Part shown: positions 1 to 47,199 of the stretch, piece by piece | How the letters are laid out: the number at the start of each line of letters is the position of its first letter | Position numbering within the stretch: the first letter of the stretch is position 1 | Source of the DNA: Phycisphaerales bacterium | GTDB taxonomy: Bacteria > Planctomycetota > Phycisphaerae > Phycisphaerales > SM1A02 | Direction: 5' to 3' | Length of the DNA: 47,199 nucleotides | NCBI GenBank assembly: GCA_020345805.1 | Contig: CP070772.1 | Location: 1-47,199 of the forward strand | Program-made: the position numbers and the translations under genes | The notes under the pieces: model-generated | Database searches by the model: none | Seen by the model: the letters and a program-made list of their open reading frames with translations, nothing else | What the model was told of the DNA's origin: nothing

Positions 1-2169
1 ATCCGCCGGGCAGGGGGGGAGTTGGATGAGTCGATTCAGGAGGATGGAGACGTTGGGGTTGCCTTGGGCCGACACGGTTACGGCCAGGTCCTGATCACCA
101 TCGTCATCCAGATCCTCTATCCCGACCGATGTGGGCGTCACTCCCGCACCGAACATCTGATGATCCGCGAATGTCCCGTGGCCGTAATTCAAAAAGACCA
201 GGACAACAGAAACGTGTAGTGCCACGGCCAGGTCCTGGTCGCCGTCGCCGTCCAGATCATCGATCCCAACTGAACAAGGCTGACCGGACCCTGTGTCATA
301 GCTCGCGTCGCACGAGAACGTCCCATCGCCATGGTTCAGGTAGATCCGGATGTTGCAATCGTAAAGTTTCGCCACGGCGAGGTCGGGGTCGCCATCGTGG
401 TCCAGATCACCGAGAGCCAACGACCAGGGGCGGCCGCCCGTGTTGTATTGCACCTCTTCCGCAAACGTTCCATCGCCATGGTTCAGCAGGATCGAAAAGC
501 CGCTGTCGTCCCAGTTGGCCACCGCCAGGTCCGCATCGCCGTCACCGTCCAGGTCGTCGATCGCGACCGAGCGAGGCTCATCGCCCACCGGGTAGGTCAC
601 GTGCGGCGCGAACGATCCATCGCCCCAGTTCAGGAGAATCGAGATGGTGTCATCGTCGTAGTTCGCCACGGCCAGGTCGCCGTCACCGTCACCATCCAGA
701 TCCGCGATGGCCACGGAACTGGGCGCGCTACCGACACCGTACGTCATATGAGGCGCAAACGTGCCGTCACCGTGGTTCAGGAGAATCGAGATGTTGTCGC
801 CCCAGCCGCCGTTAGCTACCGCCAGGTCCGCATCGCCGTCCCCGTCCAGATCATCCGCCGCCACGGTGTTCGGATCATCACCTACCGGGTAAGTCGTCTG
901 ATCCGCGAAGGTCCCGTCACCGTGGTTCAGAAGGACCGAGACAGTGTTCACCGCGTATCCGCCGTTGGCCAGCGCCACATCCGCATCGCCGTCCCCGTCC
1001 AGATCGTCGAGCGCAACCGCCCGCGGGTTGTCGACCACGCCGCACTTCACCCGCGCTTCGAATGTCCCATCACCGCGATTCAGGAAAACCGAGACAGTGC
1101 GAGGGTTCCGGTTCGCCACCGCCAGGTCGTTGTCGCCATCCCCGTCCAGATCACCAGCCGCAATCGCGCGAGGGTCTGTGCCCGCATACATCACCTGGTC
1201 GGCAAATGTCCCATCACCCATGTTCAGGAGGATCGAGATGGTGTCCGGTTTACCCGGATTTCCCACGGCCAGATCCGCGTCCCCGTCCCCGTCCAGATCA
1301 TCAATCACAATCGAATAAGGTACGCTGCCCGCGGCGTACACGGCCTGAGCTGCGAATGTCCCGTCACCGTGGTTGAGGAGGATTGAAACGCTGTTGCCGG
1401 CATGATTGGCTGCGGCCAGGTCTGGGTCGCCATCCCCATCCAGATCGTCGATCGCGACCGAGCAAGGCTCATCACCCGCCCCATATTGCACTTGGGGCAT
1501 GAATGTTCCATCGCCGTGGTTGAAGAGGATTGAGATGTTGTCATCGTTGTAGTTGGCGACGGCAAGGTCGTTGTCGCCGTCACCGTCCAGATCGTCAATT
1601 ACAGCCGAGTGGGGGCCATCCCCGGCTTCGTAAGTGACCTGGAGCGCGAAGGTCCCATCGCCGTGGTTCAGGAGGATCGAGATGTTGTCATCATCGAAGT
1701 TGGCCACGGCCAGGTCACCGTCTCCGTCACCATCCAGATCTCCGATTGCGATGGACCGAGGCCCGTCTCTGGCGCCGTACTTCTTCTGAACCTCGAACGT
1801 CCCGTCCCCCTTGTTCAGAAGGATCGAGACGTTGTTGCTGGCCTCGTTGGCGACGGCCAGATCCGCATCGCCATCGCCGTCCAGATCGCCGATCGCGAGC
1901 CAGTACGGCGCTTCGCCCACATAACACAGAGCGCCGGCCGTGAACGTTCCATCGCCTTTGTTGAGCAGGATCGAGACGTTGTCGGTCTCCGCGTTGGCCG
2001 TTGCCAGGTCATGGTCGCCATCACCGTCCAGATCGCCGATCGCAACCGACCAGGGTTGGCCGTAGGTGGCAAACTGAGGTTCCGGGAACAAAGGCCCGGT
2101 GGCGGGCCATGCCCTCGACGTCGCCGGCAAGATCAGCAGCAGAATCGCAGTCTCAGTAACTCGCTTCAT
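1..2169 (-). CDS. FG-GAP/VCBS-repeat secreted protein, C-terminus cut by window edge
   Basis: The minus frame is open from ATG at 2169 to base 1 without a stop (723 codons). It begins MKRVTETAILLLILPATSRA, a signal peptide, and is preceded by a good ribosome site (AAGGAG) and an AT-rich TATATCC stretch near 2228-2236. The rest is about 14 tandem units of roughly 49 residues with the core DLDGDGDxDLAVAN...VSILLNxGDGTF, the calcium-binding FG-GAP/VCBS type that builds beta-propellers. The last residues in the window are PPCPAD, the usual first residues of the dockerins seen elsewhere here, so a C-terminal dockerin probably continues past the edge. The role is unknown; an adhesive or structural extracellular protein is likely. 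The repeat core and signal peptide are seen directly, the dockerin is inferred. Confidence 0.88.
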   Translation of the reverse strand, partial: MKRVTETAILLLILPATSRAWPATGPLFPEPQFATYGQPWSVAIGDLDGDGDHDLATANAETDNVSILLNKGDGTFTAGALCYVGEAPYWLAIGDLDGDGDADLAVANEASNNVSILLNKGDGTFEVQKKYGARDGPRSIAIGDLDGDGDGDLAVANFDDDNISILLNHGDGTFALQVTYEAGDGPHSAVIDDLDGDGDNDLAVANYNDDNISILFNHGDGTFMPQVQYGAGDEPCSVAIDDLDGDGDPDLAAANHAGNSVSILLNHGDGTFAAQAVYAAGSVPYSIVIDDLDGDGDADLAVGNPGKPDTISILLNMGDGTFADQVMYAGTDPRAIAAGDLDGDGDNDLAVANRNPRTVSVFLNRGDGTFEARVKCGVVDNPRAVALDDLDGDGDADVALANGGYAVNTVSVLLNHGDGTFADQTTYPVGDDPNTVAADDLDGDGDADLAVANGGWGDNISILLNHGDGTFAPHMTYGVGSAPSSVAIADLDGDGDGDLAVANYDDDTISILLNWGDGSFAPHVTYPVGDEPRSVAIDDLDGDGDADLAVANWDDSGFSILLNHGDGTFAEEVQYNTGGRPWSLALGDLDHDGDPDLAVAKLYDCNIRIYLNHGDGTFSCDASYDTGSGQPCSVGIDDLDGDGDQDLAVALHVSVVLVFLNYGHGTFADHQMFGAGVTPTSVGIEDLDDDGDQDLAVTVSAQGNPNVSILLNRLIQLPPCPAD
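58..2070 (-). repeat. about 14 tandem coding repeats of 147-150 bp
   Basis: The plus-strand text GTCCAGATC (complement of the GAT-CTG-GAC part of DLDGDG) recurs at about 109, 250, 391, 550, 700, 844, 997, 1144, 1290, 1438, 1585, 1735, 1882 and 2029. The spacing of 141-159 bp matches one FG-GAP unit of about 49 codons. Units differ by many substitutions but keep length and register, so this is a coding repeat and not a satellite or CRISPR array. Confidence 0.85.
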
Positions 2170-2727
2170 TGTCTGTCTCCTTATCCGTATTTCGATGCTG
2201 CCGACACGCGGCCAAGCAATCGCTCCTTTCGGATATATGCCCTCGCCCGGCCGATCCTGCGCGCGGGCGGCGAAAGAAAGGGAAAGTGGCCTCCAGAACC
2301 GCGCCACCATCGCCCGGCGAGTTCATCCGCCGATGCGGTCGATAGCTAAACCACTGGGTGACAGCGTCTTATGGCGATCCGCCTGCCCCAAGGGCCTCCC
2401 CACGTCCGCCCCGCCGGCGGCGTAAGGGTGCCAGGGACAGCCACCGCAGACGTTCCTGATTGGGTCACCTGATCGGTGCGGACGCAGTGAGCATCCAGTC
2501 CGCATCGAAGGCCTTGTGGCCTGCACTCCGGTTGTCGCTTCGGTCACGTCACCCCAGGCCAGTGCCGCTGCTTGAGACAAAACCGCGGCAGACCTCGCGG
2601 TACCGTGGTGCGGCACATCCGCCCCGCAGACCCATCGCACCCGCGGCTGAGGGCTGCGCGGACAAAGCGCCCGCATCCGCGCTCAGTGCGTCCGCTTACG
2701 CAAGCTCCCGCCCACCGGTATGGTTCG
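2170..2727. other. intergenic region between lexA and the FG-GAP gene
   Basis: No convincing gene. The region holds the FG-GAP gene leader near 2170-2240: a ribosome site AAGGAG just before its ATG and an AT-rich TATATCC stretch as candidate -10. Open frames here (for example 2323-2676 minus, 117 codons) show no recognisable domain and look like GC-rich chance ORFs. Confidence 0.5.
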
Positions 2728-3345
2728 TCAATACCGGCGCATCACGCCCAGGACCACGCCCTGGATGGCGCATCTCTCGAGGATGATGGGCTCGAAATCG
2801 GGATTGGCCGGCTGGAGACGGATCACGCCGCCCGGTTCCTGGTAGAAAGTCTTGAGGGTGGTCTCGCCGTTGGGCAGCAGGGCCACCACCCGCTCGCCGT
2901 TGCGAGCGGTCTCGCGGCGTTCGATGATCACGAAGTCGCCGTCGAGGATACCTTCGTCCTTCATCGAGTCCCCGTCGACCCTGAGGGCGAAGCTGGCGGC
3001 CTTCTGGCCGATCCGGGGGCCGAAGAGCTCCTCGAGGTCGACCCGATCGCTCTGGGGGAACTTCTCGATGGGGTAGCCGGCGGCGATCTTGCCCACCAGT
3101 GGGAAGGCCAGGGCATGGCCCTCATCGGGGATGACGGTTTCGTCACAGATGGACAAAGAGCGAGCCTTGTTCGCCTGTCGCCGCAAGGCGCCCTTTTTTA
3201 TGAGCGCTTCGACGTGCTCGAACACGGTGACCTTGCTGATTTCGAGTTCGTCGGCGAGTTCCTGCATCGTCGGGGAATAGCCATGGACGATGCGGAAGTC
3301 GCGGATCAACTGAAGAATCCTGAGCTGTTTTGGCGTGAGATTCAT
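2728..3345 (-). CDS. lexA: LexA repressor (SOS response autoprotease)
   Basis: 205 residues, the normal LexA length. LexA represses DNA-damage genes and cleaves itself when stimulated by RecA filaments. Residues 1-65 are a winged helix-turn-helix (TMQELADELEISKVTVFEHV). The cleavage site is Ala89-Gly90 in VGKIAAGYP. The catalytic pair is Ser127 in GDSMKDEGI and Lys165 in GETTLKTFY. All key residues are present, so the protein should be active. The ATG is preceded by CAGGAGAG. It stands alone on its strand with unassigned DNA on both sides. I found no clear copy of a known SOS box in the 75 bp upstream, so the operator may be lineage-specific. Confidence 0.97.
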   Translation of the reverse strand: MNLTPKQLRILQLIRDFRIVHGYSPTMQELADELEISKVTVFEHVEALIKKGALRRQANKARSLSICDETVIPDEGHALAFPLVGKIAAGYPIEKFPQSDRVDLEELFGPRIGQKAASFALRVDGDSMKDEGILDGDFVIIERRETARNGERVVALLPNGETTLKTFYQEPGGVIRLQPANPDFEPIILERCAIQGVVLGVMRRY

Positions 3346-3960
3346 GCCTGCTCTCCTGCGGGCCCATCACCGTCATACGCTGAACGCGCACGGTGACCGA
3401 GCCTATGGCGGGGCAAGTTGCCGGGGCGGGCGTGGCCACGGCGGTTGCCAGATGTTTGACCGCTTTGGCGAATTGACCGAGAAGAAGCCTCTGGCCGTGA
3501 AGCCAGGATGACGCGGCAGCCGCCAGCGGACGCGGGCGGTCGGAGGATCGCTCCGCCCCGCTTGGATCGCGGCCCGTCCCGGCCAAGTCAATCGCCTGAC
3601 GGCTCAGCTCCACTCGATCGATCCGGAGCAGCCGATCTACGAGGCTTCGAGGCCGGATCACAATCTGCCGGCCGCGATGCCGCCGGAAGGGGACGCCTCC
3701 GCCCCTGCGGGCATCGATGGTGCCGGGGCCGCCGAGCGCTACGGGGCCCGCCCCCCCGCCGGTGACGGCCAGGAGACGAGAGCCATGCGCTACGTATCGC
3801 GTCGTATAGGTTCCGCCGGGTCCGGTCTGTACCAGTGGGATGGCCATACATCACTCCGTTGTTGCCAAGCCTTGCTGATGCCCCATATCTTGGGGCCTCA
3901 CACCTCAGGCTGGCATCTCGACCAGAATCGGCCCGCTTCTTCAACTTCTATCGGTAAATC

Positions 3961-3984
3961 TGTTTGGAATACGTTACCCAAACA
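3961..3984. promoter_or_regulatory. inverted repeat upstream of the aminotransferase gene
   Basis: The arms TGTTTGG (3961-3967) and CCAAACA (3978-3984) are perfect complements around a 10-bp AT-rich centre. Size and position fit a dimeric-regulator operator. Which regulator binds is unknown. Confidence 0.35.
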
Positions 3985-3992
3985 TGAACCTT

Positions 3993-4006
3993 ATTGCAAG
4001 TGCAAT
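3993..4006. promoter_or_regulatory. second inverted repeat, ATTGCA-AG-TGCAAT
   Basis: Perfect 6-bp arms around 2 bp, 8 bp after the previous inverted repeat and about 185 bp before the aminotransferase ATG. It could be an operator half of the same control region. Confidence 0.35.
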
Positions 4007-4189
4007 TCTGCCGATTTTTTCGTTTCATGAACGGGATTTGTCAGGGCACTTCTCACCCGCTCACCTTCTCACTGGCGGACCTGCCGCCTCCTGACCTTAT
4101 CCGCAGCCGAAACCACGGCGGTGGCGGAACAATTGAAAACCCGACCAAAAAGCTGACCGCCACCCCTCGGGACGGTACTCTTCGCGGCC

Positions 4190-5386
4190 ATGACACAGCC
4201 CTCGGACACGTTTGATTCAGCCCTGCCTCCCGAGCCTCTGGGTGACGACCTCCGTTCCCAATTCGCCTTGGACCAACAGGTTGCGTTTCTCAACCACGGC
4301 TCATTCGGAGCCAGGCCCCACTGCGTGCTCCAGGCCCAGGATCGCTGGCGACGCCAGATGGAGGCTGACCCGGTCGAGTTCCTTGACCGCGCCGGACCGC
4401 TCCTGCTGGATCATCTGAAAGACGTCACCGGGCGCTTCCTGGGAGCTGAGCCGGGAGACTTCGGTTTCCTGACCAGTGCCACCGAAGCGATCAACGCAGT
4501 GTTGCGCTCGCTGGATTTCGGGCCCGGTGACGAGCTCCTGACCACCGATCACGCATATCCGGGGATCCGCAACTCGCTGCAGTACGTCGCCCGCAGGAGC
4601 GGAGCGACTCTGGTCGAAGTGCCCGTGCCGCTGCCACTTGCCAGTCACGACACGGTTGTGGCAGCCATCGAGGAAGCCCTGACCCCACGAACCCGGCTGG
4701 TTCTGGTTGACCACATCACCTCATTCACTGCACTTCTCTTCCCCCTTGAGCGGATCATTGATGTCTGCCGGAAGCGCGGCGTGGAGGTGCTGGCCGACGG
4801 CGCGCACGCCCCGGGCATGATCGATCTGAGCGTCGAGCGGCTCGCGGCGACCTACTACGCGGCCAATCTCCACAAGTGGGTATGTGCTCCGATAAGTGCG
4901 GCCGTGTTATGGGTCACCTCCGATAACCAGCAGCGCATCCATCCGTTGGTAATCAGCAATTTTCTGGGCGAGGGTTTTGAACGGGAGTTCCTCTGGCAGG
5001 CCACCCGAGACGTCACGAGCTGGCTGGCGGCTGAGGAGGCCATCGCCTTCGGCGAACGCCTGGGCTGGGAGATGATTCGCCGGCACAACCACGAGATGGC
5101 GGTCTGGGTCCAACAAATGCTCTGCGAAAGCTGGCAGGCGGAGCCCAATTCGCCTCTGGACGGCTCGATGCTGGGATCGATGGTCTCGATCACCCTTCCC
5201 GAGGCGGTCCGCCGACAGTTCGACGACCATCGCGCCCTCGGGGCACACTTGTACCAGGCGCATCGCATTGAGGTGCCGGTAACGGAGTGGAACGGCCGCT
5301 GGCTGATCCGACCCTGCTGCCACATCTACAACCGGCCGGAGGAATACCTGCGCCTCGCAGAGACGATCAACGAATTGATGCACTAG
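4190..5386 (+). CDS. PLP-dependent class V aminotransferase (isopenicillin-N epimerase-like)
   Basis: 398 residues, full length for the family. These enzymes bind pyridoxal phosphate and act as epimerases, cysteine desulfurases or lyases on amino acids; the substrate cannot be read from sequence. The N-terminus carries the epimerase-like FLNHGSFGA (about 34-42). The cofactor pocket shows TSATEAIN (95-102), Asp203 and His206 in LADGAHAPG, and the Schiff-base Lys229 in NLHKW. The protein has no signal peptide and is likely cytosolic. No strong ribosome site precedes the ATG. The gene stands alone, so its pathway is not indicated by neighbours. Family membership is secure; the epimerase label is only the nearest-looking subgroup. 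Confidence 0.88.
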   Translation: MTQPSDTFDSALPPEPLGDDLRSQFALDQQVAFLNHGSFGARPHCVLQAQDRWRRQMEADPVEFLDRAGPLLLDHLKDVTGRFLGAEPGDFGFLTSATEAINAVLRSLDFGPGDELLTTDHAYPGIRNSLQYVARRSGATLVEVPVPLPLASHDTVVAAIEEALTPRTRLVLVDHITSFTALLFPLERIIDVCRKRGVEVLADGAHAPGMIDLSVERLAATYYAANLHKWVCAPISAAVLWVTSDNQQRIHPLVISNFLGEGFEREFLWQATRDVTSWLAAEEAIAFGERLGWEMIRRHNHEMAVWVQQMLCESWQAEPNSPLDGSMLGSMVSITLPEAVRRQFDDHRALGAHLYQAHRIEVPVTEWNGRWLIRPCCHIYNRPEEYLRLAETINELMH

Positions 5387-5938
5387 ATCGGGCGTTCGCG
5401 GGTGGCGGCTCCGGGCGACCACCACCCCCCCTCCGCTTCCCGAAATCTCCTGCTTGCGCGGGGTCGAGCCTTGGTGCCTCGTCCGACGCACCGCTCACGT
5501 ACTGCCACCCGAGCAAGAATTGCCGCACCAGTGGCAGGGGGGCACGGACGGGCCGACGGTCGGTTCCGGCGCGTAAGTCCTTATTTTACAACAAAAAACG
5601 ACAAGAAAACCGAGGATTGGGGTTGCGTTCGCGTGCCCCGGGAGCCATCCTAGTGTTGCACCCGCTTTCACCTGCGCCGGCCATCTGGCGGCGGGCGGCG
5701 GCTGTGCTGATCCGTCCGGGGGGTGCGGATCTTCATCGAAGAGAGAGAGCCGGAGGGACCCGTTCCTTCGGGTGATGCTCTGTCAGCACCTTGCTGAGAT
5801 GCATGGTTGCTGGGTTCGTGTTTTTGTTATTCCCGGAAGGCCTTGCCGGCTGGATGCACAGCCAAGGAAAGGACTGCGGAAAGTCGGAAAGGTAGAAGGG
5901 ACCATGAATTCATGGAGAATCCTTAGGAGGAACAGATC
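5387..5938. other. intergenic region before the first PEP-CTERM-like gene
   Basis: No supported gene. An AT-rich tract at about 5580-5612 in otherwise GC-rich DNA and the sequence near 5815-5830 are promoter candidates. A consensus ribosome site AGGAGG lies just before the ATG at 5939. Confidence 0.45.
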
Positions 5939-6499
5939 ATGAGAATGTTAGCTGTGGCCGCCACTGTATTGCTTGCCAGTACTGCTGCGGCGGACTTTGT
6001 GAACGAGGATTTTGAAGGCGGCGTGATCCCCGCCGGCTGGACGGTCGTCGACAACATGGGCACCGACCTGGTCTTCGACATCGGTCCCGGCTTCAACGGC
6101 AGCATGTATTCCGTCGGCTTCGACAGCGATGCCAACCCCGGCTACTACGACACCGAGTTGTGGACGCCGGTGATGAATCTTGTCGGTGTCACCAATCCCG
6201 TCCTGGACTTCGACGCGTACTACGAGCACTACATCTATGACGATCAATTCGACGTGGATGTGAGCTACGACGGTGGTGCGACCTGGGCCAATCTCCTCGC
6301 CTACACGGACGACATGGGCATTTTCCATGCCAGCGTGGGGTTCGACGGAGGTTCTGCCGAGACCATCATCCGCTTCCACTACTACTCGACCAACGACTGG
6401 GACTGGTGGGTCTGGGTTGACGATGTCGTGGTCACCCCCACCCCCGGCGCTCTGGCCCTTCTGGGCCTGGCCGGCCTCGTCACTCGTCGTCGTCGGTAA
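5939..6499 (+). CDS. secreted choice-of-anchor-J-like protein with PEP-CTERM-type tail
   Basis: 186 residues. Residues 1-18 are a short signal peptide ending ASTAAA. The body begins NEDFEGGVIPAGWTVVDN, the opening of cleaved-adhesin or choice-of-anchor J beta-sandwich domains, and continues as a jelly roll rich in Asp, Trp and Tyr. The C-terminus PTPGALALLGLAGL followed by RRRR has the layout of PEP-CTERM sorting tails (proline motif, hydrophobic helix, basic end), although the usual PEP is PTP here. Such tails are processed by exosortases and direct proteins to the envelope or an extracellular matrix. The ribosome site AGGAGG and a strong terminator downstream make it a single-gene unit. The binding partner is unknown. 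Confidence 0.85.
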   Translation: MRMLAVAATVLLASTAAADFVNEDFEGGVIPAGWTVVDNMGTDLVFDIGPGFNGSMYSVGFDSDANPGYYDTELWTPVMNLVGVTNPVLDFDAYYEHYIYDDQFDVDVSYDGGATWANLLAYTDDMGIFHASVGFDGGSAETIIRFHYYSTNDWDWWVWVDDVVVTPTPGALALLGLAGLVTRRRR

Positions 6500-6542
6500 G
6501 CACCGCGCAGGCACTAGCCTACGCCACAAACTGCAATTGCAG

Positions 6543-6579
6543 CCGCACCGCGGATCACTCCGCGGTGCGGTACTTTTTT
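6543..6579 (+). terminator. intrinsic terminator of the choice-of-anchor-J-like gene
   Basis: A 12-bp perfect stem (6543-6554 with 6559-6570) and 4-nt loop TCAC, followed after 3 nt by TTTTTT. It lies 44 bp after the stop codon. Confidence 0.92.
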
Positions 6580-6738
6580 GCCCGCAGGCCCTCCGCAGGA
6601 TTGGCCCCACGTGGAATCAGCAAAGCAGCCGCAGCCCTGCAGCCAAGCCGGGCACATCGTGCAGACCGACGGCGAGAGAGCAGGCGGCGCGACGCGGCAC
6701 GAGCCGGACCGGCAAGCAGATAGGGTGCTTATGAGGAA

Positions 6739-6764
6739 ACGGCCCGGGCCGATGCCCGGGCCGT
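6739..6764 (-). terminator. intrinsic terminator of the 6820-7419 gene
   Basis: An 11-bp perfect GC stem (ACGGCCCGGGC and complement) with a 4-nt loop. On the minus strand it is followed by TTCCTC, so the U tract is weak. It lies 56 bp past the stop of the minus-strand gene. Confidence 0.7.
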
Positions 6765-6819
6765 GGAGTGACGATGCTGTGCTCCTGCGCCCACTAAGGG
6801 CGGAAGAACTAACTCAATC

Positions 6820-7419
6820 TCAGCGGCGACGACGCCGCATCAGGCCCGCAAGACCCAGAAGCGCCAAGGCGCCGGGAGCCGGCGAGTCCAAGTAGAAGTG
6901 GTCCATGGTGGACCAGTAGTAGCTCGCATCGTCCGGAGCATCGATGTGGATCCAGGACAACTCGTCCGTTGACACGAACCCTCTGAAGTCCGTGTCACTC
7001 GCCGGTACGAAGTCATACATGAATCCGTTGCTCAGCTCGATGATCACCTGCCGGCCGGGCACGAAGTACCCGCTGATGTCGCTGGCGAAGAACCACCCGC
7101 CCACCGAGAAGGTAGGGGCCCCGGTGAAATCGACGTGCAGCGCATCCGTAGCGTCGTTCGTGGACATGTTGCCGTCGCCGGACCACAGGTACGAGTTGGC
7201 CCCGCCCTGGGCGGAGATGGTGCCGGAATACCCGTTCATGGGCCCGATGTCGAGCGTGTACTCGGTGAAGCCACCGTAGACGTAGCCGTCGAAGTCCTCC
7301 AGCAGGTAGTCGCCGATGGCGGCCAGGAAGTCCGCCTCGTTGTCATAGACCGTGGTAGCGGCCGTGGCGAACGAGGCCACGCCAAACACGGCCGCTCCAA
7401 CTACTAGATGTTTCATCAT
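6820..7419 (-). CDS. secreted PEP-CTERM-type protein, tandem paralogue 1 (199 aa)
   Basis: The start at 7419 (MMKHLVVGAAVFGVASFATA) is chosen because AGGAGG lies 9 nt upstream and because it aligns exactly with the paralogue at 8112-8711. An upstream in-frame start would add residues without a signal peptide. After the signal peptide comes a beta-rich domain starting TVYDNEADFLAAIGDYLLED, with NGYSGTISA and ASDISGYFVPG segments typical of small PEP-CTERM proteins. The tail SPAPGALALLGLAGLMRRRRR is the sorting signal. The function is unknown. It is about four-fifths identical to its neighbour, without gaps. Confidence 0.85.
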   Translation of the reverse strand: MMKHLVVGAAVFGVASFATAATTVYDNEADFLAAIGDYLLEDFDGYVYGGFTEYTLDIGPMNGYSGTISAQGGANSYLWSGDGNMSTNDATDALHVDFTGAPTFSVGGWFFASDISGYFVPGRQVIIELSNGFMYDFVPASDTDFRGFVSTDELSWIHIDAPDDASYYWSTMDHFYLDSPAPGALALLGLAGLMRRRRR

Positions 7420-8111
7420 TCGTTCAGTCCTCCTATGTCTTGAGTTGACAAATGACCAGGGAATGGCTTGTGATGTCAAAGTGCCGATGCCCCGGCGAGC
7501 GTGCGGCATCCGCTTCAAGGAACCCGAATCGGGCTCCCCCTCACGCGGTGTGAGCTCAGTGGACGTGCTACATGGCGTCCCGGATGCCGTCTTTTCGGGA
7601 TCTGCTGATCATTCCCCCGGGAGCCGAAGGCCCGCCTGGTCCCGAGCAGGATCGCATCAGGTCAGGCAGCGAACGCGCCCCTCCCGTTCAGCAGCACCGA
7701 GAATCAAGGGGCTTGGTCGACACCTCCGTATCTGCCTCGCTCCTCCGGGGCGAGCCGATCCATTTCATGGCGCTGATTCCCCGCAACGTCGGGATGCGCA
7801 ATTACAGTCTGTCCGCCGGCCGGGGTGGTGTCAAGGGTTTGCCGGGGTAAAGGCGGAGAAACTGCTGTCGGAAGTGATTGGCAAATATAGACTTGCGTCG
7901 ATATTCGCCCGTTCGGCCTCCTGCCCCGCCTTGATGTGCGTGCGGTGTTAGGGATCCGCTCCCCTGCGCTTCGGCCCGCCTGGTGTCCTTCTCCGCGGGC
8001 CGGGCCCGGGCTGCCCGGCGCATGGAAAACGGCCCGGGATCAGACCCGGGCCGTGGGCCGATTCGGCATTCAGGCTCCGACTCAGCCGAGCCGAAACCTC
8101 CGGGTCATCAT
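7420..8111. other. spacer between the two PEP-CTERM-type paralogues
   Basis: About 690 bp with no supported gene. It contains the leader of the 6820-7419 gene (the text ACATAGGAGGA before its ATG is shared with the paralogue) and the terminator of the 8112-8711 gene. Open frames at 7352-7951 and 7572-7850 have no domain. Confidence 0.5.
8029..8054 (-). terminator. intrinsic terminator of the 8112-8711 gene
   Basis: A 10-bp stem ACGGCCCGGG / CCCGGGCCGT with a 6-nt loop, followed on the minus strand by TTTTCC. It has the same stem sequence as the terminator of the paralogue at 6739-6764, which suggests the whole transcription unit was duplicated. Confidence 0.82.
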
Positions 8112-8711
8112 TTAACGACGACGGCGACGCATCAGGCCCGCCAGACCCAAAAGCGCCAAAGCGCCGGGAGCGGGCGAGTCAATGTAGAAGTGGTCCATCG
8201 AGGACCAGTAGTAGGATGCATCGTCCGGTGCATCGATGGTCATCCAGAACAGTTCGTCGGTCGAGAGGAACCCTCTGAAGTCCGTCTGGCTTGCCGGTAC
8301 GAAGTCGTAGATGAAACCGTTGCTCAACTCGATCACTACTTGGCGACCGGGCACGAAGTAGCCGCCGATATCGCTGGCGTAGAAGAAGCCACCGGTTGAG
8401 TAAGTGGGCAGACCGGTGAAGTCCACGCGCAGCCAGTCAAGGGCGCTGTTGGTCGACATGTCTCCATAGCCGGACCACAAGTACGAGTTTGCGCCACCCT
8501 CGGCGGAAATCGTCCCGGCGTAGCCGTTCATGGGGCCGATGTCGAGTGTGTACTCGGTGTACTCGCCGTAGGTGTACTGATCGAAATCCTCGAGCAAGTA
8601 GTCGCCAATAGCGGCCAGGAAGTCTGCCTCGTTGTCATAAACCGTGGTGACAGCGCCGGCGAACGAGGCCACGCCGAGGACCGCTGCCCCTGCTGCAAGA
8701 TGTCTTACCAT
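8112..8711 (-). CDS. secreted PEP-CTERM-type protein, tandem paralogue 2 (199 aa)
   Basis: 199 residues with signal peptide MVRHLAAGAAVLGVASFAGA. The AGGAGG ribosome site is 9 nt before the ATG. The body matches the 6820-7419 protein along its whole length (TVYDNEADFLAAIGDYLLED, LDIGPMNGYAGTISA, FVPGRQVVIELSNGF) and the tails are identical over the last 20 residues (PAPGALALLGLAGLMRRRRR). Differences are scattered point changes and gaps are absent, so this is a fairly recent tandem duplicate kept under protein-level selection. An exosortase would have to be encoded elsewhere. The function is unknown. Confidence 0.85.
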   Translation of the reverse strand: MVRHLAAGAAVLGVASFAGAVTTVYDNEADFLAAIGDYLLEDFDQYTYGEYTEYTLDIGPMNGYAGTISAEGGANSYLWSGYGDMSTNSALDWLRVDFTGLPTYSTGGFFYASDIGGYFVPGRQVVIELSNGFIYDFVPASQTDFRGFLSTDELFWMTIDAPDDASYYWSSMDHFYIDSPAPGALALLGLAGLMRRRRR

Positions 8712-9307
8712 TCGCTTGCTCCTCCTATGTTTGTCGAGCTCGAATCAAACAGGAATCCTGAAATCAAAACGCAGACGCACAAGCGCCGACACGCCGTCGG
8801 CGCAGCGTATAAACGCGAGATAACTCTCAGGAGACGAGCGGTTTCATTCTGCCCCACGGGACATGGTGGCGGCGCATCAAACCCCCCGCCTCACCTTCCA
8901 TTCATATCCACATGACGCCCGCGAATCACCGATGACCCGCCGCAGTCGGCTCCCTATCCCATGGCAGCAATCGAAAGCTGCACACCGGCTGCACGCAAGA
9001 CTCACCGGACATCAAAGGACGCCCATTCGCACCTCCCACGAACGTACCGCTTCTCCGCGAGCGGCGGCGCCCTCTCTCTTGGCGCACCCCCCACTCAGGG
9101 TGCACACAAAGGTACTGTGCCCGATGGGTATCGTGGAGTCAAGACAATGTTTCAGGATTCCGGCCCGCCCCGGGCCGGATCTGCTGTAACCAATTGTGAC
9201 CACGTGCGTTATGACTACAAAACCGTCCGCAGCGACCCTTCTCGTCCACAGACGGCTGGAACGCTGCCATCGCGGGCGCGCCGGGGCCGGTCGGCATCCG
9301 GTGACGC
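8712..9307. other. intergenic region between 8711 and the HEAT-like gene
   Basis: About 600 bp without a supported gene. It holds the leader of the 8112-8711 gene (ACATAGGAGGA before the start) and the downstream region of the HEAT-like gene. No clear hairpin terminator was found. Confidence 0.4.
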
Positions 9308-10339
9308 CTACGGTGGGCCCCCTCCCGGTGGGGTCTGTGACACTGAATCTCCAGCCTCGGCCAGCTCCCCGGCAAGTGCCTCTATCGCCGCTTTCTCGTT
9401 CTTGAACGGTACATACACCTCGTTGTACCACTTCCACCAGGCATACATGTCGTAGCCCAGATCCTCGGTGCAGTGGCCCCAGTCCGCGGTCGTCATCCCC
9501 ACCAGCACCCGGTGCACCTCCGTCCGATAAAAATAGGCCACGGCATCCACGATCCGCAAGACCGATCCCTCGTTGACAATCCCCATCACCGGCTGGTACG
9601 CGCCGGCCCCGCTGCCCGTCACCGCTTCCAGCCTCTGCACGTACGCCGTCTGCGTCTGAACCGCGATCCAGGCCAGGTCACCCTGCCTCGCGACCCGGTC
9701 CGTGGTCACCTGCCCGAAGATCAAAAGGGGGATCGCCTCCAGGACATTGAGGGTCCCAGCCAAGCTGCCGGCGTTGTTTGCGACCTCATGCACCGGGCTT
9801 CGCAACGCCTCGTCAAGCACAACCAGGACCGCAGCGGTTGGGGGTGTGACCATCCGCGTGGTGGCCTCGTTGCGGATCGCCGCATCCCCTTGGTAGATGG
9901 CGGCGAAGGCCAGCCCCCCCTGCCCCTCCTCACCGCGGGACGCCAGATGGTCCAGCACCGCCAGCCGCACGTCATCATTCTCCCCCGCCAGCTCCCGGAT
10001 CAGGGGCCGAAATGCCGCCGGGTCCGTGAACTCCTTCAGCCGTCGGATCCCCTCGGCCCGTCGGGCCTTCTCGGCATGTGACCCGAAACATTCACGCCGA
10101 AGGGCGCGAATCTGCTGGGCGTATTTCCGGACTCTTGCCCGATGCCGCAGAAGATCTTCCGGCAGCGTCTCGCCCGTTTCCACCATCGGCGGCACCCGGC
10201 CCGTGGCGGGAATCGGCGCCAGCGTCCCGGCCGGGGGTTTGCACGCGAGCGGCGCAGCCGCATCCGGCCCCTCATCCTGCCCGGCCCCACCTGCCCCCAG
10301 AAGGATCATCACAAGAAGGAGAAGGCTGCGAGCATTCAT
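9308..10339 (-). CDS. secreted or periplasmic HEAT-like repeat protein
   Basis: 343 residues from ATG at 10339, chosen because GGAG lies just upstream and the result starts with a signal peptide (MNARSLLLLVMILLGAGGAG). Residues of roughly 85-260 are alpha-helical repeats with HEAT character (for example FRPLIRELAGENDDVRLAVL, then EVANNAGSLAGTLNVLEAIP). The C-terminal third has the distinctive DMYAWWKWYNEVYVP. No catalytic motif is visible. It follows the SPOR lipoprotein gene by 125 bp on the same strand, so both may be one envelope-related unit. HEAT repeats usually bind other proteins; the partner is unknown. Confidence 0.72.
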   Translation of the reverse strand: MNARSLLLLVMILLGAGGAGQDEGPDAAAPLACKPPAGTLAPIPATGRVPPMVETGETLPEDLLRHRARVRKYAQQIRALRRECFGSHAEKARRAEGIRRLKEFTDPAAFRPLIRELAGENDDVRLAVLDHLASRGEEGQGGLAFAAIYQGDAAIRNEATTRMVTPPTAAVLVVLDEALRSPVHEVANNAGSLAGTLNVLEAIPLLIFGQVTTDRVARQGDLAWIAVQTQTAYVQRLEAVTGSGAGAYQPVMGIVNEGSVLRIVDAVAYFYRTEVHRVLVGMTTADWGHCTEDLGYDMYAWWKWYNEVYVPFKNEKAAIEALAGELAEAGDSVSQTPPGGGPP

Positions 10340-10464
10340 GACCGGCCACTCCGATTCCGGCCCCCGCATTCTGGATGCGCCGCCTGGCGATCTCCGCCGG
10401 AAACGAGACAAACAGCCGGCCAACGGTGCCCGCATCCCGAGAAGTGGCAGTGTCGGCCCGGCTG

Positions 10465-11247
10465 TCAGTGCCCCACAGCCATCGCCTGCAGCGGAGCGAC
10501 GATGTACTCCAGCCTGCCGATTTGGTTGCGAACCACTGCGGCGGCTGACCGGCTGGCAAACCGGCCGAACTGAACCAAGTACAGCCGCCCCCCCCGCTCG
10601 TCAGCGCTGGCAACGATGCGCACGGCCCCCAACCCCGCCCGGTCGGCAATCTCCTGGGCGCTCTGGGCCGCCCGGTCCGCGCCGGCTGCATCGCGGAACG
10701 CACCCACCTGCAAGGCGAACAGACCGGATGGGCTCGTGGAGGGGGCATCGGCGGCATAGTCGAAACCACCCGCCACCGCCGGCGTGCCCGCCAGTCGCCG
10801 GGCCAGTCGGGCGTGTTCGGCCGCCCGGATCGCCTCGGGGCCGGCAAGCAGGCCCTCGGCCTTCTCGAACAACGCCGCCGCCTCCCGGGGACGGTTCTGG
10901 TCCAGCCTGATGATTCCGAGCATCGCGGCGGCCTTGCCCGCCGTCTCCGGCCGGGACGAAGCCGACGCAATCATGAACCGTCTCTCCGCCTCATCGACCC
11001 TCCCGACCCGGTACGAACTGAGGCCGGCGAGGTAGGCCGCGTCCTCACGCTGAGGGCCCGTGGCCGACCGCATCGCCTCGCCGGCACGTCCTCCGGCCGT
11101 TTCATACCGTCCCGCTTCATAATCGGTAACCGCCCGATCGAGCAGATCTCCCGGCGGTCCGTGCGGACCACTCGCGGTCTCGCAGCCACCGGCGGCGAAG
11201 AGAATCAGAACGCAGCTCAGCACCCCGGCACGAGTCGATCCTGCCAT
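10465..11247 (-). CDS. TPR lipoprotein with C-terminal SPOR domain
   Basis: 260 residues from ATG at 11247. The N-terminus MAGSTRAGVLSCVLILFAAGGC ends in a lipobox with Cys22, so the protein is lipid-anchored. Residues about 35-150 are TPR-like helices (DYEAGRYETAGGRAGEAM, GLSSYRVGRVDEAERRF). The last about 80 residues form a SPOR domain (LFALQVGAFRDAAGADRAAQ ... RLYLVQFGRFASRSAA), which in other bacteria binds denuded peptidoglycan at division sites. It is divergent from the acyl ligase gene, sharing a 145-bp upstream region. Longer in-frame starts exist but would bury the lipobox. Confidence 0.82.
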   Translation of the reverse strand: MAGSTRAGVLSCVLILFAAGGCETASGPHGPPGDLLDRAVTDYEAGRYETAGGRAGEAMRSATGPQREDAAYLAGLSSYRVGRVDEAERRFMIASASSRPETAGKAAAMLGIIRLDQNRPREAAALFEKAEGLLAGPEAIRAAEHARLARRLAGTPAVAGGFDYAADAPSTSPSGLFALQVGAFRDAAGADRAAQSAQEIADRAGLGAVRIVASADERGGRLYLVQFGRFASRSAAAVVRNQIGRLEYIVAPLQAMAVGH

Positions 11248-11392
11248 CACTACTTTCACCCTGCCGTTGAATTCTTCAATAACATCTGCGAACCGGGCCA
11301 TCAACCCTCGCTGATTGGCGCCGACGGCCTGCCAGACGTATCGTACCGATTTGACACCGTTCCCCAACTTTCCACAACAGGCACTCCCGCAG

Positions 11393-12868
11393 ATGTCCGT
11401 CCTTCGCCCCATCGTTCGCCGATTACTCGCAGCCCCCTTCCGCACCATCGCCGTCGACGACCAGCGGTCGTGGAAGAGCTATCAGATGTACCTGGGCGCT
11501 CTGCACCTGGCTCGGGCGATCGAGCAGGGCACGGAGCGACCGCATGTGGGGATCATGCTTCCCACTGCGGGGCTGTTCCCGATGGCGATGATCGCATCCT
11601 GGATGCTCGGCCGGACGGTTGTCCCTCTCAACTACCTGCTCAAGGGCGAGGACTTGGCCTACGTGATCGAAGATGCGGAGCTTGATCTGGTGATCACCGC
11701 CACGCCCATGCTCGAGCGGTTCGGCCCTCTTCCCGAGCAGGCCCGGCCGCTCTGCCTCGACAAGATGAAGTTCTCCGGCTTGCCGCCACTGCGCCGATCG
11801 GCGCGGCTGGGCGATGATTTCCTCGCCGTGCTCATGTACACCTCCGGCACGTCCGGCCGGCCCAAGGGAGTAATGCTCACCGCCTCGAACCTGGCCTCCA
11901 ACGGCGAGCAGTGCGTCACCTGGGCGGGGTTTACCAGCAAGGACGTGATGCTGGGAGTGCTGCCGCAGTTCCACAGTTTCGGCCTGACCGTTCTGACCCT
12001 CCTGCCCCTGTGCGTGGGCTGCAAGGTCGTTTATACCGCCCGTTTCATGCCCAAGAAGATCCTGGACCTTTTGCGCAAGCACCGCCCCACGGCCTTCATC
12101 GGAATCCCGAGCATGTTCAACGCGCTCCTGGCGGCCAAGAGCGCCAAAGCCGGAGACTTCACTTCGCTTCGCTACGTCGTCTCCGGCAGCGAGCCCCTGC
12201 CCGAAGCGGTCTTCAACGGGTTTCGCGATCGATTCAACATCGTCATCAACGAGGGCTACGGCCTGACGGAGACCGCCCCGGTGACCAACTGGTGCCGCCC
12301 CCAGGACCACAAGCCCAAAAGCGTCGGAATGCCCCTGCCCGGCGTTCACGAGAAGATCGTGGATCCTCAAGGACGCCGCCTGGGGGTGGACGCGGAAGGG
12401 GAGATTCTCATCAGCGGCCCCAACGTGATGCAGGGCTACTACAAGATGCCGGCCGAGACCGAGGCCGTCTTCGACGAGGACGGCTATTTCCGGACCGGCG
12501 ACATGGGCAGAATCGACGCCGACGGACACCTCTTCATCACCGGCCGCATCAAGGAGATGCTGATCATTGGTGGGGAGAACGTATTCCCCCGAGAGATCGA
12601 GGAAGCCCTCATCAGCCACCCCTCCGTCCACGCCTGTGCGGTTATCGGAATGCAGGATGAGTCGCGGGGCGAGCTGCCCCTGGCCTTCGTGGAGTTGGCC
12701 GAAGGGGCCGAGTTCGACGAGACCGCTCTGCGGTCCCACTGCCGGGAGAAGCTCGCTCAGTACAAAGTGCCGCGCGAAATCCGCGTGGTCAACGAGCTTC
12801 CACGCAACCCCACAGGTAAGATTCTCAGGCGCGAACTCAGCCCCCAAGTCCCATCCGTGGTGGGATGA
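11393..12868 (+). CDS. AMP-forming acyl-CoA/acyl-ACP synthetase
   Basis: 491 residues from ATG 11393 (an in-frame ATG at 11315 adds 26 low-quality residues). The adenylate-forming signature MYTSGTSGRPKGVM lies at 148-161, GYGLTETAP at 289-297, the hinge segment YFRTGDMGRIDADGHLFITG near 365-385, and the catalytic C-terminal lysine in NPTGKILRRE. These enzymes activate a carboxylic acid as acyl-AMP and pass it to CoA or a carrier protein. The 491-residue size and general look suggest a fatty-acid ligase. The substrate is not readable. No weak or missing motif is seen. Confidence 0.92.
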   Translation: MSVLRPIVRRLLAAPFRTIAVDDQRSWKSYQMYLGALHLARAIEQGTERPHVGIMLPTAGLFPMAMIASWMLGRTVVPLNYLLKGEDLAYVIEDAELDLVITATPMLERFGPLPEQARPLCLDKMKFSGLPPLRRSARLGDDFLAVLMYTSGTSGRPKGVMLTASNLASNGEQCVTWAGFTSKDVMLGVLPQFHSFGLTVLTLLPLCVGCKVVYTARFMPKKILDLLRKHRPTAFIGIPSMFNALLAAKSAKAGDFTSLRYVVSGSEPLPEAVFNGFRDRFNIVINEGYGLTETAPVTNWCRPQDHKPKSVGMPLPGVHEKIVDPQGRRLGVDAEGEILISGPNVMQGYYKMPAETEAVFDEDGYFRTGDMGRIDADGHLFITGRIKEMLIIGGENVFPREIEEALISHPSVHACAVIGMQDESRGELPLAFVELAEGAEFDETALRSHCREKLAQYKVPREIRVVNELPRNPTGKILRRELSPQVPSVVG

Positions 12869-12916
12869 CCCGGCGGCCCCTCGGCATGTGAGCCCTTTCC
12901 GATCCGGAACCGAAAC

Positions 12917-13804
12917 ATGGCAGAGCAAGCAACGAAGATCTGTGCCATTTGCGGGGAGGACTGCTCAAAGCAGCGGCGGGTCAAGGACAACAAGGGTCGC
13001 TATTACCACAAGGAATGCGTGGATAAGGCGAGACGCGAGCAGAAGAAGCAGAGCCAGGACAGTCTCGGGTCGGCCGCGGTCATCGCTCCGCCTCCGGAAG
13101 AGAACCGGGCGGGCGAGTATGCCGTGGTCGAAACGGAAGTGGAAGACGGCGTGCCCGCCTCACCGCACACCGAGGCCATCCCCGTCGATGACGCCGACCA
13201 GTACGTGGTGGAGGAAGACGGGCCACCTCCATCCGGCGATCTCTCCGGGCTCGGCGGCGGTCCGGCAGTCGACGCCGGCCAGCCGGCCTCCTCCACCCGC
13301 ATCGCTTCGGTGCCCACCCGTTATTCCGGCGAGGGCGGTCGGATCTGGCCGCCCGTCGTGGGCGTCATCTCCATACTCCTGGGTGTGGGTGAGGTGGTCA
13401 TCTTCGGCCTCGCCCCCATCCGCGACGTGATCGCCGGTGAAATCCGGATTGTCCCCCTCGTCGTCGCCGCCCTGGCCATGCTGCTCGGTTTATGGCTTCT
13501 CATCGGCGGATTCGGCATACTCACCCGCCAGCAGACGGCGATGATCATCATTCAAAAGTGGGCAAAACTCAAAATTCTCTTCTCGATTCTTCTCGTGGGC
13601 GGAGGTATCGCGGCGGTACTGCTCGACCTGCCCCTGCTCGATCAGTTCGACCAGCAGTTCATCATCGAGGCCCGGGAGAAGAGCATCGGCCCGCTCATCA
13701 CCTCGGGAGTTCTCTACCTCCTTCTGCTCCTGATCTGGCCCCTCTTTGTGGCCATCTGGTTCAGCCGCGGTAAAACGCAGGAGGACATCGGCTTCTGGCG
13801 CTGA
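12917..13804 (+). CDS. zinc-ribbon membrane protein, paralogue 1
   Basis: 295 residues. Residues 9-34 form a small metal-binding module: CAICGEDC followed by YYHKEC, i.e. Cys/Cys...His/Cys zinc ligands. A linker of about 100 residues rich in Pro, Glu and Asp follows, then four hydrophobic segments (about 138-160, 170-195, 215-238 and 255-282). The neighbour at 13971 has the same N-terminal module. The zinc module is presumably cytoplasmic. Function unknown; the first gene of a likely three-gene membrane cluster ending with DUF2752. The 48-bp gap after the ligase gene leaves open whether they are cotranscribed. Confidence 0.75.
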   Translation: MAEQATKICAICGEDCSKQRRVKDNKGRYYHKECVDKARREQKKQSQDSLGSAAVIAPPPEENRAGEYAVVETEVEDGVPASPHTEAIPVDDADQYVVEEDGPPPSGDLSGLGGGPAVDAGQPASSTRIASVPTRYSGEGGRIWPPVVGVISILLGVGEVVIFGLAPIRDVIAGEIRIVPLVVAALAMLLGLWLLIGGFGILTRQQTAMIIIQKWAKLKILFSILLVGGGIAAVLLDLPLLDQFDQQFIIEAREKSIGPLITSGVLYLLLLLIWPLFVAIWFSRGKTQEDIGFWR

Positions 13805-13970
13805 TCGCCCAGACCGCACGGGCCTGACCACAGGTCCCCTCCGAGTCCGCAGAATGCGGCGGGCCCTTCGCGCGGACGGGCGGATGACTTCCAATTACCA
13901 CCGCGGGCTTGCGTGATGCTCCCAGTCGTGGACAATCACCTGACACGCCAGAAAGCCAATAGGGGACGAT

Positions 13971-14801
13971 ATGGACCAGCATGCAGCGAAGATCTGCGCG
14001 ATCTGCGGCGAGGACTGCGCAAACGACCCGCGGATCAAGGATCCCAAGGGAAGGTATTACCATCGCGATTGCTACGAACGGGCGGCCCAGGCCCAGGCCC
14101 GGCGAAAGGCGGCCTCGGAGGCGCCTCCCGTGGCCGAGTCCGCACTGCTTGAGCCGCTGTCCGTCGAACCCGCACCACTTGAGCCGCCGCCGGTTGCTCC
14201 GCCCCCGGCCGAGCCACCTTCGCCGCAGGTCGAGGACGATTTCGGCGGCTTTGCGGTGGAGGCCGATTCCCGGAGCGAGCTCCCGCCAGAGGCAATCTAC
14301 CAGACCGCCCACACCACCGAATTCGCCTGCCCCGGTTGCGGCGCGGAAATGGGTCCCGGCGCGGTCCTCTGCACCAACTGTGGATTCAGCACCAAGACAG
14401 GGCAGCGGCTTTCCGTCGAGACGAAGAAGCCGAAACGCCAACGCGCAGCCGGCGAGGGTAGCCTGATCGGCAACCTGCTTTCACCGGGAGGCGTGGGGCT
14501 GGCGACCCTCATAATCCTCTCAGTGTTCTTCGCGCTGGCGACGTCCAATGAGGTGGTCGCACTTGTATACCTCCTGACCGCGGGCTTCTTCGGCTTCGGC
14601 GTCTGGATCGTGGTGCTCGTCTTCGCCTTCAGCGAAGGAATCGGCCAGGGTTTCCTGACCCTGTGCGTGCCATGCTACATCCTCTATTACGTGTTCGGCG
14701 TTTGTGACAACCAGTACGTCAAGATCCTCTATGTCCTCTCCATACTGGCGAATATCAGCACCTACTTTCTGGAGTTGCCGACGGGAATGCAGACCTTCTA
14801 A
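13971..14801 (+). CDS. double zinc-ribbon membrane protein, paralogue 2
   Basis: 276 residues, with AGGGGA before the ATG. The N-terminal CAICGEDC...YYHRDC module matches the upstream neighbour closely. A Pro/Glu-rich linker (about 50-105) leads to a second zinc ribbon, CPGCGAEM...CTNCGF (about 120-140). Four hydrophobic segments fill the C-terminal half. The membrane part is different from paralogue 1, so only the N-terminal module is shared. Nine bp separate it from the next gene. The function is unknown; a membrane-bound sensor or scaffold is one possibility. Confidence 0.75.
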   Translation: MDQHAAKICAICGEDCANDPRIKDPKGRYYHRDCYERAAQAQARRKAASEAPPVAESALLEPLSVEPAPLEPPPVAPPPAEPPSPQVEDDFGGFAVEADSRSELPPEAIYQTAHTTEFACPGCGAEMGPGAVLCTNCGFSTKTGQRLSVETKKPKRQRAAGEGSLIGNLLSPGGVGLATLIILSVFFALATSNEVVALVYLLTAGFFGFGVWIVVLVFAFSEGIGQGFLTLCVPCYILYYVFGVCDNQYVKILYVLSILANISTYFLELPTGMQTF

Positions 14802-14810
14802 CAAAGGACT

Positions 14811-15305
14811 ATGAACCACTCCACCTCCCCACTGCCTGTGAGCCAATCGGCATCATCGCCACCCGAGGCGGTATTGTCGGAGCCCTGCCGCGCCTACCGG
14901 CGGTGGTTCGGGAAAGCCACGACCCGAGTCGCCTGGCTCGCCCTGATTGTCGCCGTCGTGCATCCGCCGCACGGCCTGGGATTGCCGATCTGCTGGCTGC
15001 GAACCACCACCGGCCTGCTCTGTCCCGGCTGCGGCATCACCCGCAGCATGAGCTGCGCCGTGCGCGGCCTGTTTGAGCAGAGCTGGCAGTATCACCCCTT
15101 CGGCATTCTGCTGCTCGCCTTCTTCTGTCTTGCCGCCGCCATCAGCCTGCTGCCTCCACGGCGGAAAGTGCGCCTGGCCCGGTTCATTCAGCGTCACGGA
15201 CGGCCCGCGAGCGTGCTGCACATCGCGCTTATCACCGCCTTTATCGTCTTCGGAGTTCTCCGCGCGGTGGTCCACGTTCTCGGCGGCCAGTTTATCGCAG
15301 CGTGA
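14811..15305 (+). CDS. DUF2752 family membrane protein
   Basis: 164 residues. The family signature LCPGCGITRS lies at 70-79 with Cys71 and Cys74, followed by AVRGLFEQSWQYHPFGIL. Hydrophobic segments lie at about 40-52, 105-125 and 140-158. DUF2752 proteins are small membrane proteins of unknown function, common in Bacteroidota and Planctomycetota. The ribosome site AAAGGACT and a 9-bp gap indicate cotranscription with the zinc-ribbon gene before it. Confidence 0.85.
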   Translation: MNHSTSPLPVSQSASSPPEAVLSEPCRAYRRWFGKATTRVAWLALIVAVVHPPHGLGLPICWLRTTTGLLCPGCGITRSMSCAVRGLFEQSWQYHPFGILLLAFFCLAAAISLLPPRRKVRLARFIQRHGRPASVLHIALITAFIVFGVLRAVVHVLGGQFIAA

Positions 15306-15413
15306 TCGTGCCGCCGGCGACCCGTAGAGGTGCCCGGTGGCTCATCACGTGGTCGCAGAAACATCGTGACACCGGGATGGGGCCCCTGATACCCTATGGG
15401 GGTTCAGGCAGTG

Positions 15414-15429
15414 TACTGCACGTGCAGTA
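15414..15429. promoter_or_regulatory. 16-bp perfect palindrome before the NosD/kelch gene
   Basis: TACTGCACGTGCAGTA is its own reverse complement, lies 22 bp before the ATG at 15452 and 108 bp after DUF2752, and is followed by TTTTT (15431-15434 plus preceding T). It can be read as an operator in the leader, or as a short stem (TACTGC/GCAGTA, loop ACGT) with a T tract acting as terminator of the upstream cluster. Confidence 0.5.
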
Positions 15430-15451
15430 TTTTTGGGGTCGACTCGTGAGT

Positions 15452-18073
15452 ATGAAGACCACGACCTCCAGTCCGACGAAGCACGCGCCTGCGGTCATGC
15501 TCGCGGCATCCCTGGGCCTGATCTCGGCCGCGCCGGGCGCGGATCCCGTCATCCCCACCGACGGAATGATCATCACCGAGGACACCACCTTCCTCCCCGG
15601 CAGCTACAACCTCCCCCACGGCGTTTCCATCGGAGCCGACAACGTCACGCTGGACATGAACGGCGCCCACCTCATCGGCGACGAGTTCAACAACTACGGC
15701 CTCACCTGCATCGGCCATTCCAACGTCACCATCAGCGGCGGCGCCATCAGCAACTACTACTACGGCCTGCGCATCGAGGACGGCGCGAACATCCACATCC
15801 TCGGCAATGACCTGTCACTGAACTGGCTCGATCCGGATTCGCAAACGCCGAACGCCCCCTGGCTCAACATCAACGTCGGACCGGGCAATCTGGGTGATCG
15901 CACCAATCTCGGCGGCGGACTGTTCATGCACAACGTCACCGCCGCCGTCATCTCCGGAAATACCCTGCGATGCGAAGAGAACGGCATGGACTTGTTCATG
16001 GTCCACGACTGCCACATCACCGACAACGACGCATCCGACAACACCGGCTGGGGGATCCATCTCCACGCCTCAACCGGCAACACTATCGAGAACAACGTCG
16101 CCGACCGCTGCATCCGCCCGGGGCTGGGCGATTCGTCCGGCGTGCTGCTGGTGATGTCCAGCCACGACAATCACGTTCTCGGCAATTCGTTCCAGTACGG
16201 CGGCAACGGGTTCTTCATCGGAAACGAGGGCGGCTGCCCCAGCAACTTCAATCTTATCGAGAGTAACGACGGCTCCTTCGCCGGAGCCAACGCCTTCGAA
16301 GCAACTTTCTCCCAGGGCAATCAGTTCATCTCCAACATCGCCTTCGGATGCAATTACGGCTTCTGGCTCGGCTATTCACACTCCGGAAACCTTCTCAAGA
16401 ACAACACCATCAAGGCGAACAACATCTGCGGGATAGAAATCGAGCACGGACAGGCAAACACCATCGAGGGCAACATCATCATCGGCAACGGCGGGCGGGG
16501 GATCTTCCTCCGCACCGACGGCCAGGTCCATTTCCCGCCCGATTCCTTCCCCTGCCTCGAGTTGCCGAACCAGGCAGCATCTTCCGATTACCTCATCCGG
16601 GACAACATCATCCGCGCAAACTTCGGCCCATCCATCGAAATGACCAACACCACCGACAGCATCATCATCAACAACCTCATCGACGGCTGCTTCGGCAACT
16701 CCGTCATCTCCAACGGGCCCAACAACATCTGGGCAATCGAACCCACCCCCGGCGAGAACATCATCGGCGGCGCACTCCTCGCCGGCAATTACTGGTCCAA
16801 CTACACCGGTGAAGACACGAACAACGACGGCGTAGGCGATACCGACCTGCCCTACGACAACAACGGGCTGATCGCCCCGCCCGGCGATCCGCATCCCCTC
16901 GTCGGGGATCCCGGCGAAGTGGACTGGCACAACCCCCCCACAATTTGCGATCGGTATTGGATCGATCTGGGGCCCAATACCCGCGATGACGAATCCACTT
17001 TCGAAACATCCAACGGCACGCATTTCGCCACCGACGGGACCGACCTCTATCTTCTGGAAAGCTCCAACTCCGACCGGTTCGACCGGTTTGATCCGGAAAC
17101 CGCGCATTATATCGCGCTCACGCCGCTTCCAGAGCCGGCACAGGACGGCTCGGACCTGCAATACGGCGACGGTCTCTATTACGCAGCAGTGGGAATTCAG
17201 TTCAATCCCAAGGACGGCAGCGGCAGCGGCACCCGTCTCTACGCCTACGATCCCGCGCTCGATCAGTGGGAGCGGCGAGCGGATGCGATCATCGACGGTG
17301 AACCCGTCGCCACCGAGGCGCTCGCTTACGACCCGGGCAATCAGCGCCTCTACGCAACGATCGTCCAGACCATTCGCCGCGGCGATCCCGCTCTCCTCCG
17401 CAAGCTTGCCGTTTATGACCCGGCAACTGATGAATGGACCGGCACAACCGCCGACAGCGGTGCCGAGTTTTCATCCGCCTCGGAACTGGAATACCTCGGT
17501 GGCAGGATCTATGCCTGGCCCGGCGGCTGGGCGGGCGGGGCGGCGAGCGGGGCCGATTCCTTCCTTCATGTATATGACACCGTCACGGATACCTGGTCTG
17601 TGACACCGTCGCTGCTGGATTCCGGCGTGATGCCCGGCTTCCGCAGCGGCGCACTCGACGTTTGGGGCGTCACCCTCACCGCAGATCACCTTCGGAAACT
17701 GCTTTGCCTCATCGGGGGCGAGGCGAACCGCGTCCTCTATGTCTATAACCCATTGAATGAAACCTGGAAGACCGGCCCGCTGACCGTCTACGACGGCGGG
17801 TGGGGCGCGGGCCTCGAATACGTCCAGTCAACCGAGACGCTGTACCAGATCGACGGCCGCAATGCTGCGAACACCACCCAGGGCACCGCCGCCATGTTTC
17901 GCCGCACCGGCGATGTAGATTGCGACGGCGTGGTGCGCATCGATGACATTTTCGATGTTCTCGGCGCGTGGGGCCCGTGCGATGATCCCGTCAACGAGTG
18001 CCCCGCCGACGTCAACCTCGACGGCAAGGTCGATATCGACGACCTCTTCGAGGTGATCAATAACTGGGGATGA
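15452..18073 (+). CDS. secreted parallel beta-helix (NosD-like) / kelch / dockerin protein
   Basis: 873 residues from ATG 15452 (a GTG two codons earlier is an alternative; the longer frame from 15302 lacks a signal peptide). Residues 1-34 are a signal peptide. About 40-480 is a right-handed parallel beta-helix of the NosD/periplasmic copper-binding type (GNDL, GNTLRC, NNVADRC, ESNDGS rungs). About 515-800 resembles kelch propeller blades (YDPALDQWERRA, YDPATDEWTGT, YDTVTDTWSVT, YNPLNETWKTG). The last about 53 residues are a dockerin with two calcium loops (DCDGVVRIDDIFDVL, NLDGKVDIDDLFEVI). Such beta-helices often bind or cleave polysaccharides; no catalytic site is identified. It heads a run of dockerin genes. 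Confidence 0.88.
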   Translation: MKTTTSSPTKHAPAVMLAASLGLISAAPGADPVIPTDGMIITEDTTFLPGSYNLPHGVSIGADNVTLDMNGAHLIGDEFNNYGLTCIGHSNVTISGGAISNYYYGLRIEDGANIHILGNDLSLNWLDPDSQTPNAPWLNINVGPGNLGDRTNLGGGLFMHNVTAAVISGNTLRCEENGMDLFMVHDCHITDNDASDNTGWGIHLHASTGNTIENNVADRCIRPGLGDSSGVLLVMSSHDNHVLGNSFQYGGNGFFIGNEGGCPSNFNLIESNDGSFAGANAFEATFSQGNQFISNIAFGCNYGFWLGYSHSGNLLKNNTIKANNICGIEIEHGQANTIEGNIIIGNGGRGIFLRTDGQVHFPPDSFPCLELPNQAASSDYLIRDNIIRANFGPSIEMTNTTDSIIINNLIDGCFGNSVISNGPNNIWAIEPTPGENIIGGALLAGNYWSNYTGEDTNNDGVGDTDLPYDNNGLIAPPGDPHPLVGDPGEVDWHNPPTICDRYWIDLGPNTRDDESTFETSNGTHFATDGTDLYLLESSNSDRFDRFDPETAHYIALTPLPEPAQDGSDLQYGDGLYYAAVGIQFNPKDGSGSGTRLYAYDPALDQWERRADAIIDGEPVATEALAYDPGNQRLYATIVQTIRRGDPALLRKLAVYDPATDEWTGTTADSGAEFSSASELEYLGGRIYAWPGGWAGGAASGADSFLHVYDTVTDTWSVTPSLLDSGVMPGFRSGALDVWGVTLTADHLRKLLCLIGGEANRVLYVYNPLNETWKTGPLTVYDGGWGAGLEYVQSTETLYQIDGRNAANTTQGTAAMFRRTGDVDCDGVVRIDDIFDVLGAWGPCDDPVNECPADVNLDGKVDIDDLFEVINNWG

Positions 18074-18190
18074 CCGTCCCGCTTCGCGTGCAGATATGGA
18101 AACTCCGGGCGCCGGAGCCACGCGAAACGCCCGACCTCTGAGCCGGAAAGGCGTTTTCGCCTCTGTCCCGTCCGCCCCATCGCCGCCCAC

Positions 18191-18196
18191 TAGAAT
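18191..18196 (+). promoter_or_regulatory. candidate -10 element TAGAAT of the 18261 gene
   Basis: TAGAAT lies 65 bp before the ATG. The tandem paralogue has TACAAT at the same distance (64 bp), with similar DNA on both sides. The -35 region is not consensus. Confidence 0.45.
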
Positions 18197-18260
18197 CCGG
18201 TCGGGTGGGCTGTTTGTGTCGTCTGATCGTCAGGTGGTTGAACAGGGAAAGGAGACCTCC

Positions 18261-19589
18261 ATGCGAGTCTGGAACCACGAGAGATGCGGCAACTACGCGG
18301 GGCTTTTGGCCGCGGCGATTCTGTTCGCCGCCGCCGGGCCGACGGCCGTGGCCAAGACCGTTTATGTCGATGGCGTCAACGGCAACAACGACTGGGACGG
18401 ACTTTGCGAAGAATGGGACGGCGGAACCTGCGGACCGAAGAAGACCTTCCAAGCCGGGATCGCCGTCGCGGTAGACGGCGACGAGGTCATCGTCGCCGAT
18501 GGGGTCTATACCGGCGAGGGCAATACGCGAATCGAGTATTACGGCAAGGCGATCGCGATTCGCTCCGCCAACGGCCCCGCCAACTGCATAGTTGACTGCG
18601 AAGGCAGCGACCAGCCCGCCATTCGAATCGAGGGCGTGGTCTCGGGCACCGCCATCCTGGACGGCTTCACCGTAATAAACTGCGGCGCGTGCTGAGGGTC
18701 GGGCACCATTGACTGCTGGTACAGCAGTGCGACCATCCGGAACTGCATCCTCACCGACAACACAACCGTCGGCATGTCCATCATCAACGCCAGCCCAACC
18801 GTCAGAAATTGCCATTTCGAGAACAACGCGGGCGGCGGGATCTTTTGCGGTCAATACGGGGCCGCACCGCTGATTGACGCTTGTACCTTCCGCGGGCATC
18901 CCTGGTCGGCCATCAACTGTGGTGACTCCGCTCCGACCATCACCAACTGCCTGATAACGGACAACGAAAGCGCGGAGCCCGGAGCGGGCATTTTCCTGTT
19001 TGAAAGCGACGCAACAATCTCCAACTGCACAATCGTGAACAACTCCGCAGTGTACGGTGCGGGCGGGATATACTGCATGTTCAGCTCGGCGACCGTGGTC
19101 AACTGCGTAATGCGCGGCAACCTGCCAACCGAGATGAGCGGCGGCGGCACGACCGCGACTTACTGCAACATTGAGGGCGGCGAGCCGGGCGAGGGAAACA
19201 TCGACGCCGACCCGCTCTTCGTCGATCCGGACAACTACAACTTCCGCATCGGGCCAGGGTCGCCCTGCATCGATGCGGGCGACAATTACGCCGTTCCCGA
19301 TGATGTCGATGCGGACCTGGACGGGAACCCGCGCTTCGTGGACGACCCCGCCACGGTGGATACCGGCAACGGCGAGCCGCCCATCGTGGATATGGGCGCT
19401 TACGAATTCCAGGGCGAGTCATGCCCCGCGGATTTGAATGGTGACGGGATTGTCGACATCGACGACCTTTTTCAGGTTCTCAGCGCGTGGGGGTCGTGCG
19501 ACGAGTGCCCGGAGGACATCAACGAAGACGGCACCGTGGACATCGACGATATCTTCGCCGTTCTCGCCAGCTGGGGGCCGTGCCCTTGA
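18261..19589 (+). CDS. secreted beta-helix/dockerin protein with in-frame UGA (putative selenoprotein), twin A
   Basis: 442 residues if the TGA at 18693-18695 (codon 145) is read through, probably as selenocysteine. Start: AAAGGAG before ATG 18261; signal peptide to about residue 31 (AVAKTVYVDG). Residues 35-330 are beta-helix rungs (GFTVINCGAC-U-GSGTIDCW, ATISNCTIVNN, GAGGIYC). About 345-380 is the closing CIDAGD...VDMGAYEF of choice-of-anchor-Q beta-helix proteins. Residues 388-442 are a dockerin. After the TGA the same frame stays open to 19589, and homology to two paralogues starts at the very next codon, before any new ATG (first at 18774). A SECIS-like hairpin follows the UGA. The alternative, a true stop with reinitiation, does not explain the conserved codons in between. 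Sec machinery is not in the window. Confidence 0.85.
18693..18734 (+). promoter_or_regulatory. UGA plus bacterial SECIS-like hairpin, gene A
   Basis: TGA 18693-18695, 16-nt spacer, stem ACTGCTG (18712-18718), loop GTA, stem CAGCAGT (18722-18728). An outer pairing GGTCG (18697-18701) with CGACC (18730-18734) is possible. The UGA-to-loop distance of 23 nt and a G in the first loop position fit the general bacterial SECIS rule. Confidence 0.75.
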
Positions 19590-19717
19590 GCGACTGATCA
19601 GGCGGTCGAGCCGCTGTAGAAAGGGAGTCCGGGCGCGGCAGGACCCCACAAGTTGGCTGCCTGTTGCCCCGAAGGTGCGTTTTTGCATTTCTCCCGTTCG
19701 CCCCGGGTGCCATCCAT

Positions 19718-19723
19718 TACAAT
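19718..19723 (+). promoter_or_regulatory. candidate -10 element TACAAT of the 19787 gene
   Basis: TACAAT lies 64 bp before the ATG, at the place where twin A has TAGAAT. The leader from here to the ATG is also similar (GTGGTTGAACAGGGAAAGGA is shared), so promoter and leader were duplicated along with the gene. Confidence 0.5.
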
Positions 19724-19786
19724 GCGGGTGGGTGGGCGGTTCGTGTTGGCTGATCATTAAGTGGTTGAACAGGGAAAGGAGACCGC

Positions 19787-21115
19787 ATGCGAGCCTGGAA
19801 CCACAACAGATACGGTAACTGCGCGACGCTGCTGACCGCGGCGATTCTGTCCGCCGTCGCGGGACCGGCGGCGGTGGCCAAGACCGTCTACGTCGACGGT
19901 GTCAACGGCAACAACGACTGGGACGGACTGTGCGAGGAATGGGACGGCGGGACCTGCGGGCCGAAGAAAACCATTCAACACGGAATCACCGTCGCCGTTG
20001 ACGGCGATGAGGTCATCGTCGCCGATGCGGTCTATACCGGCGAAGGCAATACGTTCATCCAGTACTACGGCAAGGCGATCACCCTGCGCTCCGCCAACGG
20101 CGCCGCCGGCTGCATAATTGACTGTGAGGGCAGCGAAGACCCCGCCATTCACATCGAGGGCGTGATCTCGGGCACCGCCATTCTGGACGGCTTCACCGTG
20201 ATAAACGGCGGGGCGTGCTGAGGGTGGGCCACCATTGACTGCTGGTTCAGCAGTGCGACCATCCAGAACTGCCTCATCGCCGACAGCGCCACCGGCGCCA
20301 TGTCCATCATGAGTTCCAGCCCGACCGTGAGGAACTGCCATTTCGAGAACAACGCCGGCGGCGGGATCTATTGCGGTGATGAGGGATTTGTGCCGCTGAT
20401 AGACGCCTGCACCTTCCACGGAAATTCCTGGTCTGCCATCGACTGCTGCGGCTCGTCCCCGATCATCACCAACTGCCTGATAATGGACAACCAGAGCTCG
20501 GAAGTCGGAGGGGGCGTCTACGTGGCCCGGGCCGATGCGACAATCTCCAACTGTACCATCGTGAACAACACCGCGGCGTACGGCGCGGCGGGGGTTTACT
20601 GCATCGACGGCACGGCGACCGTGGTCAACTGCGTCCTGCGCGGCAACCTGCCAAACCAGGTAAGCGGCGGCGGTACGACCGTGACTTTCTGCAACATTGA
20701 GGGCGGCGAGCCCGGCGAGGGAAACATCGACGAAGACCCGCTGTTCGTCGATCCGGACAATCACAACTTCCGGATCTCGCCCGGTTCGCCCTGCATCGAC
20801 GCCGGCGACAGCACGTCGGTGCCCGCCGGCATCATCACCGATCTGGATGGAAACGCCCGATTCGTAGATGACCCGGACACCCCGGACACGGGAATCGGGT
20901 TTCCCTGCGTGGACATGGGAGCTTACGAGTTCCAGGCCGATTCATCCTGCCCCGAAGACGTCAACGGCGATGAAATCGTGAACATTGACGACCTATTCCA
21001 GGTCCTCAGCGCGTGGGGAGCGTGCGACGAGTGCCCGGAGGACATCAACGAAGACGGCACCGTGGACATCGACGACATCTTCGAAGTCCTGGCCAACTGG
21101 GGCCCGTGCCCGTGA
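19787..21115 (+). CDS. secreted beta-helix/dockerin protein with in-frame UGA (putative selenoprotein), twin B
   Basis: 442 residues with the TGA at 20219-20221 (again codon 145) read through; exactly the same length as twin A. Signal peptide to about residue 31; beta-helix rungs; GFTVINGGAC-U-GWATIDCW at the UGA; closing CIDAGD...VDMGAYEF; dockerin at 388-442 (VNGDEIVNIDDLFQVL, NEDGTVDIDDIFEVL). Identity with twin A is about four-fifths by eye. Amino-acid changes are spread over both sides of the UGA, and the part after it is as well conserved as the part before, which argues that both halves are translated as one protein. AAAGGAG precedes the ATG. The substrate or partner is unknown. Confidence 0.85.
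20219..20254 (+). promoter_or_regulatory. UGA plus bacterial SECIS-like hairpin, gene B
   Basis: TGA 20219-20221, 16-nt spacer, stem ACTGCTG (20238-20244), loop GTT, stem CAGCAGT (20248-20254). The stem is identical to gene A and only the last loop base differs, changing Tyr to Phe in the protein. The outer pairing seen in gene A has one mismatch here. Confidence 0.75.
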
Positions 21116-21318
21116 CGCCGACCGACAAATGACGTGGTGGGGAGAACATATTGCGGTCAAACAGGAAGCCTGGCGACTCAGCGCGTAGTACGGCCGACGA
21201 AGACGGGCCACGACGCAAGACCGCGAAAACCGTGGTTTGTCGCGGGGCCTCCGTCTATACTGGCTTCAACCGAGCCGATTCAGCGATCGCCCCTGCTGAG
21301 GCTTAAAGAGGACTGACG

Positions 21319-23670
21319 ATGAACATCTGTCGCATAGTGGGTCTGGCGGCGTGTGTCGCCGCCATTATCGGATGCCAGTCACAACCGAATGTCCCCCTCC
21401 CCGGCATGGCCGCAGCCCCCGGCCGGCCCGCCGGCCGCCTTTCCAGCGACATGGGGCCGCCCCCGCCCGGGTACTGGAAGATCGTGGGCGGCTCGGTGCC
21501 CGGCTGGCGGCCCGAGGACATGCACGGCCTGCGCCCCGGTCCCCGAAGTCCCCTGAGTTGGGAACCACTGGGACCGCGTCCAATCACCTACGAGTACTGG
21601 TCCGGGTACGACGACGCCTCCGGTCGCGTGGTGGGAATCGCACCCCATCCCACCGACCCGGAAACCTGCTACATCGCCTCCGCTTCCGGGGGCGTGTGGA
21701 AGACGATCGACGGCGGCTTGCTCTGGACGCCCATCACCGATGAGCTTTCCAACCTAAACCACGGCGCAATCGCCATCGATCCGAACAACCCCGACACCGT
21801 CTACGTCGGCACCGGTGAATACACCACCGGCAGCAACGGCGACGGCCTCTTCCGATCCACCGACGGCGGCGTGAACTGGGAGCACCTCGCCCCCGTGGCT
21901 CAGGTCGGCGCCCGCTTCAGCGGAATTACCGTCGATCCCGTAAATCCGGATGTCATACACCTCACCACCAACTTCGGCTATGTCCGCTCCACGGACGGCG
22001 GCGGGTCCTGGTCCGTCAGGCTTGCCGGTAGCGCCTCGGCCCTGGCTCTCAACCCCCTTAATCCATCGATCATCTACGTGGGCCGGCACAACGACGGAGT
22101 ATACCGCTCCACCAACGGCGGCGATTCCTGGGTCAAATTGACTAACGGCCTGCCCGCCAGCGGCGTCAACCGCATCCTCATCGGCATCTCCCGATCCAAC
22201 CCCGACGTGCTTTACACCGCCATGTCCAACGGATCGCACGTCGAAGGCACCTACCGCACATCCGACGGAGGCGATTACTGGACCAAACTCGTAAACACCC
22301 CCGATTTCGCCTATCCCCAGGCGTGGTATGACATGTATGTCGCGGTCGATCCCACCGATGAGGACACCGTCTACTGCGGCGGGGTTTCCCCCATCTACAC
22401 CAACGCGGGCATCATCAAGTCCACCAACGGCGGCGTCTCCTGGACCGAGATCAGCGCCGGCGTGCAGGGCGGCCAGACCCACCCCGACCATCACTTCATG
22501 GCTTTCGGACCCGACGGCACCATCTGGGAAGGCAACGACGGAGGCGTCTGGAAATCCAACAACGGCGGACTGAAGTGGATCAACACCAACGCCACCCTCA
22601 CGGTCACCCAGAACTACACCGTGGGCGGCAATCCCCAGGACAATGCCCAGATCCTCGGCGGAACGCAGGACAACGGCTCAATCGAACGTGTCGACGACAA
22701 TGAGGACTGGCCCCAGGTGATCGGGGGCGATGGCGGATTCCTCGCCTACGACTTCGAGGATCCCAACATCAAGTACACCACCTACGTCTTTCTCTCCGTG
22801 CAGCGTTGGATCTACGGCAACTATTCCAACATCTCCGGCTCCTGGGGCAACGATCCGAAGAACTTCATCGCCCCGCTGGTGATGGATCCCAACGATTCAC
22901 ACACCCTGCTCGGCGGCACCAACCGCGTATGGCGAACTCTCAACGCTCATACCTACGCCAACTGGGACGACATCAGCACCGCCGAAGTCGCCAACGGCGG
23001 AACACTCAACGCCATCGCCGTCGCTGTCGGCGATTCCGACACCATCTACACCGGTTCCTCCAAGGGCACGGTCTGGGTCACCACCGACGCCACAAACTGG
23101 AACAACCGTTCGACCGGCTTGCCCGGCGGACAGATCAGCGACCTCATCCTCAACCCGGACAATCCCGCCAGCGCCTACGTCAGCTACAGCAAGAATGTCC
23201 TGCCGCGTATTCTGCGAACGGACAACTACGGGGTGGACTGGACGGACGTGACGGGCGATCTGCCCTCCGGCGTCGCCGCTACCGCCCTTGCAATAGACTG
23301 GCGTTTCGACCCGCCCGGTCTCTACATCGGCACCGGGGCCGGGGTGTGGTCCTCCACCGACGGCGGAGCGACCTGGATCAAGGATGAAAACGACCTTCCC
23401 AACGTAAACGTCGGCGATCTCCAGATCGACACCCAGCGCGACACGCTGATCGCCGGAACCTACGGCCGCGGAACTTGGCGGGCGGCCCTGCCCTCTTCCC
23501 CCTGCCCCGCCGATGTCAACGCAGATGGAACGGTCGACATCGACGACATCTTCAAGATGCTCGAAGCATGGGGGACCTGCGAGGACTGCCCGGAGGATGT
23601 CAACAGCGACGGCCTGGTTAACATCGACGACGTCTTCGGCGTGCTGGGCGACTGGGGGCCGTGTCCCTGA
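21319..23670 (+). CDS. BNR/sortilin-type beta-propeller lipoprotein with dockerin
   Basis: 783 residues. AGAGGA lies before the ATG. The N-terminus MNICRIVGLAACVAAIIGC is a lipoprotein signal with lipobox Cys19. About residues 90-720 hold many BNR/Asp-box-like blades (GGVWKTIDGGLLWTP, GLFRSTDGGVNWEHL, YVRSTDGGGSWSVRL, GVYRSTNGGDSWVKL, GVWSSTDGGATWIKD), the fold of sialidases, VPS10 and Ycf48-like proteins. The last 55 residues are a two-loop dockerin (NADGTVDIDDIFKML, NSDGLVNIDDVFGVL). No sialidase catalytic set is evident, so a carbohydrate- or protein-binding role is as likely as hydrolysis. A lipid anchor together with a dockerin is notable, since it could hold cohesin-bearing partners at the cell surface. 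Confidence 0.87.
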   Translation: MNICRIVGLAACVAAIIGCQSQPNVPLPGMAAAPGRPAGRLSSDMGPPPPGYWKIVGGSVPGWRPEDMHGLRPGPRSPLSWEPLGPRPITYEYWSGYDDASGRVVGIAPHPTDPETCYIASASGGVWKTIDGGLLWTPITDELSNLNHGAIAIDPNNPDTVYVGTGEYTTGSNGDGLFRSTDGGVNWEHLAPVAQVGARFSGITVDPVNPDVIHLTTNFGYVRSTDGGGSWSVRLAGSASALALNPLNPSIIYVGRHNDGVYRSTNGGDSWVKLTNGLPASGVNRILIGISRSNPDVLYTAMSNGSHVEGTYRTSDGGDYWTKLVNTPDFAYPQAWYDMYVAVDPTDEDTVYCGGVSPIYTNAGIIKSTNGGVSWTEISAGVQGGQTHPDHHFMAFGPDGTIWEGNDGGVWKSNNGGLKWINTNATLTVTQNYTVGGNPQDNAQILGGTQDNGSIERVDDNEDWPQVIGGDGGFLAYDFEDPNIKYTTYVFLSVQRWIYGNYSNISGSWGNDPKNFIAPLVMDPNDSHTLLGGTNRVWRTLNAHTYANWDDISTAEVANGGTLNAIAVAVGDSDTIYTGSSKGTVWVTTDATNWNNRSTGLPGGQISDLILNPDNPASAYVSYSKNVLPRILRTDNYGVDWTDVTGDLPSGVAATALAIDWRFDPPGLYIGTGAGVWSSTDGGATWIKDENDLPNVNVGDLQIDTQRDTLIAGTYGRGTWRAALPSSPCPADVNADGTVDIDDIFKMLEAWGTCEDCPEDVNSDGLVNIDDVFGVLGDWGPCP

Positions 23671-23724
23671 ACGTGACACAGTCCCGGCCTCCCGCGCCGC
23701 GGAAACTCATCTGAAAACAAACAA

Positions 23725-23754
23725 GGGCCTGCGACCGCAATCGGTCGCAGGCCC
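23725..23754 (-). terminator. intrinsic terminator between convergent genes
   Basis: A 12-bp perfect stem GGGCCTGCGACC and complement with a 6-nt loop. On the minus strand it is followed by TTGTTTGTTTTC, so it serves the sugar-dehydrogenase gene. It may also stop the plus-strand propeller gene ending at 23670. Confidence 0.88.
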
Positions 23755-23806
23755 CATCGGCATGGGGGATGTGTACCGTTTCACATCACCCCAGCATGGG
23801 AGTGCC

Positions 23807-25705
23807 TCATCCCCAGTTCTGGAGAACGAGGAACAGATCGTCGATATCCACCACGCCATCGGCGTTGAGGTCGCCGGGGCAGTCATTCGGATCGGGGCAC
23901 GGGCCCCACTGGCCGAGTATGGCGAAGATGTCGTCGATGTCCGCCACGCCGTTGGCGTCCACATCGCCACCCTTGCGGCGCAGGCGCAGGACCACGCCGC
24001 TGTCGCCGAACGGCGTGCCGGTCATGTTCGACATCACATAGACCTCACCTTGGGCATCCTGACCGAATCCCAGCAGGGACATGCCGAACTCCGGCTGTCC
24101 CACAAGCGGGAACTCCACGATCTCATCGCCGGCATCGAGATAGAACAGCCGACCGTCGTTGTTGAACGTCCGGGCAAAATCGCCGTGGACATATCGGCCG
24201 GCGAGCTGCGGAATCAGCGAGCCCCGATAGACGAAGCCGCCCACGATGGCGAGACCTTCATCGTGATCGTACTCGGCAATAGGATCGATCAAGCCATCGG
24301 GAACACTCAGCGGGCGATCGGTCACGTATCCCCCGCCTGCCCCGTTGCGCACGAAGAAGAACGAGCCTTCCTTGTAGTTCCAGCCGTAGTTGCCGCCGGC
24401 GGTCACGGTATGGATCTCCTCGATGTGGTTCTGCCCGACGTCGGCGACATAGAGTTCGCCGGTAAGGGGATCGAAGGAGATGCGGAAGGGGTTGCGAAAA
24501 CCATAGGCGAAGATTTCGTCGAGCCCGTCCATGCCCACGAACGGGTTGTCGGCGGGCAGGCCGTATTGACCGTTGGCGGAATTCGAACCGTTCGGATCGA
24601 TCCGAAGGACTGAGCCGAGGGCGCTTTCGATGTTCTGGCCGTTCCCCATGCACCCGTGGCCGACGACGGGTTGACTGAAGGGGTCGAAACCGCCGTCTTC
24701 ATCGTCGGCGTCACCGCCGTCGCCCAGTGCGATGTACAGCATGCCGTCGGCGCCGAACGAGATCGCACCCCCGTTGTGATTGAACTGCGGCTGATCGATG
24801 CGAACCAGTTCACGGGCGGAATCCGGATCAGCCACGGCGTCGGGATCGGCGGGGTTCGCCACCTGCCACTCCAGGATCACCGTCTGATGATTGGCGGTGA
24901 AGCCCTCGGGCATGGTGGAGAAGTCCGCGGCGCCGCCCGTCGGCTCGGATATGTAGGTGTAGAGCAGGCCGTTGGTGGCGTAATCGGGATGGAAGGCCAC
25001 GCCCAGCAGGCCCCGCTCGTCGAACGTGCCTTCTCCGAAGATGCCCAGCTCGACGATGCGAGCCGACACATCGAGGAACACGCTCTTCACACCGTTGTCG
25101 AGGTTGATGTTCCAGAGCATGCCGCTCTGGTCGGTGACGAAAAGCCGGTTGTCGACGCCGGGCGCCGATGTCCCCCAGTTCGGCGCGGTGAGGCCGGTGG
25201 CTACGGTCTCCAGTTGCACGTGAACGTCGCCATGCCCGATCAGATCTGCGCGGGGGTTTGTGAGCGGCGCGGGCATGACCTGTCCACGGATCTCGCCGGG
25301 CGGATGGAGGTCGCTGTGAATGTTGATATACCAGAGACCGGCCAAGACATCGGCGGCCTGCTGAGCCGTCAGCGTCTCGGAGCCCATGATCGGGCTGCCC
25401 AGCGGGAGCACGATCTGCACGCCGGCGACGTTGCAGTACGGGGCCGCACCGTGGAAATGCGCCGCCGTTTGCGTGCCTTCCAGGCCGTTGAACGTGATCT
25501 CCCAGCTGAACAGATTCGTGCTGGTGTCCAGTGTAGCCGTGCCGGAGCCGGAGCCCGCGGTATCCACCGGCGGGTTCAATTGACTGCCGTCAATCGTGAT
25601 GGTGAAATCGACGGTTTCCGCGGACGCGCCAATTGCGGTCAACGTAGCCCAGACGGATAACAGCGACGCGGCGGCGCCGTGGGAACCCGGCTTGCTTGCA
25701 GTCAT
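23807..25705 (-). CDS. CHRD / PQQ-type sugar dehydrogenase-like propeller / dockerin protein
   Basis: 632 residues from ATG 25705, chosen over a GTG at 25723 because AGGAAGG sits about 7 nt before it. Signal peptide to about residue 30 (IGASAETVDF). About 31-150 is a CHRD domain (AAHFHGAAPYCNVAG, LWYINIHSDLHPPGEIRGQV). About 165-560 is the soluble glucose/sorbosone dehydrogenase propeller (DERGLLGVAFHPDYATNGLL, FNHNGGAISFGADGMLYIAL, YGFRNPFRISFD, YGWNYKEGSFFF). Residues 581-632 are a dockerin. The reference enzymes oxidise sugars with PQQ; whether the cofactor residues are complete here was not checked. It is convergent with the propeller gene. Confidence 0.88.
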   Translation of the reverse strand: MTASKPGSHGAAASLLSVWATLTAIGASAETVDFTITIDGSQLNPPVDTAGSGSGTATLDTSTNLFSWEITFNGLEGTQTAAHFHGAAPYCNVAGVQIVLPLGSPIMGSETLTAQQAADVLAGLWYINIHSDLHPPGEIRGQVMPAPLTNPRADLIGHGDVHVQLETVATGLTAPNWGTSAPGVDNRLFVTDQSGMLWNINLDNGVKSVFLDVSARIVELGIFGEGTFDERGLLGVAFHPDYATNGLLYTYISEPTGGAADFSTMPEGFTANHQTVILEWQVANPADPDAVADPDSARELVRIDQPQFNHNGGAISFGADGMLYIALGDGGDADDEDGGFDPFSQPVVGHGCMGNGQNIESALGSVLRIDPNGSNSANGQYGLPADNPFVGMDGLDEIFAYGFRNPFRISFDPLTGELYVADVGQNHIEEIHTVTAGGNYGWNYKEGSFFFVRNGAGGGYVTDRPLSVPDGLIDPIAEYDHDEGLAIVGGFVYRGSLIPQLAGRYVHGDFARTFNNDGRLFYLDAGDEIVEFPLVGQPEFGMSLLGFGQDAQGEVYVMSNMTGTPFGDSGVVLRLRRKGGDVDANGVADIDDIFAILGQWGPCPDPNDCPGDLNADGVVDIDDLFLVLQNWG

Positions 25706-26067
25706 GAGCCGTACCTTCCTCACTGTCAGGCCACGTCAGCATGAGATGCCTGCTCCCGACGGCTCATCTCGCTTCGTGCTGACGGGATGGGAAACGGGGC
25801 GCTCGGCGCCGCGGGAGGATCGACGAAGCGCGAACGGATTCCCGCGGTCGGTTTATTCCCGAATTCCCGTCGTGACACTTGATCCCGGCTCACGCCCGTA
25901 CCGATTCCGAACGGCAACGGTGGCGTGGGGCTTGCGCATTCAGCGCCTCGGCGGGCGAACAAGGGAACGGCAGGACGAAGAAAAGGCCTGCGAACGAGGT
26001 CGGACGCAGGCTTCCATCAATCAATTGTCTTTCACTCTTCCGCACTCGCCTGCCGCAGGCGGGCTTA
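25706..26067. other. intergenic region with terminator and promoter
   Basis: No gene supported. Besides the terminator at 25986-26011 there is a short palindrome CGCCTGC-C-GCAGGCG at 26047-26061 just after the stop of the 26068 gene, which may add to termination. The rest should contain the dehydrogenase promoter. Confidence 0.45.
25986..26011 (-). terminator. probable terminator of the 26068-28335 gene
   Basis: Arms GCCTGCG (25986-25992) and CGCAGGC (26005-26011). On the minus strand they are followed by CTTTTCTTC. The loop is 12 nt, longer than in the other terminators here. Confidence 0.7.
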
Positions 26068-28335
26068 CTACCTGCCCCTCTGATTCGGGCGCGCGCCGTT
26101 GATGAACGCGGTAATGTCGTTCTCGTCCAGCCAGCCGTCACCGTTGAGGTCGGCCACGATGAGATCCTCCATGCCGCTTCGAATCAGCTCGCCCACGGAG
26201 ATGCGGGTGATGGGTCCGACACCGGAATCGATCGACGGTGCAGTGACCGGGAACGACGGGTTGTCGCACACCTCGTTCTGCCGGAGGAAGTTGGCGTGGA
26301 TGAAAGTGAAGTCGGCGGTGGAAACCAGTCCATCGCCCGTGACGTCGGCGTGAATAACGAACATGTCGCACGGCGTATGGCCATCCGGCACGCTGTCCCC
26401 GTCGCTGTCGTAGAATTTGCCGTATTCGGCGATGTAGATGCCGAAGTCAAGGGTATCGACATAGCCGTCGTAGAGATCGCCGTTCAGATTGCCGCCGAGC
26501 AGGCTGTGATCCAGCAGCGGATCCCAGCCCGTCTCCCAGGGCTCCATGGGGTTCTCGTCAACCACGCCGGCGATGTACTGGGTGCCGCTCACACCGAAAT
26601 CCACGGCCTCCCGCTTCAGCGTATGCAGTGAATCGCCCACGAGCAGGCAGTCGTACTCCCCGCACGGCACCTCAATCACCACACCGGTCGCCAGGCCGTC
26701 CGTGAAGGTGACCTCGTCGCTCACCACCGCGTCCGGCGTCGGGGCCACGCCTCTCAGCTCGAACGTGATGCACCTCTCCAGCAGCGTGGTCACGACGGGT
26801 TGAAGCTCGATGTCGATCACAAGTTCATTCACGTCGCTCACGGTCACCGCAAAGTCGCAGTCGGTGTTCTTGTTGCCGCACGCATCGGTCGCCACAACCA
26901 GGACGCGGTGGTTTCCGACCGGGAACGTGTAGGTGGTCACCGAAGTCGTGTCATCGATTACCGAATCGTCATCCAGGTCGATCTCGTACACGATCGCGGG
27001 ATCGGAGTCGCAGTTGTCCGAAACATCAGGAGCGGGCCAAGCCACGTCAGCAAAGCACTCGTTGGCATCCGCCGGGTGATCCAGAATGTCCGCCGGGCAG
27101 TTCGATACCTCCGGCGGCTCCTGATCCACCGAGATCGCGTTGAGGTCGTACAGGTTGGGGGTGATCGGCACTCCCAGGTCATCCGTCAGCAAGGTCGGCG
27201 GATCGTGCGCGCGGAATGCCACCAGATCGGCGACCGGCGGACACACCTCCGCACCGGGCACAAGTCCGAAGGTGATGGTGGCCATCGTGGTGTCATCCAT
27301 CGTCCCCGGCCCGTTCTCCGGTACCCCCACCGCGTAATCAATCGTTCCCGCTCCTTCGTCTACGTCCTCGTAGACTTCCAGCGTGAACGGCGGATCACCC
27401 ACCTCGGCACTGAGGAAATCGAGCACCGTGTTGTCGTACGACAGGAAGAACTGACCGCCCACTACCATGTCCATTGCCTTGGCCAGTTCCACGTCAACGG
27501 TCGCCGTGTCATTCTCGGTGTAACAAGGCTGGTCGGCCACCAGCAGAAGGGAAGTGTCGGAGGGTCCGAAATCGAGGTTGTCCAAATCGCCGACGTCGGT
27601 GTTGTTGCAGTTGTCGGAGAAGATCGCCACCTGCTCGACATTCGTGCCGGCCCAGACCGTGCCCGTGTAGATCAGGTTGCCCGCGTAGTAGTACTTGATC
27701 TTTCCGGCGAAAGGATTGAGTTCGATCCTGAATTCGGCATAGGGGCCTGCAGTCCAGTCCGCGCCGGTATCGACCCACTCCGGCCCGTTGCCCAGATCAT
27801 CCACGACGATAATGTCGTCGGTCCACACGAACGTTACCCAAGCGGACTTGTAACCCTGCGAGGGCGACTGCGGCACAACGTGATAGTCCGCCCCCCCAAG
27901 CGCGCTGATGGCGACATCCAGCGAGACCGTGGAGGTAACCGCCGGCAAAGGCCCCAGATCGGGACTGAACGCACCGACGTATTCGCCCTCGGGAAGAGTG
28001 GTCTCTTTGGAGATCCGCAGATGCTGGACGCCCGCTTCGGGGTTGGCGGTCTCAACATGCGCTTCGGTCGTGCTGGAGGCAAACGTGGTCCATCCCACCT
28101 GGCCGCCAATCCAGCCGGGGCCGAATCCCTCGGCCGGCTCGAAGCCGGTAGAGAGCGAGGACGGCCCCAGAATGCCGAATGGAAGTCCCGACGTCGGCAC
28201 CGGAATCAAGTCTGCCGAGGCCGGATCACCGACCTCCACCTGCTTGCCACCGACAGGCGCGCCCCGGATCGAATCGACTGATCCGGTGATCACAACCACT
28301 GCGGCGGCGGCGACGATTTCCCTGAGTATCTTCAT
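26068..28335 (-). CDS. secreted cohesin-like / HYR-like / EF-hand dockerin-like protein 1
   Basis: 755 residues, AAGGAGAG before the ATG. Signal peptide to about 25. About 60-270 is a lectin-like jelly roll (GYKSAWVTFVWTDDIIVVDD, KIKYYYAGNLIYTGTVWAG). About 275-400 resembles a cohesin fold (VVGGQFFLSYDNTVLDFLSA ... TMATITFGLVPGAEVC). About 405-495 is HYR-like (PPEVSNCPADI ... VVATDACGNKNTDCDFAVTV). The last about 260 residues form a module shared with the next two genes: NELVIDIELQ, PCGEYDCLLVGDSLHTLKRE, YVDTLDFGIYIAEYGK, HADVTGDGLVSTADFTFI, and a final ADLNGDGWLDENDITAFI calcium loop. An assembly or adhesion protein is likely. Confidence 0.83.
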   Translation of the reverse strand: MKILREIVAAAAVVVITGSVDSIRGAPVGGKQVEVGDPASADLIPVPTSGLPFGILGPSSLSTGFEPAEGFGPGWIGGQVGWTTFASSTTEAHVETANPEAGVQHLRISKETTLPEGEYVGAFSPDLGPLPAVTSTVSLDVAISALGGADYHVVPQSPSQGYKSAWVTFVWTDDIIVVDDLGNGPEWVDTGADWTAGPYAEFRIELNPFAGKIKYYYAGNLIYTGTVWAGTNVEQVAIFSDNCNNTDVGDLDNLDFGPSDTSLLLVADQPCYTENDTATVDVELAKAMDMVVGGQFFLSYDNTVLDFLSAEVGDPPFTLEVYEDVDEGAGTIDYAVGVPENGPGTMDDTTMATITFGLVPGAEVCPPVADLVAFRAHDPPTLLTDDLGVPITPNLYDLNAISVDQEPPEVSNCPADILDHPADANECFADVAWPAPDVSDNCDSDPAIVYEIDLDDDSVIDDTTSVTTYTFPVGNHRVLVVATDACGNKNTDCDFAVTVSDVNELVIDIELQPVVTTLLERCITFELRGVAPTPDAVVSDEVTFTDGLATGVVIEVPCGEYDCLLVGDSLHTLKREAVDFGVSGTQYIAGVVDENPMEPWETGWDPLLDHSLLGGNLNGDLYDGYVDTLDFGIYIAEYGKFYDSDGDSVPDGHTPCDMFVIHADVTGDGLVSTADFTFIHANFLRQNEVCDNPSFPVTAPSIDSGVGPITRISVGELIRSGMEDLIVADLNGDGWLDENDITAFINGARPNQRGR

Positions 28336-28402
28336 GGATCAGCTCTCCTTTCCAGCCGCGACCTGACAGGTCGTGGATGAAAACGGCCCGGAAGGCCGGA
28401 AA

Positions 28403-28432
28403 GGGTCTGCGGCCATGTTCGACCGCAGACCC
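28403..28432 (-). terminator. terminator of the 28481-31438 gene
   Basis: A 10-bp stem GGGTCTGCGG / CCGCAGACCC with a 10-nt loop. On the minus strand it is followed by TTTCC. It lies 48 bp after the stop codon. Confidence 0.78.
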
Positions 28433-28480
28433 GTTGTCGCCGTTGATCGCGCTCACGGGTGCCCGTGAGTGCGATGTGCG

Positions 28481-31438
28481 TCACGGACGCGCGCCGTTGA
28501 GGAAGGCCGTGATGTCATTCTCATCCAGCCATCCGTCGTGGTTGAGGTCCGCCACGACCAGGTCGGCCATGCCGAGCCTGACCAGCTCGGCCACCGAGAT
28601 GCGGGTTACCGGTCCCATGCCGGCATCGGCCCGCGGCGTCTTGGTCGGGGACAGACCCTTGGAGCAACCCTCGTTCTGAGACAGGAAATTGATCTGAATG
28701 AAACTGAAGTCCTCGGTTCCGACCGTCCCATTGCCGCTGATGTCGGCGTGGGGATAGGGCGTCGAGCAGTCCGTGTTGCCCGTCCCGTAGTCTTTGCCGT
28801 ACTCGCCGACATAGACGCCGAAGTCGAGGATGTCGATGTAGTCGTTGTACACCACGCCGTTGAGGTTGCCTCCGAGCAGGTAGTCGGGGTCGGTCACCGT
28901 CGCCACGTATTGGGTGCCGACGATGGTGAAATCATCAGCCTTGCGCTTCAGCGTGTGCAGGCCGTCGCTGACGAGCAGGCAGTCATAGTCACCACACGGA
29001 ACTTCGACCATGACGTCATCGGCATAGCCGCCGGTGAACGTGATCACCTCGCTCCAGGTATCGGTATCCGGACCACTTAACTCGAACGTGATGCAACGTG
29101 ACAGCGGCGTGTCCACGGTCGGCTGAAGCCCGATGTCCATGACCAGTTCGTTCTTGTCACTGACGGTGACGGTGAAATCGACATAGTCTTCTTCGCCGCA
29201 GTCATCCCAGGCCAGGACTCTGACACGGTGCGTGCCGCTCGGGAAGGTGTACCAGGGATCACTGATCGTTGCATCTACAGCCCAGTCGTTGTACAGGTCG
29301 ATCTCGTAGTCGACGTACGTCGTGTCACAGCAGCCATTCACTACCACCGCTGCGTCCCAGGATACGAGCGCCGTGCAGCCGCCGGCCTCGGCGTTCACCG
29401 AGACGGCTGAGTAAGCGCCGTCGTTATCGATGTAGGGCGCAATGGTGCTGAAGGTAGCAGTCGCCGTGGTCTCGACGTAGAGCCCGCACGGATCGGTGGC
29501 GCGGAATGTCACATCCACGTAGCCTGCCGTACAGCAGTACACTACGAAGTTCGCCGGATCGTAGTCATTGCTCCACACGACGCCACAGGCATCGTACGCG
29601 TCGGCGCCACCGTTGAGGAGCAGCCAGTCGTTGAATGGGACGTCATCCAGACAGAGGTACGCGACATTCATGGCTGGGGCGGTTAGTGACGGCGCGGTCT
29701 GATCGGTGGAAATCGCGTACAGATCCGTCAGAGTCGGGTAAATCGGGATCCCGCCCGGCTCTGACAGCATCGAGGGCGGCTCGTGCGCGGTGTCAAACTG
29801 AACCAAGTCGGCTTCGGAGCAGACTTCACTGGCGACGTCGAACGTGAGGGTCGCCATCCTGGTGGCCTGGTTCGTGTAGCCGCCGAACGGGTCGCCCACC
29901 GAAATGGCGATCGTGCCGGCTCCGGGATCGTGATCCCAGTAAACCACGGTATCAAACGGGTAGTCGCCCGCGGAGTGACCTGCATAGGTCAGCACCGTGT
30001 TGTCGTAAGTGAGGAAGAACTGACCGCCCGCGACCTGCTTGGCCATGTCCGGCATGTCGATGGTGACTTCCACCTGGCCGCTCGTGTTGCACGTCGGGGC
30101 GTTCAACGGCACCTCCGGCGGGCTTGAGGGCGTCATCGTCACGTGATAGTTGCCCTTGGCGACCTCCTCGATGTTCAGATAGAAGCCGGGCAGTTCAAGG
30201 GGGACTACCTCGACACCCCAGCCGCAGTCCCAGTCCCAGGCACCACCGCCGCCGCCGTGCGCGGCGCTGCCGTCGTGCCCTCCGTCCTGCGTGCCCAGGT
30301 CCGTTTCCGCCGCGTACATCGTGTCCCAGTCCATGGTGCCGGACATGGGCGATTCGCCCGTGGGCGCATAGCGCAGATACCAGTGGTCCGCGGTCAACTC
30401 AAGTTCGAACATGCCGTAGTCAGCGCAGTCGGGATCGTACCAGCTTCCCCACGGCCCGCCGCCCTGCTGCGAGGGATAGGCGTCGTGACGAGGCCCGATG
30501 ACGAACGTGTCGTTGTCTCCAGGCGGATAGTTGTCGTTCCACCAGCCCGTGCCGTAGTAGCCCTGGACGTATGCCACGCCGCCTTCTTGTGCAAGCACAT
30601 CGAAGCCGCCGCCGGTGGAGATGTGTTCCCCGTCACCGCCGGCAACGTAGTAGGATCCCGCCGTCATGGGGATGGTGCCGGTGAGGGCCGGACCCTTGGC
30701 GCTCAGTTCACCTTCGAACTCCATGGTGCCTGAAGCGGCGGTGTTGGCCCACGGCGTCAGCGAGATGTCGTACTCTCCGCCGCCGAGATCCGTGATCTGG
30801 ACCTCGAAGCCGGGCATCTCCAGAGGTACGACCTCGCTGCCCCAGCTCCAGTCCATGTCCCACGCGCCCGCCCCACCGCCGTAGCCGGCTGCTCCGCCGG
30901 GAATCTCCGGGGTCCCGGTCCCCGGCAGATACGCGCCGGTATCGGTCTCCAGAGCGTACATTCGGTCCCAGTCCATGGTGCCGGACATCGGAACACCCAT
31001 GGGAGGCTTTCCACCGGCACCCCAATATGCCTCGTCATACCAGGGGTGGTCTTCGGTGGCGCCGGGGTGGTTTCGGACCGCCCATCTCAGCACACCCCCA
31101 TCCACGTACAGGTTCAGGCTGTACTGATACCAGTCGGGAGTATCGGGAGTCCAAGTGGGCCAGGCATCGTGGGAGGCGATGGTAACGGAGGTCCAGATCG
31201 GACCTCCACCCGAATCGTCCCCGAACCAGGCGGTGGCCCCGTTCTTACCGTAGACGTCATAGCCGGCGTCTGGTGCGCCTTCATCGATCATGGCCACCAC
31301 ACCGCTGTATACACCTCCTCCCTCATCCGTCAACTCCCCATGAAAATACATGGTGGATGAAGGCACATTGCTCGCACCGGCAATGCTCCCGCAGAGCGCA
31401 AGAGCAAGACCGGCAGTGATTGCTGTTGTTCGTCTCAT
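28481..31438 (-). CDS. large secreted cohesin-like protein 2 with duplicated N-terminal domain
   Basis: 985 residues. Signal peptide MRRTTAITAGLALALCGSIA to about 22. About 25-225 and 235-445 are two copies of one domain: both contain MSGTMDWDxMYAxETDxG, a Gly-rich GGxGAWDxDxxWGxEVVPLE, then LPGF or MPGF and an ITDLGGG or IEEVAKG segment. About 455-590 is a cohesin-like fold (VAGGQFFLTYDNTVLTYAGH ... DPGAGTIAISVGDPFGG). About 600-740 are two HYR-like domains with many Cys. About 745-985 is the C-terminal module shared with the flanking genes, ending DLNHDGWLDENDITAFL. No enzyme motif is seen. The shared modules and same direction suggest expansion by duplication. Confidence 0.83.
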   Translation of the reverse strand: MRRTTAITAGLALALCGSIAGASNVPSSTMYFHGELTDEGGGVYSGVVAMIDEGAPDAGYDVYGKNGATAWFGDDSGGGPIWTSVTIASHDAWPTWTPDTPDWYQYSLNLYVDGGVLRWAVRNHPGATEDHPWYDEAYWGAGGKPPMGVPMSGTMDWDRMYALETDTGAYLPGTGTPEIPGGAAGYGGGAGAWDMDWSWGSEVVPLEMPGFEVQITDLGGGEYDISLTPWANTAASGTMEFEGELSAKGPALTGTIPMTAGSYYVAGGDGEHISTGGGFDVLAQEGGVAYVQGYYGTGWWNDNYPPGDNDTFVIGPRHDAYPSQQGGGPWGSWYDPDCADYGMFELELTADHWYLRYAPTGESPMSGTMDWDTMYAAETDLGTQDGGHDGSAAHGGGGGAWDWDCGWGVEVVPLELPGFYLNIEEVAKGNYHVTMTPSSPPEVPLNAPTCNTSGQVEVTIDMPDMAKQVAGGQFFLTYDNTVLTYAGHSAGDYPFDTVVYWDHDPGAGTIAISVGDPFGGYTNQATRMATLTFDVASEVCSEADLVQFDTAHEPPSMLSEPGGIPIYPTLTDLYAISTDQTAPSLTAPAMNVAYLCLDDVPFNDWLLLNGGADAYDACGVVWSNDYDPANFVVYCCTAGYVDVTFRATDPCGLYVETTATATFSTIAPYIDNDGAYSAVSVNAEAGGCTALVSWDAAVVVNGCCDTTYVDYEIDLYNDWAVDATISDPWYTFPSGTHRVRVLAWDDCGEEDYVDFTVTVSDKNELVMDIGLQPTVDTPLSRCITFELSGPDTDTWSEVITFTGGYADDVMVEVPCGDYDCLLVSDGLHTLKRKADDFTIVGTQYVATVTDPDYLLGGNLNGVVYNDYIDILDFGVYVGEYGKDYGTGNTDCSTPYPHADISGNGTVGTEDFSFIQINFLSQNEGCSKGLSPTKTPRADAGMGPVTRISVAELVRLGMADLVVADLNHDGWLDENDITAFLNGARP

Positions 31439-31766
31439 GATTCATAAGCCCTTTGTAAACACATTTATCGTTCCCAGGCTCCCGTCCCGGTTCCTCGCGT
31501 GCTGGCGTCCTCCGAATCCGAGACGGAGCAGTACATGTGGCAAATTAGCCGCCCACACAACAGTTGGTGCTTTTCGAGAGACGTCCTCCTCTCAACCGGG
31601 ATCTGACTCACAGCCGGTCTTCACTGCCCCGGCCGTTGTGCAAATACATCTCTCCGCCGCTTCCTGCGGCAGGCCGAAATGGGGCCCGGCGGCTCTCGCC
31701 GACGGACCCCGGGGTATTCAGATGTCTGCCGCGGCTGCGCCTGTGCACAGCAGGCGGCACGGTCGC
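31439..31766. other. intergenic region upstream of the 28481-31438 gene
   Basis: About 330 bp with no supported gene. It should contain the promoter of the 31438 start and the terminator of the 31767 gene. A GC-rich hairpin-forming stretch near 31660-31700 is visible but lacks a clear T tract. Confidence 0.4.
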
Positions 31767-34298
31767 TTACCTTCCTTTCTGACCCGGACGCGCCCCGTCG
31801 AGGAACGCGACGATGTCATTCTCATCCAGCCAGCCGTCACCGTTGAGGTCGGCCACGATGAGATCCGCCATGCCGAGCCTGACCAGTTCGGCCACCGAGA
31901 TGCGGGTGACCGGGCCGAGGCCGGAATCCGCCTGTGGTGTTCCGGTCGGGTGCAAACCCTTGGCGCAACCCTCGTTCTCCTCCAGATAGTTGATCTGAAT
32001 GAAGGTGAAGTCCTCGGTGCCAACCGTCCCGTTGCCGCTGATGTCGGCGTGCGGATAGGGCGTGGAGCAGTTTGTATCGCCTGTCCCGTAGTCCTCACCC
32101 CATTCACCGACGAAGATACCGAAATCGAGGATGTCGATGTAGCCACCGTAGAGGTCGCCGTTGAGGTTGCCTCCGAGCAGGTAGTCGGGGTCGGTTACCG
32201 TTGCCACATATTGCGTGCCGACGATGGTGAAATCATCAGCTTTGCGCTTCAGCGTGTGCAGGTGGTCACTCACCAGCAGGCAGTCATAATCGCCGCACGG
32301 AACTTCAATCACGACATCATCGGCGTAGCCGCTGGTGAACGTGATCACCTCGGCCCAAGTGTCGGTGTCTGTGCCCGTCAATTCAAACGTGATGCAACGC
32401 GACAGCGATACGATACCGATCGATTGAAGCTCGATGTCCATCACCAGCTCGTTGTAGCCGCTGACGGTGACGTCGAAACTGCACGTGTCCTCCCAGCCGC
32501 ATATGTCAGTCGCGGTATAGGTGACCGTCGTCGTTCCCTGGCTGAACGTATCGCCGGGATCGTGCGAGGACACGAAACTCGCCAGCGCACAGTTGTCGTC
32601 CGCGTAGGGCGGCGTCCAGGTAACGACCGCGTCGCACCCGCCCGCATCGGCGTTCACTTCGATATTGCTCGGGCAATCGTGGATGACCGGCGGAGTGGTG
32701 TCGTAAGTGACCGGCCCGACATCCATCAGCGTGGGCATAACCGGAAGACCGTTCAGATCGCTCAACATTGTCGGCGGTGTGTGATCGCGGTCAAACGTGA
32801 CTGAATCCAGCGCTTCGCACACGGTCGCATCAAAGGTGAACGAGATGGTCGCCATTCTCCGGGCTTCGGCGGTATGTCCGCCCCCGAACGGATCGCCCAC
32901 GGAGTACCTGATGGTGCCCAGACCGCCGTCGTGGTAGAAATCCAGTTCGGTATCAAACGGGTAATCGCCCGGGGCAATATCAACGAAGTCGAGAACTGCG
33001 GTGTTATACTCGAGGAAGAACATCCCGCCGGCGATCTCCACCGGCATGGCCGCCATATCGATCGTAACGTCCAGCGTCCCATCGGTGCTGCACACGGACG
33101 TGTTCAGCGACAGGGTGTTCACGGCCGCCGCATGCAGGGCTTCGCCGCAGACCTCGGTGTTCTTGCCGCCGCCCGGGTAGCTGAAGTAGCTGCCGTCGGT
33201 ATCCTGCATGGAATCCAGCCAGGCGCGGGCTTTCGTGATCTGAGCGTTGTAACGCCCGCCCGGAGCGGGTATGACATCTTCGGCGGCGATCAGCGCGAGC
33301 ACAGCGTAAGCCGTGTTCTGGGTGTCCTCGTCGCTTGCATCCGGCGAACTTAGATTCGAAGCCCAATTCCACGAACCGTTGGCGTTCTGGTAAGCGGCGA
33401 GTGCATCGGCCAAATCGGTCAAATTGTCGATGCCGTTGATGGCATGCTTGGGAGCGACGATGGCGGGGAAAGAGGTCGTGCCGTTCAGGGCCAACCCGAG
33501 CACGCCTCCCGCGAGGCCGGTCAGATCCCAGTAGACATTGTAGGGGTCGGTATCGTCAAGGGTGTTCAATCCGTCCAACACGGCCTGCAGGAATGTTTCC
33601 TGCTGGCTGACACCATCCGGCGGATCGGTGCTGTCGTCGTTGCCTATAAGGCCGGCCACCCAGGGCATGTACAGCATGTCCCACGGGCGGAGGTTGATGG
33701 AATAGCCGCTGCGTATTGCTTTGTGGCGATCAAGATAGCCATATGTGTCGGCGGGGTAGTAAACGGGATCGGAGGCAGGATCGCCGTAGGTCCCTGCGGT
33801 CAGCTTGTCGAAGAAGTCTTCGGCCGCGTTGTCGCTGTAAGTCGAGTCGGCGGTGACGTCGGACAGAATGTAAAAGAACGCGGGAGTGAAGCTTCCGAAG
33901 GCGGTATCTCCACTGTCCGCCCACACTCCCGTCAGGTCAAAATCGCCACCGTCGATTGCCGCATTGAGAGTGTCCAGATCACCAGTGATGCTGTAGGCCT
34001 TCAGGAGGCCAATCGCGATGGGAGCAGTGATGTTGTGGTACGTCGCCGGGCAATTGGCCCCGGTCGGCCAGCTCCATCCGTTATCAGCGCACCGGTCGGC
34101 GATGATCCAGTCGGCGGCGGCCTGGACTCCGGGCCCATAGCCGTCACGACCGCCCTGCTCGGCAACGCCGCTGCTGTAGTCCACCATCAGCCCCTCGCTG
34201 CCGAACGGCGCAACCAGTGGAGGCCGCCCTCCCGCCCAGGCAACACCTGAGAAGAATGTCAGCGTGATTCCAACGGCCAATACGTCTTTTCGCTTCAT
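31767..34298 (-). CDS. secreted alpha/alpha-toroid-like + cohesin-like + dockerin-like protein 3
   Basis: 843 residues from ATG 34298 (MKRKDVLAVGITLTFFSGVA is a clear signal peptide; the ATG five codons upstream is an alternative). About 40-380 is helical and resembles prenyltransferase/squalene-oxidase type repeats (ALAAYQNANGSWNWASN, QNTAYAVLALIAAED, KARAWLDSMQDTDGSYFSYP). About 395-525 is a cohesin-like domain (IAGGMFFLEYNTAVLDFVDI, GLGTIRYSVGDPFGG). About 530-615 is HYR-like (PPVIHDCPSNIEVNADAGGC). The rest is the C-terminal module shared with the two downstream genes, ending ADLNGDGWLDENDIVAFLDG. Toroid domains of this look occur in surface polysaccharide and protein binding proteins and in cyclases; no cyclase DxDD motif was identified. 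Confidence 0.83.
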   Translation of the reverse strand: MKRKDVLAVGITLTFFSGVAWAGGRPPLVAPFGSEGLMVDYSSGVAEQGGRDGYGPGVQAAADWIIADRCADNGWSWPTGANCPATYHNITAPIAIGLLKAYSITGDLDTLNAAIDGGDFDLTGVWADSGDTAFGSFTPAFFYILSDVTADSTYSDNAAEDFFDKLTAGTYGDPASDPVYYPADTYGYLDRHKAIRSGYSINLRPWDMLYMPWVAGLIGNDDSTDPPDGVSQQETFLQAVLDGLNTLDDTDPYNVYWDLTGLAGGVLGLALNGTTSFPAIVAPKHAINGIDNLTDLADALAAYQNANGSWNWASNLSSPDASDEDTQNTAYAVLALIAAEDVIPAPGGRYNAQITKARAWLDSMQDTDGSYFSYPGGGKNTEVCGEALHAAAVNTLSLNTSVCSTDGTLDVTIDMAAMPVEIAGGMFFLEYNTAVLDFVDIAPGDYPFDTELDFYHDGGLGTIRYSVGDPFGGGHTAEARRMATISFTFDATVCEALDSVTFDRDHTPPTMLSDLNGLPVMPTLMDVGPVTYDTTPPVIHDCPSNIEVNADAGGCDAVVTWTPPYADDNCALASFVSSHDPGDTFSQGTTTVTYTATDICGWEDTCSFDVTVSGYNELVMDIELQSIGIVSLSRCITFELTGTDTDTWAEVITFTSGYADDVVIEVPCGDYDCLLVSDHLHTLKRKADDFTIVGTQYVATVTDPDYLLGGNLNGDLYGGYIDILDFGIFVGEWGEDYGTGDTNCSTPYPHADISGNGTVGTEDFTFIQINYLEENEGCAKGLHPTGTPQADSGLGPVTRISVAELVRLGMADLIVADLNGDGWLDENDIVAFLDGARPGQKGR

Positions 34299-34812
34299 TG
34301 TAAAAGTTCCCATGTTTGCATTTCCAATCGTGTTCCCTCCGCGGCCCGCGCCTTGTGAGTGATTGGGCCAGGAAGCGGATGCCGCGGCCCCCGCCCAACT
34401 CCAAGGTGGGGGGAACCGCCTAACGAAGCGTCGTTTTGTCCTTGTCGGTTCGGCTCCTTCCTCCCCCGTCGCAATCTGCTTGCCAGTTATCTGTGGGATG
34501 AACATTCGGGTTTGAGTACCGGTATGGGCGGTTGTGCCGGATAGTTGCGCACACCTACCCCCTCCTCATTGGGAACTCCCAATGGGTTTAGCCACGCTGA
34601 TGCCAACAACTCAGGCCCCGGCTTCGCCGCAAAAGGAGACGGTCATCGCAGACCGGACTCATCCTGGCGGTAAGCATCCCTGCGCTCCACCCGGAGCATT
34701 CATTGCACAGAAGATATTGGCTCACTTGAAGCAGCCAGGTTTCCCTTCCCTCCCGACTGCTATGTTTCCGCCTCCTCCTTTCCGATCCCCATCACTTAAA
34801 CACTCCAATCTG
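34299..34812. other. intergenic region with an 18-bp inverted repeat
   Basis: About 510 bp, no supported gene. It carries the leader of the 34298 gene and the inverted repeat at 34567-34584. Open frames here lack domains. Confidence 0.4.
34567..34584. promoter_or_regulatory. inverted repeat CATTGGGA-AC-TCCCAATG
   Basis: Perfect 8-bp arms around 2 bp, extendable by a T-G and a C-G pair. It lies about 270 bp upstream of the 34298 start and 228 bp past the stop of the 34813 gene. Operator and terminator stem are both possible; the T tract on either side is weak. Confidence 0.35.
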
Positions 34813-35592
34813 CTACGGGCACGCACCCCATTGGGCGAGCACGTCGAAAATGTCATCGATATCCACTTGGTCATCGCAGTTGACATCCCAGGGGCAGGGA
34901 CCGGGTGCGCAGTCACCCCAGTAAAAGAGGATGTCGAAGATGTCGTCGATGTCCACGTAACCGTCGCCGGTGACATCCGCGGGACAATCGCGAACCACGT
35001 CTACGGCCGTGCCAAACAGTTCACCGGTGATGGGGTAATTGGGTATGGTGGGGTGAAAGACGGTCGTGTAGCCGACTGGATCGCCCCCCGACACGAGGAT
35101 ATCCACCGCGGTCTCTTCGACCACGTCAATAGCCTCAAACACGAACGTGGTCAGCAGCGTGCCCTCAGGCGTGGCCGGTACGGGGCTGCCGAAGTGCCCC
35201 CAGGCGGAGTAGAGACCGTTTCCATCCTGGGGCGGTACTACCTCGTTGAGATTGTACGGATCGCCCAGGGGGAAACCTGAATAGAGCAGGTCGACCCCTC
35301 CGACATCGTCATTGCCCATCAGTTGCAGGTACTCCGGGTCCCAGGCGAAAATCACATCGGCAGCGGCGAAATAATGAGTGGTATCGCTGGGAGAGACGGC
35401 GTAGAGGCCGATCTCGATCTCATCGCCGGGAATGAACCGGAAGTGGCATTCACCGGCATACAACCGGAACTCCAGATCCACCAGTTCGTCGGCAGCCGTC
35501 ACTGCGGCATCAGCTGTCGGCCCTGCACCAATCGCCACCGCGACAAGGATTTGCGCGGTCCACGCCATGCGCTCTGATAATCGTGCCTTCAT
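34813..35592 (-). CDS. small cohesin-like plus dockerin secreted protein
   Basis: 259 residues, with AGGAGG 11 nt before the ATG. Signal peptide to about 29 (AGPTADAA). About 35-195 is a beta-sandwich resembling cohesin or Ig-like carrier domains (DVIFAWDPEYLQLMGND, TLLTTFVFEAIDVVEETAVD). Residues about 202-259 are a canonical two-loop dockerin (VTGDGYVDIDDIFDILFYWG, NCDDQVDIDDIFDVLAQWG). Unlike the three larger neighbours it uses the dockerin type found in the plus-strand genes. The combination of a cohesin-like and a dockerin domain is the adaptor layout known from cellulosome scaffolds, but an Ig-like spacer domain is also possible. Confidence 0.82.
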   Translation of the reverse strand: MKARLSERMAWTAQILVAVAIGAGPTADAAVTAADELVDLEFRLYAGECHFRFIPGDEIEIGLYAVSPSDTTHYFAAADVIFAWDPEYLQLMGNDDVGGVDLLYSGFPLGDPYNLNEVVPPQDGNGLYSAWGHFGSPVPATPEGTLLTTFVFEAIDVVEETAVDILVSGGDPVGYTTVFHPTIPNYPITGELFGTAVDVVRDCPADVTGDGYVDIDDIFDILFYWGDCAPGPCPWDVNCDDQVDIDDIFDVLAQWGACP

Positions 35593-36212
35593 CGCACCTA
35601 AACCTCCTCGTCAGCCTGGGCAAAGCCGGGAAAGCCGGCGCGTGTGTGCAGAAGACCAATCCTGGTGAAGACCGGATCCGCATCACACCGGCAAACCTTT
35701 CCGCCAGCGGACATCGCACTCCTCGCACTCCCCACATGCTCGGGGTGCGCGCATCCATACCATGCCGCCCACCCGGCAAGGCCGCACGTGATCGTGCTGG
35801 CACCTCTGCCACCCGGATGCTCCTGATCACCATTCGTATTCGCGGGCCCAGATCCCTTTCCGTCGCCGCAGGCAATTCTCCCTGATGCCTCACCGCGCAG
35901 TTCCAGCCAGCGCCTCCTTCCTTGGGCGCTCCGTGGACTTTCCCATTACGCTCGTCGCAGCCGTGGCGACATCGGCCCAACCGGCACCAAGGGCGGAGAT
36001 CACCGTAACCAGGCTCCACCTCCATCGACATCATCATGGTGCCGAACGGATGTGCCGATCGTACCCAAACATACATACGCACGGAGTCGAAGTAAATAGC
36101 TGAGCGCCCGTTTTGCCGGTTCAATATTGTGTGAAAGCGGCCGGAGTATTCGACGGCAAGCTTTTTGAGGCGTAAGTGCGGACCACAACAAGACTAACGA
36201 TGCGCCGCGTCT
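35593..36212. other. intergenic region, 620 bp
   Basis: No supported gene. AT-rich DNA around 36065-36150 is a promoter candidate for the minus-strand 35592 gene or a termination zone for the Nudix gene. The frame open at 35510-36124 is a shadow without a domain. Confidence 0.4.
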
Positions 36213-37229
36213 TCAATCGTCGCTCTGTCCTGCCTCTTCACATCGATCTGCTTCGAATCCCAACACGGTGTGATATAGAGCCTTATCGAAGAATAGCACG
36301 ATCCGGCGATTGAGCTCCAGCACCCGATATACGTCGATCGGCCTTTCCCACACGCCTTGCCCCCGGGCGTGCGTCCACACCTGTCGTCGCAGCAGCGTCA
36401 GGGCGCTGAGCACTTCGTACTGCGAGAAGCCCTGGGCCTTTCGTCGGCGCCCCAGCGCCTGGTAGAAGTCACGGATTTCCGCGTCCGCCTCCGTCCCCAT
36501 CAGCCACCGGCGGAACCGGGAGAGAGCCGCGAACGCCTGCTCTCGCAGCAGGCCTGCATCCACCTTGCCGTACGACGCCGTGGTGGGATTGGACCGCACC
36601 TCCACCACCCACTGCCTCGCCACTTCCGCCGCCTCGTCCGTAACTAGCTGAACCAGCGCATCGGATAGCAGTTCCTTCCCCTCTTCAGCATGCAGCCGCC
36701 GATATGAATCCTGAATCGCCCACTCGTCGCGGTGGGCCTCAGCGCAGACCTTCACGGCCTTTTCATTGGAGCTGAACGCCAGCGGCGGCAGAGCCTCAAT
36801 GGGGAAATAGCGCAGCTCCAGCGCATCGTCGCCGGCCCGCTCAAACCCGCCCACCTTCTTCAGCTCGAAGGTCACGATGAGCAAGTCACCGTAGAAGTCG
36901 CTCTCGAAGGAATCCGTATCCAGCAGCCTGCAGGGCTCAGCGTCGATCCCCGTTTCTTCCTTAAGCTCGCGCCGTGCCGCATCGGCGATTGTCTCCCCCA
37001 GCTCCGCAAAGCCGATCGGAAGACACCACTGTTCCCGATGCGGATCGTTCCTGCGCTTGATCAGAAGGACCTGGCGATTGTCATTCAACACCACGCAGGC
37101 CGCCACCGGCAGTGGGTTCTGGTAGAACACCGTGCCGCAGGCCGGGCAGATCTCCCTCGCGCGTCCCTCGATCTGACGCGTTTCCACGGCCGCACCGCAC
37201 TGCGAACAGTATCTCGCTCTCAATGGCAT
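36213..37229 (-). CDS. Nudix hydrolase with zinc ribbon and C-terminal RsbRD-like domain
   Basis: 338 residues from ATG 37229, chosen because GGGA lies 6 nt before it (a GTG at 37244 is the alternative). Residues 8-31 are a zinc ribbon (Cys8, 11, 28, 31). The Nudix box GFAELGETIADAARRELKEE starts at 73 and all its acidic residues are present, so it should hydrolyse a nucleoside-diphosphate-linked compound. About 180-335 is a helical region like the RsbRD N-terminal sensor domain (LVQLVTDEAAEVARQWVVEV ... ELNRRIVLFFDKALYHTVLG). That domain otherwise occurs in stress-response regulators. The gene overlaps the upstream methyltransferase by 10 bp, so they are translationally coupled. Confidence 0.85.
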   Translation of the reverse strand: MPLRARYCSQCGAAVETRQIEGRAREICPACGTVFYQNPLPVAACVVLNDNRQVLLIKRRNDPHREQWCLPIGFAELGETIADAARRELKEETGIDAEPCRLLDTDSFESDFYGDLLIVTFELKKVGGFERAGDDALELRYFPIEALPPLAFSSNEKAVKVCAEAHRDEWAIQDSYRRLHAEEGKELLSDALVQLVTDEAAEVARQWVVEVRSNPTTASYGKVDAGLLREQAFAALSRFRRWLMGTEADAEIRDFYQALGRRRKAQGFSQYEVLSALTLLRRQVWTHARGQGVWERPIDVYRVLELNRRIVLFFDKALYHTVLGFEADRCEEAGQSDD

Positions 37230-38032
37230 AGCGGATCCCGACACTGGAAGATCGCATCGTCCTTGCCGATGACCACTTCGCCCCGGCTCGCCAGCAGCCG
37301 TTTGATGAAACCCGTCAATTCATCGGGCAATTCATCGCCAGGCTTTGCGTTCGGAATCAAAAGCGGCAGCTTGAAGCGCAGATATGCATACAGGTCCTCA
37401 CGGTGCTCCGGTCGGAACCGCAGCGAATTGTGATAGTCGATGCGCCTGATCGTGCCGAAAGAACCGGCCAGCTTCTCCCGGCCGTTCTCCGCCGAGAACT
37501 GGCGGGCCAGGGTAACAAGCTCGCAGGCCGCATCTGCGAGGCCCGCCGCCGGCAGTTGCCCCTCCACGCTTCGCTCGCTGTGGGTGATCGCCAGCAGCAC
37601 CCCCTTCTCCCTCAGTATTCGGGCGATATCCGGGATCACCTTGGGAAAGAAATACAGCGAGTACGAGCACACCACCAAGTCAAAACTGCGATCCGGCCAG
37701 GGAAGAGTCGAGTCCACGCTCAGGCATCGAAACTCCCCCTGCCGACCGGACGGGGCGATCCGCTCCCGGAATGCCTCTTCGTTGTCCGGCCACACATCGA
37801 CCCCCACCACTTTCGCGTCTTCGGCCACCCGCATGGCCAGCGTCTCGGCCATGAATCCAAAGCCGCAGCCGAGATCCAGAACATCCCGGGCCGAGGCAAG
37901 ATTCAGACCCTGCAGCGACGCTTCGCGGATGTCCTGTCGGTTCGTTGACCGATCCCGAATGACCGCAGACGCCGCCTCATGGGCCAGGGGGGATTGGAAG
38001 GGCCAAGTGGACGATGGCGTCATGATTAGCAT
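37220..38032 (-). CDS. class I SAM-dependent methyltransferase
   Basis: 270 residues. Motif I VLDLGCGFGF lies at 51-60, followed by an acidic VVGVDVWPDN at about 74-83, then LPWPDRSFDLVVCSYSLYFF near 108-127, all typical of small-molecule methyltransferases (UbiE/COQ5-like). The substrate cannot be deduced. ATG 38032 and 38023 are both possible starts; neither has a strong ribosome site. Its stop lies inside the start of the Nudix-RsbRD gene, and both run on the minus strand, divergent from the FHA gene. Confidence 0.85.
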   Translation of the reverse strand: MLIMTPSSTWPFQSPLAHEAASAVIRDRSTNRQDIREASLQGLNLASARDVLDLGCGFGFMAETLAMRVAEDAKVVGVDVWPDNEEAFRERIAPSGRQGEFRCLSVDSTLPWPDRSFDLVVCSYSLYFFPKVIPDIARILREKGVLLAITHSERSVEGQLPAAGLADAACELVTLARQFSAENGREKLAGSFGTIRRIDYHNSLRFRPEHREDLYAYLRFKLPLLIPNAKPGDELPDELTGFIKRLLASRGEVVIGKDDAIFQCRDPLCH

Positions 38033-38417
38033 TATTCACCGCCAGACAGCGGCGTGCAATGGATCACCTGCGACCGAGCCCCGCCTGCTCTCCTTGTCGG
38101 TCCTCATCATCCGCATCGCGGGCCGCAACGTCGATCACGGCTCGCCCGGATCGTCTGCCGCAGCAACCACGTCCCCGATAAGCCCTTTCGTGACAATGAC
38201 CTGCATCGTCCCGTCCGATTGCCGCCGGCAGCCAGGGAGTCAAATGAGGTGGCGAATCAACTTGTGAGATTACTGCAGCCATTTTGGCCGCAGCACCGAT
38301 GACCGGCAAACCGGCGCTGCGCCAAGTACGCTCAACCCCCGCCCCGCGCCTCCTGAGGCCGTATCCGCCGCCCGAAGGCCCGGTGCGACAACGCCCGCCT
38401 GTAGAAGGAGATAGTCC
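38033..38417. other. divergent promoter region, methyltransferase / FHA gene
   Basis: About 385 bp with no supported gene. It should contain promoters for both directions. The ribosome site AGAAGGAG of the FHA gene is at its right end. Confidence 0.4.
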
Positions 38418-38888
38418 ATGGCATCTCTTCTTGTTGTTTCGGGCCCGAGTCAGGGCGATTACCACCCACTTAGCACCGAGGTAACGGTGATCGGCCGCGG
38501 TCAGAGCTGCAATATCCGCATCGCCGACACGCTGATCTCTCCCCGACACGTGCAGATCCGCGAAGATCCCGCAGGCAGCGGACATCACGCCAAGGATCTG
38601 GGAAGCGCCACCGGAACATTCATCAACGGAAGCCGGATCGCCGCCGAGACTTTGCTGGCGAGCGGCAACATCCTCAGGATCGGGGCATCCCGGATCGTCT
38701 TTTATGCCCGGAACTTCGCCGACAGCGAGGAGGCGGCCAGTCACTACCGGCAGCACGAAGGCCAGACCGGCGGCCCGGCTACCGCCGGTGCCACCGGTCC
38801 GGGCGCGGTGCATCCGCCGGACCTGGAAGCGGACGATCCAAAGCCGGGGACCAAGCCCCAGAAAAGCACCAGCGCAAGCGGGGCCTGA
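38418..38888 (+). CDS. FHA-domain protein
   Basis: 156 residues, with AGAAGGAG before the ATG. Residues 1-97 are an FHA domain, which binds phosphothreonine peptides: GRG (26-28), the SPRHV core, the TGTFINGSRI loop with Asn-Gly, and the closing ILRIGASRIVFYAR. The C-terminal 60 residues are Pro, Gly, Ala-rich and probably disordered. It has no signal peptide. A Ser/Thr kinase is encoded 1.2 kb downstream, so phospho-dependent docking is a plausible link, but this is inference from neighbourhood only. Confidence 0.88.
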   Translation: MASLLVVSGPSQGDYHPLSTEVTVIGRGQSCNIRIADTLISPRHVQIREDPAGSGHHAKDLGSATGTFINGSRIAAETLLASGNILRIGASRIVFYARNFADSEEAASHYRQHEGQTGGPATAGATGPGAVHPPDLEADDPKPGTKPQKSTSASGA

Positions 38889-38989
38889 TAAAGGCTCCCG
38901 CGGCGCCCCGCCCTCACAGCCCGCGCCTTCCGGTTTCCAGGTTATTTGATGAAAAACCATCCACTCGCTGCCGCGGGCGGCAAATGAAA

Positions 38990-39018
38990 GCGGCCCGCCC
39001 GAATCGTGGGCGGGCCGC
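38990..39018 (-). terminator. hairpin terminator, best read on the minus strand
   Basis: An 11-bp perfect stem GCGGCCCGCCC / GGGCGGGCCGC with a 7-nt loop. On the minus strand it is followed by TTTC, as in the other terminators here. It would end the small gene at 39095-39280. On the plus strand it lies 101 bp after the FHA gene but has no T tract. Confidence 0.65.
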
Positions 39019-39094
39019 GGTTGCAGGCTATCGACCCTCGGAAACCCCATTCACTACGGTGCCCCCACAAGGGCCCTCTTCCCGTCCACCGCGG

Positions 39095-39280
39095 TCAGGA
39101 TCGCCGCCCCGGCCGCCGGGGCCTGTGCTCGGTGCTCTCTTTCTCCTCCGGGACCGGGTGATACCTGGCCCGGCCCCACCGGCAGCGGGCAATGAAGAGC
39201 CAGCACCGGCACTGTGTCACGTCGCGAATCAACTGCTCGGGCACTCCCGATGACTTCCGGTTCTTCCTTCGGTCCTGCAT
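39095..39280 (-). CDS. possible small basic protein (61 aa)
   Basis: ATG 39280 preceded by GGGAG at 7 nt; the frame runs 61 codons to 39095 (MQDRRKNRKSSGVPEQLIRD ... YHPVPEEKESTEHR). It is rich in Arg and Lys, with Cys24, Cys26 and Cys33 near a hydrophobic WLFIA. A terminator hairpin stands 77 bp after its stop on the same strand, which supports a real transcript. No known family is recognised. It is divergent from the sigma factor gene. Chance remains a fair alternative, because short open frames are common at this GC content. Confidence 0.4.
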   Translation of the reverse strand: MQDRRKNRKSSGVPEQLIRDVTQCRCWLFIARCRWGRARYHPVPEEKESTEHRPRRPGRRS

Positions 39281-39529
39281 AATCTCACTCCCTTCATCCA
39301 GGTTGATCTGGCGGGGGCATCGCGGACGCACCGAGGTCCGGCGAACCGCTCTCCAAGGGCAACGCGCCGCCCGGCTCCTCTCGCCGACATTCTCGTTCCG
39401 ATGCGGGCAATGTTCCGATAAAGGCGTGGACTGCCCGCTCTTGCGGGCCGGTCTACCCTGGGACACAATCACCCCCGTGGTTCCGAGCCCTCGCATCGGC
39501 CCCGGCCGCACGGGGGGAATGGAGCACTC
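39281..39529. promoter_or_regulatory. divergent promoter region, small ORF / sigma-kinase pair
   Basis: About 250 bp, no gene supported. It must hold the promoter of the sigma-kinase pair; no clear consensus -35/-10 was identified. GGAG precedes the sigma ATG. Confidence 0.4.
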
Positions 39530-40093
39530 ATGCCGTCGGAAGATGTCACCTCGATCCTTTCGGACCTGATTGCCGGCGACGAGCGGGCCGCGGACGCCCT
39601 CATGGCCGCCGCCTATGCCGAGCTTCGTGCCCTGGCCGAGCACAAGCTGAAGTACGAACGGCCGGGCCATCTGCTCCAGCCCACCGCCCTGGTGCACGAG
39701 GCTTATCTGCGACTGGTGGACCAGACCCGCGTGGACTGGAAGGGCCGGACGCATTTCCATGCCGTGGCCGCACAGGCCATGCGCCGCGTGCTCATCGATC
39801 ATGCCCGCCGGCGAAATCGCGAGAAACGCAGCGGACGCTGGCGGAAGGTCACCCTCGACGATGCGTTCGCTATTGGAGGGGACCACGAACTGGACGTCAT
39901 CGCCCTGCATGAAGCGCTGGAGATGATGCGCCTCCTCGATGAGCGACAGGTCGAGGTGATCGAGTTGCGGATCTTCGGCGGGCTCAACACCGACGAGGTC
40001 GCACAGCAGTTGAGAATCTCCACTCGAACCGTAGAGCGCGACTGGAAGATGGGGCTGGCATGGCTGAGGCGTGAACTGAGCAGCGAGGAATAG
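39530..40093 (+). CDS. ECF-type RNA polymerase sigma factor
   Basis: 187 residues. Region 2 is at about 5-95 (LLQPTALVHEAYLRLVDQ, THFHAVAAQAMRRVLIDHAR) and region 4 at about 125-185 (LLDERQVEVIELRIFGGLNT then DEVAQQLRISTRTVERDWKM). ECF factors of this type are multiplied in planctomycetes and are often encoded with a Ser/Thr kinase instead of a classical anti-sigma factor. The stop is 2 bp before the kinase ATG, so both are cotranscribed and probably coupled. Activity control by the kinase is therefore a reasonable inference. The target promoters are unknown. Confidence 0.92.
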   Translation: MPSEDVTSILSDLIAGDERAADALMAAAYAELRALAEHKLKYERPGHLLQPTALVHEAYLRLVDQTRVDWKGRTHFHAVAAQAMRRVLIDHARRRNREKRSGRWRKVTLDDAFAIGGDHELDVIALHEALEMMRLLDERQVEVIELRIFGGLNTDEVAQQLRISTRTVERDWKMGLAWLRRELSSEE

Positions 40094-40095
40094 GC

Positions 40096-43062
40096 ATGGA
40101 CAAGGACCGCTACCGCCGGGTGAAGGAACTGTTCCTCGCGACATGTGATCTTGCCACGGAAGAGCGCGAATCCGTGCTCGGGAGCCGGTGCGCCGATGAT
40201 CCGGACCTGCGGGCAGAGGTCGAATCGCTCCTTCAGCACCATGACGAGCCTACAGACGCGATCGCACACGCGCCGACCGTCAGGGCGCCGGCTGTCGATG
40301 AGTCCACGTCTATCAAGTCCGTAGGCTCCTATCGCATCGTCCGCGAGATCGGACGCGGCGGGATGGGGATCGTTTATCTCGGCGTCCGCGCGGATGACAA
40401 GTTCAAGCGCCGCGTTGCAGTCAAAGTGCTCAAGCGCGGCATCGACACCGAGCACGTACTCCGGCGCTTCGAACTCGAGCGACAGCTCCTTGCCGCCCTC
40501 AATCATCCCGGGATCGCGCGACTCTTCGACGCCGGCGAGACCCAAGAGGGCACGCCTTACTTCGTGCTGGAATACATCGAGGGCCTGGCGCTTGATGAAT
40601 ACTGCGATGTTCACCGCCTCCGCATCGACGAGCGACTTGAGCTCTTCTGCCGCGTCTGTTCAACCGTGCACTATGCGCACCAGAACCTGATCGTCCACCG
40701 CGACCTCAAGCCCGGCAACATCATCGTCACCGGCGACGGCCATCCCAAGCTGCTGGATTTCGGGATTGCCAAGCTGGTCAATCCGGAGCTTTCGCTCGTC
40801 ACCGGCGATCCGACCGCCCCGGGGTTTCGGGTCATGACCCCCGAATACGCCAGCCCCGAGCAGGTGCGCGGCGATCCCATCACCACCGCCAGCGATGTGT
40901 ATTCGCTGGGCGTGCTGCTTTACGAGCTCCTCTCCGGCCACCAGCCCTATCGCCTCCGCAGCCGCATGAGAGCCGAGATCGAGCGCGTGATCTGCGAGGA
41001 GGAGCCGGAGAAGCCCAGCACCGCGGTCAGCCGTATTGAGGGGCCCGATCAGAGAGGCGGCGACGCCACGCGCAAGACCATCACCCCCGAATCGGTGAGT
41101 CGAACCCGCGAAAGCCGGCCCGAGCGCCTTCGCAAGCGCCTCGCCGGCGACATTGATAACATCGTCCTCATGGCCATGCGCAAGGAGCCTCAGCGCCGCT
41201 ACGCGTCCGCCGAGGAGCTGGCCGAGGACATCCGCCGCCATCTCGCCGGCATGCCCGTCGTGGCCCGACGCGATACTCTCGTCTATCGCATCTCCAAGTT
41301 TGTCCGGCGGAACCGCGCCGGCGTCCTGGTCGCCGCCATGCTGGCCCTGTCATTGATCGCCGGCATTGTGGGAACCACTGTCAGTCTGCAGAAAGCCCGC
41401 GAAGCCCGGATCGTCGCCGTACACGAGCGCGCACGCGCCAATCGACTCTTCGAAGACGGCCGGGACCTGGCCAGAGCTTTCCTCCTCGACTTCCCTGGGC
41501 AAATCAAGCATCTGGAGGGGGCCATCGCCGCCCGCGAACTCTTCGTGGAAACCGCGCTTCAGTACCTTCAAGACGTAGCCCAGGACGCCGGCGACGATCA
41601 CGGACTCATGCGCGAAATCGCCTCCGGTTACGACAGTGTCGGGGAAATCCAGGGCAGCCTGTGGGGCCCCAACCGCGGCGAGCTGGACCGGGCCCTACAA
41701 AGCTACGAAAAGGCACTGGCGATCCGGACCAGACTTGCCCGCTCCGATCCCGATGACCTGACCCTCCAGCGGGAAATATCCATCAATCACACCGAGATCG
41801 GCCATATGCTCGGGCGAACGGGCGATGCCGCCGCAGCCCTGGCTTCACATCGCAAGGCTCTGGTCATCTGTGAACATCTGGCCGCCACGGAACCGCGCAG
41901 CGAAGAGGCCCGGCGTCAACTCGCCATCGCGCTGGCCAACGTCGGCGCGGTGCTCGCGGAGACCGGCGACACTTCCACCGCCGTCGACCGCTACAACCGC
42001 TCCCTGGCCCTGCGCGAGGCCCTCGCCGCCGAACATCCCACCGACCCGGAAACGCAGAACCAACTCGCCCGGATCTATCTCTACATCGGCGATCAGTTCG
42101 AGGCGATCGGCGACTATGAAGGTACTCTGCAGAAGTACCGGCGCGCCGTGGAGATCCGTGAAGCGCTCGTGCAGGCGGATCCGACCCACAGTCGGTGGAA
42201 GCGATCATTGGCCGTGGCCCATTACTTCGTCGGCCATGCCCTGCTCGTTCTGGACCGGGCCGAGGAGGCCGCGGACCATCTGAATCACTTCCTGGAAGTG
42301 ACCAGGAAGCGCGCCGGGGATGATCCGGACGATGTCCGGGCCGTGCGCGACCTCGCCACCGCCCATGAGATCATCGGCCGGGCACGGGCCATGACCGGCG
42401 ACTGGGACGGCTCGCTCGCCGAGTACCGAGCTTGCGAATCGATCCTCGCTCCTCTTGCTGAAGCCCATCCGGAAGACACGCAGTATCGCCACCTGCTGTC
42501 GGTCAGTTTTGAAGGGATCGGCCGGGCCTTGGCCGAAACGCACGACCTCGCCGAGGCGATAGAACACGGCCGCCGGGCGCTTCTGATCAGCCAGGAGCTG
42601 GCCACCACCGATCCGGACAACGTCTATTGGCAGGAGCAGCGTGGATCCGTGCTCGCGAGCCTCGGTGACTGGCTGGCGGATGACGACCAGCTCGGAGAAG
42701 CGCTGAGCAAACTCGAAGCCGCCCGCGAACAGTACGCCTACCTCATGACCATCCAGCCCCGCAATGCGTGGTACAGATCAGAACTCGCCGGCACGCTGAT
42801 GGAACTGTCGAAGCTGATGGTGAGATTGAATGACGGCGACGCCGCCCTGCGCTATGCGCAGCAGGCCTGCGACACCGCCGAGGAGCCGAACTCGCTGATG
42901 ATGCGGGAGCTTGCCGCCGCTCACTACCTCACGGGAAACACTCAGCGCGCCATTGAGATCGCAAACGACGCACTTCGCAGGCTCCAACAGGGATCCGACC
43001 CGGGCGATGAGGAGTTGAGGATTCTGCTGGAATCGGACATCCAGCGCTACCGCGCCGACTGA
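40096..43062 (+). CDS. membrane Ser/Thr protein kinase with TPR-rich C-terminal half
   Basis: 988 residues. Kinase domain about 79-385: glycine loop IGRGGMGIVYLG (85-96), Lys110 in VAVKVLK, catalytic HRDLKPGN with Asp203, DFG at 221-223, and PEYASPEQ. All catalytic residues are present. One membrane helix lies at about 409-430. The outside half (about 460-980) is tetratricopeptide-like: repeated pairs such as GDAAAALASHRKALVICEHL, GDTSTAVDRYNRSLALREAL, GDYEGTLQKYRRAVEIREAL. The N-terminal 70 residues are acidic-helical, as is usual in planctomycete kinases partnered with sigma factors. It likely phosphorylates the cotranscribed sigma factor or a partner; the signal sensed by the TPR part is unknown. 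Confidence 0.93.
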   Translation: MDKDRYRRVKELFLATCDLATEERESVLGSRCADDPDLRAEVESLLQHHDEPTDAIAHAPTVRAPAVDESTSIKSVGSYRIVREIGRGGMGIVYLGVRADDKFKRRVAVKVLKRGIDTEHVLRRFELERQLLAALNHPGIARLFDAGETQEGTPYFVLEYIEGLALDEYCDVHRLRIDERLELFCRVCSTVHYAHQNLIVHRDLKPGNIIVTGDGHPKLLDFGIAKLVNPELSLVTGDPTAPGFRVMTPEYASPEQVRGDPITTASDVYSLGVLLYELLSGHQPYRLRSRMRAEIERVICEEEPEKPSTAVSRIEGPDQRGGDATRKTITPESVSRTRESRPERLRKRLAGDIDNIVLMAMRKEPQRRYASAEELAEDIRRHLAGMPVVARRDTLVYRISKFVRRNRAGVLVAAMLALSLIAGIVGTTVSLQKAREARIVAVHERARANRLFEDGRDLARAFLLDFPGQIKHLEGAIAARELFVETALQYLQDVAQDAGDDHGLMREIASGYDSVGEIQGSLWGPNRGELDRALQSYEKALAIRTRLARSDPDDLTLQREISINHTEIGHMLGRTGDAAAALASHRKALVICEHLAATEPRSEEARRQLAIALANVGAVLAETGDTSTAVDRYNRSLALREALAAEHPTDPETQNQLARIYLYIGDQFEAIGDYEGTLQKYRRAVEIREALVQADPTHSRWKRSLAVAHYFVGHALLVLDRAEEAADHLNHFLEVTRKRAGDDPDDVRAVRDLATAHEIIGRARAMTGDWDGSLAEYRACESILAPLAEAHPEDTQYRHLLSVSFEGIGRALAETHDLAEAIEHGRRALLISQELATTDPDNVYWQEQRGSVLASLGDWLADDDQLGEALSKLEAAREQYAYLMTIQPRNAWYRSELAGTLMELSKLMVRLNDGDAALRYAQQACDTAEEPNSLMMRELAAAHYLTGNTQRAIEIANDALRRLQQGSDPGDEELRILLESDIQRYRAD

Positions 43063-43832
43063 TGCCCGCTTCACCTGCTCAGCTGCCGGCCATTCAATTC
43101 GGCGAGTTTCGAGATGCGATCTGCAATCGCGGCAAGCTTCAGAAACACTTGTATGCACAAGGCTTATGTGAATCGCATCCCGCTGCGCATCCCTCCGGAT
43201 CTCGCCTTGGGAGCCGTCAAACGTCTTCAAAGGCGTCCATCCGTCAGCAACTTGATTGTCAACTCCGGCAGAAGATGTTTGCCGCGGCCACCGGTTCGAC
43301 GTAGCCTTGTGCATCAGGCATGATCGTTTTCCGGCCGCGGCCTTTCGGTGCTTTCAGCCGAAGGCCGGCTTTCAGAGTGCATGAGTGGGAGCGCAGGCGG
43401 GCGTGCGCCAGGGGTGTGGGCATAGGCCAAGAAGACACGGGCGACGAAGTACTCATCGCCCGCGCTCCTTGCACCACCGGCCACCCTGCCACTTGCGGGG
43501 CCCCTTGCCGCACCGAACGCGCCGCGACTCCGCCGAGCCAACTGTCCCCTCCACAGGTCCTCGCCCCTCGGACTTCACCAGGGGCGAGGCCTTTCAATGA
43601 ACCTCGCCACCAACCTCCATTACCAGGGTGTCATCCGTTGTCGCGGCCCGACCAGCCAGAGATGCACATCGATAGAGAGAGCCGCATCAGACTGGACGAT
43701 GTGCCGCCAACCATTAAAAGCTTGACTGAACACGCCTGATCGGCGAACGTCATGTGACACACTGCCAGACACAACGCACAAGGTGACAGACGCTGATCGA
43801 CAACCGTGGAACATCCATTCAGAGGAGAAGCC
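43063..43832. other. 770-bp region without a supported gene
   Basis: Open frames occur on both strands (for example 43320-43739 plus) but none shows a domain or conserved feel. A stem of 10 bp at 43559-43589 is the only structure seen. The stretch after 43690 is AT-richer and should hold the promoter of the 43833 gene. Confidence 0.4.
43559..43589 (+). terminator. hairpin of uncertain assignment
   Basis: A 10-bp perfect stem CCTCGCCCCT / AGGGGCGAGG, loop of 11 nt, followed by CCTTTC. It resembles other terminators in this window, but no gene is identified upstream of it in the previous 490 bp. Confidence 0.45.
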
Positions 43833-44552
43833 ATGCCGGATTACGTCCTGATTCCCGCCATTCCGATCGCCATGAAGGTCGGAATAGTCGAGCGCTGGTT
43901 CCTCAGCCAGTATGAGTTGATTCGCGCCCAGCAGCCCGGCACCTATCGCCGGATACCTATTCCCGGAAACAGGCTCAAGCCCGAACACGTGATCGAACTC
44001 ATCAAGTTTGTATCTGATGAAATGGAATCCAATCGCAAACGACAGATTGCGATATTCCGCGAAGCAGTCATTGCGATCGCGTTGGTCACGTGGGCGGCCA
44101 TCCTGATCCCGAGAGGCCTGGATGCTTCGGTGGGAGACCGACGGTGGATCGGCTGGTCCGCGTTTTGTCTCTGCCTGGCCGCCAGTCTCTTGGGTGGTCG
44201 AATCATTTTCCTGTACCGACAGCGCATTTATCATTTGCGCAACAGTCGGGAGGACTTGGTTCGCCACATCAGGCCAAAACTGCGCGGGGACAACACCAAA
44301 GATCCGCCGACGACATGGCTGTTTCCGCCCGTCGGACCGCCCACCGGCTCACTCACGTACTTCTTCTCCCTCCTCGCGGTCGGCGCAGTGGGGGCGGTTT
44401 TCAACCTCTCTGCGATCAACTTCACGGATCGAGACAATCTGCCGAGCCAGCCGGCCAACACCGCAAATGTGTCTCCGGCTGACGCAATCCGGCCTCCCGC
44501 CACGCGCGGTGAGGATGTTGGCCGGAGCGCTGACGACAGCATCACGGGTTAG
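43833..44552 (+). CDS. unknown membrane protein
   Basis: 239 residues from ATG 43833, chosen because AGAGGAG lies about 6 nt before it. Three hydrophobic segments lie at about 74-90, 106-124 and 168-187. The N-terminal 70 residues (QYELIRAQQPGTYRRIPIPG) and the C-terminal 45 are hydrophilic. The C-terminal part is rich in Pro, Asn and Ala. I do not recognise the family. It is a single gene, followed 182 bp later by the third UGA-containing beta-helix gene; there is no sign that they belong together. Confidence 0.65.
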   Translation: MPDYVLIPAIPIAMKVGIVERWFLSQYELIRAQQPGTYRRIPIPGNRLKPEHVIELIKFVSDEMESNRKRQIAIFREAVIAIALVTWAAILIPRGLDASVGDRRWIGWSAFCLCLAASLLGGRIIFLYRQRIYHLRNSREDLVRHIRPKLRGDNTKDPPTTWLFPPVGPPTGSLTYFFSLLAVGAVGAVFNLSAINFTDRDNLPSQPANTANVSPADAIRPPATRGEDVGRSADDSITG

Positions 44553-44633
44553 CCCGCAGCGGTCGCGACGGCGCAAGCGGTGCCCCTTCTCGATTTGACC
44601 GCTACGTTTTGCCCTCATCACCGACATTTCCCG

Positions 44634-44661
44634 TTGACTTTTTCCGATCCCACGCTGGAAT
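44634..44661 (+). promoter_or_regulatory. candidate promoter of gene C (TTGACT-16-TGGAAT)
   Basis: TTGACT (44634-44639) and TGGAAT (44656-44661) are separated by 16 bp and lie 73 bp before the ATG. The -10 resembles TAGAAT and TACAAT of twins A and B. Confidence 0.5.
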
Positions 44662-44734
44662 AGTGCTCCTCATGGGGTAGGTTGACCACAGGAGCCATCG
44701 GTACGGGCATCCGGGGCAAAGAAAGGCAGCGTGC

Positions 44735-46138
44735 ATGGTGTTCAGGAGACTTCCGGGGAGGGGTAGGCTTCCGGGGGCGGGAGGGTTTCGATTCAGCGCG
44801 GTGATCTTCGCCTTGGCGATGCTGGCTTCAGCCGGCACCGCGGGGGCGGCCAAGACGGTCTATGTGGACGGCAAGAACGGCAACAACGCCTGGGACGGCC
44901 TCTGCGAGACCTGGGACGGCGGCTCCTGCGGGCCCAAGAAGACCATTCAGGCCGGCATCAATGCCGCCGTCAATGGTGATCAGGTACTCGTCGCCAACGC
45001 CGTTTACGCCGGGGAAGGCAACACTGACCTCAACTTCTTCGGCAGGGCAATCACCCTGAAAAGCATTAACGGACCCGACTACTGCATCATCGATGGCACC
45101 GACGGCGAGGACCCCGCCTTCCGCTTCGAGTACGGAGAGGAGGCGGACACCGTCCTGGACGGCTTCACCATCACCAACTTCCGCCCCTGCTGAGGGGCCA
45201 GCACCATCAACTGCTGGTCCAGCAGTCCCACCATCCAGAACTGCGTCCTTCTTACCAACATCCTCGGCAGCATCGACTGCTTCAGCGCCAGCCCCATCAT
45301 CAAAGATTGCGTCTTTGACTCCGACGACATGTACGCCATCTCCGTCTGGGGCGAGGCCGCCGCCCCCTTCATCGCCTCCTGCACATTCATCGGCAATGAC
45401 TGGTTCGCCGTCGACTGTTACGGCGGTAACCCCACAATCATCGGCTGCGTGATGGTCGACAACGGCGGCATCTACGGAGGCGGGGGCATCAGCATTCAGA
45501 GCGGCAGCGCCACCATCACCAACTGCACCATCGTCGAGAACTTCGCCGACACCAGCGGCGGCGGAATCATCTCCGTCGGCTCCGAGGTCCGCGTGGCCAA
45601 CTGCATCGTCCGCAACAACACGCCGGCAGAGATCTCCGACGACGGGGCGATCGTGACCTACAGCAACGTGATGGGCGGCAACGACGGAGTGGGCAACATA
45701 GATGCCGATCCCGTCTTCGCCGACCCGCACGGCCGCGACTTTCGTCTTATGCCCGGCTCGCCGTGCATCGACGCCGGCTTCAACAACACGCTGCCCCGCG
45801 ATCGTAATGACCTCGACGGTGACGGTCTCGCCTGCGAGCGCTTTCCCGTTGATCTCGACGGCAATCCGCGTTTTGCCGATGACGCGGCGACCGCCGACAC
45901 CGGCTGCGGCCTGCCCGTGGTCGTGGACATGGGGGCTTATGAATGTGCCGGCGCAACCTCGGATGTAATCTACGCCGATGTCGATGGCAGCGGCGCGGTG
46001 GACATCCTCGACCTCTTCGCGGTGCTGGACAACTGGGGCCCCTGCGAAGGCTGCTGCATCGGCGATGTGCACCTGGATGGCGTGGTGAGAATCGACGATG
46101 TCTTCGCCGTGCTCTCCGCCTGGGGACCGTGCCCCTGA
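44735..46138 (+). CDS. secreted beta-helix/dockerin protein with in-frame UGA (putative selenoprotein), gene C
   Basis: 467 residues with the TGA at 45191-45193 (codon 153) read through. Signal peptide of about 39 residues (basic N-terminus, then FALAMLASAGTAGA), giving KTVYVDGKNGNNAWDGLCET as in twins A and B. At the UGA: GFTITNFRPC-U-GASTINCWSS. The rest follows the twins: beta-helix rungs, CIDAGF...VDMGAYEC, and a dockerin (VDGSGAVDILDLFAVL, HLDGVVRIDDVFAVL). It is clearly more diverged than A from B and lies 24 kb away, yet keeps Cys-UGA-Gly and the hairpin. The homologous sequence continues for 45 codons after the UGA before any ATG, so reinitiation cannot account for it. Confidence 0.85.
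45191..45226 (+). promoter_or_regulatory. UGA plus bacterial SECIS-like hairpin, gene C
   Basis: TGA 45191-45193, 16-nt spacer, stem ACTGCTG (45210-45216), loop GTC, stem CAGCAGT (45220-45226). The spacer and the codons around it have changed (for example Asp to Asn just before the stem, Ala to Pro just after it), yet all 14 stem bases are those of genes A and B. Confidence 0.75.
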
Positions 46139-46679
46139 CCGGTTCAGTAATCTGGCGATCGCGCTCCAACGGTCCCGCCCATACGGCGGGGCCGTTGTCA
46201 CTTGCCTTGGCCTCTCCTGCCTGATTGCGATTCTGAGCGGCTCAGACCCACTTGATGCAGGTCGGGAAATACAGGGAGCGGAAACGACCCAGAGGCCGGA
46301 TCCGATCAGCCTCGGCGCAGAGCCTCGTATCAACCGGCCTTTTCCGGCGCCAGTAACGCGCTGAGCGAGGATATCTCAGACTTGGAGATTCTGAGTGGTG
46401 CTCCGGAGAACGGTGGAGCCTCCCCCGAGTCTCTGGAGCTATCGAGTCGCCCCAGTCGCGCTCGACGCAGATCTCGTCCACAAGCGAGCAGATTGGGCTT
46501 TGATGCCGCGAGACGGGCGTTATGCTGGAGCGAAACCGCCCGGCGATGGAGTCGAGCGGAGGTAATATGGGAAAGGCCGGCTGGTAGAGAGAGCGGCGGT
46601 CGTATTCATCTGTTCGCGTCGATCGTGGTAGGATGGCCGTCGGACGACCGTTCCGGGCAGATCCAGGGGCGTTACTGCA
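46139..46679. other. intergenic region between gene C and the second sigma factor
   Basis: About 540 bp, no supported gene. It contains the terminator at 46168-46196 and should contain the sigma factor promoter. The long minus-strand frames here are shadows. Confidence 0.4.
46168..46196 (+). terminator. probable terminator of gene C
   Basis: A 12-bp stem AACGGTCCCGCC / GGCGGGGCCGTT (one T-G wobble) with a 5-nt loop, 29 bp after the stop. The following GTCACTTG is a poor T tract. Confidence 0.65.
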
Positions 46680-47199
46680 ATGTCCGAGGAACCGCCGCAG
46701 CACGAAGTCACACGCCTCCTGCAGGCCGCCGACGATCCCGGTTCGGCCAATGCGGGACAACTTCTGACCCTCGTATACGATCAACTGCGGAAAATCGCGC
46801 AGCAGCGCATGAGCGAAGAGCGGGCCGGACACACGCTGCAGGCGACCGCTCTGGTTCATGAGGCCTACGCCCGGCTGGTCGCCAACGCCGAACTCGCCTG
46901 GGACAGCCGCGGCCATTTCTTCACCGCCGCCGCCGAAGCGATGCGGCGGATTCTCATCGAGCACGCCCGCGCCCGGGCACGCGAGAAACGTGGTGGACCC
47001 GATCAGCGCCGCCTCACACTGGATATTGGTGAGGTTGCCGATCTGGCCCAAGAGGAAAAAACCGAGCAGATCATTGCGCTCGATGAAGCTCTGCGTCGCC
47101 TGGAGAGTCAGAGGCCACGCGTTGCCCGCGTGGTTCACCTGCGGTTCTACGCCGGCTTGAGTGTGGACGAGACAGCCCGCACGGTGGACTTGTACCGGC
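46680..47199 (+). CDS. ECF-type RNA polymerase sigma factor, 3' end outside window
   Basis: The frame from ATG 46680 is open to the last base (173 codons). It matches the sigma factor at 39530: QATALVHEAYARLVAN, GHFFTAAAEAMRRILIEHAR, and region 4 starting LESQRPRVARVVHLRFYAGL, then SVDETARTVDLYR at the edge. Only the recognition helix end is missing. AGGGGC lies about 9 nt before the ATG. By analogy with 39530-43062, a kinase gene may follow outside the window. Confidence 0.9.
   Translation, partial: MSEEPPQHEVTRLLQAADDPGSANAGQLLTLVYDQLRKIAQQRMSEERAGHTLQATALVHEAYARLVANAELAWDSRGHFFTAAAEAMRRILIEHARARAREKRGGPDQRRLTLDIGEVADLAQEEKTEQIIALDEALRRLESQRPRVARVVHLRFYAGLSVDETARTVDLYR

Follow-up and report, generated by a model that had tools for sequence, protein, structure and literature searches.

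At the start of a planctomycete chromosome, three paralogous genes for secreted proteins are each interrupted by one TGA at a homologous codon, which raises the question of whether this codon ends the protein or is translated. The window analysed here comprises the first 47,199 bases of contig CP070772.1 of a Phycisphaerales bacterium (GCA_020345805.1; genome G000), whose assembly is a single scaffolded contig of 3.94 Mb with 100-N gaps and 79.9% completeness. A preliminary description of the window had placed one in-frame TGA, always after a Cys and before a Gly codon, in each of the three genes. Direct translation confirmed a single internal in-frame stop per gene at the homologous codon, in the contexts GAC-U-GSG, GAC-U-GWA, and RPC-U-GAS. 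S1 (18261-19589, + strand; internal TGA at 18693-18695, +) is predicted to encode 442 residues including selenocysteine (Sec) at position 145, comprises a signal peptide, a right-handed beta-helix, a choice-of-anchor-Q-like region, and a GC-type dockerin, and terminates at a TGA at 19587-19589. Its tandem paralogue S2 (19787-21115, +; internal TGA at 20219-20221, +; predicted Sec-145) is 76% identical to S1 and also has a dockerin and a terminal TGA, as does, with a dockerin-like C-terminus, the more distant paralogue S3 (44735-46138, +; internal TGA at 45191-45193, +; predicted Sec-153; 51% identity to S1). The frames stay open to the dockerin, as had been described, and end at 19589, 21115, and 46138; the dockerins of S1 and S2 score above the 29-bit cut-off of NF041540 (33 and 29.4 bits) and that of S3 below it (13.6 bits). 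The leaders of S1 and S2 are near-identical (tggttgaacagggaaaggagac; 18200-18290 and 19700-19810, +), so the duplication takes in the upstream region. Directly upstream of S1 lies a gene for a large NosD/beta-helix and Kelch protein with a dockerin-like end and no internal TGA (15302-18073, +).

A search of the parent genome recovered a fourth paralogue, S4, 2.8 Mb away (G000:C1, about 2811731-2813905), which is full-length with 724 residues, 56% identical to S1, carries Cys-TGA-Gly at the homologous codon, and has a C-terminus that is dockerin-like as judged by eye. S4 was absent from the preliminary description, as were a hairpin behind the internal TGAs and the fact that all four genes end at an ordinary TGA stop. 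The read-through products of S1-S4 have lengths of 442-724 residues, and ordinary gene calling cuts each of the four genes in two. Among the matches listed for other beta-helix relatives in this genome, none has a TGA at the homologous codon.

The sequence downstream of the TGA evolves as coding sequence. Pairwise dS among S1-S4 is 0.34-1.14, and dN/dS is 0.31-0.46 upstream of the TGA and 0.32-0.58 across the 225 codons downstream of it, where in-frame stops number zero as compared to 6-11 in each other frame, and about 890-1740 nt run without a further stop or frameshift. The downstream halves are under purifying selection, and from this and the lack of in-frame stops it follows that they are translated in the same frame. 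Homology had been said to resume at the codon after the TGA, and residues G146, T149, I150, C152, and W153 are indeed invariant from that very codon onwards; the accompanying statement that the genes are not decaying is borne out by the same dN/dS values. A programmed +1 frameshift was considered and rejected because homology picks up again in the same frame. The TGA codon is unchanged in the four copies while synonymous sites have turned over (dS up to 1.1), and Trp is encoded by TGG eight codons past it in each gene.

Behind each of the four internal TGAs, the sequence ACUGCUG-GUN-CAGCAGU can pair into a hairpin with a 7-bp stem, a 3-nt loop, 23 nt from UGA to loop, and -8.1 kcal/mol. It occurs as ACUGCUG-GUA-CAGCAGU in S1 (18712-18728, +), ACUGCUG-GUU-CAGCAGU in S2 (20238-20254, +), and ACUGCUG-GUC-CAGCAGU in S3 (45210-45226, +). 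The published bSECIS model (PMC13188914 Fig. 2A) specifies a stem of 4-16 bp, a loop of 3-9 nt, a spacing of 16-37 nt, a G at loop position 1, 2, or both, and an MFE of -7.5 kcal/mol or lower, and the S1-S4 hairpin lies within every one of these limits. In about 86 kb of the G000 sequence, just 1.3% of TGA triplets have a Watson-Crick stem of at least 7 bp with SECIS geometry behind them. The pattern at the internal TGAs is beyond chance, because four diverged genes keep the TGA exactly and stems of this geometry are rare. No SECIS-type hairpin stands behind the TGAs that end these four genes (best stem 2 bp), and it is also missing from 18 of 18 UGA-free homologues that share the C..SS coil coding motif (best stem at most 5 bp).

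Near the UGA, six of seven conserved residues are encoded by an identical codon in all four genes, compared with 45 of 146 in the remainder (p = 0.006); the Ser-Ser pair is AGC-AGT in all four (expected 2.3%), although the hairpin and codon counts are not independent, since S1-S4 share an ancestor. A covariance model of the site, run against the 23 genomes with tRNA-Sec, scored the four genes at 84-88 bits and the next match at 25 bits. The hairpin is nearly invariant among S1-S4 and therefore offers no covariation to test. MFE z-scores calculated over 71 nt did not discriminate, S1 and S2 being no lower in energy than shuffles. With a 42-nt region folded alone, an alternative fold (CCAGCA-UGCUGG) in S3 and S4 is 1.6-5.2 kcal/mol more stable.

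The genome encodes most of the machinery for Sec decoding. We identified tRNA-Sec (selC; 70.3 bits, UCA anticodon), selB (324 bits over the N-terminal 273 positions, where a 100-N assembly gap cuts the gene), and selD (351 bits; G000:C1, about 3609.5-3610.5 kb, corresponding to L029 5495-6499), with selB about 1 kb further on from selD. The selD gene itself has an in-frame UGA within the motif NCSGUAGK, at the site known to be occupied by Sec in SelD proteins, followed by a bSECIS-like hairpin with a GGU loop at 32-nt spacing from the UGA, and is a built-in positive control for the decoding of UGA as Sec in this organism. The search for Sec genes proposed in the preliminary description thus succeeded for tRNA-Sec, the truncated selB, and selD, and failed for selA, for which the gapped, 79.9% complete assembly gave no match to TIGR00474 or PF03841. 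The absence of selA is weak evidence, because 19 of 22 relatives having tRNA-Sec also have selA and because the assembly is interrupted by 100-N gaps. No selA remnant was recognised in the 101 nt that separate tRNA-Sec from the assembly gap next to it, and selA is therefore not placed in that particular gap. Genes for tRNA-Sec are uncommon in this genome's neighbourhood (23 of 261 genomes, G000 counted).

The four UGAs, the hairpin, the downstream selection, and the genes for tRNA-Sec, selB, and selD were seen directly in the sequence or computed from it; we infer Sec insertion, export, anchoring, and Cys-Sec chemistry. S1-S4 very probably represent a new family of secreted selenoproteins whose internal UGA is read as Sec by standard SelB/SECIS decoding, and selenocysteine, favoured from the outset as the best-known local recoding of UGA, is supported by the four paralogues, the hairpin, and the machinery. 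The internal UGA would be decoded by Sec-tRNA(UCA) carried by SelB, which would bind the GU-loop bSECIS hairpin, whose loop starts 24 nt past that codon; the UGA at the end of the reading frame on this mRNA, having no such hairpin behind it, would lead to termination. The signal peptide is expected to direct export, and the C-terminal dockerin would probably tether the exported product.

UGA is the leakiest stop codon, and its read-through without selenium, leaky or programmed, by a near-cognate tRNA-Trp or another tRNA, would yield a minority of long, dockerin-bearing protein that could equally account for the selection downstream. Such read-through does not predict a hairpin of bSECIS geometry, yet one is present at the internal TGAs and missing from the terminal TGAs and the UGA-free homologues; the short product would amount to a signal peptide and an incomplete first part of the beta-helix; and the genome has a Sec machinery that few of its neighbours possess, so that we regard this explanation as improbable. 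Less probable still is that S1-S4 are pseudogenes in which a single nonsense mutation of the ancestral gene (e.g., a change from GGA to TGA within the loop) was multiplied by duplication. The limitation of the UGA form to one genome and the tandem arrangement of S1 and S2 would fit such a history, but the downstream dN/dS largely refutes it: the 225 downstream codons have acquired no more stops or frameshifts, the dockerins are intact, and the TGA has persisted in four copies despite their synonymous divergence.

Two further readings leave the UGA as a true stop or make it a sense codon throughout the genome. If termination were followed by reinitiation, each mRNA would give two polypeptides, and the window copies do contain in-frame ATGs downstream (+27 in S1, +27 in S2, +46 in S3), in line with the 26-45 codons given in the preliminary description. 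We consider this very unlikely, because the invariant residues begin at the very next codon, the ATGs are distant (the first in S4 is 159 codons away), and no Shine-Dalgarno sequence precedes the downstream ATGs of S1-S4, unlike the true starts (AAAGGAGA etc.). Genome-wide reassignment of UGA to a sense residue has nothing in its favour but the internal UGAs themselves, and is already refuted by stop usage: TGA, earlier described as a normal stop elsewhere in the window, ends 10 of the 13 other long window ORFs inspected in addition to all four genes, and Trp is encoded by TGG. We assign it a negligible probability.

The distribution of the site was analysed with a 72-residue site-specific profile, because full-length searches were too generic, with beta-helix repeats matching everywhere. 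The profile was applied to overlapping samples of 23 tRNA-Sec genomes, 397 genomes of the class, and 392 genomes from the phylum, the best 14-15 candidates per genome being scored in the latter two. Within this scope, an in-frame TGA was found only in the four G000 genes (E near 1e-37), and the next matches (E near 1e-15) had open frames. The UGA form was detected neither in the 22 other tRNA-Sec genomes nor among 201 relatives nor, at the same sampling depth, in the class and phylum samples, and the expectation that other planctomycete genomes would show UGA at the aligned position was accordingly not borne out. Homologues had also been expected to have UGA or Cys, and not TAA or TAG, at this position; neither TAA nor TAG occurred at the homologous codon, but in the homologues seen the aligned residue was never Cys, being Gly or a variable loop residue instead. 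Among GTDB contigs, an N-terminal profile found one relevant Phycisphaerae homologue, without the UGA, while viral contigs gave no homologue match and plasmids only distant ones (26-29%). Two beta-helix homologues (G065:C91:1116-1568 and G019:C16:238257-238973) have one in-frame TGA each, at other positions; these probably reflect decay or sequencing error, and no tRNA-Sec is listed for either genome.

Because the homologues lack Cys at the site, Sec looks like a lineage-specific gain that had no Cys ancestor and was followed by duplication. Judged from these alignments, the direction of change appears to have been gain and not loss of Sec, and we lean towards a de novo gain, without ancestral Cys, in a turn of a secreted dockerin-bearing beta-helix protein of one planctomycete lineage, with spread to four copies by duplication. 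As the UGA form occurs in one genome only, conservation rests on paralogues with a shared ancestor, and these could be homogenised by gene conversion. The usual comparison of Sec/Cys pairs lends no support here, and the argument for the selenoprotein family consequently rests on the SECIS hairpin, the decoding machinery, and the occurrence of the UGA in four paralogues.

Beta-helix assignments are provided by PF13229 (Beta_helix) for S1 (E = 2.7e-22), S2 (4e-15), and S4 (6.8e-19), while S3 is unmatched. In an AlphaFold model of S1 with Cys in place of Sec (mean pLDDT 78, pTM 0.71), residues 144-145 lie in the short turn that links strands 137-139 and 148-153 near the beginning of the helix. 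The top solved-structure match of the model is Pel9A (1ru4; E = 6.7e-6, TM about 0.5), and beta-helix polysaccharide lyases in general (Pel9A, PL6 alginate lyases) are its best structural matches. At 16% identity the lyase match is a generic fold match that does not point to lyase activity. The Cys-Sec dipeptide also occurs in other predicted selenoproteins (SaoC, SaoL, HgcA, SaoB), and metal or metalloid binding is suspected for some of them (PMC13188914). The Cys-Sec pair in the tight beta-helix turn of S1-S4 probably functions as either a redox-active selenenylsulfide or a ligand pair for a soft metal or metalloid, with the former perhaps slightly preferred. The window also encodes a 984-residue protein (28481-31438, - strand) that matches cohesin weakly (PF00963, E = 1.8e-4, slightly short of the cut-off) and is a possible partner for the nearby dockerins.

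Cys homologues exist for nearly all selenoproteins, most of which are redox enzymes. If our interpretation is correct, S1-S4 would place a Cys-Sec centre outside the cell, on a repeat-protein scaffold that belongs to none of the known redox folds, and would be a case of Sec emerging in a new scaffold with no Cys precursor. Search methods based on Sec/Cys pairs would miss such genes, and the Phycisphaerae would be a promising lineage in which to look for unknown selenoproteins. A 2026 inventory lists 119 prokaryotic selenoprotein families or subfamilies, among them no beta-helix, choice-of-anchor-Q, or dockerin family (PMC13188914 Table 1), and NCBIfam 20.0 has no selenoprotein model for the S1-S4 proteins. 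The earlier statement that choice-of-anchor-Q-like beta-helix selenoproteins are unreported holds as far as this inventory and the family libraries reach. Full-text searches for selenoproteins together with dockerin, right-handed beta-helix, or Planctomycetes returned no relevant paper, and in the literature searched no selenoprotein was described that carries a dockerin.

Decoding would follow the standard mechanism; the novelty lies, as far as we can tell, in the protein family and its scaffold. S1-S4 share their fold, repeat motif, and C-terminal region with choice-of-anchor-Q and right-handed parallel beta-helix proteins (PF13229, NF041518), but differ from the homologues seen, which have neither Sec nor Cys at the loop. 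With GC-type dockerin-anchored proteins (NF041540) they have the C-terminal dockerin in common, above the curated cut-off in S1 and S2. Like bSECIS-decoded selenoproteins such as formate dehydrogenase and SelD, they combine an in-frame UGA, a small loop starting with GU or GG 16-37 nt downstream, and tRNA-Sec/SelB/SelD, whereas most known members are enzymes of redox function or thioredoxin fold that have Cys homologues, and S1-S4 are beta-helix proteins for which no Cys homologue was found. The CU-motif selenoproteins SaoC, SaoL, HgcA, SaoB, MbdU, and KCU-star (PMC13188914 Table 1) have the same adjacent Cys-Sec pair; we found no relation to them in sequence or fold, and in S1-S4 the C-U-G motif lies inside the turn of a secreted beta-helix.
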